Positions 1 to 64,000 of a stretch of 64,000 nt of DNA are shown one piece after another. Each line of letters begins with the position of its first letter. Position 1 is the first letter of the stretch. This DNA is from Ehretia macrophylla (taxonomy: Eukaryota > Streptophyta > Magnoliopsida > Boraginales > Ehretiaceae), in contig CM075773.1 in NCBI GenBank assembly GCA_037974665.1, forward strand, positions 35,321,080-35,385,079, given 5' to 3'. The notes beneath the pieces were generated by a model, which did not search any database, was not told where the DNA came from, and saw nothing but the letters and a program-made list of their open reading frames with translations. The translations under genes were made by a program, and so were the position numbers.

Positions 1-10
1 TGAAATCCAA

Positions 11-207
11 TCCAATGAATGTTAGTCGGATAAGAGATTTGAAATTGAGATAACAAACGGACGGATGACATTGAGGAAAAAAAATTCAATCCAATGGATA
101 TTATTCAGATAAGAGATTTGAGATTGATATAACAAACGGACGGATGAGATTGATGAGAGAAAATCTAAACCAATGGATGTTATTAGGATAAGAGATTTGA
201 GATTAAA
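11..207. repeat. 79-bp direct tandem repeat, about 2.5 copies
   Basis: Copies begin at about 11, 90 and 169, each starting with a CCAATG(A/G)AT-like motif followed by GATAAGAGATTTGA. The third copy is partial. The first two also share an ACAAACGGACGGATGA segment. Nothing suggests coding. The array may continue to the left of the window. Confidence 0.8.
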
Positions 208-490
208 TTAAAAAATTTAATTACTTTAAAATTGAATAAAGTAAAGAAGAAAAATAAAAAATAAAAACAATACCGAAATATAAACCGGATGTAATTAAAC
301 ATCATCCTAATTTTTTAATTTTTATTTATTTATTTTTTGGTTGAAATGTTCGTCTTAAAAAGTTACGATAATATAAATAAAAATTAATTAAAAAAATAAC
401 ACATAATCAAATTATTATGTAAAATTAAAATTAACACAATATAAAAACTCAATTTTATAGAGACCGTCACTGGGGATTCTTGTATATTAT

Positions 491-660
491 CTTGGTCTCT
501 AAATGGGTCTCTAAAATAGTTTTTTTTATCTTGGTCTCTAAATATGTCTCTAAAATTTATATTGATCTCTAAATGGGTCTCTAAAATAGTTTTTTTTATC
601 TTGGTCTCTAAATATGTCTCTAAAATTTATATTGATCTCTAAATGGGTCTCTAAAATGAT
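491..660. repeat. 70-bp tandem repeat (GGTCTCTAAA-rich)
   Basis: The block AAATGGGTCTCTAAAAT recurs at 501, 571 and 641, exactly 70 bp apart. Between copies the motif (T)GGTCTCTAAATATGTCTC also recurs. The downstream text CTCCATTGATGATAGCCTTA (about 683-702) resembles the end of the Tourist-like element at 53834-54167, so the array may be an expanded interior of a decayed MITE. Confidence 0.8.
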
Positions 661-711
661 AGATAGAGACTCAAAATAGAAACTCCATTGATGATAGCCT
701 TATACTAATAA

Positions 712-1380
712 GGGTCAAAATCATTTTAGTCCCTGAGGTTTGCTCTAAAGACCAAATTAGTCCCTCAGGTTTGCAAAAAGACCAAAGAGGTCCCTCCAGT
801 TAATTTTTGTTAGTCAAATATTAATATTCAAAGGGTTGACCGAGTTAAAAGACCATTATATCCTTAGCCAACATATATTATAAAAGAAAATTATAATAAA
901 AGTCTAAATCAGTCTTAAAAAAAACATAATTCGCATAGGAAAAAAAACAAAAATTAAAAAATATAAGTTCAAACATAAACAAATTAAATTCAGTAATATA
1001 TCGTTAAAAAATAAATAATCATGATTCATCATCTTTTCTGGCCGGTACCCTCGCTGTTAATTATATCGATAATGATTGTTCATTTTTTAACGATATATTA
1101 CTGAATTTAATTTGTTTATGTTTGAACTGATATTTTTTAGTTTTTGTTTTTTTTCCTATGCGAATTATGTTTTTTTTAGACTGATTTAGACTTTTATTAT
1201 AATTTTCTTTTATAATATATGTTGGCTAAGGATATAATAGTCTTTTAACTCGGTCAACCCTTTGAATATTAATATTTGACTAACAAAAGTTAACTGGAGG
1301 GACCTCTTTGGTCTTTTTGCAAACCTGAGGGACCATTTGGTCTTTAAAGCAAACCTCAGGGACTAAAATGGTTTTTGTCC
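712..1380. mobile_element. Non-autonomous MULE-type long-TIR element (copy A)
   Basis: The element is an almost complete inverted repeat of about 300-bp arms around a short loop near 1030-1070. The left end reads GGGTCAAAATCATTTTAGTC and the right end is its near reverse complement. It is flanked by a perfect 10-bp duplication ATACTAATAA (702-711 and 1381-1390). Target duplications of 9-10 bp with long terminal inverted repeats are typical of Mutator-like elements. There is no transposase. It is a sister copy of the element at 41000-41687. Confidence 0.85.
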
Positions 1381-1563
1381 ATACTAATAATATTCAGCCC
1401 CCTCAAAATTCAGAGAGCTAAATCATCTTTTATCTCATCTCCACCCCATCCTAAAGGTCATATGATTAAAATCTTTAAAATAGGAAAGCTTTGGGGTGAA
1501 AATAAAATCGGAGTTTCTTAAATTAAGAGATTGATTTTGGTATGAATAAAACTGAAATAGAGT

Positions 1564-2507
1564 CATAGGGATGGCAATGGGGATAGGGATTGCGGGTACC
1601 CGCTCCACCCCCGCCCCAAATGGGGCGGGGATTAAGGCGAGAAATAGGGAATGGGGCGGGGGATGGGGATCAACTTTTAATACCCGCGCGGGGGCGGGGC
1701 GGGGCGGGATAAGCATTTCCCGCCCTGCATATATAGATAGTTATTTTTATTATTTTAGTATTATATATGTATTAAAATTATACATATAAAAGTATAAAAA
1801 ATAACATTAAGCAAAGTATTATAAAATGGAGAAGAAAAATTAGATTATTTGAAATGATTTTATAATTATTCTTAAAATTATTGTATGCCGTAACTTGAAA
1901 TTGGCTATCATTTGACATAAATACCTCAATTTTATTATTGTTCATAGTGAATTAAGAGATTTGTTAATTATTTCAGTTGCACTTCAAAAAGTTTCAAATA
2001 ATATAACTAAAGATGAATTTTAAAGAATTGCAACTAATATTATATGTGACATGTGATAAGAAAAAAAATTATAATAATCAATGCAATCTCACTAGCACAA
2101 AGAAATGTTCTTTTTCAATTAGAGTTCTCATACACAATAGTTAAGTCAAAATTTATTTTAAATATTTGGGACTCAATTACTATAATATTATTTTTACTAT
2201 TTAATTGCAAGAATAATTAATATTAGACTTTATTTAAGATCTATATTTATATTTATCATTAGTATAACTTTAATTTATATTTTGAAGTTGCATGATTTAA
2301 ATTAATTATAATTCTTAAGGTTTAAAAAGAATAATAAAAACCCCGCGGGTAATCCCCATTCCCCACGGGGATTCGGGGGCGGGGACGGGGCGGGGGGCAG
2401 GGGTATAGAATGCGGGGACGGGGTCGGGGATGAGGGAGCTTTTTGAGTGGCGGGGCGGGGCATGGGGATAGCTCCCCCCGCCCCTACCCCGCCCCATTGC
2501 CATTCCT
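1564..2507. mobile_element. Probable non-autonomous hAT-like element with GC-rich ends
   Basis: The left end contains TAGGGATGGCAATGGGG and the right end ends CCCCATTGCCATTCCTA, its near reverse complement. Both ends continue into G/C-rich subterminal tracts (about 1567-1720 and 2340-2500), while the 600-bp interior is strongly AT-rich and has no transposase. Flanks AATAGAGT (1556-1563) and AATAGAGA (2508-2515) fit an imperfect 8-bp hAT target duplication. The TIR and the 8-bp flanks are seen directly; the superfamily is inference. Confidence 0.6.
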
Positions 2508-4489
2508 AAATAGAGAATTTCTATAAATAAGTAAATAGCTCCAAAAGACTAATTTGTGAGTTTAGAAGTGGAAACTAACATGTTTGACCCATTTCTTAAA
2601 GAGTTTTTAAGTAAAAGCAAAAGTTAAAAAAAATTAAAAAAATAAGAAGCTCCACATTGGAGTATTTTAAAAAAGGCTTTTACAAAACTGTTTTTACATA
2701 ATGCGGGAATTTATTGAAAGTATAACGTTGCCTTCAAAATTTTTAAAAGAACAATATTATCCAACATAGGTTAAATAGTCAACAACTTTCTAAGAAAAAC
2801 TCTATTGTTGAAAGTTTTACAGCTCAAAAACTAAAATTTCACAATTAGGTCAAACATAATCTAAATGTAGACAAAAATGTAAGAAAATTATTGAAGTTGA
2901 TCTAACAACAATGACATGACATGATCCACGAGATGATCTATTAGTGGAATGTCTGGGATGTATTGAGAAATTTATTCATGTCTTAAGTTTGAATTATTAG
3001 TTTTCTTTGTACTAGTTTTCCTTGAAAAAGAATCACATATCAACAAGTTTAACATCAATGATGATTTTGACAAAAAAAAAAACATTGATGATGATGAGTG
3101 AATGCAAAAGTTTTATTAGGAAGAGTTCTCTTTTATTCTGTTTTTTCAAAAGCGAGAAGAAAACGATGATGTCATACATCTCAAGAAAAATAGAAGTTAT
3201 TTTTCACAAAAAAATTAATTAATTAAGATATATATGTTTTTCATTTCAATTTATTTTTAGATTATTTCAACTATAAATAGTTTTATCAATTGCATTCAAA
3301 AACAATGTTTCAGCTTAATTTAAATCATGACACACACGCCCGTAGTAAAACATACAAAATTAAATATGTGATTTATCACGTACTTATAATAAGTTTTTGT
3401 ACCTTTTTAAGTGTATAATTCCTTCTCGTATATGAACTCACTACAACTATTTAGTTCTTTTATAATACTCCAATTGAAAATAAAAAATTCGTTACAATAA
3501 GTTTCTTAATACAAATGTTTTTTAATAATTGCAATGGTTTTTTAAATTATTGTTTAGTATTAATTTACAAAAAAAAAAATCATTGTAGTTCAAAATTTGC
3601 AACGAATTATATGCAATGGTTACCGTTATTTGCAATAATTTTTAACCTTTTTGCAATAATTTTAAGTGTTGCAACAAATAAAACAAATATAATAGTGACT
3701 AGAATGCTAATTTCCGCATTTTATTTCTATACAAGGTGGTATAGTATAAATATCTTATTGAGACTAAATAAATGTGTTGCATTATGTAATTGTCAATGCG
3801 GAAGTAAATATATTTCATTATGGAATTGTGTAAGAAACCATGGGGTTCTTGAAGAGAGAGAGAGAGAGAGAGAGAGCTCTCAATGTAAATTTAGTATAAT
3901 ATTTCTACTTGGAAAAAAAGTGTTACAGTTGTGAGCTTTGATGTTAGGAGATCTCGTCGTTGGTTGTTCAGACCAGTGTGGTAGTTGCATCGCTAAGCAG
4001 TGATCGTTGGCCCTTGCCTCTTTTGGGCGACCGACACATCCTACTTTAGGGTCAATTGAAGAAATATTCAGTCTCACTCACTCTAATTTTTTTTATAAAT
4101 ATGTGTACTATAAATTTATTTCTAATTTAAAAAATTAATTTAACTTTTACCAAAAAAAATTACTTATATATGAATATTAAATAGTATATATTAATATTCA
4201 CTCAATGAGAAATCCTGATCCGCCCCTATTTTAAGATTAAGGTTACCATGTCCTTGTTGGGCTCTTGGGATTGGGTTTTGGCCCCTTTGTCTTTTGCATT
4301 GGGTCTGGCCCATTGTTAGTTGGTTTATGTGGTCCTCTATCCGCTGTATCTTTTATTTTTTATCTTGTTTTATAGCAATTTCTATTTGGATATTGTGTTC
4401 ATACAAGTTTACTGGTTTCTGTTACCAAATTTGTTGGTTTCTATTACCAAATTGAAAAGTGGTCAACCTGCAACTTTTCCTATGCGGGC
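2508..4489. other. Intergenic, AT-rich; (GA)n microsatellite
   Basis: No gene is recognised. The longest open frame (about 3515-3934) is low-complexity and reads through a (GA)n tract at about 3855-3876, so it is not credible as a protein. Confidence 0.6.
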
Positions 4490-4740
4490 CGACTCCGAAT
4501 TGTTAAGTCAATTCTTGGCAATATTCACTCTTTCTGGGCTTGTATGTTTATTCTCTCCAAAGGATGTCTCAAGGCTATTGAACAGGTGTTTGCTTCTTTT
4601 CTTTGGTCCAGTTCAGACAATCTTGGGAAGAAAGTAAAAGTCGCTTGGAGCTAAGTTTGTAAAAGCAAAGATGAGGACAGACTGGGTCTTTCCAGGCTTC
4701 AAGATACTAATCAATCAACTATCTTGAGGTATCTATATTA
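4490..4740 (+). pseudogene. LINE (L1-type) reverse-transcriptase C-terminal fragment
   Basis: One frame reads IVKSILGNIHSFW, then LSKGCLKAIEQVFASFLW, KVKVAW, a stop, and then RLGLSRLQDTN. This is the conserved segment that follows the catalytic palm in plant L1-type LINEs. Both the 5' catalytic domain and the 3' end are missing, and the frame contains a stop. The same segment appears in longer form at about 14730-14960. Confidence 0.75.
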
Positions 4741-5602
4741 TAATAATGTGACGCTATTAGCCTCACTCCAAATTTTATCCAAAATTGGACGTTTTTGGCA
4801 TAACAACAAAATTTGCTTATCAAATTTTAAATGGAATTTCGCACAAAACTGTTAAACGTTGAATGAAATTTTGGTTGGTGACTTCTAAGTTCAAGAACCA
4901 AAAAAATTATTATGAAAGATCAAGGACTAATTTGTCCTCTAGAAAAAGGGAGAAAAAAAAAGAGTTTGTCTAAACATCTCAAACGACCCCCCCTATTTTC
5001 TCCTTATAATAAGGAGTGACATAGGTTTCTCTCAATTTTTAAGAATTTCCTATTTTAGTTTTCACTCCAATAGCATTATATATTTTAATATTCTTTAATT
5101 ATTAATTATTGTTTACAAATATTGATTGATGATGTAAATATTATTTTAATTATTAATATAATTTTTATTTTATTTTTTATTTAATAATTTTCATAACTCT
5201 ATAATTTTGAAACTTTTTAAGTATAATTTTCAATATATTTCATTCTTTTAATTATATTTTTTTACGAAGTTTAATCATTTAATATAAATAGGGCGTCAAT
5301 CTAGCCCCCTACACTTAGAGAGTGAAACAAAATTTTAGGAGTTCTCTTTAAAGAAGGTGGTGGTACCAAAAAAGAAGGCTTCACTCTCTATTTTGACTAC
5401 GAGGCCAAAATAGAGAGACTTTTGAAAATAGCCTAATAATGCATTGTCTATCATAAATATGCAGGGCGTCAAACTTTACTGAAACACGAGTTATGACTAT
5501 GTAGAACTCTTTTCTTCTTTTTTTTTAATTATTTTTTTTGATTTAGGACTATTCAAAACTCAATTGACATAAATTTGGACAATCTATTTTGAAATAAAAA
5601 AA
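4741..5602. other. Intergenic, AT-rich
   Basis: No gene is recognised. Phrases such as CACTCCAATAGCATTA (about 5064-5079) and AGAGAGACTTTTGAAAATAGCCTAA (in pieces near 5410-5436) resemble ends of decayed Tourist-like MITEs, but no clean inverted repeat or target duplication could be matched. Confidence 0.5.
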
Positions 5603-5815
5603 GGGTAAATAGCACCACAACCCCCTGTGCTTTAGCAAGAATGCACATGACCTCCCTATGGTTTAAAAAGTGCACCGGAACCCCCTATGGTTTTCAAACC
5701 GTGCACACGCACCCCCTCCCTAATTTTTCGTCAACAAATTTAACTGAATTGTATAAAAAGACTAAAATGCCCTTCAATTTTTTATTTTTTATTTCTCTTT
5801 TTCTTTTCTTTTTTG

Positions 5816-5852
<37 letters not shown>

Positions 5853-6561
5853 GCACACACACATACACACACAGACGCACACACACACACACACAGAGAC
5901 GCACACACACATACACACACAGACACACACACACAGACACACATACACACACACACATAGACACACACACACAGACACACACACACACACACACATATAT
6001 ATACACACGCACACGCATATATATATATAATATACACACGCACACACACACATATATATATATATATATAAAGATTTGCAGGTGTGTGTGTGTGCGTCTG
6101 TGTGTGTGCGTCTTTGTGTGTGTGTGTGTGCATCTGTGTGTGTGTGTGTGTGTGTGTATGTGTGTCTGTGTGGGTATGATGGTGGGGTGGGGATGGTGAG
6201 GGTGGTGGTGGTGGTGGTGGTGGTGGTGGTGGTGGGGGTGGGGGGGGGAGGGGCGGTGGTTTGAGGAAGATGGGTTTGGTTTTTTTTTTGGTGAAAATTG
6301 CATTGGGAGAAAAAAAAAATATATATATATATATGTAAGGGCATTTTTGTCCACTTAAGTAATAATTTAAGCTTAAAAACATGAAAAATCGCATTAAACA
6401 CGCGTGTAACACACTCTCCGTTAAAAGTAACGGTTTTTTTAACGGAGGGGTCTGTGGTGCTACACTTTTGAAACCACAGGGGGGTCCGGTGCACTTTTTA
6501 AACCACAGGGGGGTCATGTGCATTTTTGCTAAAGCACAGGGGGTTGTGGTGCTATTTACCC
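5603..6561. mobile_element. MULE-type long-TIR element (copy B) filled with microsatellites
   Basis: The left end GGGTAAATAGCACCACAACC is mirrored at the right end (…GGTTGTGGTGCTATTTACCC). Arms of about 130 bp are separated by a simple-sequence core. The flanks give TAAAAAAA on both sides (5595-5602 and 6562-6569), compatible with a target duplication but low in complexity. There is no transposase. A single-end fragment of the same family lies at about 51627-51717. Confidence 0.75.
5817..6245. repeat. Compound microsatellite (CA)n-(TA)n-(GT)n-(GGT)n
   Basis: An about 180-bp (CA)n tract with interspersed GA steps leads into TA runs, then a (GT)n tract, then (GGT)n at about 6200-6235. The CA and GT halves are mirror arms of the surrounding inverted repeat. 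Long open frames on both strands here translate to His-Thr or Cys-Val repeats and are artefacts. Confidence 0.9.
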
Positions 6562-6793
6562 TAAAAAAAATAAGAGCGGATATATTATCACATGGCAGGG
6601 AATATCAATGTTTATTATGTAGAATATAATATTATCTATTGCAACACTTAAAACTGATAAATGTCTTTAACCGTTGAGTATGACTTGCTGCAATACTAAG
6701 CAATGGTTTTAAACAACTGTAATTAAATAAAAAGTTGATGTTTGTGGAAGAAGTTTGTAGCAGGTGCGTTAGGTATGCGAACCTTCATCTCTG

Positions 6794-6943
6794 TAACCCA
6801 TAGTGGATTAGCGGCAGCGGCGCACCTTGATAAATTGTGAGAGTAGAGACTTAGAAACCACCTACCTTTAACCCATAGTGGATTAGCGGCAGCGGCGCAC
6901 CTTGATAAATTGTGAGAGTAGAGACTTAGAAACCACCTACCTT
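6794..6943. repeat. Exact 75-bp tandem duplication
   Basis: The 75-bp unit starting TAACCCATAGTGGATTAGCG occurs at 6794-6868 and again, base for base as far as read, at 6869-6943. It includes GCGGCAGCGGCGCACC, which is unusually GC-rich for this stretch. No function is recognised. Confidence 0.9.
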
Positions 6944-7430
6944 TATAAACTAGCATTCTTACATTCACATCCAACCATTTTAATATCCCGCTTGATCACA
7001 AACTCACGCTATTGAGCTCAACAATTGTTGGTTGTTATGTAACTTATTATAAATAAGTACTTTTCCTAATAGGTTTTCCATGTGGGAGAAAATATTACTT
7101 TATCCAAATTATTAACAATAGAAGTGTATTATTTCTGCTGCGAGTAAGACCATTACTTGCCAAAAAAGCCATTAATTGCCAAACAAGTTCCTTATTTACG
7201 TTGTTTTAAATTTTATCCATTAATCATATATACCTCAAGCTTACTATTTACGGTAGTTTACAAACTCTTTGTCTTACCCAAATTTATTGAATTCATTCAG
7301 TGAATAGAAATTTTATGATGCAATAATGTGCCCTAACACAATATTTCATTCAAATGTTATGAATCTCATAGTACAATTGTGCACTTTAATGTATACTCTA
7401 AATTAATTAAAAGCCAAATAATATTTATCA

Positions 7431-7777
7431 GGAAAATATTGCAAATGGTCTTATTATTTTTTCAAAATTTTAAATTCATCTTCTTCTTTTTTTCAAAATT
7501 AGTCAATTTAGACCTTATAGTTTTTTAACAAATTTTAAATTCGTTGTTATTATTCAAAATTAACCAATTTAGTTCCTATTGTTTTCCATAAAGTTTTAAT
7601 CTAGTCCCCAAATAGAAGACATCGTGCAGGGGCTAAATTAATTTTTTTTATAAATTACAATAAGAATGAATTTGATTTTTTTTGAGAAATAATAAGGTCT
7701 AAATTAATTAATTTTAAATGATAAAGATGAATTTAAAATTTTGATAAAATAATAGAGAATATTTGTATAATTTTACC
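7431..7777. mobile_element. Inverted-repeat MITE, AT-rich
   Basis: The left arm (GGAAAATATTGC … TTCAAAATTTTAAATTCATC) is mirrored by the right arm (GATGAATTTAAAATTTTGA … ATTTTACC). The internal phrase 'TTAGTTCCTATTG / TAGTCCCC' resembles the MULE-type arms elsewhere in the window. No clear target duplication was found, so the superfamily is uncertain. Confidence 0.55.
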
Positions 7778-8049
7778 TTATTGCAAGAAAAATCAGATTC
7801 AAAATTTGAGACCTTTTTCTATCCCATGCACTCAATAAAGTGCATCATTAATTACCGGACTACTCGCACTACATATTTAATAAAATGCTTATCAAGTGCG
7901 ATCGCAACAAGAAGCATCAATAAAGTCACCGTGGCTAATTGTTTATGTTATACAGATCTAGAATATTATTTTTATTTTTATTTTTTCCTGGAATATGGAT
8001 CTAGATTGAAATGACAAGATCACAAGCATAAGGTGCTTCTTGCAGACCT

Positions 8050-9783
8050 TTGAGCAGCTGTGCTGCAAAGTTTAATAGGCTTGGTTATTGTTTACGGATT
8101 GCTATTCAATCAGTTCAAAGCCTCAGATCGGCCGACAGAAATATCTGTGAAATGGATAATGCTTCTCTTCCTAAGGAAAGGGTAAGTTCCTTTCTCTCAA
8201 TCCTATGTTTTTGTTTAAAGAAAGTCATTAAGCATCTCGATATTGCAAAGAGAAAAGTGAATGTAAATTTCTAACCTGTGATAACATTGATTTACAGGAG
8301 TGTGGGCGAAGAATTGGGCCTAGTTTCTGCAAGCAATCTGATGCCAAAGATTGTAATGGAATCCAGATTATCTTTACTGTGGGAATAGGGGAGATAGGAA
8401 AAATATTTCTTGCTCAACTTGTCTACAAGAAATGTAAGACAAGTGAGTAGACTAGTTTGCGTCTTACACTCGTAGGTAAAACTACACTTGCTCAACTATA
8501 TGTAGAAGTATGGACGTTTATCTCTTGTCATTTTAATTTAGTTGAGATGCAAGATGAATAGTTGAAACTTTAGAGTAAGGTTTGTCTATTCTGATTGAAC
8601 TAGAGTGCTTTCACAATAGCGAAGGACTCTATTTCAAGGAAAAACATGTATGGATAGAGGACCATTCCTTATGAGAACCATTAAATATTTCGCTTGAACA
8701 AGACACCTTGCCGGAAGTCGGATTCTGGTGAGAACAAGGAATGAGAGGATTGCAAGACTTATGAGCGTGAATATAAAAATTGGAAATAACGATAGTAGAC
8801 CTTTTTCCTTTTCCTTATATTTGAAATACAATGATCTTTACGGTTGCACTAAATTGTTGCTTCTCTTATTGTGCTATCTTTCTTGAAGATTTTGAGATAT
8901 ATGTTAGTGATTTAAAGAATTTGGATCGCACAAGGTTATCTCAACTCAAGGGATATTATGAGATGTAACCGAAGGGCATTAAGTATTTTGAGAATTGAGT
9001 AACATGTACATGGAAATAGATGTTAGTGATGGAAAGACAAGGTCATCTAAAATGATGTAGTGCATGATTTTTCACAATCTTTGACGAAAAAGAAAAGAAA
9101 ATGTACGATGAGTTTGTTGTGGACCGCAGATGGAGGTCTTAGTGACAACCCAGGAGGGGATTCCACACTGGCAGGGGACGTGTTTTCTGGTAAAGAACTT
9201 TGCCTTTACGAGTTGACTAAGCTTTAGGGAATGGTAGCAGGGATGAAAGAAAAGGATCCCGATCTGCATCTAAAGCATGAGGGCAGAAGTTTAACGAAGT
9301 CTATGTGGATCAGGGACCAGCTAACGCGTATAACACTCTGCCCCTTCCCTCGTGCTTCCATCATACGAAGCACTAATTCTACAGCAATAGTCCCTTGGAC
9401 TAAAGAACGCTTTCTTGTCAAGTGTAATTGGCAGCAAAGTAGAGGTTTATCATCAGTGGAAGAAAACAGCCTTGTTTTATGCTTCCCTCTGATACATTGG
9501 AAAGCTTTGTGCCAATTTGCAATGTCTCTACCACGAGAAAAGCTTATCCCAAGTCTATTTAACGGTCTGAAATAGTGTTCAAGTTTATATATCTGCAAAT
9601 TGCAAATAACTTCCTGGATAATTTCGATCATCAAAAGATGGTCTTCGTTATCGCGTCTGCCTCAGTGATGCCCCGTCTTCAGGTGACAGAAATGAATCGA
9701 TGCTCGCGGCTCAGGGCGTTACCAGATCGCCTATTGCAGACGACTGAACCTCCGGAACCAGAAGAACCAGTACTTGATGTTTG
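8050..9783 (+). pseudogene. Decayed CC-NB-LRR disease-resistance gene relic
   Basis: Fragments of a CNL-type immune receptor appear in order. A coiled-coil/NB linker-like stretch lies near 8050-8180 (FNRLGYCLRIAI). A P-loop region lies at about 8370-8435 (TVGIGEIGKIFLAQLVYKK), with the Lys-Thr-Thr core degraded. A second, better P-loop (LVGKTTLAQL) lies at about 8469-8498. An RNBS-B motif (GSRILVRTRNERIARLM) lies at about 8714-8764, and an MHD-like region (MHDFSQSLTKKEKK) at about 9062-9104. A terminal LRR-like segment (MPRLQVTEMNRC then LRALPDRLLQTT) ends at 9783. Frameshifts and stops separate the pieces, and most of the LRR is missing. 9120-9630 does not resemble the family. It cannot encode a working receptor. 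Confidence 0.75.
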
Positions 9784-12495
9784 AGAGTGATCCAGATATA
9801 GGTTCGTATTCTTTTTTTTTTTCTTCAAATTTTTTCTTCCATAGATCAATGAAGTCTTGTTATTTTTGTAGGAATATTATATTTGAGACTAATTAACTTT
9901 TAAAATTTCTGATTTTGGAATGAGTTATAGATTATTCATGTAATTTTTTGATCTTTTGTGACTTTCTGTGACAATTTTTGAACTTCTTTTTCCTTATTTA
10001 CTGTGTTTAGCACATATTCTCATGCCCTGAACAACTAGTTCCTTGAATTGGTCTTGGTTCATTAGAATTTACTTTGTTTTCTCTAACAACCACAGGTAGG
10101 TAATGTGGTGGTTTAAGAATCACAGGGATACAATGCACTTTAGGCTAACCCCGGCCCAGGGGTAAAATGCAATTTACCTTTGTTTTAGTCTTCTATATTG
10201 CCTTGAGGTAAAGTAAAATTAGTTCTCAGTAGGCACTTCTATATTAAAGACATTCTTGTTTGCATAATGAACCTCTCCAAAAAAGTAATCATGATATAAT
10301 AATTTCTATTTCCTAAAATTAATGATAAGTCATAGATAAAGACAAGTTTTTTTTTTTTTTTTTTCTAATTCTTTTTGGTCGTTGAAAGCAATCTTCATTC
10401 ATAATTAAGAAAACAGTACGACATAACTATTGCACTCCTATGGGTACAAAGTCATTCTAAAGCAAAATAATTATAGTAGTCAAAATATGGCTTAGGCATA
10501 AACCTTATTTGGTAGATAATAATTTAAGTTTGGGTTGATTCGAACACATGCAGCAATAAGCCAAAGCCCATATCACAAGTTAAGGTATTCCTATAAGTAG
10601 CCCTCTATTGGCCTTACTAAAGGGGTAAGACACAGAACGCTTGTCTCGAATACTATTATCTAGAGTTTTCTTTAACCACATTCCCACCATCAATGATCTT
10701 TTCACCTTTCTTGGTGCCCACCAAGAAAGGGATTACGAATGTGAAATCTACGTGATCTAATTTATAGATTTAAGGAGGTAAAAATCGCGTAATATTAATT
10801 GTAAATTTTCAAAATCTATCGAATCAGTTACTTGGTTGGCTTTCTTCTAAATAGAATAAATCTAGGTTGTGAGATTGAGGATTGATTTGATGTAATTGAC
10901 ATCCTCAATAATTGACTTAATCATCCAGTGATATTAATCTAGTTTGTGAGAAGAAAGACAAGTTTAGTGAACAATTTGAATTTTTTCACTTCCCCGACAC
11001 TAAACAACATGAGCAGCAAAATTAGCTTATACAAGAAATACTAGAAATATCATACTCCAATCCACATCTTCTGAAATTGTAATAGGATCTGAATGGAAAT
11101 TGCATCATATATTCAGCACATGAAAGTATTTTACACCTTTGCAGCATGAAATCAAAAATATATAGAAATAGTAATAAAAAGAAGTATTTTTGGCCTATAA
11201 AATGTCTTTTTTTTTTCTTTCTTTTTTTCCTCTTCCCGTATTTTATTGACCAATATTAACCAATAAGATAAAGAAATTGGCCAATTACTGAAAAGTAGTT
11301 GTTCGTGGATTCAATACTCCAGCAGGTGCTCTATGTGGATGTAGCAGTGGCAACACATCGGGAATCCTTGAAAAACTTAAAGAGGATCCGGAGGATGATC
11401 GAGAAGCCAACATCAAAGAAGGACAAGTAAGTTAAAATTCATAAGTCAATTCGTACGAGAGATGTGTCTCATATCATAATCTATATGGTGTTGAAATATT
11501 CTTCTGCACTCCTCTAAGGCTAAACCATCCAGACAAATTTCCTTCTTAGTACAAGATATATATTAAATCTTTGTTGCATGTCATACCCCAGGGTCATATG
11601 ATTGGATTCAACGATCAGCAAATCGAGTCACTGACTTCCTTGCAAAGAGATTGCTTCTTCTAAAGCGCGCCTCATTCGTTTTGCTCGTAACAATCCAATC
11701 AGATCCCACGTAAAACTTGGCAATCACTTGTTCGGATTCTATATATTGACCATTTTGAATTAAAAGAAAACTTTTGGATTGGTTATCCGGTATCCTGCTA
11801 ATCTTGTATAGCCTTTTTGTCCACTGACCTTTTGAGTCCAAATAAAGGAGGGTGGAGGTGTTAGAGAACTAACGTAAACATCATTGTTGAATTCCTCTCA
11901 ATATGAATTTGAGATATCATGAATGACATTGTTAGATTCATATAACTAATCCACTTTGAGAGATAATGCTTTATTTAGTTTGATTTGATTTATTGAATAA
12001 TCAACTGACCTGACATTTATTAGTTATATCATCTTTTACATGCTAAGATTTATGAAACTTTAAACTACAAATCAATGTTTAATTTGCTATATCTACTTTG
12101 ATAAAAGTTTTTGATAGATTTCATTTGTATATCTAAATTATTCTTAATAAACTGAAGCACATTTAATTACAAGTTGAGAGCATTTCTTCTGAAATACAAG
12201 ATCATTAATTCCATTGACGATCGTAAAGATATAGTATTTACAGCAGTTTAAAACCTACACGTGTTGTTAAAAGTTTAATTTTCTTTTTATTTTTTGAGTG
12301 TGGTTAAAAGTTTATTGCAAAAACGGAATATAATAATTACTTACAAAATACGATCAGACTTTTTTTTTGTTTTATTTTTTGGTCAATTACAATCGGGATT
12401 GATTTCCCTACATAGAAATGGTTCCACTTTTCAGTTTCAGTGAAATTCTCATTCTTCACTTTTGGTCACAATCTCATTTTTTTTTTTTTTTTTGA
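9784..12495. other. Intergenic; TE scraps and an orphan exon-like ORF
   Basis: Mostly AT-rich with no gene recognised. About 10135-10187 resembles one end of a MULE-type element (…GGGGTAAAATGCAATTTACC). About 11309-11428 is an open stretch reading GALCGCSSGNTSGILEKL and on to a splice-donor-like CAAGTAAGT, of unknown origin. About 11590-11680 reads QRSANRVTDFLAKR, which resembles the C-terminal end of a LINE RNase H domain. Confidence 0.5.
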
Positions 12496-12577
12496 GTAAA
12501 ATACACCATACCGCTTTATGTTTTTCTAAAGTTGCATTATAAACCCTGTATTTTTAAAAGTGACCTTATAAATCACG
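12496..12577. mobile_element. Truncated single end of a MULE-type element
   Basis: GAGTAAAATACACCATACC, followed by phrases equivalent to 'tttctaaagttgcattataaacc', matches the style of the MULE-type ends in this window (compare 5603 and 51627). No opposite arm is present. The LINE-derived sequence starts immediately after. Confidence 0.45.
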
Positions 12578-13568
12578 TGTGGGGCCATTGGATCTACTCA
12601 AACTACCTCCGTGGTTCCAATATTTGGGATGTTCCTATGCCTAGCTGCCCGACATGGTCCTGGAGGAAAATTCTCCAGCTGCGATTTTTGGCTAAAAATT
12701 GTATCATGCATAGGGTCAAAATTGGGTGCAATACTCTTTTTTGGAAGGACCACTGGCACCCCTTGGATATTCTGATCGATGTGTTCGAGGAACAAGCTAT
12801 TCAAGAGGCAAGTCTTAACACTAATTCTCTGGTTAAAGACTTCATTTTGGATGGTCATTGGTCTTGGCCAGGGAACTCCTCTATCTTTCATATCATTTTT
12901 CAACACATTGGTGACCTTCAGCCTGATCTCAACAGAGAGGATCGTACGTATTGTTTGGATCAACTACCTCCACTGAGGATCAGTACAAGATGAGATGGAC
13001 GCTGGATCTTATCAAACCGCAACATAACTTGGTCACTTGGAGCAACTCTATCTGGTTTAAACTGGTAATTCTTAAACATTATTTTTGTACTTGGCTCTGT
13101 TGGTTGGACAAGCTTCCCACTAAACAATGGCTTTTGTCTTGGGAATTGTCTTTGGATCCCCTTTGTGTTCTTTGTTGGGCCTGCATTGAAGACAGGGATT
13201 ATCTCTTTGGCTTATGCTCCTTCAATCACCGAATCTGGAAAAGAGGGTGAAATTTAATCAAAGGCCCTCCCACTATTAATATTTGGAGTTCTATTGTTGA
13301 TTGGTTTGATCATATTGCAACAGCTTCCACTTTTCAAGCTACCATTATGAAGCTGTTTCTTGGTTCTTTTGTCTACCACTCATGGAAAGAGAGAAATAGG
13401 TGTATTTATACTGGGAAAGCTCTTTCCAAAGATGATATTTTCATGCATATTATTTTTTATGTTAGAACTAAAATGTACAAGGTTACAAAAGTTAGATATT
13501 CTTTTCTAAACCAAGCCATTAATAAGGCTTGGATTATAAATGACCACTTTTTTTATAATTGTATATGA
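12578..13568 (+). pseudogene. LINE 3' fragment A (zf-RVT region)
   Basis: Broken frames give the C-terminal zinc-binding region of plant non-LTR reverse transcriptases: HWIYSNYLRGSNIWDV, then NTLFWKDHWH, a frameshift near 12940-12960, WLCWLDKLPTKQWLLSWEL, DPLCVLCWACIEDRDYLF, another break, and FVYHSWKERNRCIYTGKALS to the stop at about 13568. The W-L-LPT-L-W and C-x2-C pattern is the zf-RVT signature. The 5' parts (endonuclease, RT) are missing, as in 5'-truncated LINE insertions. Confidence 0.8.
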
Positions 13569-14613
13569 AAATATGTAAATATTTTTTTATCATTAATATA
13601 CATGCTTACTTTTAGGCTGCTTTCGTTGACATAGGAATTAGCTTTTTTCTTTAAACTTTTTTTTCTTTTTTTTTTATTCTAGAGAGGACTAAGTCATAAG
13701 GAGTTAGTTTGATGCTAAGAGAGCCCTTCACGTGAATTACTTTAAATGAAAAATAGAAACACAAGACAAAACAAAAAAAGAAAAAACTAAATAAATAAAT
13801 AAGAGCCTAGTGAATCGTAAATTGGCCATGATCGATTTACTTTTGCAAAACAGTTAAATCCTATCCATGTAAAAGTTTACATCCTTCATCGTTTAGTTTT
13901 TTGTCATCGATCACGCGGAAAAATATAATGTTATCATTCTGTTTACAGTGTAACTAACACTAACTTAAGAGTTGGGTGAAATGGCCACATAACGACCTGT
14001 TGTAATTAAAAGTTTTAAATTTGAATTACAACTTCGACTTTCATTATCCTAAAAAAAGAAAAAGAAAAAAAAAAAAAACTAAGTCTGAATCTACATTCTA
14101 TTATTCTTTTCCAATACACAACTTGAGGAAGGGAAGTAATCTATATGTTCATTAACTAATCTCATATTGTATATACTAACAAAAAATAAAATGCACTATT
14201 AGTAGAAGAGATTAGCATAGATACAGAGTAATGTACAAGGAAAATCATTTGAAGTTAAGGTTGCATGGATCTTCAACATGATGTAGGTCAACAAAAGTTT
14301 TTCAAACATGGTGATATTTAGGGTAATAAGCTACAAAAGTTGCAATTTTTTTTGTTTACAAGGAGGCATGGGCTAAAAACTAATGAGGAATTAAACGAGT
14401 GGATGTTTCATCCCTTTTATCTTTGTCCAAAAATACATAGAGCTAGCCCGACATTATTCCACATTGTGCACCCCTAATCAATTGAGACAATTTAAAATTT
14501 ACAAATCAGTCTCCACACTTGTTGGCCTTTCGAAAAATATATTTTACTTCGAAACCCTTCTCAAACTCAAATATACTCTTACATTCCCGCACTACAAAAG
14601 TTAAAATTAGGAC
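13569..14613. other. Intergenic, AT-rich, with one SINE-like copy
   Basis: No gene is recognised. Poly-T and poly-A tracts flank the SINE-like repeat at about 13966-14079. The part just before 14614 may still belong to the LINE fragment that follows. Confidence 0.5.
13966..14079 (+). repeat. SINE-like dispersed repeat, copy 1
   Basis: GAGTTGGGTGAAATGG… is followed by TTGTAATTAAAAGT, a pyrimidine-rich 'acttcgactttcattatcct' stretch, and an A-rich tail. Related copies occur at about 27968, 28839 (-), 48926, 50631 (-) and 51904 (-). A short dispersed unit with an A-rich 3' tail suggests a SINE. No A/B box was proven. Confidence 0.5.
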
Positions 14614-15712
14614 TTGACTGATGATGTTTGTATTAGAAAATATAAGGTGAAGGTTCTTGTTGGGAAAGTTACTAACAGGATTGATGGATGGGCAACGAAG
14701 TGGCTCTCTTTTGCGGGGATGAAACAACTTATATCAACTGTGTTAAGCAACATACATTCTTATTGGACCAGGATCTTCTTACTCCCGAAAGGTGTTCTTG
14801 AGAATATTGAAAAACTTTTGGCGTCGTTCCTTTGGTTTGGCGAAGCTAGAGGAGGAAGGAAGTCTAGAGTTGCATGGCAAATTGTTAGTAGACCAATTTC
14901 TGAATGGGGTTTGGGGTTGAAAAAATTATGTGATATGAATCATGCCTCAGTTATGCGGTACCTCTGGAGGCTGCATACTAGGAAGAAATCTATTTGGACG
15001 GACTGGATTTACACCAACCACTTAAGGGATGCAAATCTTTGGGAGGTTGACATTCACCCTGATGCTGCTTGGTATTGGAAGAAACTTCTGACCGTCAGAG
15101 AGGAGTTTAAACAGTGTGTCAATCACAAAATTGGGGATGGTCTTAATACTCTTTTCTGGTATGATCCTTGGCACTCACTGGGTTGTCTTAACGAAGTGTT
15201 TGACATTAATCTTTACGAGGATAACCATTACAACAAAGACAAGAAAGTTGGGGAATTCATTGTTAATGGGTAGTGGAATTGGCCGCCTTATGATCCAATT
15301 TTTGACTGCATTGCTGAACAGGTTGGTAATATCACACCAGTACCTAACAGAGCTGATCGTATTTGCTGGTTACCAGATAAGAATGGACTCTTAACCGCTT
15401 CCTCAGCATGGGAATCCACTCGATCTTTCCATCCTCAATTACAATGGTGTAAAAGTGTGTGGTTCAAAGGGCATATCCCCAAACATGCCTTTCGAACTTG
15501 GCTTGCTTGGCTTGACAGGTTACCCACGAAAACTAGACTTATCTCTTGGGGGCTCCAAACCAATCCCCTTTGTTTGTTCTGCCACAGTTGTATTGAAGTT
15601 AGGGATTACATCTTCTTTGAATGTGGGCTGCCGGGAAGAATTTGGAAAAAGGGCTAGGATCAGTCTAGGTGCTTTGTGAGATTGACGACTTGGGATGAAA
15701 TTACCAACTGGA
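14614..15712 (+). pseudogene. LINE 3' fragment B, 5' part (split by the Copia element)
   Basis: The frame reads WATKWLSFAGMKQLISTVL, LPKGVLENIEKLLASFLW, WGLGLKKLCDMNHASVM, WTDWIYTNHLRDANLWEV, NTLFWYDPWHSLGCL, one stop at about 15271, then WLPDKNGLL, AFRTWLAWLDRLPTKTRL and PLCLFCHSCIEVRDYIFFEC. This is the post-palm plus zf-RVT region of a plant LINE. After TWDEITNW the Copia LTR begins at 15713, and the LINE continues beyond it at 24473. The LINE is 5'-truncated. Confidence 0.85.
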
Positions 15713-17181
15713 TGTTGAATTATATACCCTAAATGCCAATTTTAGGACATAATAATTATATTATTTATTTAATGTGGGCAGTTTATTTAAATATAATTAT
15801 TGCGATTAATTATTTAAATGAGAGTCCTTAGAATAATATTTATAGATTTGATCCTTAAGAGTAAGGATATGAGTGATAGAATCTAAATTCATAAATATAT
15901 TCTAAAATAGTCCTCGATCGTAAGATAAATTAATTGGACATTGATTTATCCGGAAAGATCGGATTACAGTCTACTATCCAAATAATATGAGATATTGATT
16001 TGGGCGATTAGTCTCATATCATAAGGGTAGATGTATAAGTGCTTGCTGAGAACAAGTGACTAGACATGACCGCTAATACAACGAATTACATGGAATGATC
16101 AATAATTCATTGTATAGTGTAATGGTGCAATTAGTCCTTAGACCTGAGACACCACAGTTGTCTTGTGTTAAGTATAACGTGATTTGCCGGTGTAATAAAG
16201 CTAGTCCTCATCAAGGATTGGATAATGTACTCGGTGGTTACGATCTATTCCGGCATGGAGATAGGTGTGTGTAGATATGGAATCTGTCAATTAGGGATCC
16301 TATGCGATCTATTAATCGAGTAACTAGAAATCCTTGGCCGAGGTAGAATAGTGGAAGTCATTCCACGTATTATTCATAAGTTACTGATTAAATAGATTTG
16401 GTCATATGATTGAGTGATAGAGTTTGACGACCCTATCCATGACTCTGGCTCAATCGGGATGGTTCACACAGAAATAATTAGTTGTATGATAATTACTAAG
16501 GGTTCATATAGTTTATACTTCATTATTAGTTGGGTAGTCATGATATACTGTTGGGTATCACTCATGACTTGCGAGAAATAAATTAGAAGAGTTCTAATTA
16601 AATATTAATTGGATTAATATTATTTTGCTGCCAATTAATTATGAACCCGAGAGGTCACACACAAAAGATATCGAAAATTAATCAGCGAGAAAAGTAAATT
16701 AAATGTTAGAAGAGTCTAATATTTAATTGGACTTAAGATTGATTAGATTGAAATATTTGTCCAATCATTTAATCAGTTCAAGTCCAGCAATTAAGACTGG
16801 CCCAAAAGCTAGTCCTAATAGGTCTAGGGTTTCCTATAAATAGGAAACTATGACAGACAGAAAAACTAGCACAAATCCTGTATTTCATAGCAAATATATT
16901 TTCTTTAAAACTCATAGTGGGGGTTTTGTTGATTGATGGCTCGGATCTCGTGTGGATACTTTCGGAGGCTTTACAATTGGGGAGCTATGATTCAATCAAT
17001 CTCTACAGCGGATTCGTCATCATGATAGGTAATCCTGAAATCTTAATGCGTAATTAATAGTTAATTATTATGCATGTATGTAATCTACGTAATTAGCCAT
17101 GAACGAATGCATGAGTAATATTTGTTTCCGCTGCGTTTATTTAATTATAAAATTATTAAATACCATGAATGATTTCTAACA
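15713..17181 (+). repeat. 5' LTR of the Copia element
   Basis: 1469 bp, TG…CA bounded. It contains TCCTATAAATAGGAAAC near 16830-16850, a good TATA box for the element's own transcription. It aligns along its full length, without a net length change, to the 3' LTR. By eye most differences are C/T or A/G transitions. Confidence 0.92.
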
Positions 17182-17182
17182 G

Positions 17183-17194
17183 TGGTATCAGAGC
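17183..17194 (+). other. Primer-binding site (initiator-Met tRNA type)
   Basis: TGGTATCAGAGC lies one base after the 5' LTR end. It matches the complement of the plant initiator methionine tRNA 3' end used by Copia elements. Confidence 0.9.
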
Positions 17195-17569
17195 CACCGT
17201 TCATCCCTTTTACGTGATTATTCGATTATAGCACATATTATAGCACAATTAAAAGTATCAATTTAATAGTTTGTGAAACTATTGTAAAAATTAACAGATT
17301 TAGAATCTGTTATTTTATGCCCATAATTTTTAATTGGATTAAAAACTAGCCTAAGATTTCTTCCCGAAATTAATTTCATAAATTAGTCTTATGAAATTTG
17401 ATTTATTTCATAAAGTGTTTATGAATTGATTTTTATTTTATTGAGTTATTCAAAAAGGCTGTTTTTGAATTATTTCAAAATTATTGAAAGGCAGAATTTT
17501 GAAAAGTGTTTTTCAAAGGTTTAAAATCTGTTTTCAATGTTCTGAAATTATTATTCAGCAAAAAAAAAA

Positions 17570-18040
17570 AAAAAAGACCCATCTTCCTCAGCCACGGCAA
17601 CGGCACCATCGTGATGGTCTGCCACCGCCGCAGCAAGCCAAGGTCGCAAGAAGGAGTCCTTGCGACCCCGGTGTGTCTCTCGCAGACCATAGTCGCGAGA
17701 ATTGTCTCTCGCGGCTGTGGTCATCGCGAGAGCCACCAGGCTCTCGCAGCGCCGCCCAGTAGCTGTGAAGAGTTTTGACTCCTCATGGCCACTAGGCTGG
17801 GCAGCCAAGAGGAGCCTCGTGGCTGCGAGGCACAGAGCTGCGAAGTGCTTCTCACGGCTCTGCGCAGCAGCCACCAAGCTCCTCGCGGTCATGGAAGCCG
17901 CAACAGCCGTGACAGCTAAGTTGTCGCGGCTGAGTTGGCTCCTTAAGGAGCAAAGCTCCTTGAAGAAGAAAAAGGAAAAGATGGCTGCAGTACTGCAGCC
18001 ATGGAAGTGGGGGCGGCGTTGTGGGAGGGAAGAAGAAAGG
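17570..18040. other. GC-rich island inside the Copia 5' internal region
   Basis: About 470 bp of G/C-rich sequence with repeated CTCGCG, CGCGAG and GCAGCC words sits inside an otherwise very AT-rich element. Ala/Arg/Ser-rich open frames occur on both strands (for example minus 18108-17551 and plus 17702-18055). They overlap, have no recognised domain and look composition-driven. It could be element leader or gag-region sequence, or an acquired host fragment. Confidence 0.6.
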
Positions 18041-21000
18041 AAAAATAAAAAATAATAAAATAATACTTTCTGATTCGGGTAGGGTTTTGAACCCGAACCC
18101 AAACCCAAGGTGTTGGGTGTTGGGTTGTTTTTTTGTATTTAGCCTTTTGGGCTGTTGGGCTCTAGGTTGGGCCACTTCGAATCTGGATTTAAAATATAAT
18201 AAATATAGACTTATTCTTGGGCTTGTTTGTGGGCCATATTAGATCCAGATTTAAATAAAACAAGTGGTGACTTGGTTTATTGTTTTGAGTTGGGCTCCAA
18301 TTAAATGTTAAAGTTTGTCTTTTGGGCTTATGGGCATAAATCACTTTTGGGTTTAAAGTCCAAGTTACAAATTAAAAGTTATGGACTTTTATTTTAATGT
18401 TTTGGACTTAGTTTTAGATTATTTGTTTGACAAATTAATTAAAAGAGTCCAAATATGCTCTTGACACTTTAAATTAATAAATAGTTTATTATCTATTAAA
18501 TATAATTTGATTATATTTATATTTTGTAAATATGAGATATTTATGGAGTGAATTTTAATAAAGAGTTTATTAAATAGATTAAATTTAATAAATAGTTTAT
18601 TAAATTGGAAAATCTAATATAAAGAGTTTATATTAGAAGATTTAATTGTGCTATACTTGTATTTAATAAATAAATTATTTATTAATTAATTACTATAAAT
18701 ATAATAAAATTATATTTATTTAAATATGAGATATTTAAGAATCTAAATTAATAAAGGTGTTTATTAATTGGATAAACCTAATATAATGAGATTATATTGG
18801 GAGATTAATTGTGTTATATTCGTGGATAACTTTTCTTTATTATTTGTTATGTTTATGGGTGATCATGGACTAGTCTTGTAGGTATGAATGGATGAATGAA
18901 TAAATGCATAAAAGTCATCATTTTATTTATTTACCCATTATGGGTTTTATGTAATGTTTTAAAATGAGGCTTGCATGCTTCTTATCCCCGTTTTAAATAT
19001 GTAAAACCCTATTCCCATTTATGTATCCCCACTAGATTAGGAATCTATGTACATAAATATAATGGAATATCAAGATGAAGACATCAAGATGAAGACATCA
19101 AGAGTTGGTGAGCCCAGTTAGCGAAAGGAGTTTTGTGAAGTCGAGGAGGAGCAGCCCATGAATTTTTCTTGTGGGCCCTTTATTTGATTTAGGTATTCAA
19201 CCTAGTGGCTCGGGTTGATAAGTGCTCCTAGTCCATGATCATCCCATTTTATTTTATGCATTTATTTATTTATTTATGCAATAAATATATGATGAATGCA
19301 TGTATGTTTCTATTTTATTTATGCGATAAATTGAAAAATTAGAAGCATGTGAAAAGCGAGACCTAAACTAAAGACCAGCAAACCTTCCCAAACTAAATAT
19401 TAAGTTAATAATGGTGTAGTCTTGAGAAGATTATATCATTGCCTTCCGTTATCGTAGATTGGTTTGTGTGTTGGGCACATGAACTAAGTCTATATAAGCA
19501 TGAGCTGTGGAAAATTTGGATTCTTACTGGTAACCAAAAATCTATCATGTGAGGTGTCGGTATTGCATTGATCCAAATTTTCAGGATAATGGGTTTAACT
19601 TAAACAATCTTGGAGACCAAAAATCTATAATGTGAGGTCGAAAGGATTGGAGGCAAGAACAATTGGAATTTGTATGAGATACATTGAATAAAGAAGTTAT
19701 TTACCTATTCGTTTTAATTTTGCCAAAAATCTAAAATGTGAGGTGGGTTAAAATGAATGGGCCCCCAATTCCACTAAGAAAAACATCTTATTATTTTTCT
19801 GTTTTCTACTAGGGAAGTGTGGGATTCGAAAAATTTAGTGGGGATTACTATTTGATTTAAAGACCCAAATCAAATGGTTAATAATATGATTATCTAACAT
19901 CCTTAGAAATTACTGCATATATATAATATCATATGTGAACCCAACCTTCTATTTTGATTCGACCAAACTTCAATGACTAGCTCAATGTTTGGAGAATTGT
20001 TCTCAAATCTGAAAAAGTCATACACGTTCTAGATGTCCAAAATAAGTTGTCAAAAAGAAGCAAGAGAGCATGGATAATGTATCCATCATTAATTACTTAC
20101 AAGAGTTGTGAAGTAAGCAAGATAGGACAACTAGATATGAGATATCTAGTGGTAGATATGAGATATCTAGAAAATTGTTCCTAAGAATAACTAGAGGAAT
20201 TGATTTGAGAGTATATGTTCTCAAGATGAGTATCTTGAGTCCATGAGTTTATTCATGGTTTATCATATGCAGACAAATCTAATATTTTAAGTCAATTCTT
20301 AATTCTCTCTTGTCATTCATAATGGATTGCTCCATGTGAATACATTTGACACAACCCTTGGAAATGAGAGGCATGGATCAAGGGCAAATCTGGAAAGTTG
20401 AAACTTGATTAGTAATTATTTCCACTGCAAGAAAGGAGAACTACTAATAGAGGAAAATTCAAAGGACTTCAAAGAGTTTGAATAGGAATGGATGTCCTCT
20501 ATAAATATATCTCATCGTCTCATTTACCCATCTGGGTGTTCATTGATTTTGGAATAATTGTTGTTCATGTGTTTCATTTATTTGGAAAATAAATGAGATG
20601 ACACTAGTAAATTAATGAATAAAGTCTTATATGGATAATGACATATAAACGAGTAATATGAGAGATTTAGAGATACTGATAACTCTAGATTGTCGTGACA
20701 CTTACGATTAAGTTATAGAGGAGAAACAAGAATCACACAATTGGTGAATGAAGGACTGGTAAGCCCTTGAGGCCCCGGGATATTCCCCACACGTGAATCT
20801 TGTGTTCTTATAAATGATCAAATCACCCTTTGTAAGACAAAGTCAAAGGACCACCAATATTTAAGGTTTTATACATAGGGATGTATATGGGCCATTTGGC
20901 GCAATAGCCCAATAAGGATTTAGCTACCTTATACTTATGATTGTCATAAGTGTAAATCTGAACCGTTTGAAGAGTTCAAAGAATTCAGAATTAAAGTAGT

Positions 21001-22994
21001 AAATCAAAACTAGAAATGAGAAGTAAGTCTCAATGATGAGATCATGGAGAGTTCTTAGCTTCAATTTCTAATACTATCTCAAAGGAAAATAACATAGTTA
21101 CTTCATTAACTCCTTCTGGTATTCTAATGCTTGATGAAGTGTTGGAGAGAATTAGTTGGACCTTGTTGGACATGGTCTATAATTGATAAAGTATGTTGAA
21201 TTATAACTTAGCATGTGAGGCTACATTCTCTTTATAGCAGTCTATCTCTTGGATAAGTTCACTTCTAAATTAATCTTAAGTACTTCATACAGGATATGAG
21301 AAAACATGACCCCTAGTCTTAAGGTGTTAAGAATGAGGGTTATCATGCTTTCAATCAAAGGTTTAAGATTGATAAATTAGAAATGAAATTGGACAAGGTT
21401 AATTGGTTATCCCAAAGATTCGTTGGGATATAACTTTTATTCCCTTGCTGACTAGAGAGTCTGTTAGTAAGTACAACTTCTTCTTGGAAGAATAGTTCAT
21501 CTAAGAAGATAGTGTGAGAAAAAAAGTATGACTCAGTGGGAGTCACTAAGCAACCAGCTAACTCAAGTCGAATCTAGGATTTGATCCTAGATAACCTAAT
21601 CCAAGAAACAACCAGTCAATTTCACAAGATTTTCAGATCAGTAAGATAACAATAATCATGATTGATAATTTTGTCAGTTATGGAAAGCTATGTTTGACAT
21701 AAGCTTAAATGGTTTGCGGCCATAAAATCTTAAATGAATAAAGGTGGAGACCTTTAAGAAAATGGTGAAAGATGATAGTCATAGGCAAAGGGTTGACTAT
21801 GAGGAAATCTTTTCACAAATTGTTGAAATTCATTATGATTTATTGGCCATAGTTGCACACTATAGTTATGAGATATGGTAGACGGATGTCAAAATGGAAT
21901 TCCATAATGACTTCATTAATGAAGACATTAATATGGGATTGCCAATATGTTTTGAGTCCAGTGATGAGTCACAAAGAGTGCAAACTAAAAGAGGTCCACT
22001 TATGGATTTAACCAAGCCTAAATAATCTAGAACATTTGATTTACTTCATTAAGAATGAAGATGAATATTGACTACACAAGTAGGTCTAGTTATACAAATA
22101 ATTTCTCCAAGTAAATTTTGGGATAATCGGCTTAAATCCTTGGAAGTTGATCTATAGCGATAGATTAAAAGGATTAATGGATTTTTCCCAAAAAGTGTTA
22201 AAGGTGTTTAACATGTACACATATTCTAAAAGAGAATGTTATCTTTTAAGATATGACATTTATCTTTCTAGGGTTGTGAGTCCTAAGACTGCTAAAGAGA
22301 GAGAGACTGGACACATAAGGTTCTAAGTGCTGCAGTAATTAAGAATCTTATATACGTCATGCTATGTACAAAAACATGATATCATAAATGCTATAAGTGT
22401 TATGAGCAGATATATGTCTGATCCAGGTTAGGAACATTGGAAAGCAATCAAGAACATACTTTAAGTACTAGAGAAGCACTGGAAAAATGTTCTTGGTATA
22501 TGGAGAAATGTGAAACTTAAAGTTTTACAGTTTCAGGCTGAGAGTCTGAAATAGATTATTGGAAATCCATATATGGTTTCATACTTACCTATAATGGAAG
22601 AGCAATTATTTAGAAATGTTCCAAATATTGGTACAATTGCAAATACTAGAGGTTGAGTATATCGTTGCATCAGATGTAACAAAAGGAAACGGTTTGGATC
22701 TAGGAGTTCGTAACTGAACTTAGGATGGTTCCTTCCATTAAGTCAACAGGTAGTGCTGTGACGATAATGGAGCTGTAGCGCAAGCTAAGGAACCTAGGTC
22801 TCACTAAAGATTCATACGCATTAAAGAGGCATTACCACATCGATTAGAGATTGTGGAAAGAATGATATTGTGCAGTAAATAACGTCAACAGTTGACGGTG
22901 CTAGTCCACTAACTAAGACAATGATTCAACAGTCATTAGATTACCATCTTGAGAAGATAGGTATGAGATACCAGGGTAACTGACTTTAGTGCAA

Positions 22995-23003
22995 GTGGGG
23001 GAT
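22995..23003 (+). other. Polypurine tract
   Basis: GTGGGGGAT lies directly before the 3' LTR, in the position of a plus-strand primer (PPT). Confidence 0.8.
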
Positions 23004-24472
23004 TGTTGGATTATATGCCTTAAATACCAATTTTAGGACATAATAATTATATTATTCATTTAATGTGGGTAGTTTATTTAAATATAATTATTACGATTAA
23101 TTATTTAAATGAGAGTCCTTAGAATAATATTTATAGATTCTATCCTTAAGAGTAAGGATATGAGTGACAGAATCTAAATTCATAAATATATTCTAAAATA
23201 GTCCCCGATTGTAGGATAAATTAATTGGGCATTGATTTATCTGGAAAGATCGGATTACAGTCTACCATCCAAATAATATGAGATATTGATTTGGGCGATT
23301 AGTCTCATATCGTGAGGATAGATGTATAAGTGCTTGTTGAGAACAAGTGATTGGACATGACTGCTAATACAACGAATTACATGAAATGGTCAATAATTCA
23401 TTGTATAGTGTAATTGTACAATTAGTCCTTAGACCTGAGACACAACGGTTGTCTTGTGTTAGGTATAACGTGATTTGCTAGTGCAATAAAGCTAGTCCTC
23501 GTCAAGGATTGGATAACGTACTCGATGGTTACGATCTATTCCTGCATGGAGATAGGTGTGTATAGATATGAAATCTGTCAATTAGGGATCTTATGCGATC
23601 TATTAATCGAGTAACTAGAAATCCTTGGCCGAGGTAGAATAGTGGAAGTCGTTCCACGTATTATTCATAAGTTACTGATTAAATAGATTTGGTCATATGA
23701 TTGAGTGATAGAGTTTGACGACCCTATCCATGACTCTGGCTCAATCGGGATGGTTCAGACAGAAGGAATTAGTTGCATGATAATTACTAAGGGTTCATAG
23801 AGTTTATACTTCATTATTAGTTGGGTAGTCGTGATATACTGTTGGGTATCATTCACGACTTGCGAGAAATAAATTAGAAGAGTTCTAATTAAATATTAAT
23901 TGGATTAATATTATTTTGCTGCCAATTAATTATGAACCCGAGAGGTCACACACAAAAGAGATCGAAAATTAATCAGCGAGAAAATTAAATTAAATGTTAG
24001 AAGAGTCTAATATTTAATTGGACTTAAGATTGATTAGATTGGAATATTAGTCCAATCATTTAATCAGTCCAAGTCCAACAATTAGGACTGACCCAAAAGC
24101 TAATCCTAATAGGTCTAGGGTTTCCTATAAATAGGAAACTATGACAGACAGAAAATCTAGCACAAATCCTGTATTTCATAGCAAATATATTTTCTTTAAA
24201 ACTCATAGTGGGGGTTTTGTTGATTGATGACTCGGATCTCGTGTGGATACTTTCGGAGGCTTCACAATTGAAGAACTCTGATTCAATCAATCTCTACAGC
24301 GGATTCGTCATCATGATAGGTAATCCTGAAATCTTAATGCGTAATTAATAGTTAATTATTATGCATATATGTAATCTACATAATTAGCCATGAACGGATG
24401 CATGAGTATTATTTATTTCCGTTGCGTTTATTTAATTATAAAATTATTAAATACCATGCATGATTCCTAACA
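23004..24472 (+). repeat. 3' LTR of the Copia element
   Basis: 1469 bp, the same length as the 5' LTR, starting TGTTGGATTATATGCC and ending CCTAACA. It carries the same TATA-like CCTATAAATAGG near 24124-24135. Small open frames inside it are artefacts. Confidence 0.92.
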
Positions 24473-24720
24473 CTAGATTACTGCAAATTATAGGTAGCGT
24501 TCTCTGCAAGCTTTTATTATCAAAGTCTTCTTCGAATCCGCAATCTTCCATATTTGGAAGGAAAGGAACTGCAGACTTCATCAAAGTGGGATTTTGACTG
24601 AAGAAGCTTTGTTTGAACACATTTTATTTGATATTAAACATAGAATTTACAAGGTCAAAAAGTTCATGAACAATCCTAGAAATAGAATGTTATGCAGAGT
24701 ATAGAATATTGATGAGAACA
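24473..24720 (+). pseudogene. LINE 3' fragment B, 3' part
   Basis: After the Copia 3' LTR the frame reads KVFFESAIFHIWKERNCRL, then SGILTEEALFEHILF and IYKVKKFMNN to a stop near 24703. This parallels the end of LINE fragment A (HSWKERNRCIY … SKDDIFMHIIF … MYKVTKV). It is therefore the 3' end of the LINE interrupted at 15712. Confidence 0.85.
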
Positions 24721-25517
24721 TTCTTTTCTAGATCCTGATTGAGGATTTTTTGCCCTTCACCCTTATTTTGTTACTTTGTACATTGTAAATACTTTTTGTA
24801 AATAATACACACTCTTACTTGACTAACAAAAAAAGAAATTTCAATTTTTTGTTTTTGTTTTTGTTATTATAAGCTTCTTTTGTTATAACTATTCGTTTTT
24901 CTTATTCCTCTAATTTGCTTGTCACTTTGCAACACATTTTCTTGTATTAGTTCGGTAAAGGATGTGTCAACATGAATTTTAAGTATTATAAGCCAATTAA
25001 GATAACATATTAATAGACGAAGGGTCGAACTTGAATTGTAACAACATTAAATTGCTAAAAGTCAATCAAGATATTTAATGCCACACTAGGTGTGGATAAG
25101 CTCAGATAGTTGCATCGCAGAAGTGACTGATGTTGATTTTGTGCCACTTATGAGGCAGAACTTTCAACATACATTTAATTTGAAATGATGCTCTTGTCCA
25201 TTAGGCTTTGTATTTATCTCAAACTTTTCCGTTCTGTTCTGTTCTGTGTTAGAATAGAATATGAGATTTTACGAAAAATTCTTTTAATATTACTAAACAA
25301 TATTAAGTAATTTTGACAAGACAATAAAGAGAACTGTCTTTTATCAATTTATTTATAATAAAATAAAAGAGTTTCTTCAGATTAAATACGAGAGATGATT
25401 AGTATTTCTTCTTAAATATGTATTCTTTATTGACGACATAGTCATTAAGTACATGCATTTTTCTATTGATTGACATGAAATTAGACGATCACTAGAAGAA
25501 TCAAAGGCAATATTAGA
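24721..25517. other. Intergenic, AT-rich
   Basis: The start (to about 24835) is probably the LINE 3' untranslated end. Nothing else is recognised before the TPD1-like gene. Confidence 0.5.
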
Positions 25518-27077
25518 TCAACAAAAGACCTTAGATGCTGCAGGCTGCAAAATAAATGGTGGCTCCCAAGCATAAGAGAAATTAACTGAACCTTTAGGTG
25601 GAATTTGACTACCATTATTAACCAAGCATTGATCACCAACCGTGCGAAAGATTAATGGGTCAATCGCTTCCAGGGATTGAAAACCCTTGCAGTTCAACAT
25701 TATTCCTCCTTGAGGACATGTGCAATTGTTAATCACTTGCACATTCCATTCTAGTTTACCTTGTATTTCTCTTCCTGATCGAACTGTACCAACAATAATA
25801 TTGTTGCTGAAGTCACATTGACCAAATCCTGCAATTTAAGCGAGACAATGTCCATAATAATAATAATAGAATCAAGGATAATTTACTGAAATTATTCTAG
25901 ATCTTTGTTTTTTTTTTTTTTTATTATTTATATTTAAGTCATTTGTCTTTTATTTTAAACAAAATAGTTATTCATATTTTATTTTAATGACAGCCGTTAG
26001 TCTTTGGAGCAACATCTATCAAAAAGTAACATTAGTGAGCACACGGATGGAACCTTGAGGACTAATGCGTGAGAAATATTTTATGTTTATATTTTATCGC
26101 TTGACAATTTTATCCTTAAAGATTTGTGCATTTTGCGGCTATGTATCATCTATATGCTTACTAATATTATTTTTTGATAAATATTGCTTTAAGAACTAAC
26201 GATTATTATTAAAATGAAAGATTGATGATCATTTTGTTCAAAATAAAATATAAGAGACTTAAATGTCAAAAAAAGATAAAAATTTAGGACTATTTCAATA
26301 AATTACCTTAGAATCAACGACAAATTATCAGTTCAAGAATGTAAAGTATCATTGTGTTTTCAAAATAAGAAGGGGTAAAAAAAAAATATCGAGCCAATGT
26401 TCGAGTAACAAGTGCTACAGTACTCACACATCGACTCGAGCATCCATGATGTACAATGTGTTTGCATTGTGCTAATGGAAATTGTTTCCATCATAAGCAA
26501 GAATGCTAACTTTTATTGTGAAAACTATAATAGCTAGAGGTATGGAGATTAAGTTCAAACCAAATGCTGAGTGAAATAGTGAGATAAACTGTAAAACTAA
26601 GAAGATTAAACTTTAACTAAGTCACAAATAAGCAATTATTAATATGACTCATGTAGTCAAAAGTGGCAAGCTAAGAAAGGTAAACACACGAATATTCATT
26701 TTCTTTGGTTTTGTCGTGTCTTGGAAAAATCTTATAAAGAACAGTATATACAAGAAAAATAATAATTTAAGATTAAAAAAAAAATCCAAACTGCCACTGT
26801 GAAAGTAAAGGAGGAAGGCTCGAGAATGATGAGTATGGCAACCATCGAAAGGAGGATTAATACTAAAGTATTACCATATATCACCGCTTAATTCTTTTAC
26901 TTTTTTTTTATATAATAAAATTTTTATCAAATATTTAATATTTAATACATAAATTTTTACGGTCGTAATAATAGCCTTCTATGGTACCCAGATGTAATAA
27001 GACGGTGAAAGAACCTCACCTTGGCCGAGAAGACTAAAAAGCAGAATCCCAATGAAAAACTTCGCCAAAGCTGCCAT
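25518..27077 (-). CDS. TPD1-like small secreted cysteine-rich protein
   Basis: Two-exon minus-strand gene: exon 1 is 27077-27020 (58 bp) and exon 2 is 25828-25518 (311 bp), with GT-AG borders and matching phase, giving 122 aa. Exon 1 encodes a signal peptide (MAALAKFFIGILLFSLLGQ). The mature part reads GFGQCDFSNNIIVGTV, EWNVQVINNCTCPQGG, LNCKGFQSLEAIDPL, DQCLVNNGSQI and FSYAWEPPF, and ends VFC. The six spaced cysteines and the W-N-V / CKGFQS / CLVNNG / YAW motifs match the TAPETUM DETERMINANT1-like family of secreted proteins. TPD1 itself is an anther ligand of the EMS1 receptor kinase. This short member lacks TPD1's long N-terminal extension, so its receptor and tissue are unknown. The 1.19-kb intron holds a MULE-type element. 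The upstream (AT)n near 27150-27180 is a possible TATA region. Confidence 0.85.
25876..26308. mobile_element. MULE-type inverted-repeat element in the TPD1-like intron
   Basis: The left arm starts GGATAATTTACTGAAATT and the right arm ends with the near complement (…ATTTCAATAAATTACCT). The arms continue inward through 'attttaaacaaaatag / ttgttcaaaataaaa'. A perfect 9-bp duplication TAGAATCAA flanks it (25867-25875 and 26309-26317). There is no transposase. Splice sites of the host intron lie outside the element. Confidence 0.8.
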
Positions 27078-27967
27078 GGTAGATAACCTTTTGCTATGCG
27101 AACAACCAGACGTTTTGTCTCTTTAGATGAAACTACACGTTCTTCTCATATATATATATCTATGTATATGTACATATACACACACAAGCACACACAGAGA
27201 CAAAGGCATTCATTAATCTTTTCCATGAAGTATGGTAAGTCTTAACTGTGATGGCTACTTTATTATGCCAATAATCATACATTGCTAAATGACGATAATC
27301 CCTATGGGAAGATATATATAACTTTTTGAAAAGTTAGACAATATTTTAATTTTTTTTAAAGTAGATTGCCCATATATTTGAAATTAAGGCAACTTTTGTT
27401 TTTTTTTAGTCTTTTTTTGCCGAGTTATTTTTAGTCTTTGAGATTGTTGATTTTGTAAATCTTTCAATTTTTTTTGAGATTGTGCTTTCTAAGCCCTAAT
27501 ATTGGGATTCAATCATCTATAATTACTGAAGTTTCTTCCACATATATTTTAACATATTTCAATTAGGTAATTTTTATTTCATAAAAAAAATAATATGTAC
27601 AATTTATAATCATGAAATCTCGATCATAACGTTACGATATTATAAGAAGACTTTATATTTCAACTGAAAGAAAAAAGAAATTTACCACTAAACTACTCTT
27701 AAATTTCAGGGTTATATAGTACTTTGGCTCTTGAACATGTCTAAAAATCTCATGTTAACCTTAACAATAGAATTGTCTTAAATTTTTTCCATACAATTGA
27801 AAAAACGACTTTTAATATCACTTAATTTCCTCAACCCATTGTAAAAACTAACCTTAAAAAACGTACTTAGGCTCACGATAAGAATAACAATCAAATTTTA
27901 TAATTGGTTTTCACAAGTTTTGAGGGAAACAGACTGAACTAAGAGAACATGTGATTGGTGTAGCTTC

Positions 27968-28048
27968 AAGAGTTGAGTAAAAGAGTCGGATAATGACTTA
28001 TTGTAATTAAAAGTCTCAAATTCAAATATACTTATTCTCATCATAAAT
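27968..28048 (+). repeat. SINE-like dispersed repeat, copy 2
   Basis: AGAGTTGAGTAAAAGAGTC is followed by AATGACTTATTGTAATTAAA, the same core as the copy at 13966, then a diverged 3' part. Confidence 0.5.
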
Positions 28049-28838
28049 ATTACTTAACATTTGACTAACCTTAAGCAAGCATTAGGGTATATTCAATATG
28101 ATTGTCTTATCTAAAATGAATTTTTTATCATAAAAAAAGGATGATTGGGCAATTGGCTCTGGTTTCACATGGAGGTCTTTTTGGTGCCCTAATACAATAA
28201 TTTGCGTGCAAGAGGTTTCTTCATTCAAAGATATACGTGACCTAATCTTGTTCATATTTTTTCACTATGAGAAATATTAAATATTACCTTTTTTTTTTTT
28301 AATATCTATTCATCCCCCGGTCCTAACATGTAATGCTTAATTGGCATGTCAGCTTAACAACAATATACATAGCATTTAAAAAAAAAAAATCATATCCTCT
28401 AATTACTTTTCTTTTGACTGAGATAGCATTAATCAGATGTGAATTAATCTTGTTCTGATTAATCACTATTTCACCTATTTACGATTGTTAGTCGTTTCTA
28501 CATCTAATTTAAAACTTAAGTTCTATCAACCAAAATGTCACTGGCATGACAAAAGACATGAAAACAAGGTATAACTGAAACGATGAATAAAATTGAGTTT
28601 CTTTACTTCAAGGGCAATGGATTCGACCTTTCCTAGGTTTTCTTGGTCAAGTTAATAATTTATTAAGTTGTCCATTCCTTATCCATAGAGGAGGAAATTT
28701 CCTCCGTTGGTGCTTTCTTCCTCCCTTGAGTCGTGGCTCTCGTATGCGACTTTTTAAATTAATTAGTTTTAAGTAGAGTAACCTATAATTTTATATGCTG
28801 ATTTTGAAAACTATAATTAATTCGTATTAAGTAAGTGT

Positions 28839-28943
28839 TTTTTTTTTTTTTTTTTATACAATAGAGGCCGAATTTCTTTAATTTAAACTTAGAACCTTTA
28901 ATTACAACAAATCGGTCATTACTTAAGTATTTCACCCAAACAT
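28839..28943 (-). repeat. SINE-like dispersed repeat, copy 3
   Basis: On the plus strand it starts with a poly-T tract, then TACAATAGAGGCCGAATTT, ATTACAACAAATCGGTCATT and TATTTCACCCAAA. This is the reverse complement of the family core with its A-tail. Confidence 0.5.
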
Positions 28944-29815
28944 CAGATAAACAAGTGTATTTTTTAACACTTTCATTTACAACCCATATGCCTCCATGCC
29001 TAGAATAGTACTGCATATATTAAAAAAATCATGTGATGCTACGTGCACAGATGGTTTTGAAGAGGTAACGAGGAATGGAACAGTTAAAATTACAGTCCAA
29101 AGGCTTATTCTTCTTCTTCTTTTTTTATTTTATTTTTTATTTTTTTATGGGTGGGGGAGAATAATTTATAATATTACACTTTGGACAAGCATGGCTTTGC
29201 AGGGTCTATACTACAGCATGCCTCTTCCTTATTTAGAGGTAGCAATTTTCAGGACCAGGTCCAAACAAAATATCATAACTCGGATAAAGCATAATCTACA
29301 TAAATATACCCAATAACGAACCTGTTGTAAGGCCCACTAACAATCCTCTCTATGAGGACATAAACTCAGAGCTACGTGGCCGCATTACAACCTTCCTGTT
29401 ATGCCAATTACAAGACAATTCCGATTATTATTATTATTATTTTTGTCAAACAATTCCGATTATTTGAAAAGGAGGATTTCTATTAATTTTTAAATATTTT
29501 ACATTAATATAAAATAATTTAATGGTTTAACAAAAATTCGAATACAAAATCAAATTTTTTCTATTTATAATTTTAAGTATTTAAATTAATATAAAATAAC
29601 TTAATAATCAGATCAAATAATTTTATCTTGATCTTGAATTATAAAACTATTGCTTGCTTCTAAGCTCCATTTTAGTATACACAAAGTATCATTTAGATTT
29701 CTGCATTACCGCACTCTTGACAAAGAGTTTCCATTATTGGTATGAATATTATACAATCTTTTCCATATAAACCTACCAAATATGGATAAGTAGATGTTAA
29801 CCCGAATTTTTTTAG

Positions 29816-30135
29816 TTTGCTCCAAAATGAAGAAAAATGAATATATATATATATTTGGTCATTAGATTTTCCAAAATTGTAGGCCACAAAAAAGCTCAAA
29901 ACACCTCTACACCATTTCGTAATCCCCCAAATTACTTTAAAAAAAATCATTTAAACTACTAAAACTCCGAGCATTATTTTTAATTTGCTCCAAAAAGAAG
30001 AAAAAGAAAAAAAAATAGATTTTACAAAATATATAATATTTTATATATAATATATATATATTGGTCATTAGATTTTCCAAAATTTTTAGGCCACAAAAAA
30101 AGCTCAAACACCTCTACACCATTTCGTTATCCCCT
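29816..30135. promoter_or_regulatory. Direct duplication in the EF-G promoter
   Basis: The segment running from TTTGCTCCAAAA through TTGGTCATTAGATTTTCCAA, GGCCACAAAAAA and CTCTACACCATTTCGT occurs at about 29816-29928 and again at 29983-30135. The second copy carries an expanded (TA)n stretch. It ends about 120 bp before the EF-G start codon, so it covers the likely core promoter or transcription start. The regulatory role is inferred from position. Confidence 0.6.
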
Positions 30136-30256
30136 AATCCCTAAAACCCATCCCTTACTAATAATAACCAGAAAAAACACACACCTACAAACACACGCAA
30201 AAAAAACACACACACAGTGAGTGTGTTTCTGCGTGAAAAAAAACCCACCACCAAAG

Positions 30257-33200
30257 ATGGCAGCAGAATCACTGGCAAGATTATCATCAGCAGCAGCCTC
30301 AACTGCTTCATCACTCTGCAACAACTTCAATGGCTCAAGAACCAACTGTTCGCTGCCTCTCACTCAGCGTATCAATGCTCAACGACGTCGTAACAGTACC
30401 ACCCACAGGTGCAGCAAAGTTCGTGCTCTCACTTCCTCTTTCTTTGGCAGCGTTCGGCTCAGCTCAGCCTCAAAGCTCACAACTTTGCAGCAGAAACAGA
30501 GGAAAAACAACTTCTCTGTCTTTGCCATGGCTGCTGATGGTATAAATGTGTCTCTGTGTTTTTAAGCGTTAGATTTTTTCTTCTTCTAGTTTTCTTTTAG
30601 TTTTGGAATGGTTTTTGAATTCCCTTTTAGTTTTTAATGAAGAAAATTGAGTAAAGTTTATTCCTTTATCTGTACGCTGTTCGCATATCTATATTTATGT
30701 GTATATATGTTTCTGTGTCATGTGTTTTTGTGTGCGTGAATATAGTTTTGATGATTTATTTAGTATTCGAATGGTTTTTGGATACCCTTATGGATGTTAA
30801 TGAAGAAAATTGAGTCAAGTTATTTCCTTTACCTGTACACATACCTATATGTGTGTGTGTGTGTTTATAGGTTTGATGTATGTATTTGATGATTTTATTA
30901 AGCATTGGAATGGTTTTTGGAATCCCTTTTGGCTGTAAATGAAGGAAATAGAGTAAAGTTAATTCCTTTATCTGTACACATATCTATATATAAGTGTGTT
31001 TGTCTATTTATCAGTTTTAATGTGTTTGATGATTTTGTATAGTGTTGGAATGGTTTTTGAATACCCTTTTGGCTGTTGATGGAGAAAATTGAGTAAAGTT
31101 GATTCCTTTATCTGTACACGTGTCTATATGCACGCGTGTGCGCGTATATTTATGTATTTATGTTCATGAATTGAATTAATAACTTAGTTCTTGTTCTGGG
31201 GTACCCTGTAGTTGATAATAATGAAAATTGAATGAAGTTGATTTTCTTCACCTGGTTTACTCTATAATGGTAATAAATTTTCTGTTCTGGGCAAAAGATA
31301 GTTGTGAATTTTGATTACATTTTGAGAATATGTTTGATGGTTTCATTTTTTTTTTTTTTTTGGTTGGATTTTATGTTTTGGTTTACAGTATGAAATGTGT
31401 AAGTCTTGCTTTTACCGATAATGGAATTGGTAATTGGCTTGTCCTTAGCTTTTTAACTTTGTGAGTTCTGTGTACATATTTGCGTAATGAGGAGGTGGAT
31501 TAAGGATTATTAACCATGCCCCATGCATATGGAATGGACTACATAGCAAGAAACAAAAAAATGGTTCATCCACTTGTCACTTATTGCTTAAAAAGTTTAA
31601 ACTGTTCGCACACCATAACTTTATCTAAGGCATGTTAAGGAGTAATATGACTGATTTCAGGATCATTAACTGTAAAGATCATAAAAGACTCTTGATCTTG
31701 ATTTTATTTAGTTTTTTAAGATATCAAGATTGTTTAACCTGAGCCAGTAAATTGTGTTATCATGTCTGCATTGTGGTATTGTTTGTATATTATTCGGAAT
31801 GCTAGTAATTAATTATTCATCCTTGATGAAATAATCGATGGATTTATCACTACTTCTGTGCAGAAGGAAAGAGGACTGTACCACTGAAAGACTATCGTAA
31901 TATTGGAATTATGGCTCATATAGATGCAGGAAAGACAACTACAACAGAGCGAATTCTGTACTATACAGGTAAAAACTACAAAATTGGTGAAGTCCATGAG
32001 GGAACAGCCACGATGGACTGGATGGAACAAGAGCAAGAAAGAGGGATTACCATTACTTCTGCTGCTACAACTGCAATGTGGGACAAACATCGGATAAACA
32101 TAATTGATACTCCTGGCCATGTCGACTTCACACTTGAGGTGGAACGGGCGCTCAGAGTTTTGGATGGTGCTATTTGCTTGTTCGACAGTGTTGCTGGTGT
32201 AGAGCCCCAATCTGAAACTGTTTGGAGACAAGCTGACAAATATGGAGTTCCGAGAATTTGTTTTGTTAACAAGATGGATCGTCTTGGGGCAAATTTCTTC
32301 AGAACTAGAGACATGATAGTCACAAACTTGGGTGCAAAACCCCTTGTAATTCAACTTCCTGTTGGTGCAGAGGATAATTTTCAAGGAGTTGTTGATCTTG
32401 TGAAGATGAAAGCTGTGATTTGGTCAGGGGAAGAGCTGGGTGCAAAGTTTTCATATCAAGATATCCCGTCTGACCTTGAAGAGTTGGCTCAGGACTACCG
32501 CGCACAGATGATTGAGACCATAATCGAGTTGGATGATGAAGCTATGGAAAAGTACCTGGAAGGAGTTGAGCCTGATGAGGAAACAATTAAGAAATTGGTT
32601 AGGAAGGGAACAATTTCTGGCTGTTTTGTTCCTGTATTATGTGGTTCTGCGTTCAAGAACAAGGGGGTTCAACCGCTGCTTGATGCAGTTGTGGATTATC
32701 TGCCTTCTCCTCTCGATGTGCCATCCATGAAAGGGAGTGATCCTGATGACCCAGAAGTGACCCTTGAAAGGGCAGCCAGTGATGAAGAACCATTTGCTGG
32801 CTTAGCTTTTAAAATCATGAGTGATCCTTTTGTGGGATCCCTCACATTTGTTAGAGTATATGCAGGAAAGCTTACCGCCGGATCATATGTACTAAATGCA
32901 AACAAAGGAAAGAAAGAGAGGATTGGCAGACTTCTGGAAATGCATGCTAACAGCAGAGAGGACGTAAAGGTAGCATTAGCTGGTGATATTGTTGCTCTTG
33001 CAGGTTTGAAAGATACAATTACAGGAGAAACCTTGTGTGATCCTGAGAAGGCTATTGTGCTTGAAAGGATGGATTTCCCTGATCCTGTTATAAAGGTTGC
33101 AATAGAACCCAAAACCAAAGCCGATGTTGATAGGATGGCAGCTGGTTTGGTCAAGCTTGCTCAAGAAGATCCATCTTTCCACTTCTCACGAGATGAGGAG

Positions 33201-34472
33201 ACAAATCAGACAGTTATTGAAGGAATGGGAGAATTACATCTTGAGATTATTGTTGATCGGCTAAAGAGAGAATTTAAGGTTTGATTCTTCCATCCTGTGA
33301 ATCTAGTTGTCCAACGATCCATAGTTCCTCTTTTGCTTAAACTGTCCCTTTCACGTCTCACATCCACTTTTAGACACGCATATATGTGAGAAATTGCCTA
33401 ATTCAGTCTAACTACATTATCTGTTCTGAGGATCCAATTCATACCATCTTGAAGTCATCTTTGTTATAAGGATTCAAACCGATGTTGTCTGTTGTTGTGA
33501 TGTTCTCGGTTTCAAACTTTGATTTGTCTCTTTCTTTTGCAGGTGGAAGCCAATGTTGGTGCACCCCAAGTAAATTACAGGGAAAGCATTTCTAAGGTCT
33601 CAGAAGTGAAGTATGTTCACAAGAAACAGTCAGGCGGACAAGGACAGTTTGCTGATATCACAGTGCGTTTTGAGCCCATGGAAGCGGGTTGCGGATACGA
33701 GTTCAAGAGTGAAATTAAGGGAGGTGCAGTTCCAAGAGAATACATTCCAGGTGTGATGAAAGGATTGGAAGAGTGCATGAGCAACGGAGTGGTGGCAGGA
33801 TTTCCTGTTGTTGATGTTCGTGCTGTATTAGTAGACGGATCCTACCACGAGGTTGATTCAAGTGTCTTGGCATTCCAGTTAGCTGCACGAGGAGCTTTTA
33901 GGGAAGGGATCAGGAAAGCTGGACCCCGGATGCTTGAACCTATAATGAAAGTTGAGGTTGTTACCCCTGAAGAACATTTAGGAGATGTGATTGGCGACCT
34001 CAATTCTAGAAGAGGCCAGATCAACAGCTTTGGAGACAAACCTGGTGGTCTGAAGGTATGTCAAATGCGTGTTTTTCATTTGCACCATTTTCATACAAAG
34101 TCCTATACACAGTTGCTTAAGAAGGACAACGAGTGCTTCAAATTTCTACCAGATGATTACGACTCAGTAATATGTAATTTGAACAATTTTCTCTTTTATA
34201 GAAAGTTGAAATATGGATACGAGTGCAGTCACCGATTATGATCCGATTATGATTCATGTTTTAGTGCTAACTTCCTTTGATGCCTCTATGTTCTGTTCAT
34301 GTAGGTGGTCGATGCCTTAGTTCCACTGGCAGAGATGTTCCAATATGTGAGCACGTTACGAGGGGCGACAAAGGGTCGTGCTTCATATACCATGCAATTA
34401 GCCAAGTTTGATGTTGTCCCTCAGCACATCCAAAACCAGCTTTCTTCAAAGGAAGAAGAAGTTGCTGCATAA
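30257..34472 (+). CDS. SCO1: Elongation factor G, chloroplastic
   Basis: Plastid translation GTPase that moves tRNA and mRNA through the 70S ribosome. Exons: 30257-30539, 31864-33278, 33543-34055 and 34305-34472, all GT-AG and in phase, giving 792 aa. Exon 1 (94 aa) is Ser/Ala/Arg-rich with few acids, a typical plastid transit peptide. Exon 2 begins the factor proper: P-loop [11 protein letters not shown] (from residue 112), switch [12 protein letters not shown] (from 154), DTPGH (176-180), VNKMD, and then domain II. Exon 3 starts domain IV ([23 protein letters not shown]). Exon 4 closes domain V ([18 protein letters not shown]) and ends EEEVAA. It is close to the plant SCO1/cpEF-G family in length and motifs; mitochondrial EF-G is unlikely given the sequence. 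RGATKGR and QLAKFDV differ slightly from the forms I recall (RGMTKGR, QLAMFDV). Confidence 0.97.
30601..31250. repeat. About 140-bp minisatellite in EF-G intron 1
   Basis: Four clear copies plus a degenerate fifth of a unit containing GGAATGGTTTTTGAATACCC, (GAAAATTGAGTAAAGTT), CCTTTATCTGTACACAT and a variable TATA/GTGT tract start near 30603, 30765, 30905, 31045 and 31190. The copies fill about half of the 1324-bp first intron. Confidence 0.85.
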
Positions 34473-34899
34473 TCGGTTTTCCTGGTTTAGATTTGCCGAT
34501 TATGGCGTGTGGTTCTTCTTCTTGTGATAACAAAAGTTTATTCTTTCTGCATTGAAATGATACGATTGCAGATATTTATACAAGAATTATGGAAATGTGC
34601 TACTGACAATGTTTCTTGAACGCAGCTCACCAACATTTTGTTACTAACACGTCCATGACTGATTGTATTGATTTATTTATACTTATCGATCTAATGTGAC
34701 CTTATTGACTCGATGTGACTAACTGACCACGCCCCCGTCTCTATGGACTGGGGGCGGGACAGGCAAGCTGGGCAGACACAACATAATGAACAGAATAGTG
34801 TGAAATGCAGCAGCTTGGTCATCCCTGAAAAATTCTAGCACCAACCCAGCCCAGCAGGAAGTTGAGGGGACCAGAATTTGTGATATGACGCATAAAATA
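34473..34899. other. EF-G 3' UTR and downstream spacer
   Basis: No further coding is seen. Open frames on the minus strand lie over the EF-G end and the spacer and have no recognisable product. Confidence 0.5.
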
Positions 34900-36441
34900 T
34901 TTGCTGGAATTGTTTTCGAAAACAATTTTTGTTTTTGAAAACAAAAGAACAAAAAAAGTTGTTTAACGCGAATTGTTTTTAAAAGCTATTTTGATTTTAA
35001 AAAAAATTTCCTAAAAATTAATTAATTATTATTTTAATTAATAAAACTACAATAAATTATTAATTAATTAGTTTTTATAAATTACTTTATTATTTATTAA
35101 TTAAAAAATCAACAATTTATCTAAGGAAAAACCCAAAAGGGTCCTTCAGATTTGGGTAAAGTTCCAAACAAGTCCCTGAGGCTTGGGAATCACCCAATTC
35201 AGTCCCTCTTACTAACTCCTGTAAGGTTGAAATCAAAGGTCAAGGCTTTGACCGAGCAAAAAGACACCAGTGCCCTTATAGCCATTGGAGATGATAGAAA
35301 AAAAAAAAAAAAATTCCATTTGGCATGCCATGCATGATTATAAAAACAGCTAAGCCTTTGTTTTTTTCACTTGTTCTTATCCTTGGTGCCAAAATCTACA
35401 CAAAAGATAATCCAAAATATTAACTCAAAACCTTTCATATAGCAAAAAAAAAAAAAAAAAGTCTACAATATCATCATCATATCTTTTTGATGATGATATT
35501 GTAGTGTTCAGTTTTTTTTGGGAATTTTGTCATGTTTTTTGGGTGAAATTGGCCTTTTAGTATAATGGTTTTTAAAGTTCATTTTCGGGAATTAAACTAT
35601 TTGATATATGTATAAAATGTTATGGTGGTTGTAGTCTAATTCATCAAAGTTTGAGATGAATTCATATCTTTTTACATTTTGTATATAGCCCAATTATAGT
35701 AGTAGATGCACATTTTGTAAATAAAAAATACTACATATAAAATAAAATACATTCGGAACATTTACATTACATATTCATGTTCATTCGCATAATTCTCCAA
35801 AGTTTGAGACGAACTCAATTTTTCTTTTTCTGGTCATTGAGACGAACTCACTTGAAGATGATGATACTGTAGACCTTTTTTTTTTTTTTTTTTTTTCCCT
35901 ATACGAAAGGTTTTGAGCTAATATTTTGGATTATCTTTTGTGTTGATTTTGGCACCAAGAATAGGAACAAATGAAAGAAAAAAAGTACTTGGCTGTTTTT
36001 ATAGCCATGCATGGCATGCCAAATGGAATTTTTCTTCTTTTTTATAAAAAAAATATACTATCATCTCCAATAGCTATAAAGGCATTGCTGTCTTTTTGCT
36101 CGGTCAAAAACCGTTATTTTCAACCTAACAGGAGTTAGTAAAAGGGACTGAATTGGATAATTCCCAAACCTCAAGGACCTATTTGGAACTTTATCCAAAC
36201 CTCAGGGACCATTTTCGCTTTTTCCCAATTTACTTAGTTAAATTATGAAAAAAATTTATAATTTTATAAAAGAAAAGAAAAGTTGTTCATATAATTCTAA
36301 AGAACGTCATATTCATTTCAAAACTCGTTTAGAGAACAATAATATTCAGACAAATTTCATGTTTGTTTGTTCTTAAAAATCATTTTTGAAAACTGTTAAA
36401 AAAGAACTGCAAAACAGAAAAACAAGAACACTTCCATCAAA
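34900..36441. mobile_element. Possible hAT-like MITE, interrupted by a MULE-type element
   Basis: The left end TTGCTGGAATTGTTTT and the right end (reverse complement TTGATGGAAGTGTTCTT) are similar. Both sides continue with TTTTTGTTTTTGAAAAC-type subterminal text. The arms are separated by the MULE-type element at 35124-36226. The flanks ATAAAATA and TAAAAACA only loosely match, so superfamily and exact ends are uncertain. Confidence 0.45.
35124..36226. mobile_element. MULE-type long-TIR element (copy C)
   Basis: The left arm (GGAAAAACCCAAAAGGGTCC, CAAGTCCCTGAGGCTTGGG, GACCGAGCAAAAAGACA) is mirrored at 36050-36226. Internal partial hairpins include ATATCATCATCATATC near 35467. The flanks AATTTATCTA (35114-35123) and AATTTACTTA (36227-36236) fit a 10-bp duplication with two mismatches. 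There is no transposase. Confidence 0.7.
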
Positions 36442-36675
36442 TAAAAACACTGACCACTTTCGTCAGGCACAAGCAAATCTTAGAAAATGAAGGAACTGCT
36501 CTCTCTTATCCAATCTCTCTATATGAAAAGTACGAAATATGATATGGAAAAAGCACATTATCAGAAATTTGGAGCCAAACCCACCAACTATTCCATCCAG
36601 ATACATACTGAAATAGAAACAAACAAAAAAAAAAAGAAATGTTTTACTTCTGTCCTCTGTAAGGCCGCTTTTTGT

Positions 36676-39354
36676 TTATCGGACTTGAACAATTCCTGCA
36701 CTGACCAACTTCTGGATCTTGTTCATCACAAGAGGATTCTTCATGTGTTCCTGTGCAGCTTTCGGGTTCTCTTGGATGTCGAGTAGGACCTGCTCGCGAA
36801 ATAAATAACCAATGTTAACAGATCAATTGTCCAAGTTATTTCGTCTTAAGATGCCTGAAATCTTACACTCACCTGTCTCATGACAGGATCTGTAAGGATA
36901 TTCTGGATTTCGGGGTCCTGCATACCCTTGGCCTGCAGAAGTTCAGAGCGTCGTAAAATTCATGGTCGCTAGTTGATTATTATTAGATGTCTCTCTCGTT
37001 AATAGTAATTAGGTGTTATACAACATGAGAAAAAATAGTCAGACCTGTCTCTCCTTCAGTTCCTCGGGGGTTAAATCTCCACGGCTTGCCTTGTTTACCT
37101 GTTGAATGCACCTGCAGGAAGATTCCACAACAAATTATGTTCCAGAAATGCATAGGAACTATCTCTATATACAACACAGTATGCCTCTTATTTCTCTTTT
37201 ACCTCCTCACTCCGTCTTGCAATTCAGGGCTGTTAGGATCATGCTTCAACCCCTCCTGGTATGTTTCCAATGCTTTCTCATAATCTTTCATTAAAAACTG
37301 GGCGGCACCTTTTCTTGTATATCCCTTTGCAAAGGTTGGATCAATCTCGATGCATTTCTCAGCATCTTTGAGTCCCTCAGGTAATGCCCCAAGCTTTGTG
37401 TAGCAAGCAGCCCTGTTGCTATATGCCTAAAAATAGAGCAAATTCAGTGCAACACAATACTTAAAGAGAGAGTAATATCTGCGATCGACAAGGAAAGAAA
37501 ATACTATACATTTAGGTTAAACGTCAAAAGACAACGAGTTCAACAATACCTTTGGATCTTTGGGATTCCTCTTGATGGCTTCTGTGTAATGCTTTATTGC
37601 CTCTGGGTACTTTTGCTCTTTGAAAAGCTGGTTGCCTATGAATTGAGATGCAAAGGTCAATTACCGTTTCAGACAGAAGCTGAAAAAATTCAAAAACAAC
37701 AAAACAACACAAACGACTTGCCCTTCTCACGCTCTTCATCAGCCAATTGTGGGTTGAAATATTCTTGTTGCTCAAGCTCTTTCTTTGCCTTCTCTGCATC
37801 ATTCAACTTCTTCAGTGTATCAGGGTTGCGATGCTCGGTCAGAGCCTTGTGGAAAGTCTCAATAGCAGATTCAAAATCCTTGGAACTTTTTGCCGTCTTC
37901 ACAAGAGCAGAACCCTTTCTTGTCAGAGCCCTTGCAATCATCTTGTAGTCAACCCTAATCTCTCTTCCTCTTTCTACAGCTTTGTCACAATCTTTGATGC
38001 AGTCCTCGTACTGCAATAAGCGATCAACAATCAAATGAAGATTATATGCACTGAAATGTTGATGAATAAAATGAAATTGAATTGTACATTTGCATCCCTC
38101 CAGTCGAAGTTACCATCACAAATGATCTTATACAGTGGCTAAACATTTTACAACTCAAACAGAGGAAAGACTGATGCAAACATAGCAATTGATTAGAAAC
38201 CATAATAGTGAACTATTCTTTTAAATTTTTTCTTATTTAATATCACTCCATAACTCGACCCATAAGCCATACGAGCAGCAAGAGTAATACTAGAAGCAAG
38301 CCTCATGCAGGAGTGACAAATTAATATAGAATCTATCAACCCTTTCGCATCAACATGCAAAATTAAAAGTATAAACCAAAAAATTAATTGGTCTTTCGCA
38401 TTTGATCTCAAAATGATTAAGGCAGTTACATATAATTTGTTTTTCGCATTTGATCTCAAAATGACTAAGGCAGCTACATACTTGACACTCTTTTTATTGC
38501 TCTCCCGTATAAATATAAAATTACCCCATCCCATTAGCTGTTCATATATCATATTTTGGTTCAATGAACTAAGAGAGACCACTACCGATTTGACTAAACA
38601 ATGGTCCCCTCCAATTCAATGGCTGCTTTATTGGCTTGCCATTTAAGTTGAGTGCTGAAAGTGGAACTATCTATCACCTTATCAACCTCCAGGTTGAAGT
38701 TTCTAAAGGCTAATGCTAAATTATTATAAATAAAAAAATTATATGCCCCATTTATTAACAAGCAAAGCTAGCTGAATAATTACACAATTAAAAGGCAACG
38801 ACATTGCTATTAGAATCGTGTATTTCGAATATAAACTCACGAGTTAGATACTAAATAACAACTCCACACATAGCTAAGATCCCCGACAAAATCGCACTCA
38901 AGCACCAGCTACCCTAATTCCTACTATATCTCGACTAAATCTACCAAATTAGGCCCAGCAGCATCAGCTATTATTCATCTCTTAACCAATCAAAAACACC
39001 CGAAACATCACCGCATATTCTCAAATTAAAACAACAAAGAGGCAATAAAATCTCTATCTCGCGCGCACACACACACATACATATTCATTGAAAACATATC
39101 TTAATAAATTCGAGTAATAAAACAATTTGACATTGAAGCAACGTACCCTTCCCATTTCCAAGTAAACAGCGGCGCGGTTTGTAAGGAAAGATATATCCTC
39201 ATCATCAAGCTCAATGGCTTTGGTATAATGCTGAATAGCTGTCTCGAAATCCTTCTTCTTATATGCTGCATTCCCCGCTTCCTTCTCCTTAACTGCCTGC
39301 GCCTTTCTTTCCCTCTTCTCCTTCTCCTCCGGCACCGCCATTGGCTCCGGTTCC

Positions 39355-39387
<33 letters not shown>

Positions 39388-40073
39388 CGTTTCTCCTCCT
39401 TCACAGGCTCTGGTTCCGCGGGCCTCTTCCTCTCCGGCGAGCTCGATTCCGGCATCTCCTCATCCTCACCTCTCGCATTCAACTTCACACCCAACAAAAC
39501 CCCCAACGCTTGCATCACTCTCTGATCCTTCAAGTACAAATTCAAACTATTCGGGTTTTTCTGAATCTCCTTCATGACATTCACGAAACCCGGGTCTTGT
39601 AAGTAGGCCCGAGTCGAAGGGTCAGAAGTCAATTTGGTCCACATTTCCGGCCCGGAGAATATCTCCCCGAACGGGTTCTGTCCCGAACCTCGGCCCGAAA
39701 AGTTGGTTCTTGCCTGAGCCTCGGCAGCAGCTTTGGCATCAGCGAGGCCAGATTTAAGGCCTTCATTACTGGGGTCAATCTCCAAACCCTTCTCGTAAGC
39801 CGAAACGGCGTCGTCGTAACGGTGGAGGCCCAAATAAGCCGCGCCGAGACGAGAATAGCCTTTGGACCAATCGGGTTTGAGCTCAACAGTCTTCTGGGCG
39901 TTGGTTAAGGCTTCGGAGAATTGCTTGAGAGAAGCGTAAGCGGCGGAGCGGTTGGAGTAGAGGACGTGGTTGGTGGGTGATAACTCGATCGCCTCCGTGA
40001 AGTGGCGGATGGCTTCGTCAAATTTGCCGGAGGCGAAGGCCGCGTTGCCTTTGGCTTTGGCTTCTTCAGCCAT
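36676..40073 (-). CDS. HOP: Hsp70-Hsp90 organizing protein (HOP/STI1)
   Basis: Cytosolic co-chaperone that bridges Hsp70 and Hsp90 for client transfer. Seven minus-strand exons: 40073-39147, 38010-37722, 37635-37550, 37426-37203, 37111-37045, 36932-36873 and 36789-36676, giving 588 aa. TPR1 is residues 1 to about 115 ([18 protein letters not shown]). DP1 follows ([18 protein letters not shown]). Next is a charged linker with a Pro-Glu repeat (about 39355-39390). TPR2A ([19 protein letters not shown]) and TPR2B ([14 protein letters not shown]) follow, and DP2 closes the protein ([19 protein letters not shown]). The start was chosen at [10 protein letters not shown] because the longer upstream frame is promoter sequence. 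Intron 2 is GC-AG. A heat-shock element lies upstream. Confidence 0.97.
39355..39390. repeat. Hexanucleotide repeat (GGCTCA)n in HOP exon 1
   Basis: At least five GGCTCA units encode the minus-strand Pro-Glu repeat of the HOP linker between DP1 and TPR2A. The repeat keeps frame, so length variants would change linker length only. Confidence 0.85.
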
Positions 40074-40999
40074 TTGTGTTGTGATTTTGGTGTGTGAGAG
40101 TTTAGAGAAAGTTTTCAGTGCTTGAAAACGGTGGTTATATGAAGATGGGGGAGGGGGGGGGCCGGTGGTTTGAGTATGCACGAGGTTGTTCTAGGGCCAA
40201 GAGGGGGTTCTGGAAACTTCTGGGAGAGTATGATTGGTTATTTTCTTTCTTAATATTATTTTTCTTAGTCACGTCTAGAACCGTATAATATAACTAATTA
40301 GAGTTAAAGTTCGTTGGGCCAGAACCAACGGGCCAACATCTTTGAGGGATTTTTTTTTTTTAAATCTATATAGTATTGTTAAAAAAATTTTTAACTTTTT
40401 TTTTTAATTATTAATCTTTTTATTGAATTTTAATTCTGTTTAATATTAAATTCTTGGTTTTGCTTTTATAAATTCACAACTCTCACATATAATGAGTAAT
40501 CTTACCACTAGTCCAAAAGCCTAATAACTTATGATTGGTTACTTTTTGATTCCAGGAGTATAGCTTGATATTATGGGGCGAGTGTAAATTATTTGTGTGA
40601 TAATATAATATTCGAGTTTAAAAATAGAATTTGAGATTATCTTGTATTATTCAATTGTTGAACACAAATAAGTTGATATAATCTTGAATACAAATAAGTC
40701 AAAATAACTAGAATAGATTAAATTAGTAGCGTATACTCGCCAAAAACATGATAAGTAGAAGTGAAAGATACGCGTATATTTTTATGATTTGAGGTATTCC
40801 AATTTGATGCTTGAAAATAAGAAAAATTGCAGTTTAAAGTCAAGGCTAGCGTCGCTAATAGAATTTTGTGATAAACTTTTATTTAAAACAAATATGGCAA
40901 ATAATTGTTGTTGTAATAAATTATTAGCCATATTTGTTGCAATAAATTTTGTCAAGATTAATACTTGCATGTCTTAAGTGATTACCTCATTTAAAAATT
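40074..40999. other. HOP promoter and upstream spacer
   Basis: The 5' leader of HOP and the heat-shock element occupy 40074-40230. The rest is AT-rich with no gene recognised. Small open frames on both strands near 40780-40977 overlap and show no motif. Confidence 0.5.
40208..40225 (-). promoter_or_regulatory. Heat-shock element in the HOP promoter
   Basis: TTCtgGAAacTTCtgGGA contains three perfect alternating nTTCn/nGAAn units plus a degenerate fourth. It lies 135-152 bp upstream of the HOP start codon, where heat-shock factors would be expected to bind. HOP/STI1 genes are known heat-induced co-chaperones, so the site fits. Binding is inferred. Confidence 0.75.
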
Positions 41000-41687
41000 G
41001 GGTCAAAACCATTTTAGTCCCTGAGCTTTACTCTAAAGACTAAATTAGTCCCTCAGGTTTGCAAAAAGATCAAATTGGTCCCTCCAATTAATTTTTATTA
41101 GTCAAATATTAATAGTCAAAGGGTTGACCAAGTTAAAAGACCATTATATCCTTAGGCAACATATATTATAAAAGAAAATTACGATAAAAGTTTAAATCAG
41201 TCTAAAAAAATATAATTCACAACATTTGTGCAGGAAAAAAAAACTAAAACTAAAAAATATCAATTCAAACATAAACAAATTAAAATCAATAATATATCGT
41301 TAAAAAATGAACAATAATTATCGATATAATTAACAGCGAAGGTACCACTCAGAAAAGAGAATGAATCATGATTGTTCATTTTTTAACGATATATTACTGA
41401 ATTTAATTTGTTTATGTTTCAATTGATAATTTTTAGGTTTAGTTTTTTTTTTCCTGCACAAATGTTGTGAATTATATTTTTTTAGACTGATTTAAACTTT
41501 TATCGTAATTTTCTTTTATAATATATGTTGCCTAAGGATAAAATGGTCTTTTAACTCAGTCAACCCTTTGACTATTAATATTTGACTAATAAAAATTAAT
41601 TGGAGGGACCAATTTGGTCTTTTTGCAAATCTGAAGGACTAATTTGGTCTTTAGAGTAAACCTCAAGGACTAAAATGGTTTTTGCCC
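41000..41687. mobile_element. MULE-type long-TIR element (copy D)
   Basis: The left end GGGTCAAAACCATTTTAGTC is mirrored at the right (…AAAATGGTTTTTGCCC). Arms of about 310 bp surround a loop near 41325-41375. A perfect 10-bp duplication TTTAAAAATT flanks it (40990-40999 and 41688-41697). It shares its arm and loop sequence with copy A at 712-1380, with the loop in the opposite orientation. There is no transposase. Confidence 0.88.
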
Positions 41688-43402
41688 TTTAAAAATTTAA
41701 ACAAATTTATTATTTAATTCATTATTTTCAACACTCCCCTGTTTTAACAGGTTTGTTATTTAATTTATTATCTTTAACACCCCCGTTTTAACGTTTTCAA
41801 ATGGATGACAATGAGTTTTGAACCCAAAAATTTTTAATACCTAGACTCTAATACTATGTTAAATAACCACCTCATCTAAAAACTTAATTATTAGAGATAA
41901 GTTTGTGATTTAATTTATTATCTCCAACACATTAAACGTTACCAGTTACAATTACAAGGCCTAATCCAATCTCACCCAGAAGCAACGTAAAGCACAATGG
42001 GGAAACAAGGCCGAAAAATAGGTAAACGACACAGGCCTAAACAATCAAAAGGCCTATGGCAAATGAAGCTAATCCAGAAAGGCCCAACAAACAAACTAAA
42101 GTCTGAGGCCCAATCGAACAGATAAGCCACATGCTGGCCCAACACAACAACCCAAACAACAAGGAGCAAACTCTAGTTTTTTTTTTTTTTTTTTTTTTTT
42201 TTATAACTCTGAAAACATCTTTACTCAGCCAGTTCACAAGATATAAACTGAATTAGTTTTAGTTTACAATGAGACAAATTAGAGGGAAGAGATTGAAGGG
42301 TTGAAAATAAAAAAATTATTGGAGTTCTCGTTTTTCTGTTAAACCCAACATGATTAATTTTAAGAAAAGATTTTCGAACATAGAAAAAAAATTTATTTGA
42401 CAATGTCATATGGTATGACAGTCGATGAACGCGAGCTCTATTAAATTAGAACCCACACTCTTCACGGAGTGTGAGGTGAACCCAACTATTGGATGTAAAT
42501 ATTTCCCTGTAAACATTACCTTGTTGTCGTAATATGAACAATGTAGACCCTTGCCTTTATTTGCATCTTTCTGTCTCTTTGTTTTTGCTTTACATTGATT
42601 AATTGTCAAAGCTTTTTGCACCTTTTGTCAAAGTAGATAAATGTTGTTCACAATGTATGATCGTCACCTGAACATTAATTTCATTGTTAAATCCAACACA
42701 TAATGCGATGCCGTGTTTCTAGTCTTGATACCTATTTTTAAGAAAAAATATTCCACGCATTATTGGTACCGTAAGTATAGTTGGGGTGCCACTCATCGAA
42801 ATTCTAATCAACTTTAACTCACTTTTTCTCATGCTTTAAACCTTTAACTGAACTTTCTCTAAAGCATGGTCACATTTCAATCTTTCTTATCTATGAAGAA
42901 TCCCAGCAATTACCCCTCATGAAGGAAACAAATGCAAAAGTACAAAGAAACACACTCAGCAAACCACGATACACATTGCACAAAACACTAAAGCTATCAT
43001 TTTTTATTTTTATTTTTGAGTTTAGAAGAAGGTCAAGGAACATTATTATTTACCAATACGAGGGATGACTCCCTTCCTTTATTCTTTTTGAATAAAAGTT
43101 ACAGAATTAATAACTCATAATTCATATATATTTTTTCAAGAGATTGATTTTTTCCATAATTTATGAGTTATTCTACACATTAATTTGTTTTAGGAAAGTG
43201 CGCCAAACCATAATTATTTAACTATTAACTCGTATTTGGGTTTTCAAAGTCAATGTCTTGTCCCACCAGCCTCAACTTTCTCACACAGGTGTCTCTATCT
43301 TATTTTGCATGGCAACACATACCCCACTTTCACTTTTCTATATATATATATATATGATTTAGTATCAGCTATGATATTTTTCTTCTGTCTTTTGTTTCTC
43401 TA
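41688..43402. other. Intergenic and VPE promoter
   Basis: Text such as 'accacctcatctaaaaactt' and 'tttaatttattatctccaac' (41740-41940) resembles dispersed retroelement or leader sequence, but no element was delimited. A poly-T run lies at 42176-42202. A TATA-like TCTATATATATATATA lies near 43340, about 60 bp before the VPE start codon. A RY-like GCATGG occurs near 43307. No other gene is recognised. Confidence 0.55.
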
Positions 43403-46400
43403 ATGAAAATGGTGTTTTATAGCTTTGCTTTGTATTTGAGCTTGGTGCTGCTTATGGTGGGGGTGCTGCCTGTTAAGGGTGGTGGAAGCATAAGGGCCGG
43501 CCGGTTTGGTGGCTGGGACACCATAATTCGGTCGCCGGTGGAGGAGCATGGAAAAGAAGATGGTGAAGGTACAACATGGGCGGTTCTTGTGGCCGGTTCA
43601 TACGGGTATGGAAATTATCGGCACCAGGTGAGTTCTTGAAATTAAAAAAGTTGAATAAAGTCTCATGCACAGTACTTCATGAGGGGAAAAGAAAATTAAA
43701 TATTTATTTATTATATTTAACAAGCATGCAAGTGCATCCTGTATTCATTTTTTTGGTGTTGTACATGAATAGTTTTAATATTTTTAAAATAAATGGTGGT
43801 GAGACATGAACCAATACCTTTGGCTCTTATATAAAAGTTAGTTTAAATGGATAGAGAAGATTTATTATATTTGTTTATTATTTTCTAGCAAGAAGAAGTG
43901 AATGAATTTGTCGAAATTGAATGCGATAGAAATTTCATATGAAATGATATTTCCATAGCTACTTTTTAAATTTATTACTAAACCTGTAACAGCGAGGAAA
44001 GGTTGGGCACTGTACATACAAAGAGCCCACACCCGTGTCACGCCACGGGTGATGGCCTAGTGATCACTTATTAAATACTTGGTACTTGGTGTAGTGTAGT
44101 ATGATTGTTGTCGGGTTGAAGTATTAGATACCTTTACTAGGGCCTTCTACTATTTGGGGGATGGAATCTTATCTGGATTAAATTTGTATTTATACAATTA
44201 TAAGCTAATGTTAATAGTGGCATGTAACCTGTGGACCATGGCCAGCAATGCCCATTAGATTTTAAAGAGGCATGCCATGGAGTTCATTTCAAAATGGGCA
44301 TAATTCAATTTGGCACGGAAAGAATATTATTTTTTATGAGAATTTTTGATAAGGCAATAGATGCATGGGAAAATATGCCAACAGTTAATTGTGCATAAGA
44401 ATCTGCTTTTTTATAAAGATAAAAATTTTATGATTTTACATTGATGATTGTATCTTTATTTGTAAAAGTACTAAGATTTATCTGTATGATTTTATATTTT
44501 CATTTACCATTCTTCCCCATGCTTTCGTGCCTTTCTAACTCAGATTTATCTTTAACCGACGGTTGTGGAACAGGCGGATGTTTGTCATGCATACCAAATA
44601 TTGAAAAAAGGAGGTTTGAAGGATGAGAATATAGTTGTTTTCATGTATGATGATATCGCCGACAATATGGTGAATCCACGACCAGGTGTGATAATCAATC
44701 ATCCTCAGGGTGACAATGTATATGTTGGTGTGCCGAAGGTAATCGATCGTCTTCTAAAGTAAAAAATATATATACCAATATCTAAATCTACAGGAGGGTC
44801 ACAAGTCTGATTTAGGCTCCACACAATCTAGTTGCATATCCGAGCCAATCTTATAAAATATAGTTCTGAGAATTTCATCAATTAACCAGTGTAGTAATAA
44901 TATGAGTAAAGATGAAATACTGCTTCTTCCTTTCTGATTAATCGAGTGTTTGGACTAGAGAGGACTGACCACATATACTAGAAAATAATGACCATAATTG
45001 CGTTTTTCTGAATGGAAGTTGAAACACAAAACGATTTTGGCATCACTTACATTATTTCTTAAATTCAAATGAACAACACGAATCAATTGTCTACTGGATT
45101 CGCCCCTTACGGACAGTCATAGGCAGACCAAAGCTTGCACACCCATAATATCTTTTATTTGTTGTTCTGGATTTGTAGTTCCTTCCATTTTTGAAGCAGC
45201 AATTTCACACAGTGAACAATATGCTCAATTGTCATTATTAGTGTCCGTTTGACCCTATGGTGGTCTTTATTACTATGTGTTCAGTAGATCCTGTAATGGG
45301 CTGATGGAGAGGACTTGGATGAAATTCCAGTGCAATGATTTTCAATGAAATGTCCGCTTGCGTTCATGTTAACCATAATTTTCAATCTTTTTGTGTCATC
45401 TGTTAATCAACTTTTATGGAATCGTTGTTTCAGGACTACACCGAAAGGCATGTAACTGCAGATAACTTCTATGCTGTGCTACTTGGTGACAAAGCTGCAA
45501 TTAAAGGAGGAAGTGGGAAAGTTATTGATAGTAAACCTAATGACAGGATCTTTATATACTATTCTGATCATGGCGGTCCAGGAGTGTTAGGTGAATTAAT
45601 TCATCCTCTGAAGAGGCTGCTTTCTTGAGAATTTACAGAAAAAATTGCCATCTCAATTGAAGAACCATTATGCCCTCTTGTGGATTAGTAATGGACTCTC
45701 ATATCTTTTCAGGAATGCCAATGCCGCCTTTTGTTTATGCTAATGATTTCATTGAAGTACTGAAAACGAAACATGCTTCAGGGACTTACAAGGAGATGGT
45801 AAGGGTGCCTCTGCAGAAAACGTTTCGATTGCATTTAAAAGAGTGGTGTATTTGAATGATTTTCTAATTTTGATCATGTTAATTACGTAGATTATATATG
45901 TTGAAGCCTGTGAGAGTGGAAGTATTTTTGAAGGTTTGCTGCCTGAAAATCTAAACATTTATGTCACGACTGCATCAAATGCAGAAGAGGATAGTTGGGG
46001 AACATATTGTCCTGGAATGAATCCTCCACCTCCTCGAGAATACATCACTTGTCTGGGAGACCTGTATAGTGTTGCTTGGATGGAAGACAGGTTGGTGTCT
46101 TTTACTTTAATTTTGTGAATACAGATTGTCAACTTTAAGACTATGGCAAAGCCATAGCCAAGATTGATGAAGAAATGAGTTATAAGTTTAGACAATCTCG
46201 TGTGAAGATTATAAGTCCCGATAATGATTGTGTACGTTGTCATTGCTCTGTGTCACATATATGATCGAGTTCTCGTTATTGAGGCATGAGAGCGTGTGAG
46301 GCTATGATGCATTTTGGTCGGCCAAGCACTAGAATTGTTGTTGTGTTTGGCTTTTCCTCTGCATTGAAGTAGTTAGGACTATGTTCTCGTTCTCTTTCAT

Positions 46401-47732
46401 ATGATAAATATCAGAAACTTAATAGTTAATCTTTTGTTTAGGATCTAATTCAACTTGCTGTCCTTTACTTTTCTGGTTGTTTGCGTTGTATTTTGCTGAT
46501 CTCTTCTATTGGATGCTCTATTGTACCTAACTGATTAATTTGATCCCAACATGAAAATGATAAACTAATGGTTTTTGCAATTCTACGTATTGACCGATGC
46601 ATCAGTAGACTAGATGGTACCTTTAGTCTTCTAATTATTGTCATCTGTGTTTTTTCATAATTTTTTCCTCTATTAAAAATTAACAATTTTTGCCGTCATG
46701 CGCAGCGAGTCCCACAACCTGAAGAGAGAAACAATTAAACAGCAGTATGACAATGTAAGAGCTTCTGGTACATGTTTGCGGAAAATGTATTTCTGGCATC
46801 GTAACGAGTGTTTAACTGATGAACTTCTTGCAGGTCAAGGAAAGAACATCTCATCCCAACACTTATCACGCTGGATCTCATGTGATGGAATATGGCAATA
46901 AGAGCATCAAAGCTGAGAAGCTTTATTTGTATCAAGGATTTGATCCTGCGACCGAAAACTTTCCTCCAAACAAGGCTGATTTGACCCACATGGAAGTTGT
47001 AAACCAGAGGGATGCAGAGCTTCTATTCTTATGGGAACGTGTAAGTTTGAATTTAACATTGCAATAAGCTTGCTAACTCATCTATGTAACCAGTGTAGCA
47101 GTACTTTTATTGACTGTTAAAGATGCTAAACTATGTTGTTACATCAACAGTTCAAGAAAGCCGAAGATGGTTTAGAAAATAAGGGGGAAATCCTGAAGCA
47201 GATTACGGACATAATGCAGCACAGAACACATTTAGACGGGAGCATGGAGATGATCGGAGTTTTTCTGTTCGGACCACAAAATGGCTCGTCCACTCTTAAA
47301 TCTGTTAGACAACCTGGCTTGCCGATCGTCGATGATTGGGATTGCCTCAAATCAATGGTGAGTACTTCGTGTGCCAGTTCTCACATTTGATGATTGCTAG
47401 GGGAATGGATTTCCTGAACATAACGTTATTATGTTATGAGCAAAATCCGACAGTTGTGAATTGTTGAAACGGTTATGACAAAATAATCTTGATAATTTAC
47501 AATTGTTCATAGACTTCCAGGTGCTAACTAATTGATTTGATTCTCTCAGGTCCGATTATATGAGACTCATTGTGGCTCATTAACACAATATGGCATGAAA
47601 CATATGCGTTCATTTGCAAACATTTGCAACAATGGAGTGTGCCAGGCTGCCATGGAGGAAGCTTGCATGGCTGCATGTGGTGGGCGGGAAATTGGGCAGT
47701 GGAGTCCTTTAAACCGTGGTTTTAGTGCTTGA
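43403..47732 (+). CDS. VPE: Vacuolar processing enzyme (legumain, beta-type), C13 cysteine protease
   Basis: Asparaginyl endopeptidase of the vacuole that matures seed and vacuolar proteins. Nine exons: 43403-43627, 44574-44738, 45434-45590, 45713-45798, 45891-46090, 46706-46754, 46834-47040, 47151-47357 and 47550-47732, giving 492 aa. It has an N-terminal signal peptide ([19 protein letters not shown]), a caspase-like core with catalytic His176 (YYSDHGGPG) and Cys218 (EACESGS), substrate-pocket motif [12 protein letters not shown], and [13 protein letters not shown] and [14 protein letters not shown]. The C-terminal prodomain ends with paired cysteines ([21 protein letters not shown]). [15 protein letters not shown] and [16 protein letters not shown] resemble beta (seed-type) VPEs. 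Residue 67 is Tyr in [12 protein letters not shown], where legumains that I recall have Asn or Ser. Confidence 0.96.
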
Positions 47733-49549
47733 CCTTGGCTAGCACTAAGTTACAAAAATTGTATAGGGACTTGATCTATAATAAAAAATCTTGCTTAATG
47801 CTACTCTTTGTGTGTTTTCCTTGCTAAAAAAAAATAAAAATATACGCGTTAGGCATAACGTGGTTCGGTCAAGTACTTGGCTAGACTTGTGTCCACGGAG
47901 CAATTATTCTATTACACAAAAGGACAACTTGAGTTTACAAACAAAAAAGCGTAAGCATTCCTTGCATGGTGTTTGAACGGAGAAAATCATAAAATTGAAC
48001 TTCTAATAGTCAAAGCCTAGTCCTAAACTATTTTTTCGAGTCTAGTCACTAATAGGTTTTTGTCTCGTCCTAATTGAGAATTGGGATCAGTAGCGGAATT
48101 ATATGCCAATGAGGTTTAACTAGGGAAAAGAAAAAGAAATTTGGTCTAAAAAAATAGAAAAAATATAATATTGAACTTTCATTATCTGACTGAGTGGTAC
48201 ACTTTAATTTTCGAGTCTTGGTTCTTGGTTCTACCTCTGCTTGGGATGCATTATAACCTTTTTAAAAAAACATAGGAGAATACTTTCAACTAATTTTCAA
48301 AATATGAGGGTAACGTAAACTTGCGCTAAACTATATGGGTAATATAAAGTTTATCACGCATTATGTTGTGCTGTTTATCAATTGGAGAAACCTTTCTGTT
48401 TATCTTAATTTATATTTCCATTGTCATTGTTTTGTAATGGATGTTTCTGAAGTAAAAATCCCTCCCTTTCACTCACTAGCTCATCGTGAGATTTTAAGGA
48501 AATCTGAAATAAGATCAATGTTTTGTAGCTTACCAGTTTGGCATAGTACGTCTTCGAAATCATAGTTGGCTTAGTAGAGGGAAATATAAATGAGAAGAAA
48601 GGAATGGAAATAATTATAAAATTAGGAATCTTATTTGATGAATTGCACAAAATCATAAGCTTCGTAAAAGATTTTCATTTTTTTTCGTTTAGAGAAGGGT
48701 TTAAAACTTTATTCTACTGAAAATGAGTGGTTTTATCATATTTATATAGCTGGTTTTACCTAGTAAGAAAACAAAATTAATTTAGACGGGTGGTTTAGTC
48801 TGACTTTATCCGGACTGGAAAAACAAATAAGGTAAATTGCATATGTCTTTGGAGAAAGAATTAACACATCTCTTTCCTCTTTATCCCGGTTTGTAAGAAT
48901 TAAATTTTGACCTGTTATATTTAATAATTGAGTGAAATTATCAAATAGTGACTTGTGGTAATTAGAGATTTGTTTAAATTATGATTTCAACCTCCATTAT
49001 ACAAAAATAAAAAAATAAAAAAAATTACCTCTTATCGTCATTCTCCCCCTTGTCTTTCTTGCAAACTTTTTTCAAAACGAAACTTCCCCTCCCTTTCCCT
49101 TCTTCCAATTTTGTCTAACTCAAATAAATAGAGAACCGAGGCCTCTGGCCTTACAGTTGCCACGTTATGAGTTTGTTTTTCTCCGCTAATGGTGATGGTA
49201 CGGTCCATCTTTATCTTGAAATTGTTGTTTTTGTGATGACGGAGGAAGAAATTTAAAGTCCTATATGTTTCTGGATATTCGATAGCTAATGTATAGAGAC
49301 AGTGTACTTGCATTTTGTACCGTGATCTTTTTTTGAATTTTCAAAACTTCTGTCACTTCATCGTCCTTGGAGGGACAAAGAACCTGTCGCTGTCTCTCAA
49401 CGCAATTTGTTGAGATGCCTCATGCCTTGCACAATTTAGAATCATTCTTTCTCAAACAATGGTCTCCTATCACTTAATACTTTGTTGAAATTGTTGGTTG
49501 ATTTTGACATTAAATTTATTGAAATATTCTCATATCATTTAATACGGTT
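47733..49549. other. Intergenic after VPE
   Basis: AT-rich, with a SINE-like copy at about 48926-49023. No gene is recognised. Short open frames on both strands near 48335-48656 and 49038-49313 have no motif. Confidence 0.55.
48926..49023 (+). repeat. SINE-like dispersed repeat, copy 4
   Basis: AATTGAGTGAAATTATC, AATAGTGACTTGTGGTAATT and ATTTCAACCTCCATTATAC are followed by an AAATAAAA-type tail. This is the most complete plus-strand copy in the window. Confidence 0.55.
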
Positions 49550-50085
49550 GTGATCTGCAGGGATCAATTTGTCAAATTGTTATGTCGACGAACTGAGGTT
49601 ATTTGCTGTAATTTAGCTGCTCAAACTAAAGTTGTAGCATTGGTCATTGGCAGGCGTACTGCTTCATTATGGCTTATCGATCCTATTATCTTTGACATTA
49701 GGTTGCTTTCCTCATCTTTTGATTCAATTAACTTTGAATTTGTTAGAAGTGTATGTGCTCCCGAGAAAAAAAAAAAATTTACTTTATTGCATTACATGGA
49801 TCGAGTCGAAAAACTAGACTAACTCTCTTTTGGAATCTTTGTTTGGTGATCGATAGGCTGATTGGATTCTCAATCATTTCTATCTTACCATTAGATTGTG
49901 ATGCCAATATCTTTTTTTTTTTATTTGTTTTTATCCCCCACCTCCACCAAGATTTAAAACTTAATTTTTCAACTGTTAAGGAAAGTAACTCATTACTAAA
50001 TTACTCCTGAATCTCGGGATGCTAATATCCTTCATTGTCTAGCTTTGCTTCTTGCAAATGATATGGATCCTACAGGTGTAGGATA
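49550..50085 (+). pseudogene. LINE RNase H-like fragment with an inserted short repeat
   Basis: The frame reads AAQTKVVALVIGRRTASLW and FDIRLLSSSFDSINFEFV, then breaks. RDANILHCLALLLANDMDP follows at about 50014-50070. Together these look like the end of a plant LINE RNase H domain. Near-identical GATGCCAATATC (about 49899-49910) and GATGCTAATATC (about 50018-50029) border an insert of about 105 bp that begins with a T-rich tract, as if a small element with a target duplication had landed there. Confidence 0.5.
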
Positions 50086-50630
50086 ATTCTTTTATAACTG
50101 CTTGTAATATTTCTCTTATCAGTTAATGAAATTACATTTCAATTAACAAAAAATAAAAACTTGGTAGACTAAGTATCATTTAATAGTCATAGATGCGACA
50201 GCATACGCAAGTCTTGACTTATACTTGCGAAAGTGTAATGGCGGCAGGAGAAAAACCTGAAGGTCAAATCGCGTTTTTATCTTTTCGGAATTGGAAAGGT
50301 CAAACCAATTGACTTTGTCAGTAGTGTGGTTTACTCTGGTTGGAATGGAAACTCAGTGTTTGAAACTTTGCGATTCATGGGATGTAGGTGTTGACTAAAG
50401 TACGTACATGATCCTCGCTTTAATAATTTTTGTTTTAAGTACGAGATACTTTAAAATTAATTTTTGTAATACATAATATATGTTATTTGAAAATAATGTA
50501 AAATTAATTTTACACCTTTCTTTTAATAATAATAAAAAAGTAGGTACATGACTTGTATTAACCGGGTGTTGATCAACTATAATTTTACATCATAAGATGT
50601 CAGTAGTGCTTAGATAAGTCTTTCTCTCAC

Positions 50631-50702
50631 TTTTTTTTTTATGTCCTTTTTATCAATTATTATTATAAGTTGTTATTTGATTATTCAACTCAATTCTTAC
50701 AA
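50631..50702 (-). repeat. SINE-like dispersed repeat, copy 5
   Basis: It starts with a poly-T tract on the plus strand, then 'attattattataagttgtta' and TTTGATTATTCAACTCAATT, the reverse complement of the family core. Confidence 0.45.
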
Positions 50703-51626
50703 AGCTTATCCGTCCTATTTATCATCCTATGTGGTGTATTTATCATACTAGAAAAATGAACTGGATAAATTAATGGAAAATTATACTTACTCTTCTATAT
50801 AAGGTGGAATCATCTCACATGTTATATGTATCGTATATGTGCAATGTGTTCATGACTGCCGAAAGTAACTTAAATCATGGTTACTATATATTTTTAAAAT
50901 TTAATGGAAACGGAATGATATTCCTTCGACCTGGTAACCAACAATTGTAGTATTATGTCCCGTGTCCAGAATTTTAGAGATGTAAAAGATATCGGTATCA
51001 TAAATTTAAGAAATAACTATTTGAGACTCAAATACAATGACAAAAAATGGTTAACCAAAGTTATACTTAAATTCACAATACCTTATTTTAAACCACACAC
51101 TTAATACTTAAAGTACCGATATAAGACATTACAACCACCCCGTTGAGGACTTAGAGTCCTCATCAAAGGCACAAACATACACTTTAAGACCAACAGACTT
51201 AGCGACATTACATGAGATTCTCTTTTTATAACATTTACCATTGTAAAAAATATGACGTATTTTATTTCAGAAACTTTACCTATGCTTCTTGTTTTAATGT
51301 CAACGATCAAGTAAGATGATTAAAATACGATATTTTCAATGACAGAGACTTCCCAACAACTCATAAAATATCAATCTATCAAATAGGATTACATTTCATT
51401 CTTCATTCCATTGATTGTCTAACAAGCTTGTTCTTACTACTCTTGTGAATACTTAAGATTAATTAAAGGAAAAATGTTTGCAATTGTAAAGCTTTGATCA
51501 ATGTATTTTGAAAGGGTAGATGAAATATTAATGCAGTCTAAAATTCAAAATGTCCAAAGAATTAAATTTCTGTTTCACCTTATCTGGTAATTTGACGACA
51601 GGTTAGTAAATAAGTTTTTTTTTTGG

Positions 51627-51717
51627 GTAAATAGCACCACAACCCCCTGTGCTTTAACAAGAATGCACATGACCTTCCCTATGGTTTAAAAGTGCACCAG
51701 AACCCCCTATGATTTTC
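51627..51717. mobile_element. Solo end of a MULE-type element (copy B family)
   Basis: GGGTAAATAGCACCACAACC, CCCTGTGCTTTAACAAGAAT and GTGCACCAGAACCCCCTAT match the left end of the element at 5603. The sequence then stops matching and no opposite arm is found nearby. Confidence 0.75.
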
Positions 51718-51903
51718 GTGCCTATAATTATCTTAGACAAACTTGGAAACGAAAAACAAAAGCAACAAGGAGATTGTGCATCCATTCACATAAATTTTCA
51801 CGAGGTTTATGAATTTTTGTATAATTTGTATTTTAATTAACAAAAGTAATTCCTCTTATGCTCTCTTCAAACATTTACCTTGTTGACATCTTAGAATTTG
51901 GCC

Positions 51904-51992
51904 TTTTTTTTTGTATAATAGAGATTGAGGTTGTAATTTAAACTCAATTTTTTTAATTATAATAGGTCAATACTTCATCATTCCTTATCTCT
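51904..51992 (-). repeat. SINE-like dispersed repeat, copy 6
   Basis: A poly-T tract, GTATAATAGAGATTGAGGTT, GTAATTTAAACTCAA and AATTATAATAGGTCAATACT match the reverse complement of the family (compare 28839 and 48926). Confidence 0.5.
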
Positions 51993-52761
51993 TAAATAGA
52001 ATTTGGCTATTTTAATGTACGTATTCTTGCACAAGTTATTTTTTGGAACTTTACAGCTTGGCATGCAAATCATCTCGCATGCTTGCATTATTTATGATAG
52101 GTCGCATGCTTACATATTAATTATTATAGAAACTAGCGTCAGATTGACATCGAGATTGCGAAAAGGAACTAAGCAATTAAATATTTTGCCACGACATAGA
52201 AAAGCTCTAATTTCTTTACGAATTTCTTTACTAAGGTGTATGCCTTTTTCAGGTGTACTCTTTAATAATATCTAGATAGCTTTTGAACTTTTGCATTCAT
52301 GTACATTCTGATAAAAAAACTCTGATAAAAAACTATGTAATATCTTATCTCTTGCAACAAACAATTGAACACTTAATTGATCTCATTTCATAATAGATCT
52401 CGATGTTACTCATCCTTTCGATTATTACTGATTCAAATAATACGTGAGTTAAGTACTTAATTAACTTTATGAGGCAATTCCATTCTTGTTTACGCAAAAG
52501 TCCATCATCAAGAGAAGAAAAGAAGAATTGGAAAGGGCATTCATGACTGAAAACTTCTCTTGATCATAGGAAAAAAAATATAATTTGTACAAGAAACGTC
52601 TCTGACAAGATGTCAAAAGAGCAAAAAAAATTGCCATCAACTAAATTTTCTTTAAGCCAAAAAAAAAAAAAGGAAAAGCTCTTTAAAAAAATCCAACATT
52701 GACTGCATGGTGCGGCCAACATGTCATAGCATTCTCACCACCACCACTAAGGCACTAATGC

Positions 52762-53283
52762 TTATGCTTTGATCCAACTCCACCATCCACGACACCTTCC
52801 GCCACCACTTGCGGCGGCGATCCTCATTTTAACATTCTCAAATTGTGATTTCTGACAAGGAATCAGGATCCCACCTTGATGATTGAACCCATACACCTTC
52901 TCAGCCTCCCTTAACAAGTCAGCAAACAATGGGTGATTAAAGTAAATCACAGGCACCAAGACCCTACACGTGTCATCCTCTTTATCTCCCACGTACACAG
53001 CCAAATGCCCTTTGGGTACACTCACTGGCGGCCTCCTAACTGGTTCTTGCCCGACCCGAATGTAACCCGAATGCTTCTTCGCAAAGCACAGACTTTTATT
53101 TGCTCCATGCTTCAATGAACGCCCCCATTTGCAAACCTTTGACATAGCTCTAGAAGCTATACTAGCTCTAGACTTTATTCTTCTTCGATGGATAAACAAT
53201 TTGAACACTTTGACCAGCCGTTGACCTAGCCTAAAACCTCTAGTTTTTCTCATCATTTTCTTGATAAAAATGGAAGATATCAA
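52762..53283 (-). CDS. SAUR: SAUR-family auxin-responsive protein
   Basis: Intronless gene of up to 173 aa. The SAUR domain spans about residues 85-160: VPKGHLAVYVGDKEDDTCRV, LVPVIYFNHPLFADLLREAE, KVYGFNHQGGILIPC. The N-terminal basic part (MRKTRGFRLGQRLVKVFKLF) is shared with longer SAURs. The true start may be Met10 or Met11 (53256 or 53253) rather than 53283, since MMRKTRGFRLG looks like the family N terminus. SAURs are small auxin-induced proteins, many of which promote cell expansion through PP2C-D phosphatase inhibition; whether this long member does so is unknown. A TATA-like CTATAAAA lies at about 53589-53596 on the minus strand. No AuxRE was confirmed. Confidence 0.93.
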   Translation of the reverse strand: MISSIFIKKMMRKTRGFRLGQRLVKVFKLFIHRRRIKSRASIASRAMSKVCKWGRSLKHGANKSLCFAKKHSGYIRVGQEPVRRPPVSVPKGHLAVYVGDKEDDTCRVLVPVIYFNHPLFADLLREAEKVYGFNHQGGILIPCQKSQFENVKMRIAAASGGGRCRGWWSWIKA

Positions 53284-53833
53284 AAGGGTTTGTAGCTAAA
53301 CAAGTGCTCTCAAAAGGGTTGGTCACAGATTCTTCAAAGGATCTGATCAGCAATTAACATCCCTTAGCTAGAATTAGCCATACGTAACGTATTTGTACTT
53401 TTAAAGTGTGCTTTTTTGATCTTGTTTTGTATGTATATATTATTGTTTGTTGAGATGTTTTGGCTTTTTATGGCATGGTAATAGTGATGATAATGGCTAG
53501 TCTTGGTAGTGGAGGTAATGAGAGATTCTTGGACTTGAACAACACAACACACCGAAGAATGAGGTTCTTTTGATGATATGTGAAGGGCTTTTATAGTTAT
53601 AGAGTTGAGAAAGGTTCAAAAAAACATGGCAGAATTAAGAATATTAAAAGACCTTACAAAAGACTTGGTCGGCACACGAACGTGCATGTGATATACCTGA
53701 AAGGAGTGTTGCCCTGTTGGATTTTGAGATTAGATAGACAAGACAGAATGGTCAGCTAAATCGACGCTACGATACTTCGGCTGTATGGAGACGAAGGGGT
53801 CAATGAAACAGAAAGTTTGCCACTAGACGTTTA

Positions 53834-54167
53834 GGCTATTTTCAATGGAGTTTTTAAAATATAAATTTTTTTTAATTTGAGTATTTTTAGAGACTCCAGT
53901 CTCTAAAATTAATACTATTCATGACAAAAGTACGTGGGGTTCACCACTTTTGGCTTAAAAGATGCTAATATAGAGACCCAGTCTCTATTTTTTTAACAAA
54001 TTTGTGGAAGAAAATGGAGACTGGGTCTCTATTTTGACATCTTTTAAGCAAAAAGTGGTAGACCCCACGTACTTTTGTCATGAATAGTGTTGTTTTTAGA
54101 GATTGAAGTCTCTAAAAATACCTAAATAAGAAAATTTTTGCATTTGAAAACTCCATTGAGGATGCCC
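53834..54167. mobile_element. Tourist/PIF-Harbinger-like MITE
   Basis: The terminal inverted repeats GGCTATTTTCAATGGAG and (reverse complement of the right end) GGGCATCCTCAATGGAG are flanked by TTA on both sides (53831-53833 and 54168-54170). The arms mirror each other over most of the 334 bp, including GAGACTGGGTCTCTAT and GACCCCACGTACTTTTGTC. A TTA duplication with a GG(G)C-start TIR fits PIF/Harbinger MITEs. Confidence 0.85.
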
Positions 54168-54170
54168 TTA

Positions 54171-56379
54171 GTGGCAACTTATATGCTAGAGATTACTTGT
54201 TTTATTTTTGCTATTATATATATGTATTATATTATTTTAGTCCCTCTCTCGAATTAAAAAAAAAATTTAAAAAAGAATGTTACTGGTATATTGTGTTTGA
54301 TGTTAAAATAATTAAAAAGTTTATATTTTTGGTAAAGTGATTCATTTATATTTTGAGTTCGAATCCGTCGAAATTTAATTTTTTATATTTAATTAATTTA
54401 AATCATATTTTATTTTAAAAAATCATGAATTTCGAGTTTGAAACTACTGGTGTAATCCCAAACAGTATTTTTCATTTGTAAAAAAGAAACATCATCATTA
54501 ATTGATGTTTATTATTTTATGGTGGATCACTATGGAGGAAGCAAGATTTTTTAATGGACTCATTGTCTTGGATATTGACCTATTTGCATGTTAACCAAAA
54601 CCTATATTGATGAATAAAAATTGACAATTTGAGCAAAAAGAGGGCAGGCTCTTGCGTTCAGCTTCTTGGTTGCTGATCCACATAATAGGCAAGTGAAAAC
54701 AAGCCACATGAAGATTAAGATGGTTCCATTACTTGAGTACATGTAGTGCTACAGATTTTGCCACTATATATTGATTTCAAGTAGGGACGGAATCATAAAT
54801 TTAAAATTAAGAAGTCAAAATTCAATTAAAAAAATAAAATAAAAAACCGGATATATTTTTGTAAATTAAAAAAAATATTACTTATATTTTTTTTTTCTAA
54901 ATTTTGGGGGCCACCCCGGTCCCCTAGTACCGCCCCTAATTCCAAATATATGGTTCAAATCCAATCAAAAATTTATAATAACTGAAAAAAAATATATAGA
55001 TCATAGTGAGGTACATTGAATACAAAAATTTTACATTGCCAATTGGAAAAGCATATACATATAGGTTATAGCAAATACAAGTAAATGACGACTACGCAAA
55101 CTATTCTCCACTCTAAGTTTTGCGTGCCATGTCTGTTTGAACCGCCGGAAGATTTCTGAATTTGGGTCAATAGAATGGAGTGCTGGACCATGAAAGATTT
55201 GGAATCCCTAAAGTAGATTGAAACTCTTCACTCAACCACACACGTGGCCTTCAATACCCTCAAACATTTATCTCGTTTTGGCACATGCGTATGTCCATAT
55301 CCGACCTTCTACTTTCTCACGAATCCGTTTAGGACAATGTTATATCTTAACTTTTACACGATATTGTTTATTATTTATTTCTCTTTAGGGGTGAATTTAC
55401 AAATTTTTGCTCAGTAAATGTTAAAAAATACAATTTAACGTTATATATAAATAATTTTTTTTAATAGAGGTTAATTAATTTTTTAGTCTAAAAATATCTT
55501 TAAAATGCACATATTACAACTCTAACGTAACTCACCCCTCAGTAACTATATTCTTGGGGTCAGTGCGAATTGCAATCCCTATTAGCCCCAAATAAATTCC
55601 CCCTCCCTTTCATATAACTATTGTTACATTACTCGTTGTTTCTAAACCAATGAGTCTCTTATATATGCTACATGCAATATAAGATCGTATTAGATATTAA
55701 AGACGAAGTGAAGTTTGAGTAATACAATTTAAGTAATATATATATATATATATATATTAAAGAAAAAAGTGAGACATACTTTTTGCTAGTGGCCCTCTAA
55801 GAATGGCATTGGGTGTTAAATAGAACAATTTCGAGTTGCAAACATAACCGAAAGAAAGTAGGCAATTGAAAAGGAAAAAGGTAGGGATAACTGATTAAAG
55901 GAGAGGAGGATAGCTACTTTGGAAGAGCAAGTTGATGAGAAGCCTAAATCTTTTGAAAAATCTTGCTAAAAAGGCTTAAAAGCATACATGTTTAACATTT
56001 GATTTTTTTCAAATAATATTCCTAGTTGCGAAAATTATATCCAATCATTTAACCACATAGGCATTTGTCACGTTTCCACAAATGGAAAAGGATGGAAAAA
56101 GAAGGTGGTCGATTTTTGGAAACCACCTGGCTATATACAGAAATGCTTTGCTAATATGCCTTTTCTAGTGAGAAAATTCTTCAAAACGGTAGCTAACTGT
56201 TTATGCTGGGGTGCATTTTATAATTTTGCTCAAGTTATGAGTAAAATGTTTTTGATAGTTCTGTGCTTGAAAGACTGACCCTTTGACTATTTTCTAATTG
56301 CTATTTTTTGCTGAAATGATATGAAAACCGTTGTCCTTTCTGGATAAGTTATAGAAAAGGTTCTTTATTAATTTAAAAA
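54171..56379. other. Intergenic, AT-rich
   Basis: No gene is recognised. An (AT)n tract lies at about 55737-55758. GAGTTCGAATCCGTCG (about 54355-54370) resembles a Pol III B box and could mark an old tRNA-derived SINE. Confidence 0.5.
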
Positions 56380-56775
56380 GGGGAAAAAATTATTTTAGTC
56401 CTTGAGTAATATATTAAGTCCCAAATAGGTTCTTGTGTATTTGAAAAACCCTTCACAAGTCCTTTACATTTAAAAAACTCTTCACAATTTCATTTTTGCC
56501 CTTAGTGGATGCTGACATGGATAAGCATGGCTGTATTTTTCTTGCCTCTTGCAAAAATATGACTGGAACTTAAAGAAAAAATAAAAAATATTGATAAATA
56601 TTATATATATATTTTTTGGTCATGCTGAATTTTTATTGCTTCAACGAGATTCCATTTTTTTCGACCAAAAAAAAAAAAAAAAAAAAACGAGATTTCAGTT
56701 TTGTTAGTTTTGAAATGCTGAATTTTTATTGCCTCATGCAACGATATAGTGGGAATTGGGTATTTGTTAAACCAA

Positions 56776-56845
<70 letters not shown>

Positions 56846-57315
56846 TTTTTTCCAGGCATTTTTTTGGTTAAAAAATGTTTTTTGCAAATAAATTTTTTAA
56901 CCAAAAAATATTTTTTAACCAAAAAAAAAGCCTGGGAAAAAAACCAATATATCGTTGCATGAGGCAATAAAAATTCAGCATTTCAAAACTAACAAAACTG
57001 AAATCTCGTTTTTTTTTTTTTTTTTTTTTGGTCGAAAAAAATGGAATCTCGTTGAAGCAATAAAAATTCAGCATGACAAAAAAATATATATATAATGTTT
57101 ATCAATATTTTTTATTTTTTCTTTAAGTTTCAGCCATATTCTTGCAAGAGGCAAGAAAAATACAGCCATGCTTGTCCATGTCAGCATCCACTAAGGGCAA
57201 AAATGGAATTGTGAAGAGTTTTTTAAATGTAAAGGACTTGTGAAGGGTTTTTCAAATACACAAGGACCTATTTGGGACTTAATATATTACTCAAGGACTA
57301 AAATGGTTTTTTCCC
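56380..57315. mobile_element. MULE-type near-perfect hairpin element (copy E)
   Basis: The left end GGGGAAAAAATTATTTTAGT is mirrored at the right (…GGTTTTTTCCC), and the two arms match almost base for base to a central (TA)n near 56780-56841. A perfect 9-bp duplication ATTTAAAAA flanks it (56371-56379 and 57316-57324). The arms are so similar that the same peptide (MLNFYCFNEIPFFSTKKK) is readable from 56616 plus and 57074 minus. There is no transposase. Confidence 0.88.
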
Positions 57316-58260
57316 ATTTAAAAACTGTACTATCTATGAGGTAGAGATAGAGGAAGAGGTAAGAACTGAAGATTTTGACTCCACTTATAGATAAAGATAT
57401 GAGGGGTGGTAAATCTCATAGAATAATTGTTGTTTAACGTGTTTTGCCTCCCTAAAAAAAAAAAAAAAAAACACAAAGTTTTGTGTCCTATTTACATGAC
57501 TATCTTCATGTTTGTAGTCATAAGATGTTGAGGCCCATATTCAATTGTCTTGAGAAATCCATTAAAGTTTTCCTTCTTATTTTTATAATTAACTTAAAAC
57601 AGTACTGGCTAATATATTCGTCGTTTCTTCGTAAAATATACTTACAACAGCGTTATATGGCAACAAAATTACTTAGGAAACCATCTTTCAGATAATACAA
57701 ATCCAGTTTCTTGACAGAGTTTGTCTATTAATTAAGTGTTTGATATACCAAACATTAAGTAGACGACGATGATGTTTTCCGCAGATTCTGCCAATTTGTC
57801 TTCCCAGCACCACGCAGGGATCTAAAGTACACAATAAATTTTTAAACAAATGAAAAACATAATATAAGAATTAATATATCAACACACGGGTGCATATAAT
57901 TGATTTACAGTGTTGGTAATCGAGCTCTGCGAGTTGGGTTTCACGTCATCCAAGGAAAATTAATTTACAGTGTTTGATGATTGATAAGATAACGTCTAAC
58001 CTGCCAGATCAACACACAAAAACTGAAGTCATTCTAAGTCATTAGTGAGCTAATTAACAGATTTAGTTAAAGGCTCAAGTTAGCTAAGTATACAAGAGTT
58101 ATAGGAAGTGGAAGCTAGCAATAAATTGATTGTAGATAGCACGTGTGTAAAATCCACTACTATAATTAGTAGCTCGTGTATCAAAATCAGTAATGAAAAT
58201 CACATAAAAGACCTCACCGTCTTATCGATCTCATTTTTCTCTCTTCTGCCATTTTTTTTT
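57316..58260. other. Intergenic, with a possible Copia 5' LTR at about 57971-58250
   Basis: TGTTTGATGATTGATAAGAT at 57971 to CTTCTGCCA near 58251 has LTR-like composition and lies ahead of the gag at 63232, separated from it by the CACTA element. No primer-binding site was found and no second LTR is in the window, so this is weak. No gene is recognised. Confidence 0.3.
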
Positions 58261-58289
58261 CACTACAAAAAAAACTGAATTTTGTGAGA

Positions 58290-58860
58290 GACAGTTCCCC
58301 TCACCGTGCCGTTGCCAATTTGGAATTTGCGACGGCACGGTGAGGGGAAACGTCCGTCAGACACGAGGTGGTCGCCAAAATCTTGCCCCTCACAAAGTCG
58401 TCACCGTATTGCGACGGCTCGTCACCAGGCCGTTACCAATGATTGCCTTCACCGAGCCCTCGCCAATCTTTCCCCTCGCCAACTTAACCCATCACCAGAC
58501 CGTCACCAATGATTGCCGTCACCGAGCCCTCGCCAATCTTTCCCATCACTAAACCCTCGCTAACTTAACCCGTCACCAAGCTGTCACTAATCTTTCCCGT
58601 CCCTAGGCCATTACCAATGATAGTCGTCACTGAGCCCTCGCCAATCTTTCCCCTCACTAAGCCCTCGCCAACTTAACCCGTCACCAAGCTGTCACTAATC
58701 TTTCTCGTCCTCAGGCCGTCACCAATGATAGTCGTCACTGAGCCCTCACCAATCTTTCCCCTCACTAAGCCCTCCCCAACTTAACCTGTCACCAAGCCTT
58801 TGCCAACTTAACCAGTCACCAAGCCCTCACCAAAATTGTCGTCGCCAAGTCCTAGCCATT
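58290..58860. repeat. CACTA left subterminal repeats
   Basis: Variable-spaced copies of CGTCACCAATGATTG, GAGCCCTCGCCAATCTTTCC and CGCCAACTTAACCCGTCACC form a C-rich array. Such arrays bind the transposase in characterised CACTA elements. Spacing is irregular and the units degenerate, so this is not a CRISPR array. Confidence 0.85.
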
Positions 58861-58869
58861 CTCCAAGAA

Positions 58870-60790
58870 TCAACCTGCAAATCTCATTACTACCATCGAC
58901 TAGTACAATTCTTCACTTCTGCATTTAGCAGTATATGTATATTGTGTGGACACACTTATGTACAATTGCAGTTTTAAACTGGATGCCTTCAAGCATTTTT
59001 GGCACCTGCAGTAGATCCATTATTTTTTTTTTCTCTCCTTCACTTTAAACAACAACTTGAGTTCAATATGTACGAATAAAAAAACAATAAACTGTGTGTG
59101 AGATTACATAGAACTACCCCTTCAAAAGAGAGGACAAGGAAGATTACCATACCAGGTTGGGGAGAAGATCAACCCAACTTGGTCAATTCTCCACTCAATT
59201 CCCTTTTGACTAGCTGAAGAATCTCAATTTCCTGCAACAAGGAAAAGAGATGAATAGGAAAGAGATATTCACAATCATTTGTTGAGCATATAAAAGAAAA
59301 TATAAGTTCTTAATGAGAAAATCTGTAAAAATTTCTATGGGTATTCCACTGTTCTACATAGCATGTAAATAAGAAAGTTTGGAACAATCACTTTGTTTTC
59401 TTATTTGGTAATTTCTAGAACAATCAAAGAACTAAAAACATAGAATGTAATTGAAGTTATTGAAAGCATTGAATATGATTTATGAAGATTTAACAAGCCA
59501 TAAATATCATTATAACCTGCTTTTATTGTAAACATTGTGGATTTCTAGTGACCTAAGGATTAAACAAAAACAAAACCTATATGCCTCAAGTTGTTGAAAG
59601 ATTGTATGCAGTGAAGATGAGATCTAGATGCCATTTTATGCAAAACTATCAAGCTTTCGATTCTCTACTTGTAAATTGTTTCAGTTTGCTCTTGGTCATG
59701 AAAAAGCAAATAGTCATCTCGAATCAATCACTATATCTTTTGTCTTACTATCTAATACTTGTTCAAAAGCTTATTACATTAACAGAATGATGATACTGAC
59801 GTGCATGACCAGAGCACTTTCACTTTACTTTTTTGTCATTGATGAACAATTTATTACATGAATCAGAAGGCAACTGCAACTAATTTCAAATACGTGCTCT
59901 ACTAAAGTAAGCAACTTTTATGATATTTTGGTTTGAGAATGTGGGAATTTAGGCTCTTAACCACTTTTATTTATCAATTTGGAAATGGATGCAGTTTTAT
60001 CAACAAGAATCTGTGACATTATGCTCATACTCATAAACTATAAAACTCTGTAAACTAAAACTCTGATAAAACTCTGTAATTATGTGTATATCTGTTCTAA
60101 TCCCCTAATTTCGATTAGCATGAAATTACTGATAAAACTCTGTAATTATATGTATATCTGTTTTATATAATTGCATGTATATCTGTTCTATGTCCATATA
60201 ACTACTTCTATCGGATTTGAACATAATAATATTTTTTCAAGTAAACTAAATTCAACTCATAAGCAATTCAATTCACATATAGGCTAATAACAAGTTCATA
60301 ATTCACAATTCACAAAAATTCAAAGGAAAAAAAATCAAAAAGTTAAGAACTTTATACTCAAAAACCAAAAAGAAGATCTATAAACAGTCAACTAGCTCAA
60401 TTATCAACTCAAAAAGCTAAAATTTCACACCTATGCATAACACTTAATTATATATCCTAGCAAAAAAACACTTAATTATATATAAATAAATTTGCTACTC
60501 AATTATCCATTAATTACTAGCTAAAACATCTATAAATAGTGAATTATAATATGATATAATATTTGTAAATATTAGTGTGTGTGTGTGTGTGTGTAGAGAA
60601 GCCATCTAAACACAAGAATAGCAATACAATCAGTGAACTCCATTTGCATATCCACTTAAATAGATAAAAACTTGAAATTAACCAATAAAACAAAATTGTA
60701 ATAAGTATTTCACAAAATCGCTACACATATTCATGAAAAAAAAATCTATTAAACAAATAATAAAGCAAAATGAAGCCACAAAAGCCTTAC
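58870..60790. other. CACTA interior, left half
   Basis: AT-rich, with a (GT)n tract at about 60575-60592. Minus strand 59232-59170 has an acceptor-like TTCCTTGTTGCAG followed by a short open stretch EIEILQLVKRELSGELTKLG and a stop, which could be a last-exon scrap of an unidentified gene. Nothing resembling transposase was recognised. Confidence 0.5.
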
Positions 60791-61925
60791 TGCAGGGGCT
60801 GAGCTGCAAATTGAGCGAAATATTGCTTGCACTGGTTTGCAGAAGTTGTAACATCTTCACTTTGGAAAAGGTCAGCAGCCTTTTCATAATAAACAATAGC
60901 TTGCTCCAAATTTTGTTCTTGCCACATAGTTCAACAATTTCCTGAAAAGTAGTAAAGCAAATAATACTTTCTTAGTGATTTTCAACATGCCCTCATTCAA
61001 TGTAAATAAATCAAGGTTTAGCTGATGTGGGTATCAAGATAATGCTCCTGCATCAGTACAACAATCTACAAGTTCTAATGAGTAAATTATGAATACAACT
61101 TCCAAGATCACAGGAAAATAAGTGCAGAACTTATGAGTAAAGTACAACATTGTATATGAGTAATTATTTGAATGTTATACCTTATAGTACCTTGCTAACA
61201 TGTTGAGCTGTCCAATTTCTAGAAACAAATTTACCGATTGCTCCAAGCAAGATATTGCCTCCACATATCATCAATTTTTCAAAAAAAAAGAAAAGACAAG
61301 AAAAAAGAAAATTAGAATAGAGAAATACATATTTTTAGGTAAGTTTTATGCCTGTAGTTTTGTATATGTACATGAATAATAGAAATAACATTAGCCTTCA
61401 TACAACTGGTGAAAAAATGACTCTGTTTCAATAGTAACTCCAATCACAACACAAATAGGGAAGACACATAAGGGATAAAGAATTGCACCTCCTTACTTCA
61501 TTTATACGAACAAACCCTTAAAACTTCTCAAATTGTATCGAAAGACTACTTAATTTAGCTCCTTCATATCTTCCTTCCTTAGCCTTCATACAACTGTCGA
61601 TCATTCTCATTCATCAAATTATTGATCAATATCAATAATTAATTTTCGAATTACCATCAAGAAAAACCCTAGCAATAGCATTAATTTTATTTTTAAAAAA
61701 TCTGATTTTTGAATCGAATAAAGAAAAGTTAACAAACAATTAAGTGAGAAGGGTAGAGTGAGGGATTAAAATGTGAATACAAGATTTGGCGAGCTTGAAG
61801 GAATTGGCGGCTTTGTCGTATAAATCGGCGGCGTCTTCGTATTTGGAGCCAAAAAGTCCTGAGCTTTGAAGCTTATTCTCGGCTTTCTTCTCAAAATCTT
61901 CTCTTCTCGCTACGTACTCTCCCAT
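60791..61925 (-). pseudogene. Captured alpha-SNAP fragment (three exons with introns)
   Basis: alpha-SNAP recruits NSF to SNARE complexes for disassembly. Exon 1 at 61925-61781 encodes [18 protein letters not shown], then [20 protein letters not shown] and KLAKS, ending at a GT. A 78-bp exon at 61259-61182 reads [19 protein letters not shown] plus MLARYYK with AG and GT borders. A third at 60941-60791 reads EIVEL, then after a one-base frame break [18 protein letters not shown] and VTTSANQCK, and ends at a GTAAGG donor. The roughly 40 residues expected between exons 1 and 2 and the whole C-terminal half are absent. It lies wholly inside the CACTA. It cannot make a full alpha-SNAP. Confidence 0.88.
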
Positions 61926-62189
61926 TTTCTTCTCCTTTTTTTTTTCTTTGCCTTCACGCGGATGGTTTAAGGGAACAAAGATGCAGTGGCGATATCGAGA
62001 AAACAAACAAACTGATTTTTGTTTTGACCACGTCTACCAGCTAATTTAATATTAATATATTAAATTGAAACAAAAAACAGAAAATTAAACATATATAAAA
62101 ATATTGTATATAATGTATGTAGATGTATGTAAAAATATGTATAAATATAGATACATATACATAAACTTATATATATACACACATATACC

Positions 62190-62345
62190 GCGCGAGAGAA
62201 GGGTGGCCGTTGTGGTTGTGGTGTTGGTTCGCGGAGTGGTGGTGGTGCTGCTTCCGCAGGGGTGGGGAATGGGATAGGGGGTGGGAGGCTGTGGGGGAGA
62301 GGGTGCGGTGGAGGATTGCAGGGGGCGTGGGTGGGGGTTTTGTTT
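62190..62345. other. GC-rich segment in the CACTA right half
   Basis: A G-rich plus strand (C-rich minus strand) of about 150 bp stands out in AT-rich surroundings. The minus-strand frame is Pro/Thr/His-rich (TKPPPTPPAILHRTL, HHHHSANQHHNHNGH) without a recognised domain. It may be a second captured host fragment. Confidence 0.45.
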
Positions 62346-62869
62346 TTGAAATTGGATCAGCCCCAATAGGGCTGAAGTCCTTTATTTTAATTTTTTTTAA
62401 AAAAAAAAAAAAATTGGTGGAGACGGGCCATGCAGGTCTGTCCGCAAAATTGGTGACGGACCTGTTGGCCCGTCCCAAAATTTTGAGAGGGACTATACAG
62501 GACCGTTTCCAAATTTTTTTTAGAATTTTTTTTAACAGATTTTCTTTCAAATTTTTTTTAAAAAAAATTATACTAAAAAAATAAAAATTTTAAAAAATAT
62601 TTTAAAAATTTTTTGAAACAATTTTTTCAAAAAAATTATATTACAATATTAGATATAAAATTAAATTTTTTTTATTCAGTTGTTTTAAATAATTTTTGTA
62701 AACAATAATTTATTTATGTATTATTATACTTTTTTATTAATAATTTTTTTAGAAATTATATTTTTATACCTTATTAGCTTTATATTATTAATAATATTTT
62801 TAGAAAAAAATTTATAGGTTTTTTATGTATACAAAAATTTTAATTTGGTGACAGACCAAAATTTTCATC

Positions 62870-63190
62870 ACCAAGAAATAATTGTTCATCACTAACCCGT
62901 CTCCAAAATTGGAGACGGCAAGGAGACGACATAGTATACTGTTTCCAATTTTGGAGACGGCGAGAAGAAGGCATAGTATGCCGTCTCCAATTTTGGAGAC
63001 AGGAGGGCCTCCCGTCTCCAATTTTGGAGACGGCAAAGTATGCTGTCACTGTTAGTGACGGCTTGGTGATAGTTTTTTTCATCTCATACTATGCCGTCAC
63101 TGTCCTGTCACAAAATTAGCGTAAACATTTCCCATCACCAAACTGTCGCCGTATTGGTGACGGGATGGCGATGGCCTGTCGCAAAATCCA
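62870..63190. repeat. CACTA right subterminal repeats
   Basis: At least four copies of the near-palindrome TCTCCAATTTTGGAGAC, plus TTGGTGACGG and CCGTCACTG words, lie just inside the right terminus. They mirror the C-rich repeats at the left end. Confidence 0.85.
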
Positions 63191-63231
63191 ATTTTTTTTG
63201 TAGTGTTTTTTCGAGCTTCAAGCTCTCAACA

Positions 63232-64000
63232 ATGGCGGATGATGCAGAGCTACCTTCTAATTTGAAGCTCCTCATTCAAAATTCGAGCTCACTTGTTCGC
63301 GTACAACTCGACAACACCAATTACATTGTTTGGCGTGCTCCATTGCAACGCATCCTCAAGGCAAATCGGCTTCTTGATCATGTTACTGGTTTACAGCCAT
63401 GTCCGCCGCCAAAAATTAAGCAAGCTGACGGAACGGTTGAGCTGAATCCAGAATATGATCAGTGGATGATCATCAATCAACATCTACAATCGTGTCTACG
63501 TGCATTGATTTCTTCTCTGGTGCTACTATAAATTCTCCATCTTTCAAGTTCTATTGAGATCTGGACTGTTCTTGAGGAGTGATTCCAATCGCTTTCTCAA
63601 CCTCATCTTTATCAATTGAAGATAAAACTTTACACACTTACAAAAGGATCACAAAGCATGCAGTATTATCTTGACCAGGTCAAAGCCTTAACAGATAGTC
63701 TTGCGAGTGTATCTACAAACATTGATGAAGATGATCTTGTTCTGTATATTCTCAAAGGCCTTCTATCAGATTATGAATCTATTCGTTCATCTATTCGTGT
63801 TTGTAAAGATCAAGTCACTGTTTCTGAGTTGTCTAGCTTACTTCTTTCAGAAAAGCTCTATCTTCAATCTCTTAAGCCTCTAGTTGGTAATGATGCTACT
63901 TCTGGCGAGCTTCATACTGCCTTGAATGCACAGCGCAACTCTCATTATAATTCACAAAGAGGCAAAGGTCGTAATTTTAATAACAGAGGTGGAAGAGGTA
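63232..64000 (+). pseudogene. Copia gag (UBN2 domain), mutated, runs off the window
   Basis: Starts MADDAELPSNLKLLIQNSSS. The family motifs VQLDNTNYIVWRAPLQRILK, LDHVTG, YDQWMIINQHLQSCLRALIS, QYYLDQVKALTDSLASV, DEDDLVLYILKGLLSDYES, SELSSLLLSEKLYLQ and a Gly/Arg/Asn-rich end are all in one frame. Two in-frame stops (TAA at 63529, TGA at 63580) break it. This is the capsid-domain start of a Copia polyprotein; the zinc knuckle and pol lie beyond 64000. The CACTA right end is only 26 bp upstream of the ATG, so its leader has been disrupted. Confidence 0.88.

Follow-up and report, generated by a model that had tools for sequence, protein, structure and literature searches.

Evidence for a Pack-CACTA element carrying alpha-SNAP gene DNA with introns in Ehretia macrophylla

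Introduction

The Pack-MULEs of rice are non-autonomous transposons that amplify fragments of host genes, although they belong to a different superfamily from the CACTA elements, with other ends and another length of target duplication. Among the CACTA elements themselves, Tgm-Express1 of soybean is 5.7 kb long and contains exon and intron sequence from five host genes; according to the available portion of that report, which includes cDNA evidence, such sequence can enter chimeric transcripts through splicing (PMC1947982). For the Pack-TYPE elements of rice and maize, the accessible part of the source describes composites formed of fused elements (PMC8903248). Our literature search for CACTA elements with alpha-SNAP yielded one soybean trait review.

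The DNA studied here is a stretch of 64,000 nucleotides from Ehretia macrophylla (contig CM075773.1), called the window throughout, and its contents were compared with one assembly of 1.58 Gb in 20 contigs. We conclude, with a probability of about 0.93, that positions 58261-63205 are one non-autonomous Pack-CACTA element of 4,945 bp that contains alpha-SNAP gene DNA together with its introns.

Results

Structure and insertion site

The features of the element and its flanks are as follows, with the strand and the basis of each assignment; L013 is the donor gene.

58121-58260, plus strand: left flank, in the leader of the LTR retrotransposon that the element interrupts (uninterrupted related leaders)
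58258-58260, no strand: left target-site duplication copy TTT, inside a poly-T run (uninterrupted sites in L057-L059)
58261-58290, plus strand: left terminal inverted repeat, CACTACAA... (87% complementary to 63176-63205)
58291-58851, plus strand: left subterminal repeat array, 27-nt period (direct repeats)
58852-58970, minus strand: remnant of alpha-SNAP intron 5 (L013 7742-7860, 93%)
58971-60779, minus strand: second acquired segment, "gene X" (95% to L035 over 58973-60035; parts colinear with L034)
60791-60941, minus strand: alpha-SNAP exon 5 with a frame-breaking 1-nt deletion (BLAST match to 60800; end at 60791 by splice site)
60942-61180, minus strand: alpha-SNAP intron 4 (donor comparison)
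61181-61260, minus strand: alpha-SNAP exon 4, acceptor AG lost (donor comparison)
61261-61780, minus strand: fused intron, the end of intron 3 with parts of intron 1 (L013 4493-6613, with exons 2 and 3, missing)
61781-61925, minus strand: alpha-SNAP exon 1 with ATG and 5' splice site (donor comparison, Pfam SNAP)
61926-62048, minus strand: alpha-SNAP 5' leader and promoter-proximal DNA (L013 3756-3876)
62049-62302, minus strand: element-native spacer (also in L041, L043, L044, L050 and L056; grouping and sequences by eye)
62303-63175, minus strand: right-end module of GC-rich motif, AT-rich stretch and right subterminal inverted units (common to sister elements)
63176-63205, minus strand: right terminal inverted repeat (pairs with 58261-58290)
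63206-63208, no strand: right target-site duplication copy TTT (3-mer comparison)
63206-63420, plus strand: right flank, where the leader continues and a gag-like frame starts (frame and family judged by eye)

The element runs from CACTACAA to TTGTAGTG. Its 30-nt terminal inverted repeats begin with CACTA, and its subterminal repeats are both direct, with the 27-nt period on the left, and inverted on the right, as is usual in the CACTA superfamily; the matching termini and arrays noticed in the initial annotation are thus real. The flanking 3-mers, TTT and TTT, carry little weight when taken alone because they lie within poly-T. In a flank search that scored 40 of 76 candidate places, the window included, all three related retrotransposon leaders read (L057-L059), out of the 39 other places listed, have the left and right flanks contiguous and uninterrupted, so that the boundary is fixed independently of the TTT flanks. 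Judged from these relatives, the host site belongs to an LTR retrotransposon and lies within its leader.

Three traits of Pack-CACTA elements are seen. The interior, all of which could be attributed to the ends, the SNAP part, the gene-X segment or the spacer, contains no transposase gene, a statement that rests on this assignment and on frame lengths, the longest stop-to-stop frame overlapping 58900-60800 being 97 codons. Host gene DNA lies between the ends while the donor gene is elsewhere, and the same captured DNA is found in several dispersed copies.

The alpha-SNAP cargo and its donor

The three minus-strand alpha-SNAP segments first noticed, in order, are exons 1, 4 and 5. BLAST matched them to the donor at 61925-61781 (exon 1, 93%, E 2e-59), 61260-61181 (exon 4, 94%, E 7e-31) and 60941-60800 (exon 5, 92%, E 2e-55), and exon 1 also matches Pfam SNAP (E 4e-10). 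Donor exons 2, 3, 6, 7 and 8 gave only short chance matches to the window (best E 0.038), and no further SNAP exons lie outside the termini within it. The cargo begins a little before the donor's ATG and reaches into intron 5; it keeps the order of the gene and is in sense orientation when read from the element's right end. A diagnostic change in exon 1, TGG to TCG or a derivative of it, sets the full-structure loci apart from the C18 and C6 genes.

Splice borders had been thought kept, which holds for four of the five, where GT or AG is retained; the exon-4 acceptor has lost its AG (ATGTGG versus ATGCAG in the donor). The proposed decay is borne out, both in the missing exons, with exons 2-3 probably lost together in one 2.1-kb gap, and in the broken frame of the third segment. 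The 1-nt deletion responsible for the latter is present in 11/11 loci holding that stretch of exon 5, so the frame break is ancestral, older than the amplification. If the copy were transcribed, splicing of exon 1 to exon 4 would create a stop at the joint (T joined to AG), leaving an N-terminal peptide of 48 codons.

Three alpha-SNAP genes were matched in the genome, on C18, C6 and C8. On identity and intron order, the donor is L013 on C18, an apparently intact gene that is 82-93% identical to the element with colinear introns; eight of its exons join as an open frame of 263 residues, and its last exons were not traced. The C6 gene was rejected: its identity is 73% across the region of exons 4 and 5 and 87% in exon 1, against 82-93% over a longer stretch for C18. 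So was the C8 gene (74%, exon 1 only). Capture of SNAP through cDNA is likewise rejected because parts of introns 1, 3, 4 and 5 are retained.

Second segment, right-end module and sister elements

A 1.8-kb piece common to the window copy and another element, L035, which is without SNAP, now stands in for part of intron 5. In the C1 locus L034, partly colinear with this gene-X segment, the corresponding strand encodes a TPR-like stretch that matches Pfam TPR_BSK1_C at 2.6e-5, under the family's cut-off. The last-exon-like peptide of gene X in the window has no match in Pfam, and any identity given to gene X is tentative. The spacer at 62049-62302 was considered as a further host capture and rejected, since it recurs, by eye, in elements with different contents.

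The right-end module is found well beyond this element. Its motif occurs at least 58 times in the genome (the pattern missed L010, L019 and L036), and the host genes that come after it differ from place to place; the few identified are in sense orientation. L041 and L050 have what we presume to be a cyclin-B-like first exon, and the putative SNF4-like content of L038 has E 0.15. In a check of orientation across loci L038-L056, 10 ORFs in antisense and another 10 in sense had no match near a Pfam cut-off. Some composite forms in the family look like fused elements.

Matches to the transposase family PF02992 are abundant. No autonomous partner was found when positions were compared by eye among 150 scored of 1891 PF02992 candidates, the best 40 scored of 897 first-look candidates for the left end (searched with 58261-58480) and the best 40 of 814 for the right end. 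On C20, at 20.66-20.69 Mb, one PF02992 match and a left end are some 10 kb apart (listed positions, by eye).

Copies in the genome

Ten loci, the window included, have the full structure (L009, L010, L023-L030), and represent nine insertions; L025 and L026 are a single insertion, its left end lost, that was doubled as part of a duplication of some 9.9 kb. At seven loci besides the window copy, the same two ends enclose the same content, which answers both the search for copies with these termini and the concern that the ends might belong to different elements. Target duplications of 3 bp match in 7/8 full-structure loci with both ends; L029 matches at 2 of 3 positions (by eye). In a second group of seven loci (L014-L020; 5 independent insertions), SNAP exon 1 alone is joined to eRF3 pieces, and 3-bp duplications are found in 5/5 insertions, for L014 and L019 on condition that mutated bases at the ends are tolerated (by eye). 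What both groups retain is exon 1 together with its leader and 5' splice site. Most inner branches of the copy tree are weak (17 rows, 5 dropped).

L011 and L012 we infer to be the two parts of a single element, separated by some 20 kb of inserted DNA. L012 matches L013 at 6945-7642 and 7745-7895 and then enters the left array, so that this copy is still colinear through donor intron 5. Every copy lacks the 2.1 kb with exons 2-3. The initial proposal of a CACTA element that transduplicated genomic DNA of a host alpha-SNAP gene is well supported by the donor with its aligned, colinear introns, by the intron-5-colinear copy and by dispersed copies with 3-bp duplications.

Discussion

What steps account for this element? 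One genome contains the donor, an early copy that is still colinear, the form with the deletion and recombinants, so that the steps of capture and reshuffling can be ordered. About 4.1 kb of the C18 alpha-SNAP gene would have been taken up as genomic DNA. The exon 2-3 gap and the 1-nt exon-5 deletion would have arisen first, gene X would then have replaced part of intron 5, and the element would have spread with transposase supplied in trans; composite forms might come from recombination or aberrant repair between family members. The colinearity of L011 and L012 through intron 5 indicates that the capture was probably one contiguous stretch, colinearity being directly shown from intron 4 to intron 5. 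Since no copy retains the 2.1 kb that holds exons 2-3, two pieces may instead have been captured.

One might think that a host alpha-SNAP gene was simply broken up in place by transposons, with CACTA ends contributed by other elements, as the exons do lie in gene order with introns. We reject this idea and give it almost no credence: the window lacks exons 2, 3 and 6-8, the two flanks together make up a single retrotransposon leader, found unbroken at other places, and other sites with target duplications have this content enclosed by the same pair of ends. How a Pack-CACTA element first acquired the gene is a more evenly balanced matter. Two family members flanking the gene might have been mobilised together, with loss of the inner ends, or the gene might have served as filler in gap repair, and we find the two equally credible. 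The captured DNA is colinear and in a single orientation, and the composites resemble fused elements, as in the part of the Pack-TYPE account of rice and maize available (PMC8903248), which suits tandem insertion; gap repair equally expects a contiguous copy, however, the donor gene is still present on C18, and remnants of inner terminal repeats were not seen by eye at the two SNAP junctions.

It is also conceivable, if quite improbable, that the captured pieces are kept for an action of their own, either through a small peptide or through small RNA that tunes the alpha-SNAP genes. Both groups keep exon 1 along with the leader and the 5' splice site, 8/10 full-structure copies have no stop in this exon, and pooled pN/pS is 0.48 in six exon-1-only copies, where purifying selection may act. 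Against this, pooled pN/pS is 1.36 within the 10 full-structure copies, and the ATG is lost in 3/7 exon-1-only loci, with an in-frame stop in a fourth. Exons 1 and 5 drift at about the intron rate: in nine copies, divergence from the donor is 9.8% in exon 5 and 5.6% in intron 4, whereas between the C18 and C6 genes exon 5 differs by 7.7% and intron 4 by 24%. A cluster of changes next to the gene-X junction accounts for some of the excess in exon 5. Exon 4 differs by 3.5%, below intron 3 (8.0%) and intron 4, and this, with the stop-free exon 1 and the 0.48, leaves a little room for constraint. Purifying selection in the main group is not supported by its pN/pS and exon-intron differences. Antisense RNA is not predicted, as the pieces are in sense relative to the right-end module. 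The captured exons look unconstrained, and would be without coding function. Nothing in this analysis points to an effect on the alpha-SNAP genes themselves, nor does anything in it support the earlier suggestion of a link to nematode response.

The family is of more interest than the window copy itself, because its right-end module stands beside different host genes. Does the element end set the place and direction of capture, or does selection on transcription keep the sense copies? A tentative idea, which we think rather less likely than otherwise, is that the module is a fixed acceptor that repeatedly gains host genes at one place and in sense, often as 5' leader and first exon, while sister elements swap pieces. 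The family would then be a mobile library of gene starts, transcribable as chimeras.

Comparison with known systems

The kind of event is already known; here the donor, an intermediate form and sister elements with other genes are found together in one genome. Like Tgm-Express1, the element is a CACTA transposon carrying host exons and introns; as far as the available text of that report goes, Tgm-Express1 has other genes and lies inside an expressed gene, whereas the window copy lies inside a retrotransposon and is known from DNA alone (PMC1947982). CACTA elements of Chenopodium similarly have captured host fragments towards one end, but, in the portion of the source at hand, they retain coding domains, and in the window element no transposase-like frame is seen (PMC8978399). 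Compared with the Pack-CACTA and Pack-TYPE elements of Arabidopsis, rice and maize, as presented in the accessible part of their description, which leaves the orientation of captured genes undiscussed, the present family is distinguished by one right-end module followed by different genes from one sister element to the next, the few identified being in sense (PMC8903248).

Element boundaries and insertion site

The window corresponds to C10:35321080-35385079 of the assembly. The element occupies 58261-63205 of the window (4,945 bp) and is bounded by terminal inverted repeats of 30 nt with 87% complementarity; next to these, inward, stand an array with a 27-nt period on the left and inverted units on the right. 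The target duplication, TTT, falls within poly-T. The boundaries are nevertheless real, because the two flanks are parts of an LTR retrotransposon leader (family assigned by eye) and occur together, uninterrupted, at related places. When the genome (1.58 Gb, 20 contigs) was searched with the right flank, 40 places were scored, one of them the window; all three of the others inspected, the related leaders L057-L059, have this uninterrupted form. Relative to these three, about 40 bases are missing from the interrupted leader immediately to the left of the element (window 58198-58201).

Origin of the captured DNA

All 32 genome matches to PF14938 lie in three genes, on C6, C18 and C8, or in element copies. 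L013, the gene on C18, has eight exons or more; the eight that were traced can be joined into a 263-residue open frame. The window element matches exons 1, 4 and 5 of this gene, and no other exon, at 92-94%, and it also keeps colinear intron DNA, the stretches listed below matching at 82-93%.

Segments of the donor gene L013 kept in the window element
3756-4180 and 4345-4493, leader, exon 1 and parts of intron 1
6613-7216, from the end of intron 3 into the first part of intron 5
7742-7860, part of intron 5

The C6 gene is more distant, at 73% over the exon 4-5 region and 87% at exon 1. It also lies outside in a midpoint-rooted tree of the exon 1 region (17 rows, 5 dropped), but just one of the 14 inner branches in that tree has good support.

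Copies and order of events

The full structure is found at ten loci (L009, L010 and L023-L030, the last being the window's own copy), among which L025 and L026 represent a single insertion that lies in duplicated DNA of about 9.9 kb and has lost its left end. Flanking 3-mers are identical in seven of the eight full-structure loci that have both ends, and agree at two of three bases in L029; some ends were read by eye, the terminal base being mutated. At seven further loci (L014-L020) exon 1 alone, the equivalent of 61612-61989, is joined directly to the right-end module. Since a single insertion, duplicated, accounts for L017, L018 and L020, this exon-1-only group amounts to five insertions, all with matching 3-mers, two of them (L014, L019) only if mutated ends are allowed.

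What order of events might account for these forms? On C14, L012 and L011 lie about 20 kb apart, and each corresponds to one of two complementary halves of the element. L012 runs through donor intron 5 (L013 6945-7642 and 7745-7895) straight into the left array, from which it follows that the captured DNA was colinear from intron 4 to intron 5, and probably over the whole 4.1 kb. A 1-nt deletion in exon 5 is present in all 11 loci having that stretch. The exon 2-3 gap and the exon-5 frame break would both be early, because L012 already has the deletion and L011 already lacks exons 2-3. The window's group would have acquired the 1.8-kb segment at 58971-60779, called gene X, at a later stage; a portion of it is 95% like L035, an element without SNAP. 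At L034, a gene-X-like locus on C1, about 1.5 kb of inserted DNA (2145-3604) comes between stretches that adjoin one another in the window element.

The exon-1-only elements are composite. On the 3' side of exon 1 they carry a stretch 89% like L033 (also found in L053), followed by exons and introns of eRF3, for the most part with 94-96% similarity to L031 and L036, two loci that carry RPS17 (identified on L031) in front of the eRF3 part. An eRF3 gene on C7 (L032) matches at 70-88% in pieces. We infer that the composite forms arose when family members recombined or fused. At three places (C7:102761673-102761943, C19:25501499-25501757 and C6:64278109-64278380), three separate stretches from the eRF3 part of the exon-1-only elements adjoin one another, as exons do in processed retrocopies. 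A stretch also present in the exon-1-only SNAP elements recurs in eight copies, spaced 23-49 kb apart, at C5:44528719-44744152; in L033, CACTA right-end units lie next to it.

Coding potential and constraint

Splicing of exon 1 to exon 4 would keep phase and form a TAG at the joint, as it would with the donor's exons, so the simplest predicted product ends after 48 codons. This end is found in eight of nine copies examined, L025 stopping at 21. At the exon-4 acceptor, two of the nine (L009, L010) retain AG and the other seven do not. For pooled pN/pS the full-structure copies, ten in all, give 1.36, and six of the exon-1-only copies give 0.48. Copies differ from the donor by 6.2% in exon 1 and 6.5% at the start of intron 1, by 3.5% in exon 4 and 9.8% in exon 5, and by 8.0% at the end of intron 3 and 5.6% in intron 4; the C18 and C6 genes, compared with each other, show 24-28% difference in their introns and about 7.5% in exons 4 and 5. 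We read the captured exons as decaying without constraint, the weaker points of this reading being the exon-1-only group and exon 4.

The family sharing the right-end module

A 32-nt motif of the right-end module occurs 58 times at up to three mismatches, and not at all in the reversed control. Sixteen of these loci are SNAP elements (10 full-structure or L011, 6 exon-1-only) and one is L031; the pattern misses L010, L019 and L036. Of the remaining 41, 20 were read, 801 bases each. RPS17 is present in L039, where 141 codons are open to the stop and 140 of them match Pfam at E 7e-55, as well as in L049 (by Pfam) and L052 (by similarity). Ubiquitin protease exons lie in L043 and L044; two predicted L044 exons, translated by eye and joined, match USP47 at E 1.8e-6, the Pfam UCH match being 0.013 only. 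L053 is of the L033 type, and L038 holds a weak SNF4-like exon (E 0.15). The rest of the 20 loci gave no identification. The seemingly complete RPS17 frame of L039 (163-585; C12:34541655-34542455; Ribosomal_S17e) stands directly behind the right-end module.

All four donors with good matches (SNAP, RPS17, eRF3 and ubiquitin protease) run in sense from the right end, as do the two weak ones, SNF4-like and gene X; none of ten antisense ORFs came close to a Pfam cut-off. This agreement in orientation is suggestive only, in a small sample with half of the loci read and sense ORFs more looked at.

Six module copies with the same mismatches form a local series at C15:8349996-8793526, which suggests duplication. 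On C20, a PF02992 transposase match and a left end of this family stand about 10 kb apart on the same strand (20676396-20677025 and 20687404-20687619) and mark a candidate autonomous element.

Comparison with known elements

Pack-CACTA elements holding DNA from several loci are established (PMC8903248), as are CACTA-borne exons with introns that are capable of splicing (PMC1947982). The window element thus belongs to an already known kind. A tandem-insertion model of capture is set out in a review (PMC13317346).
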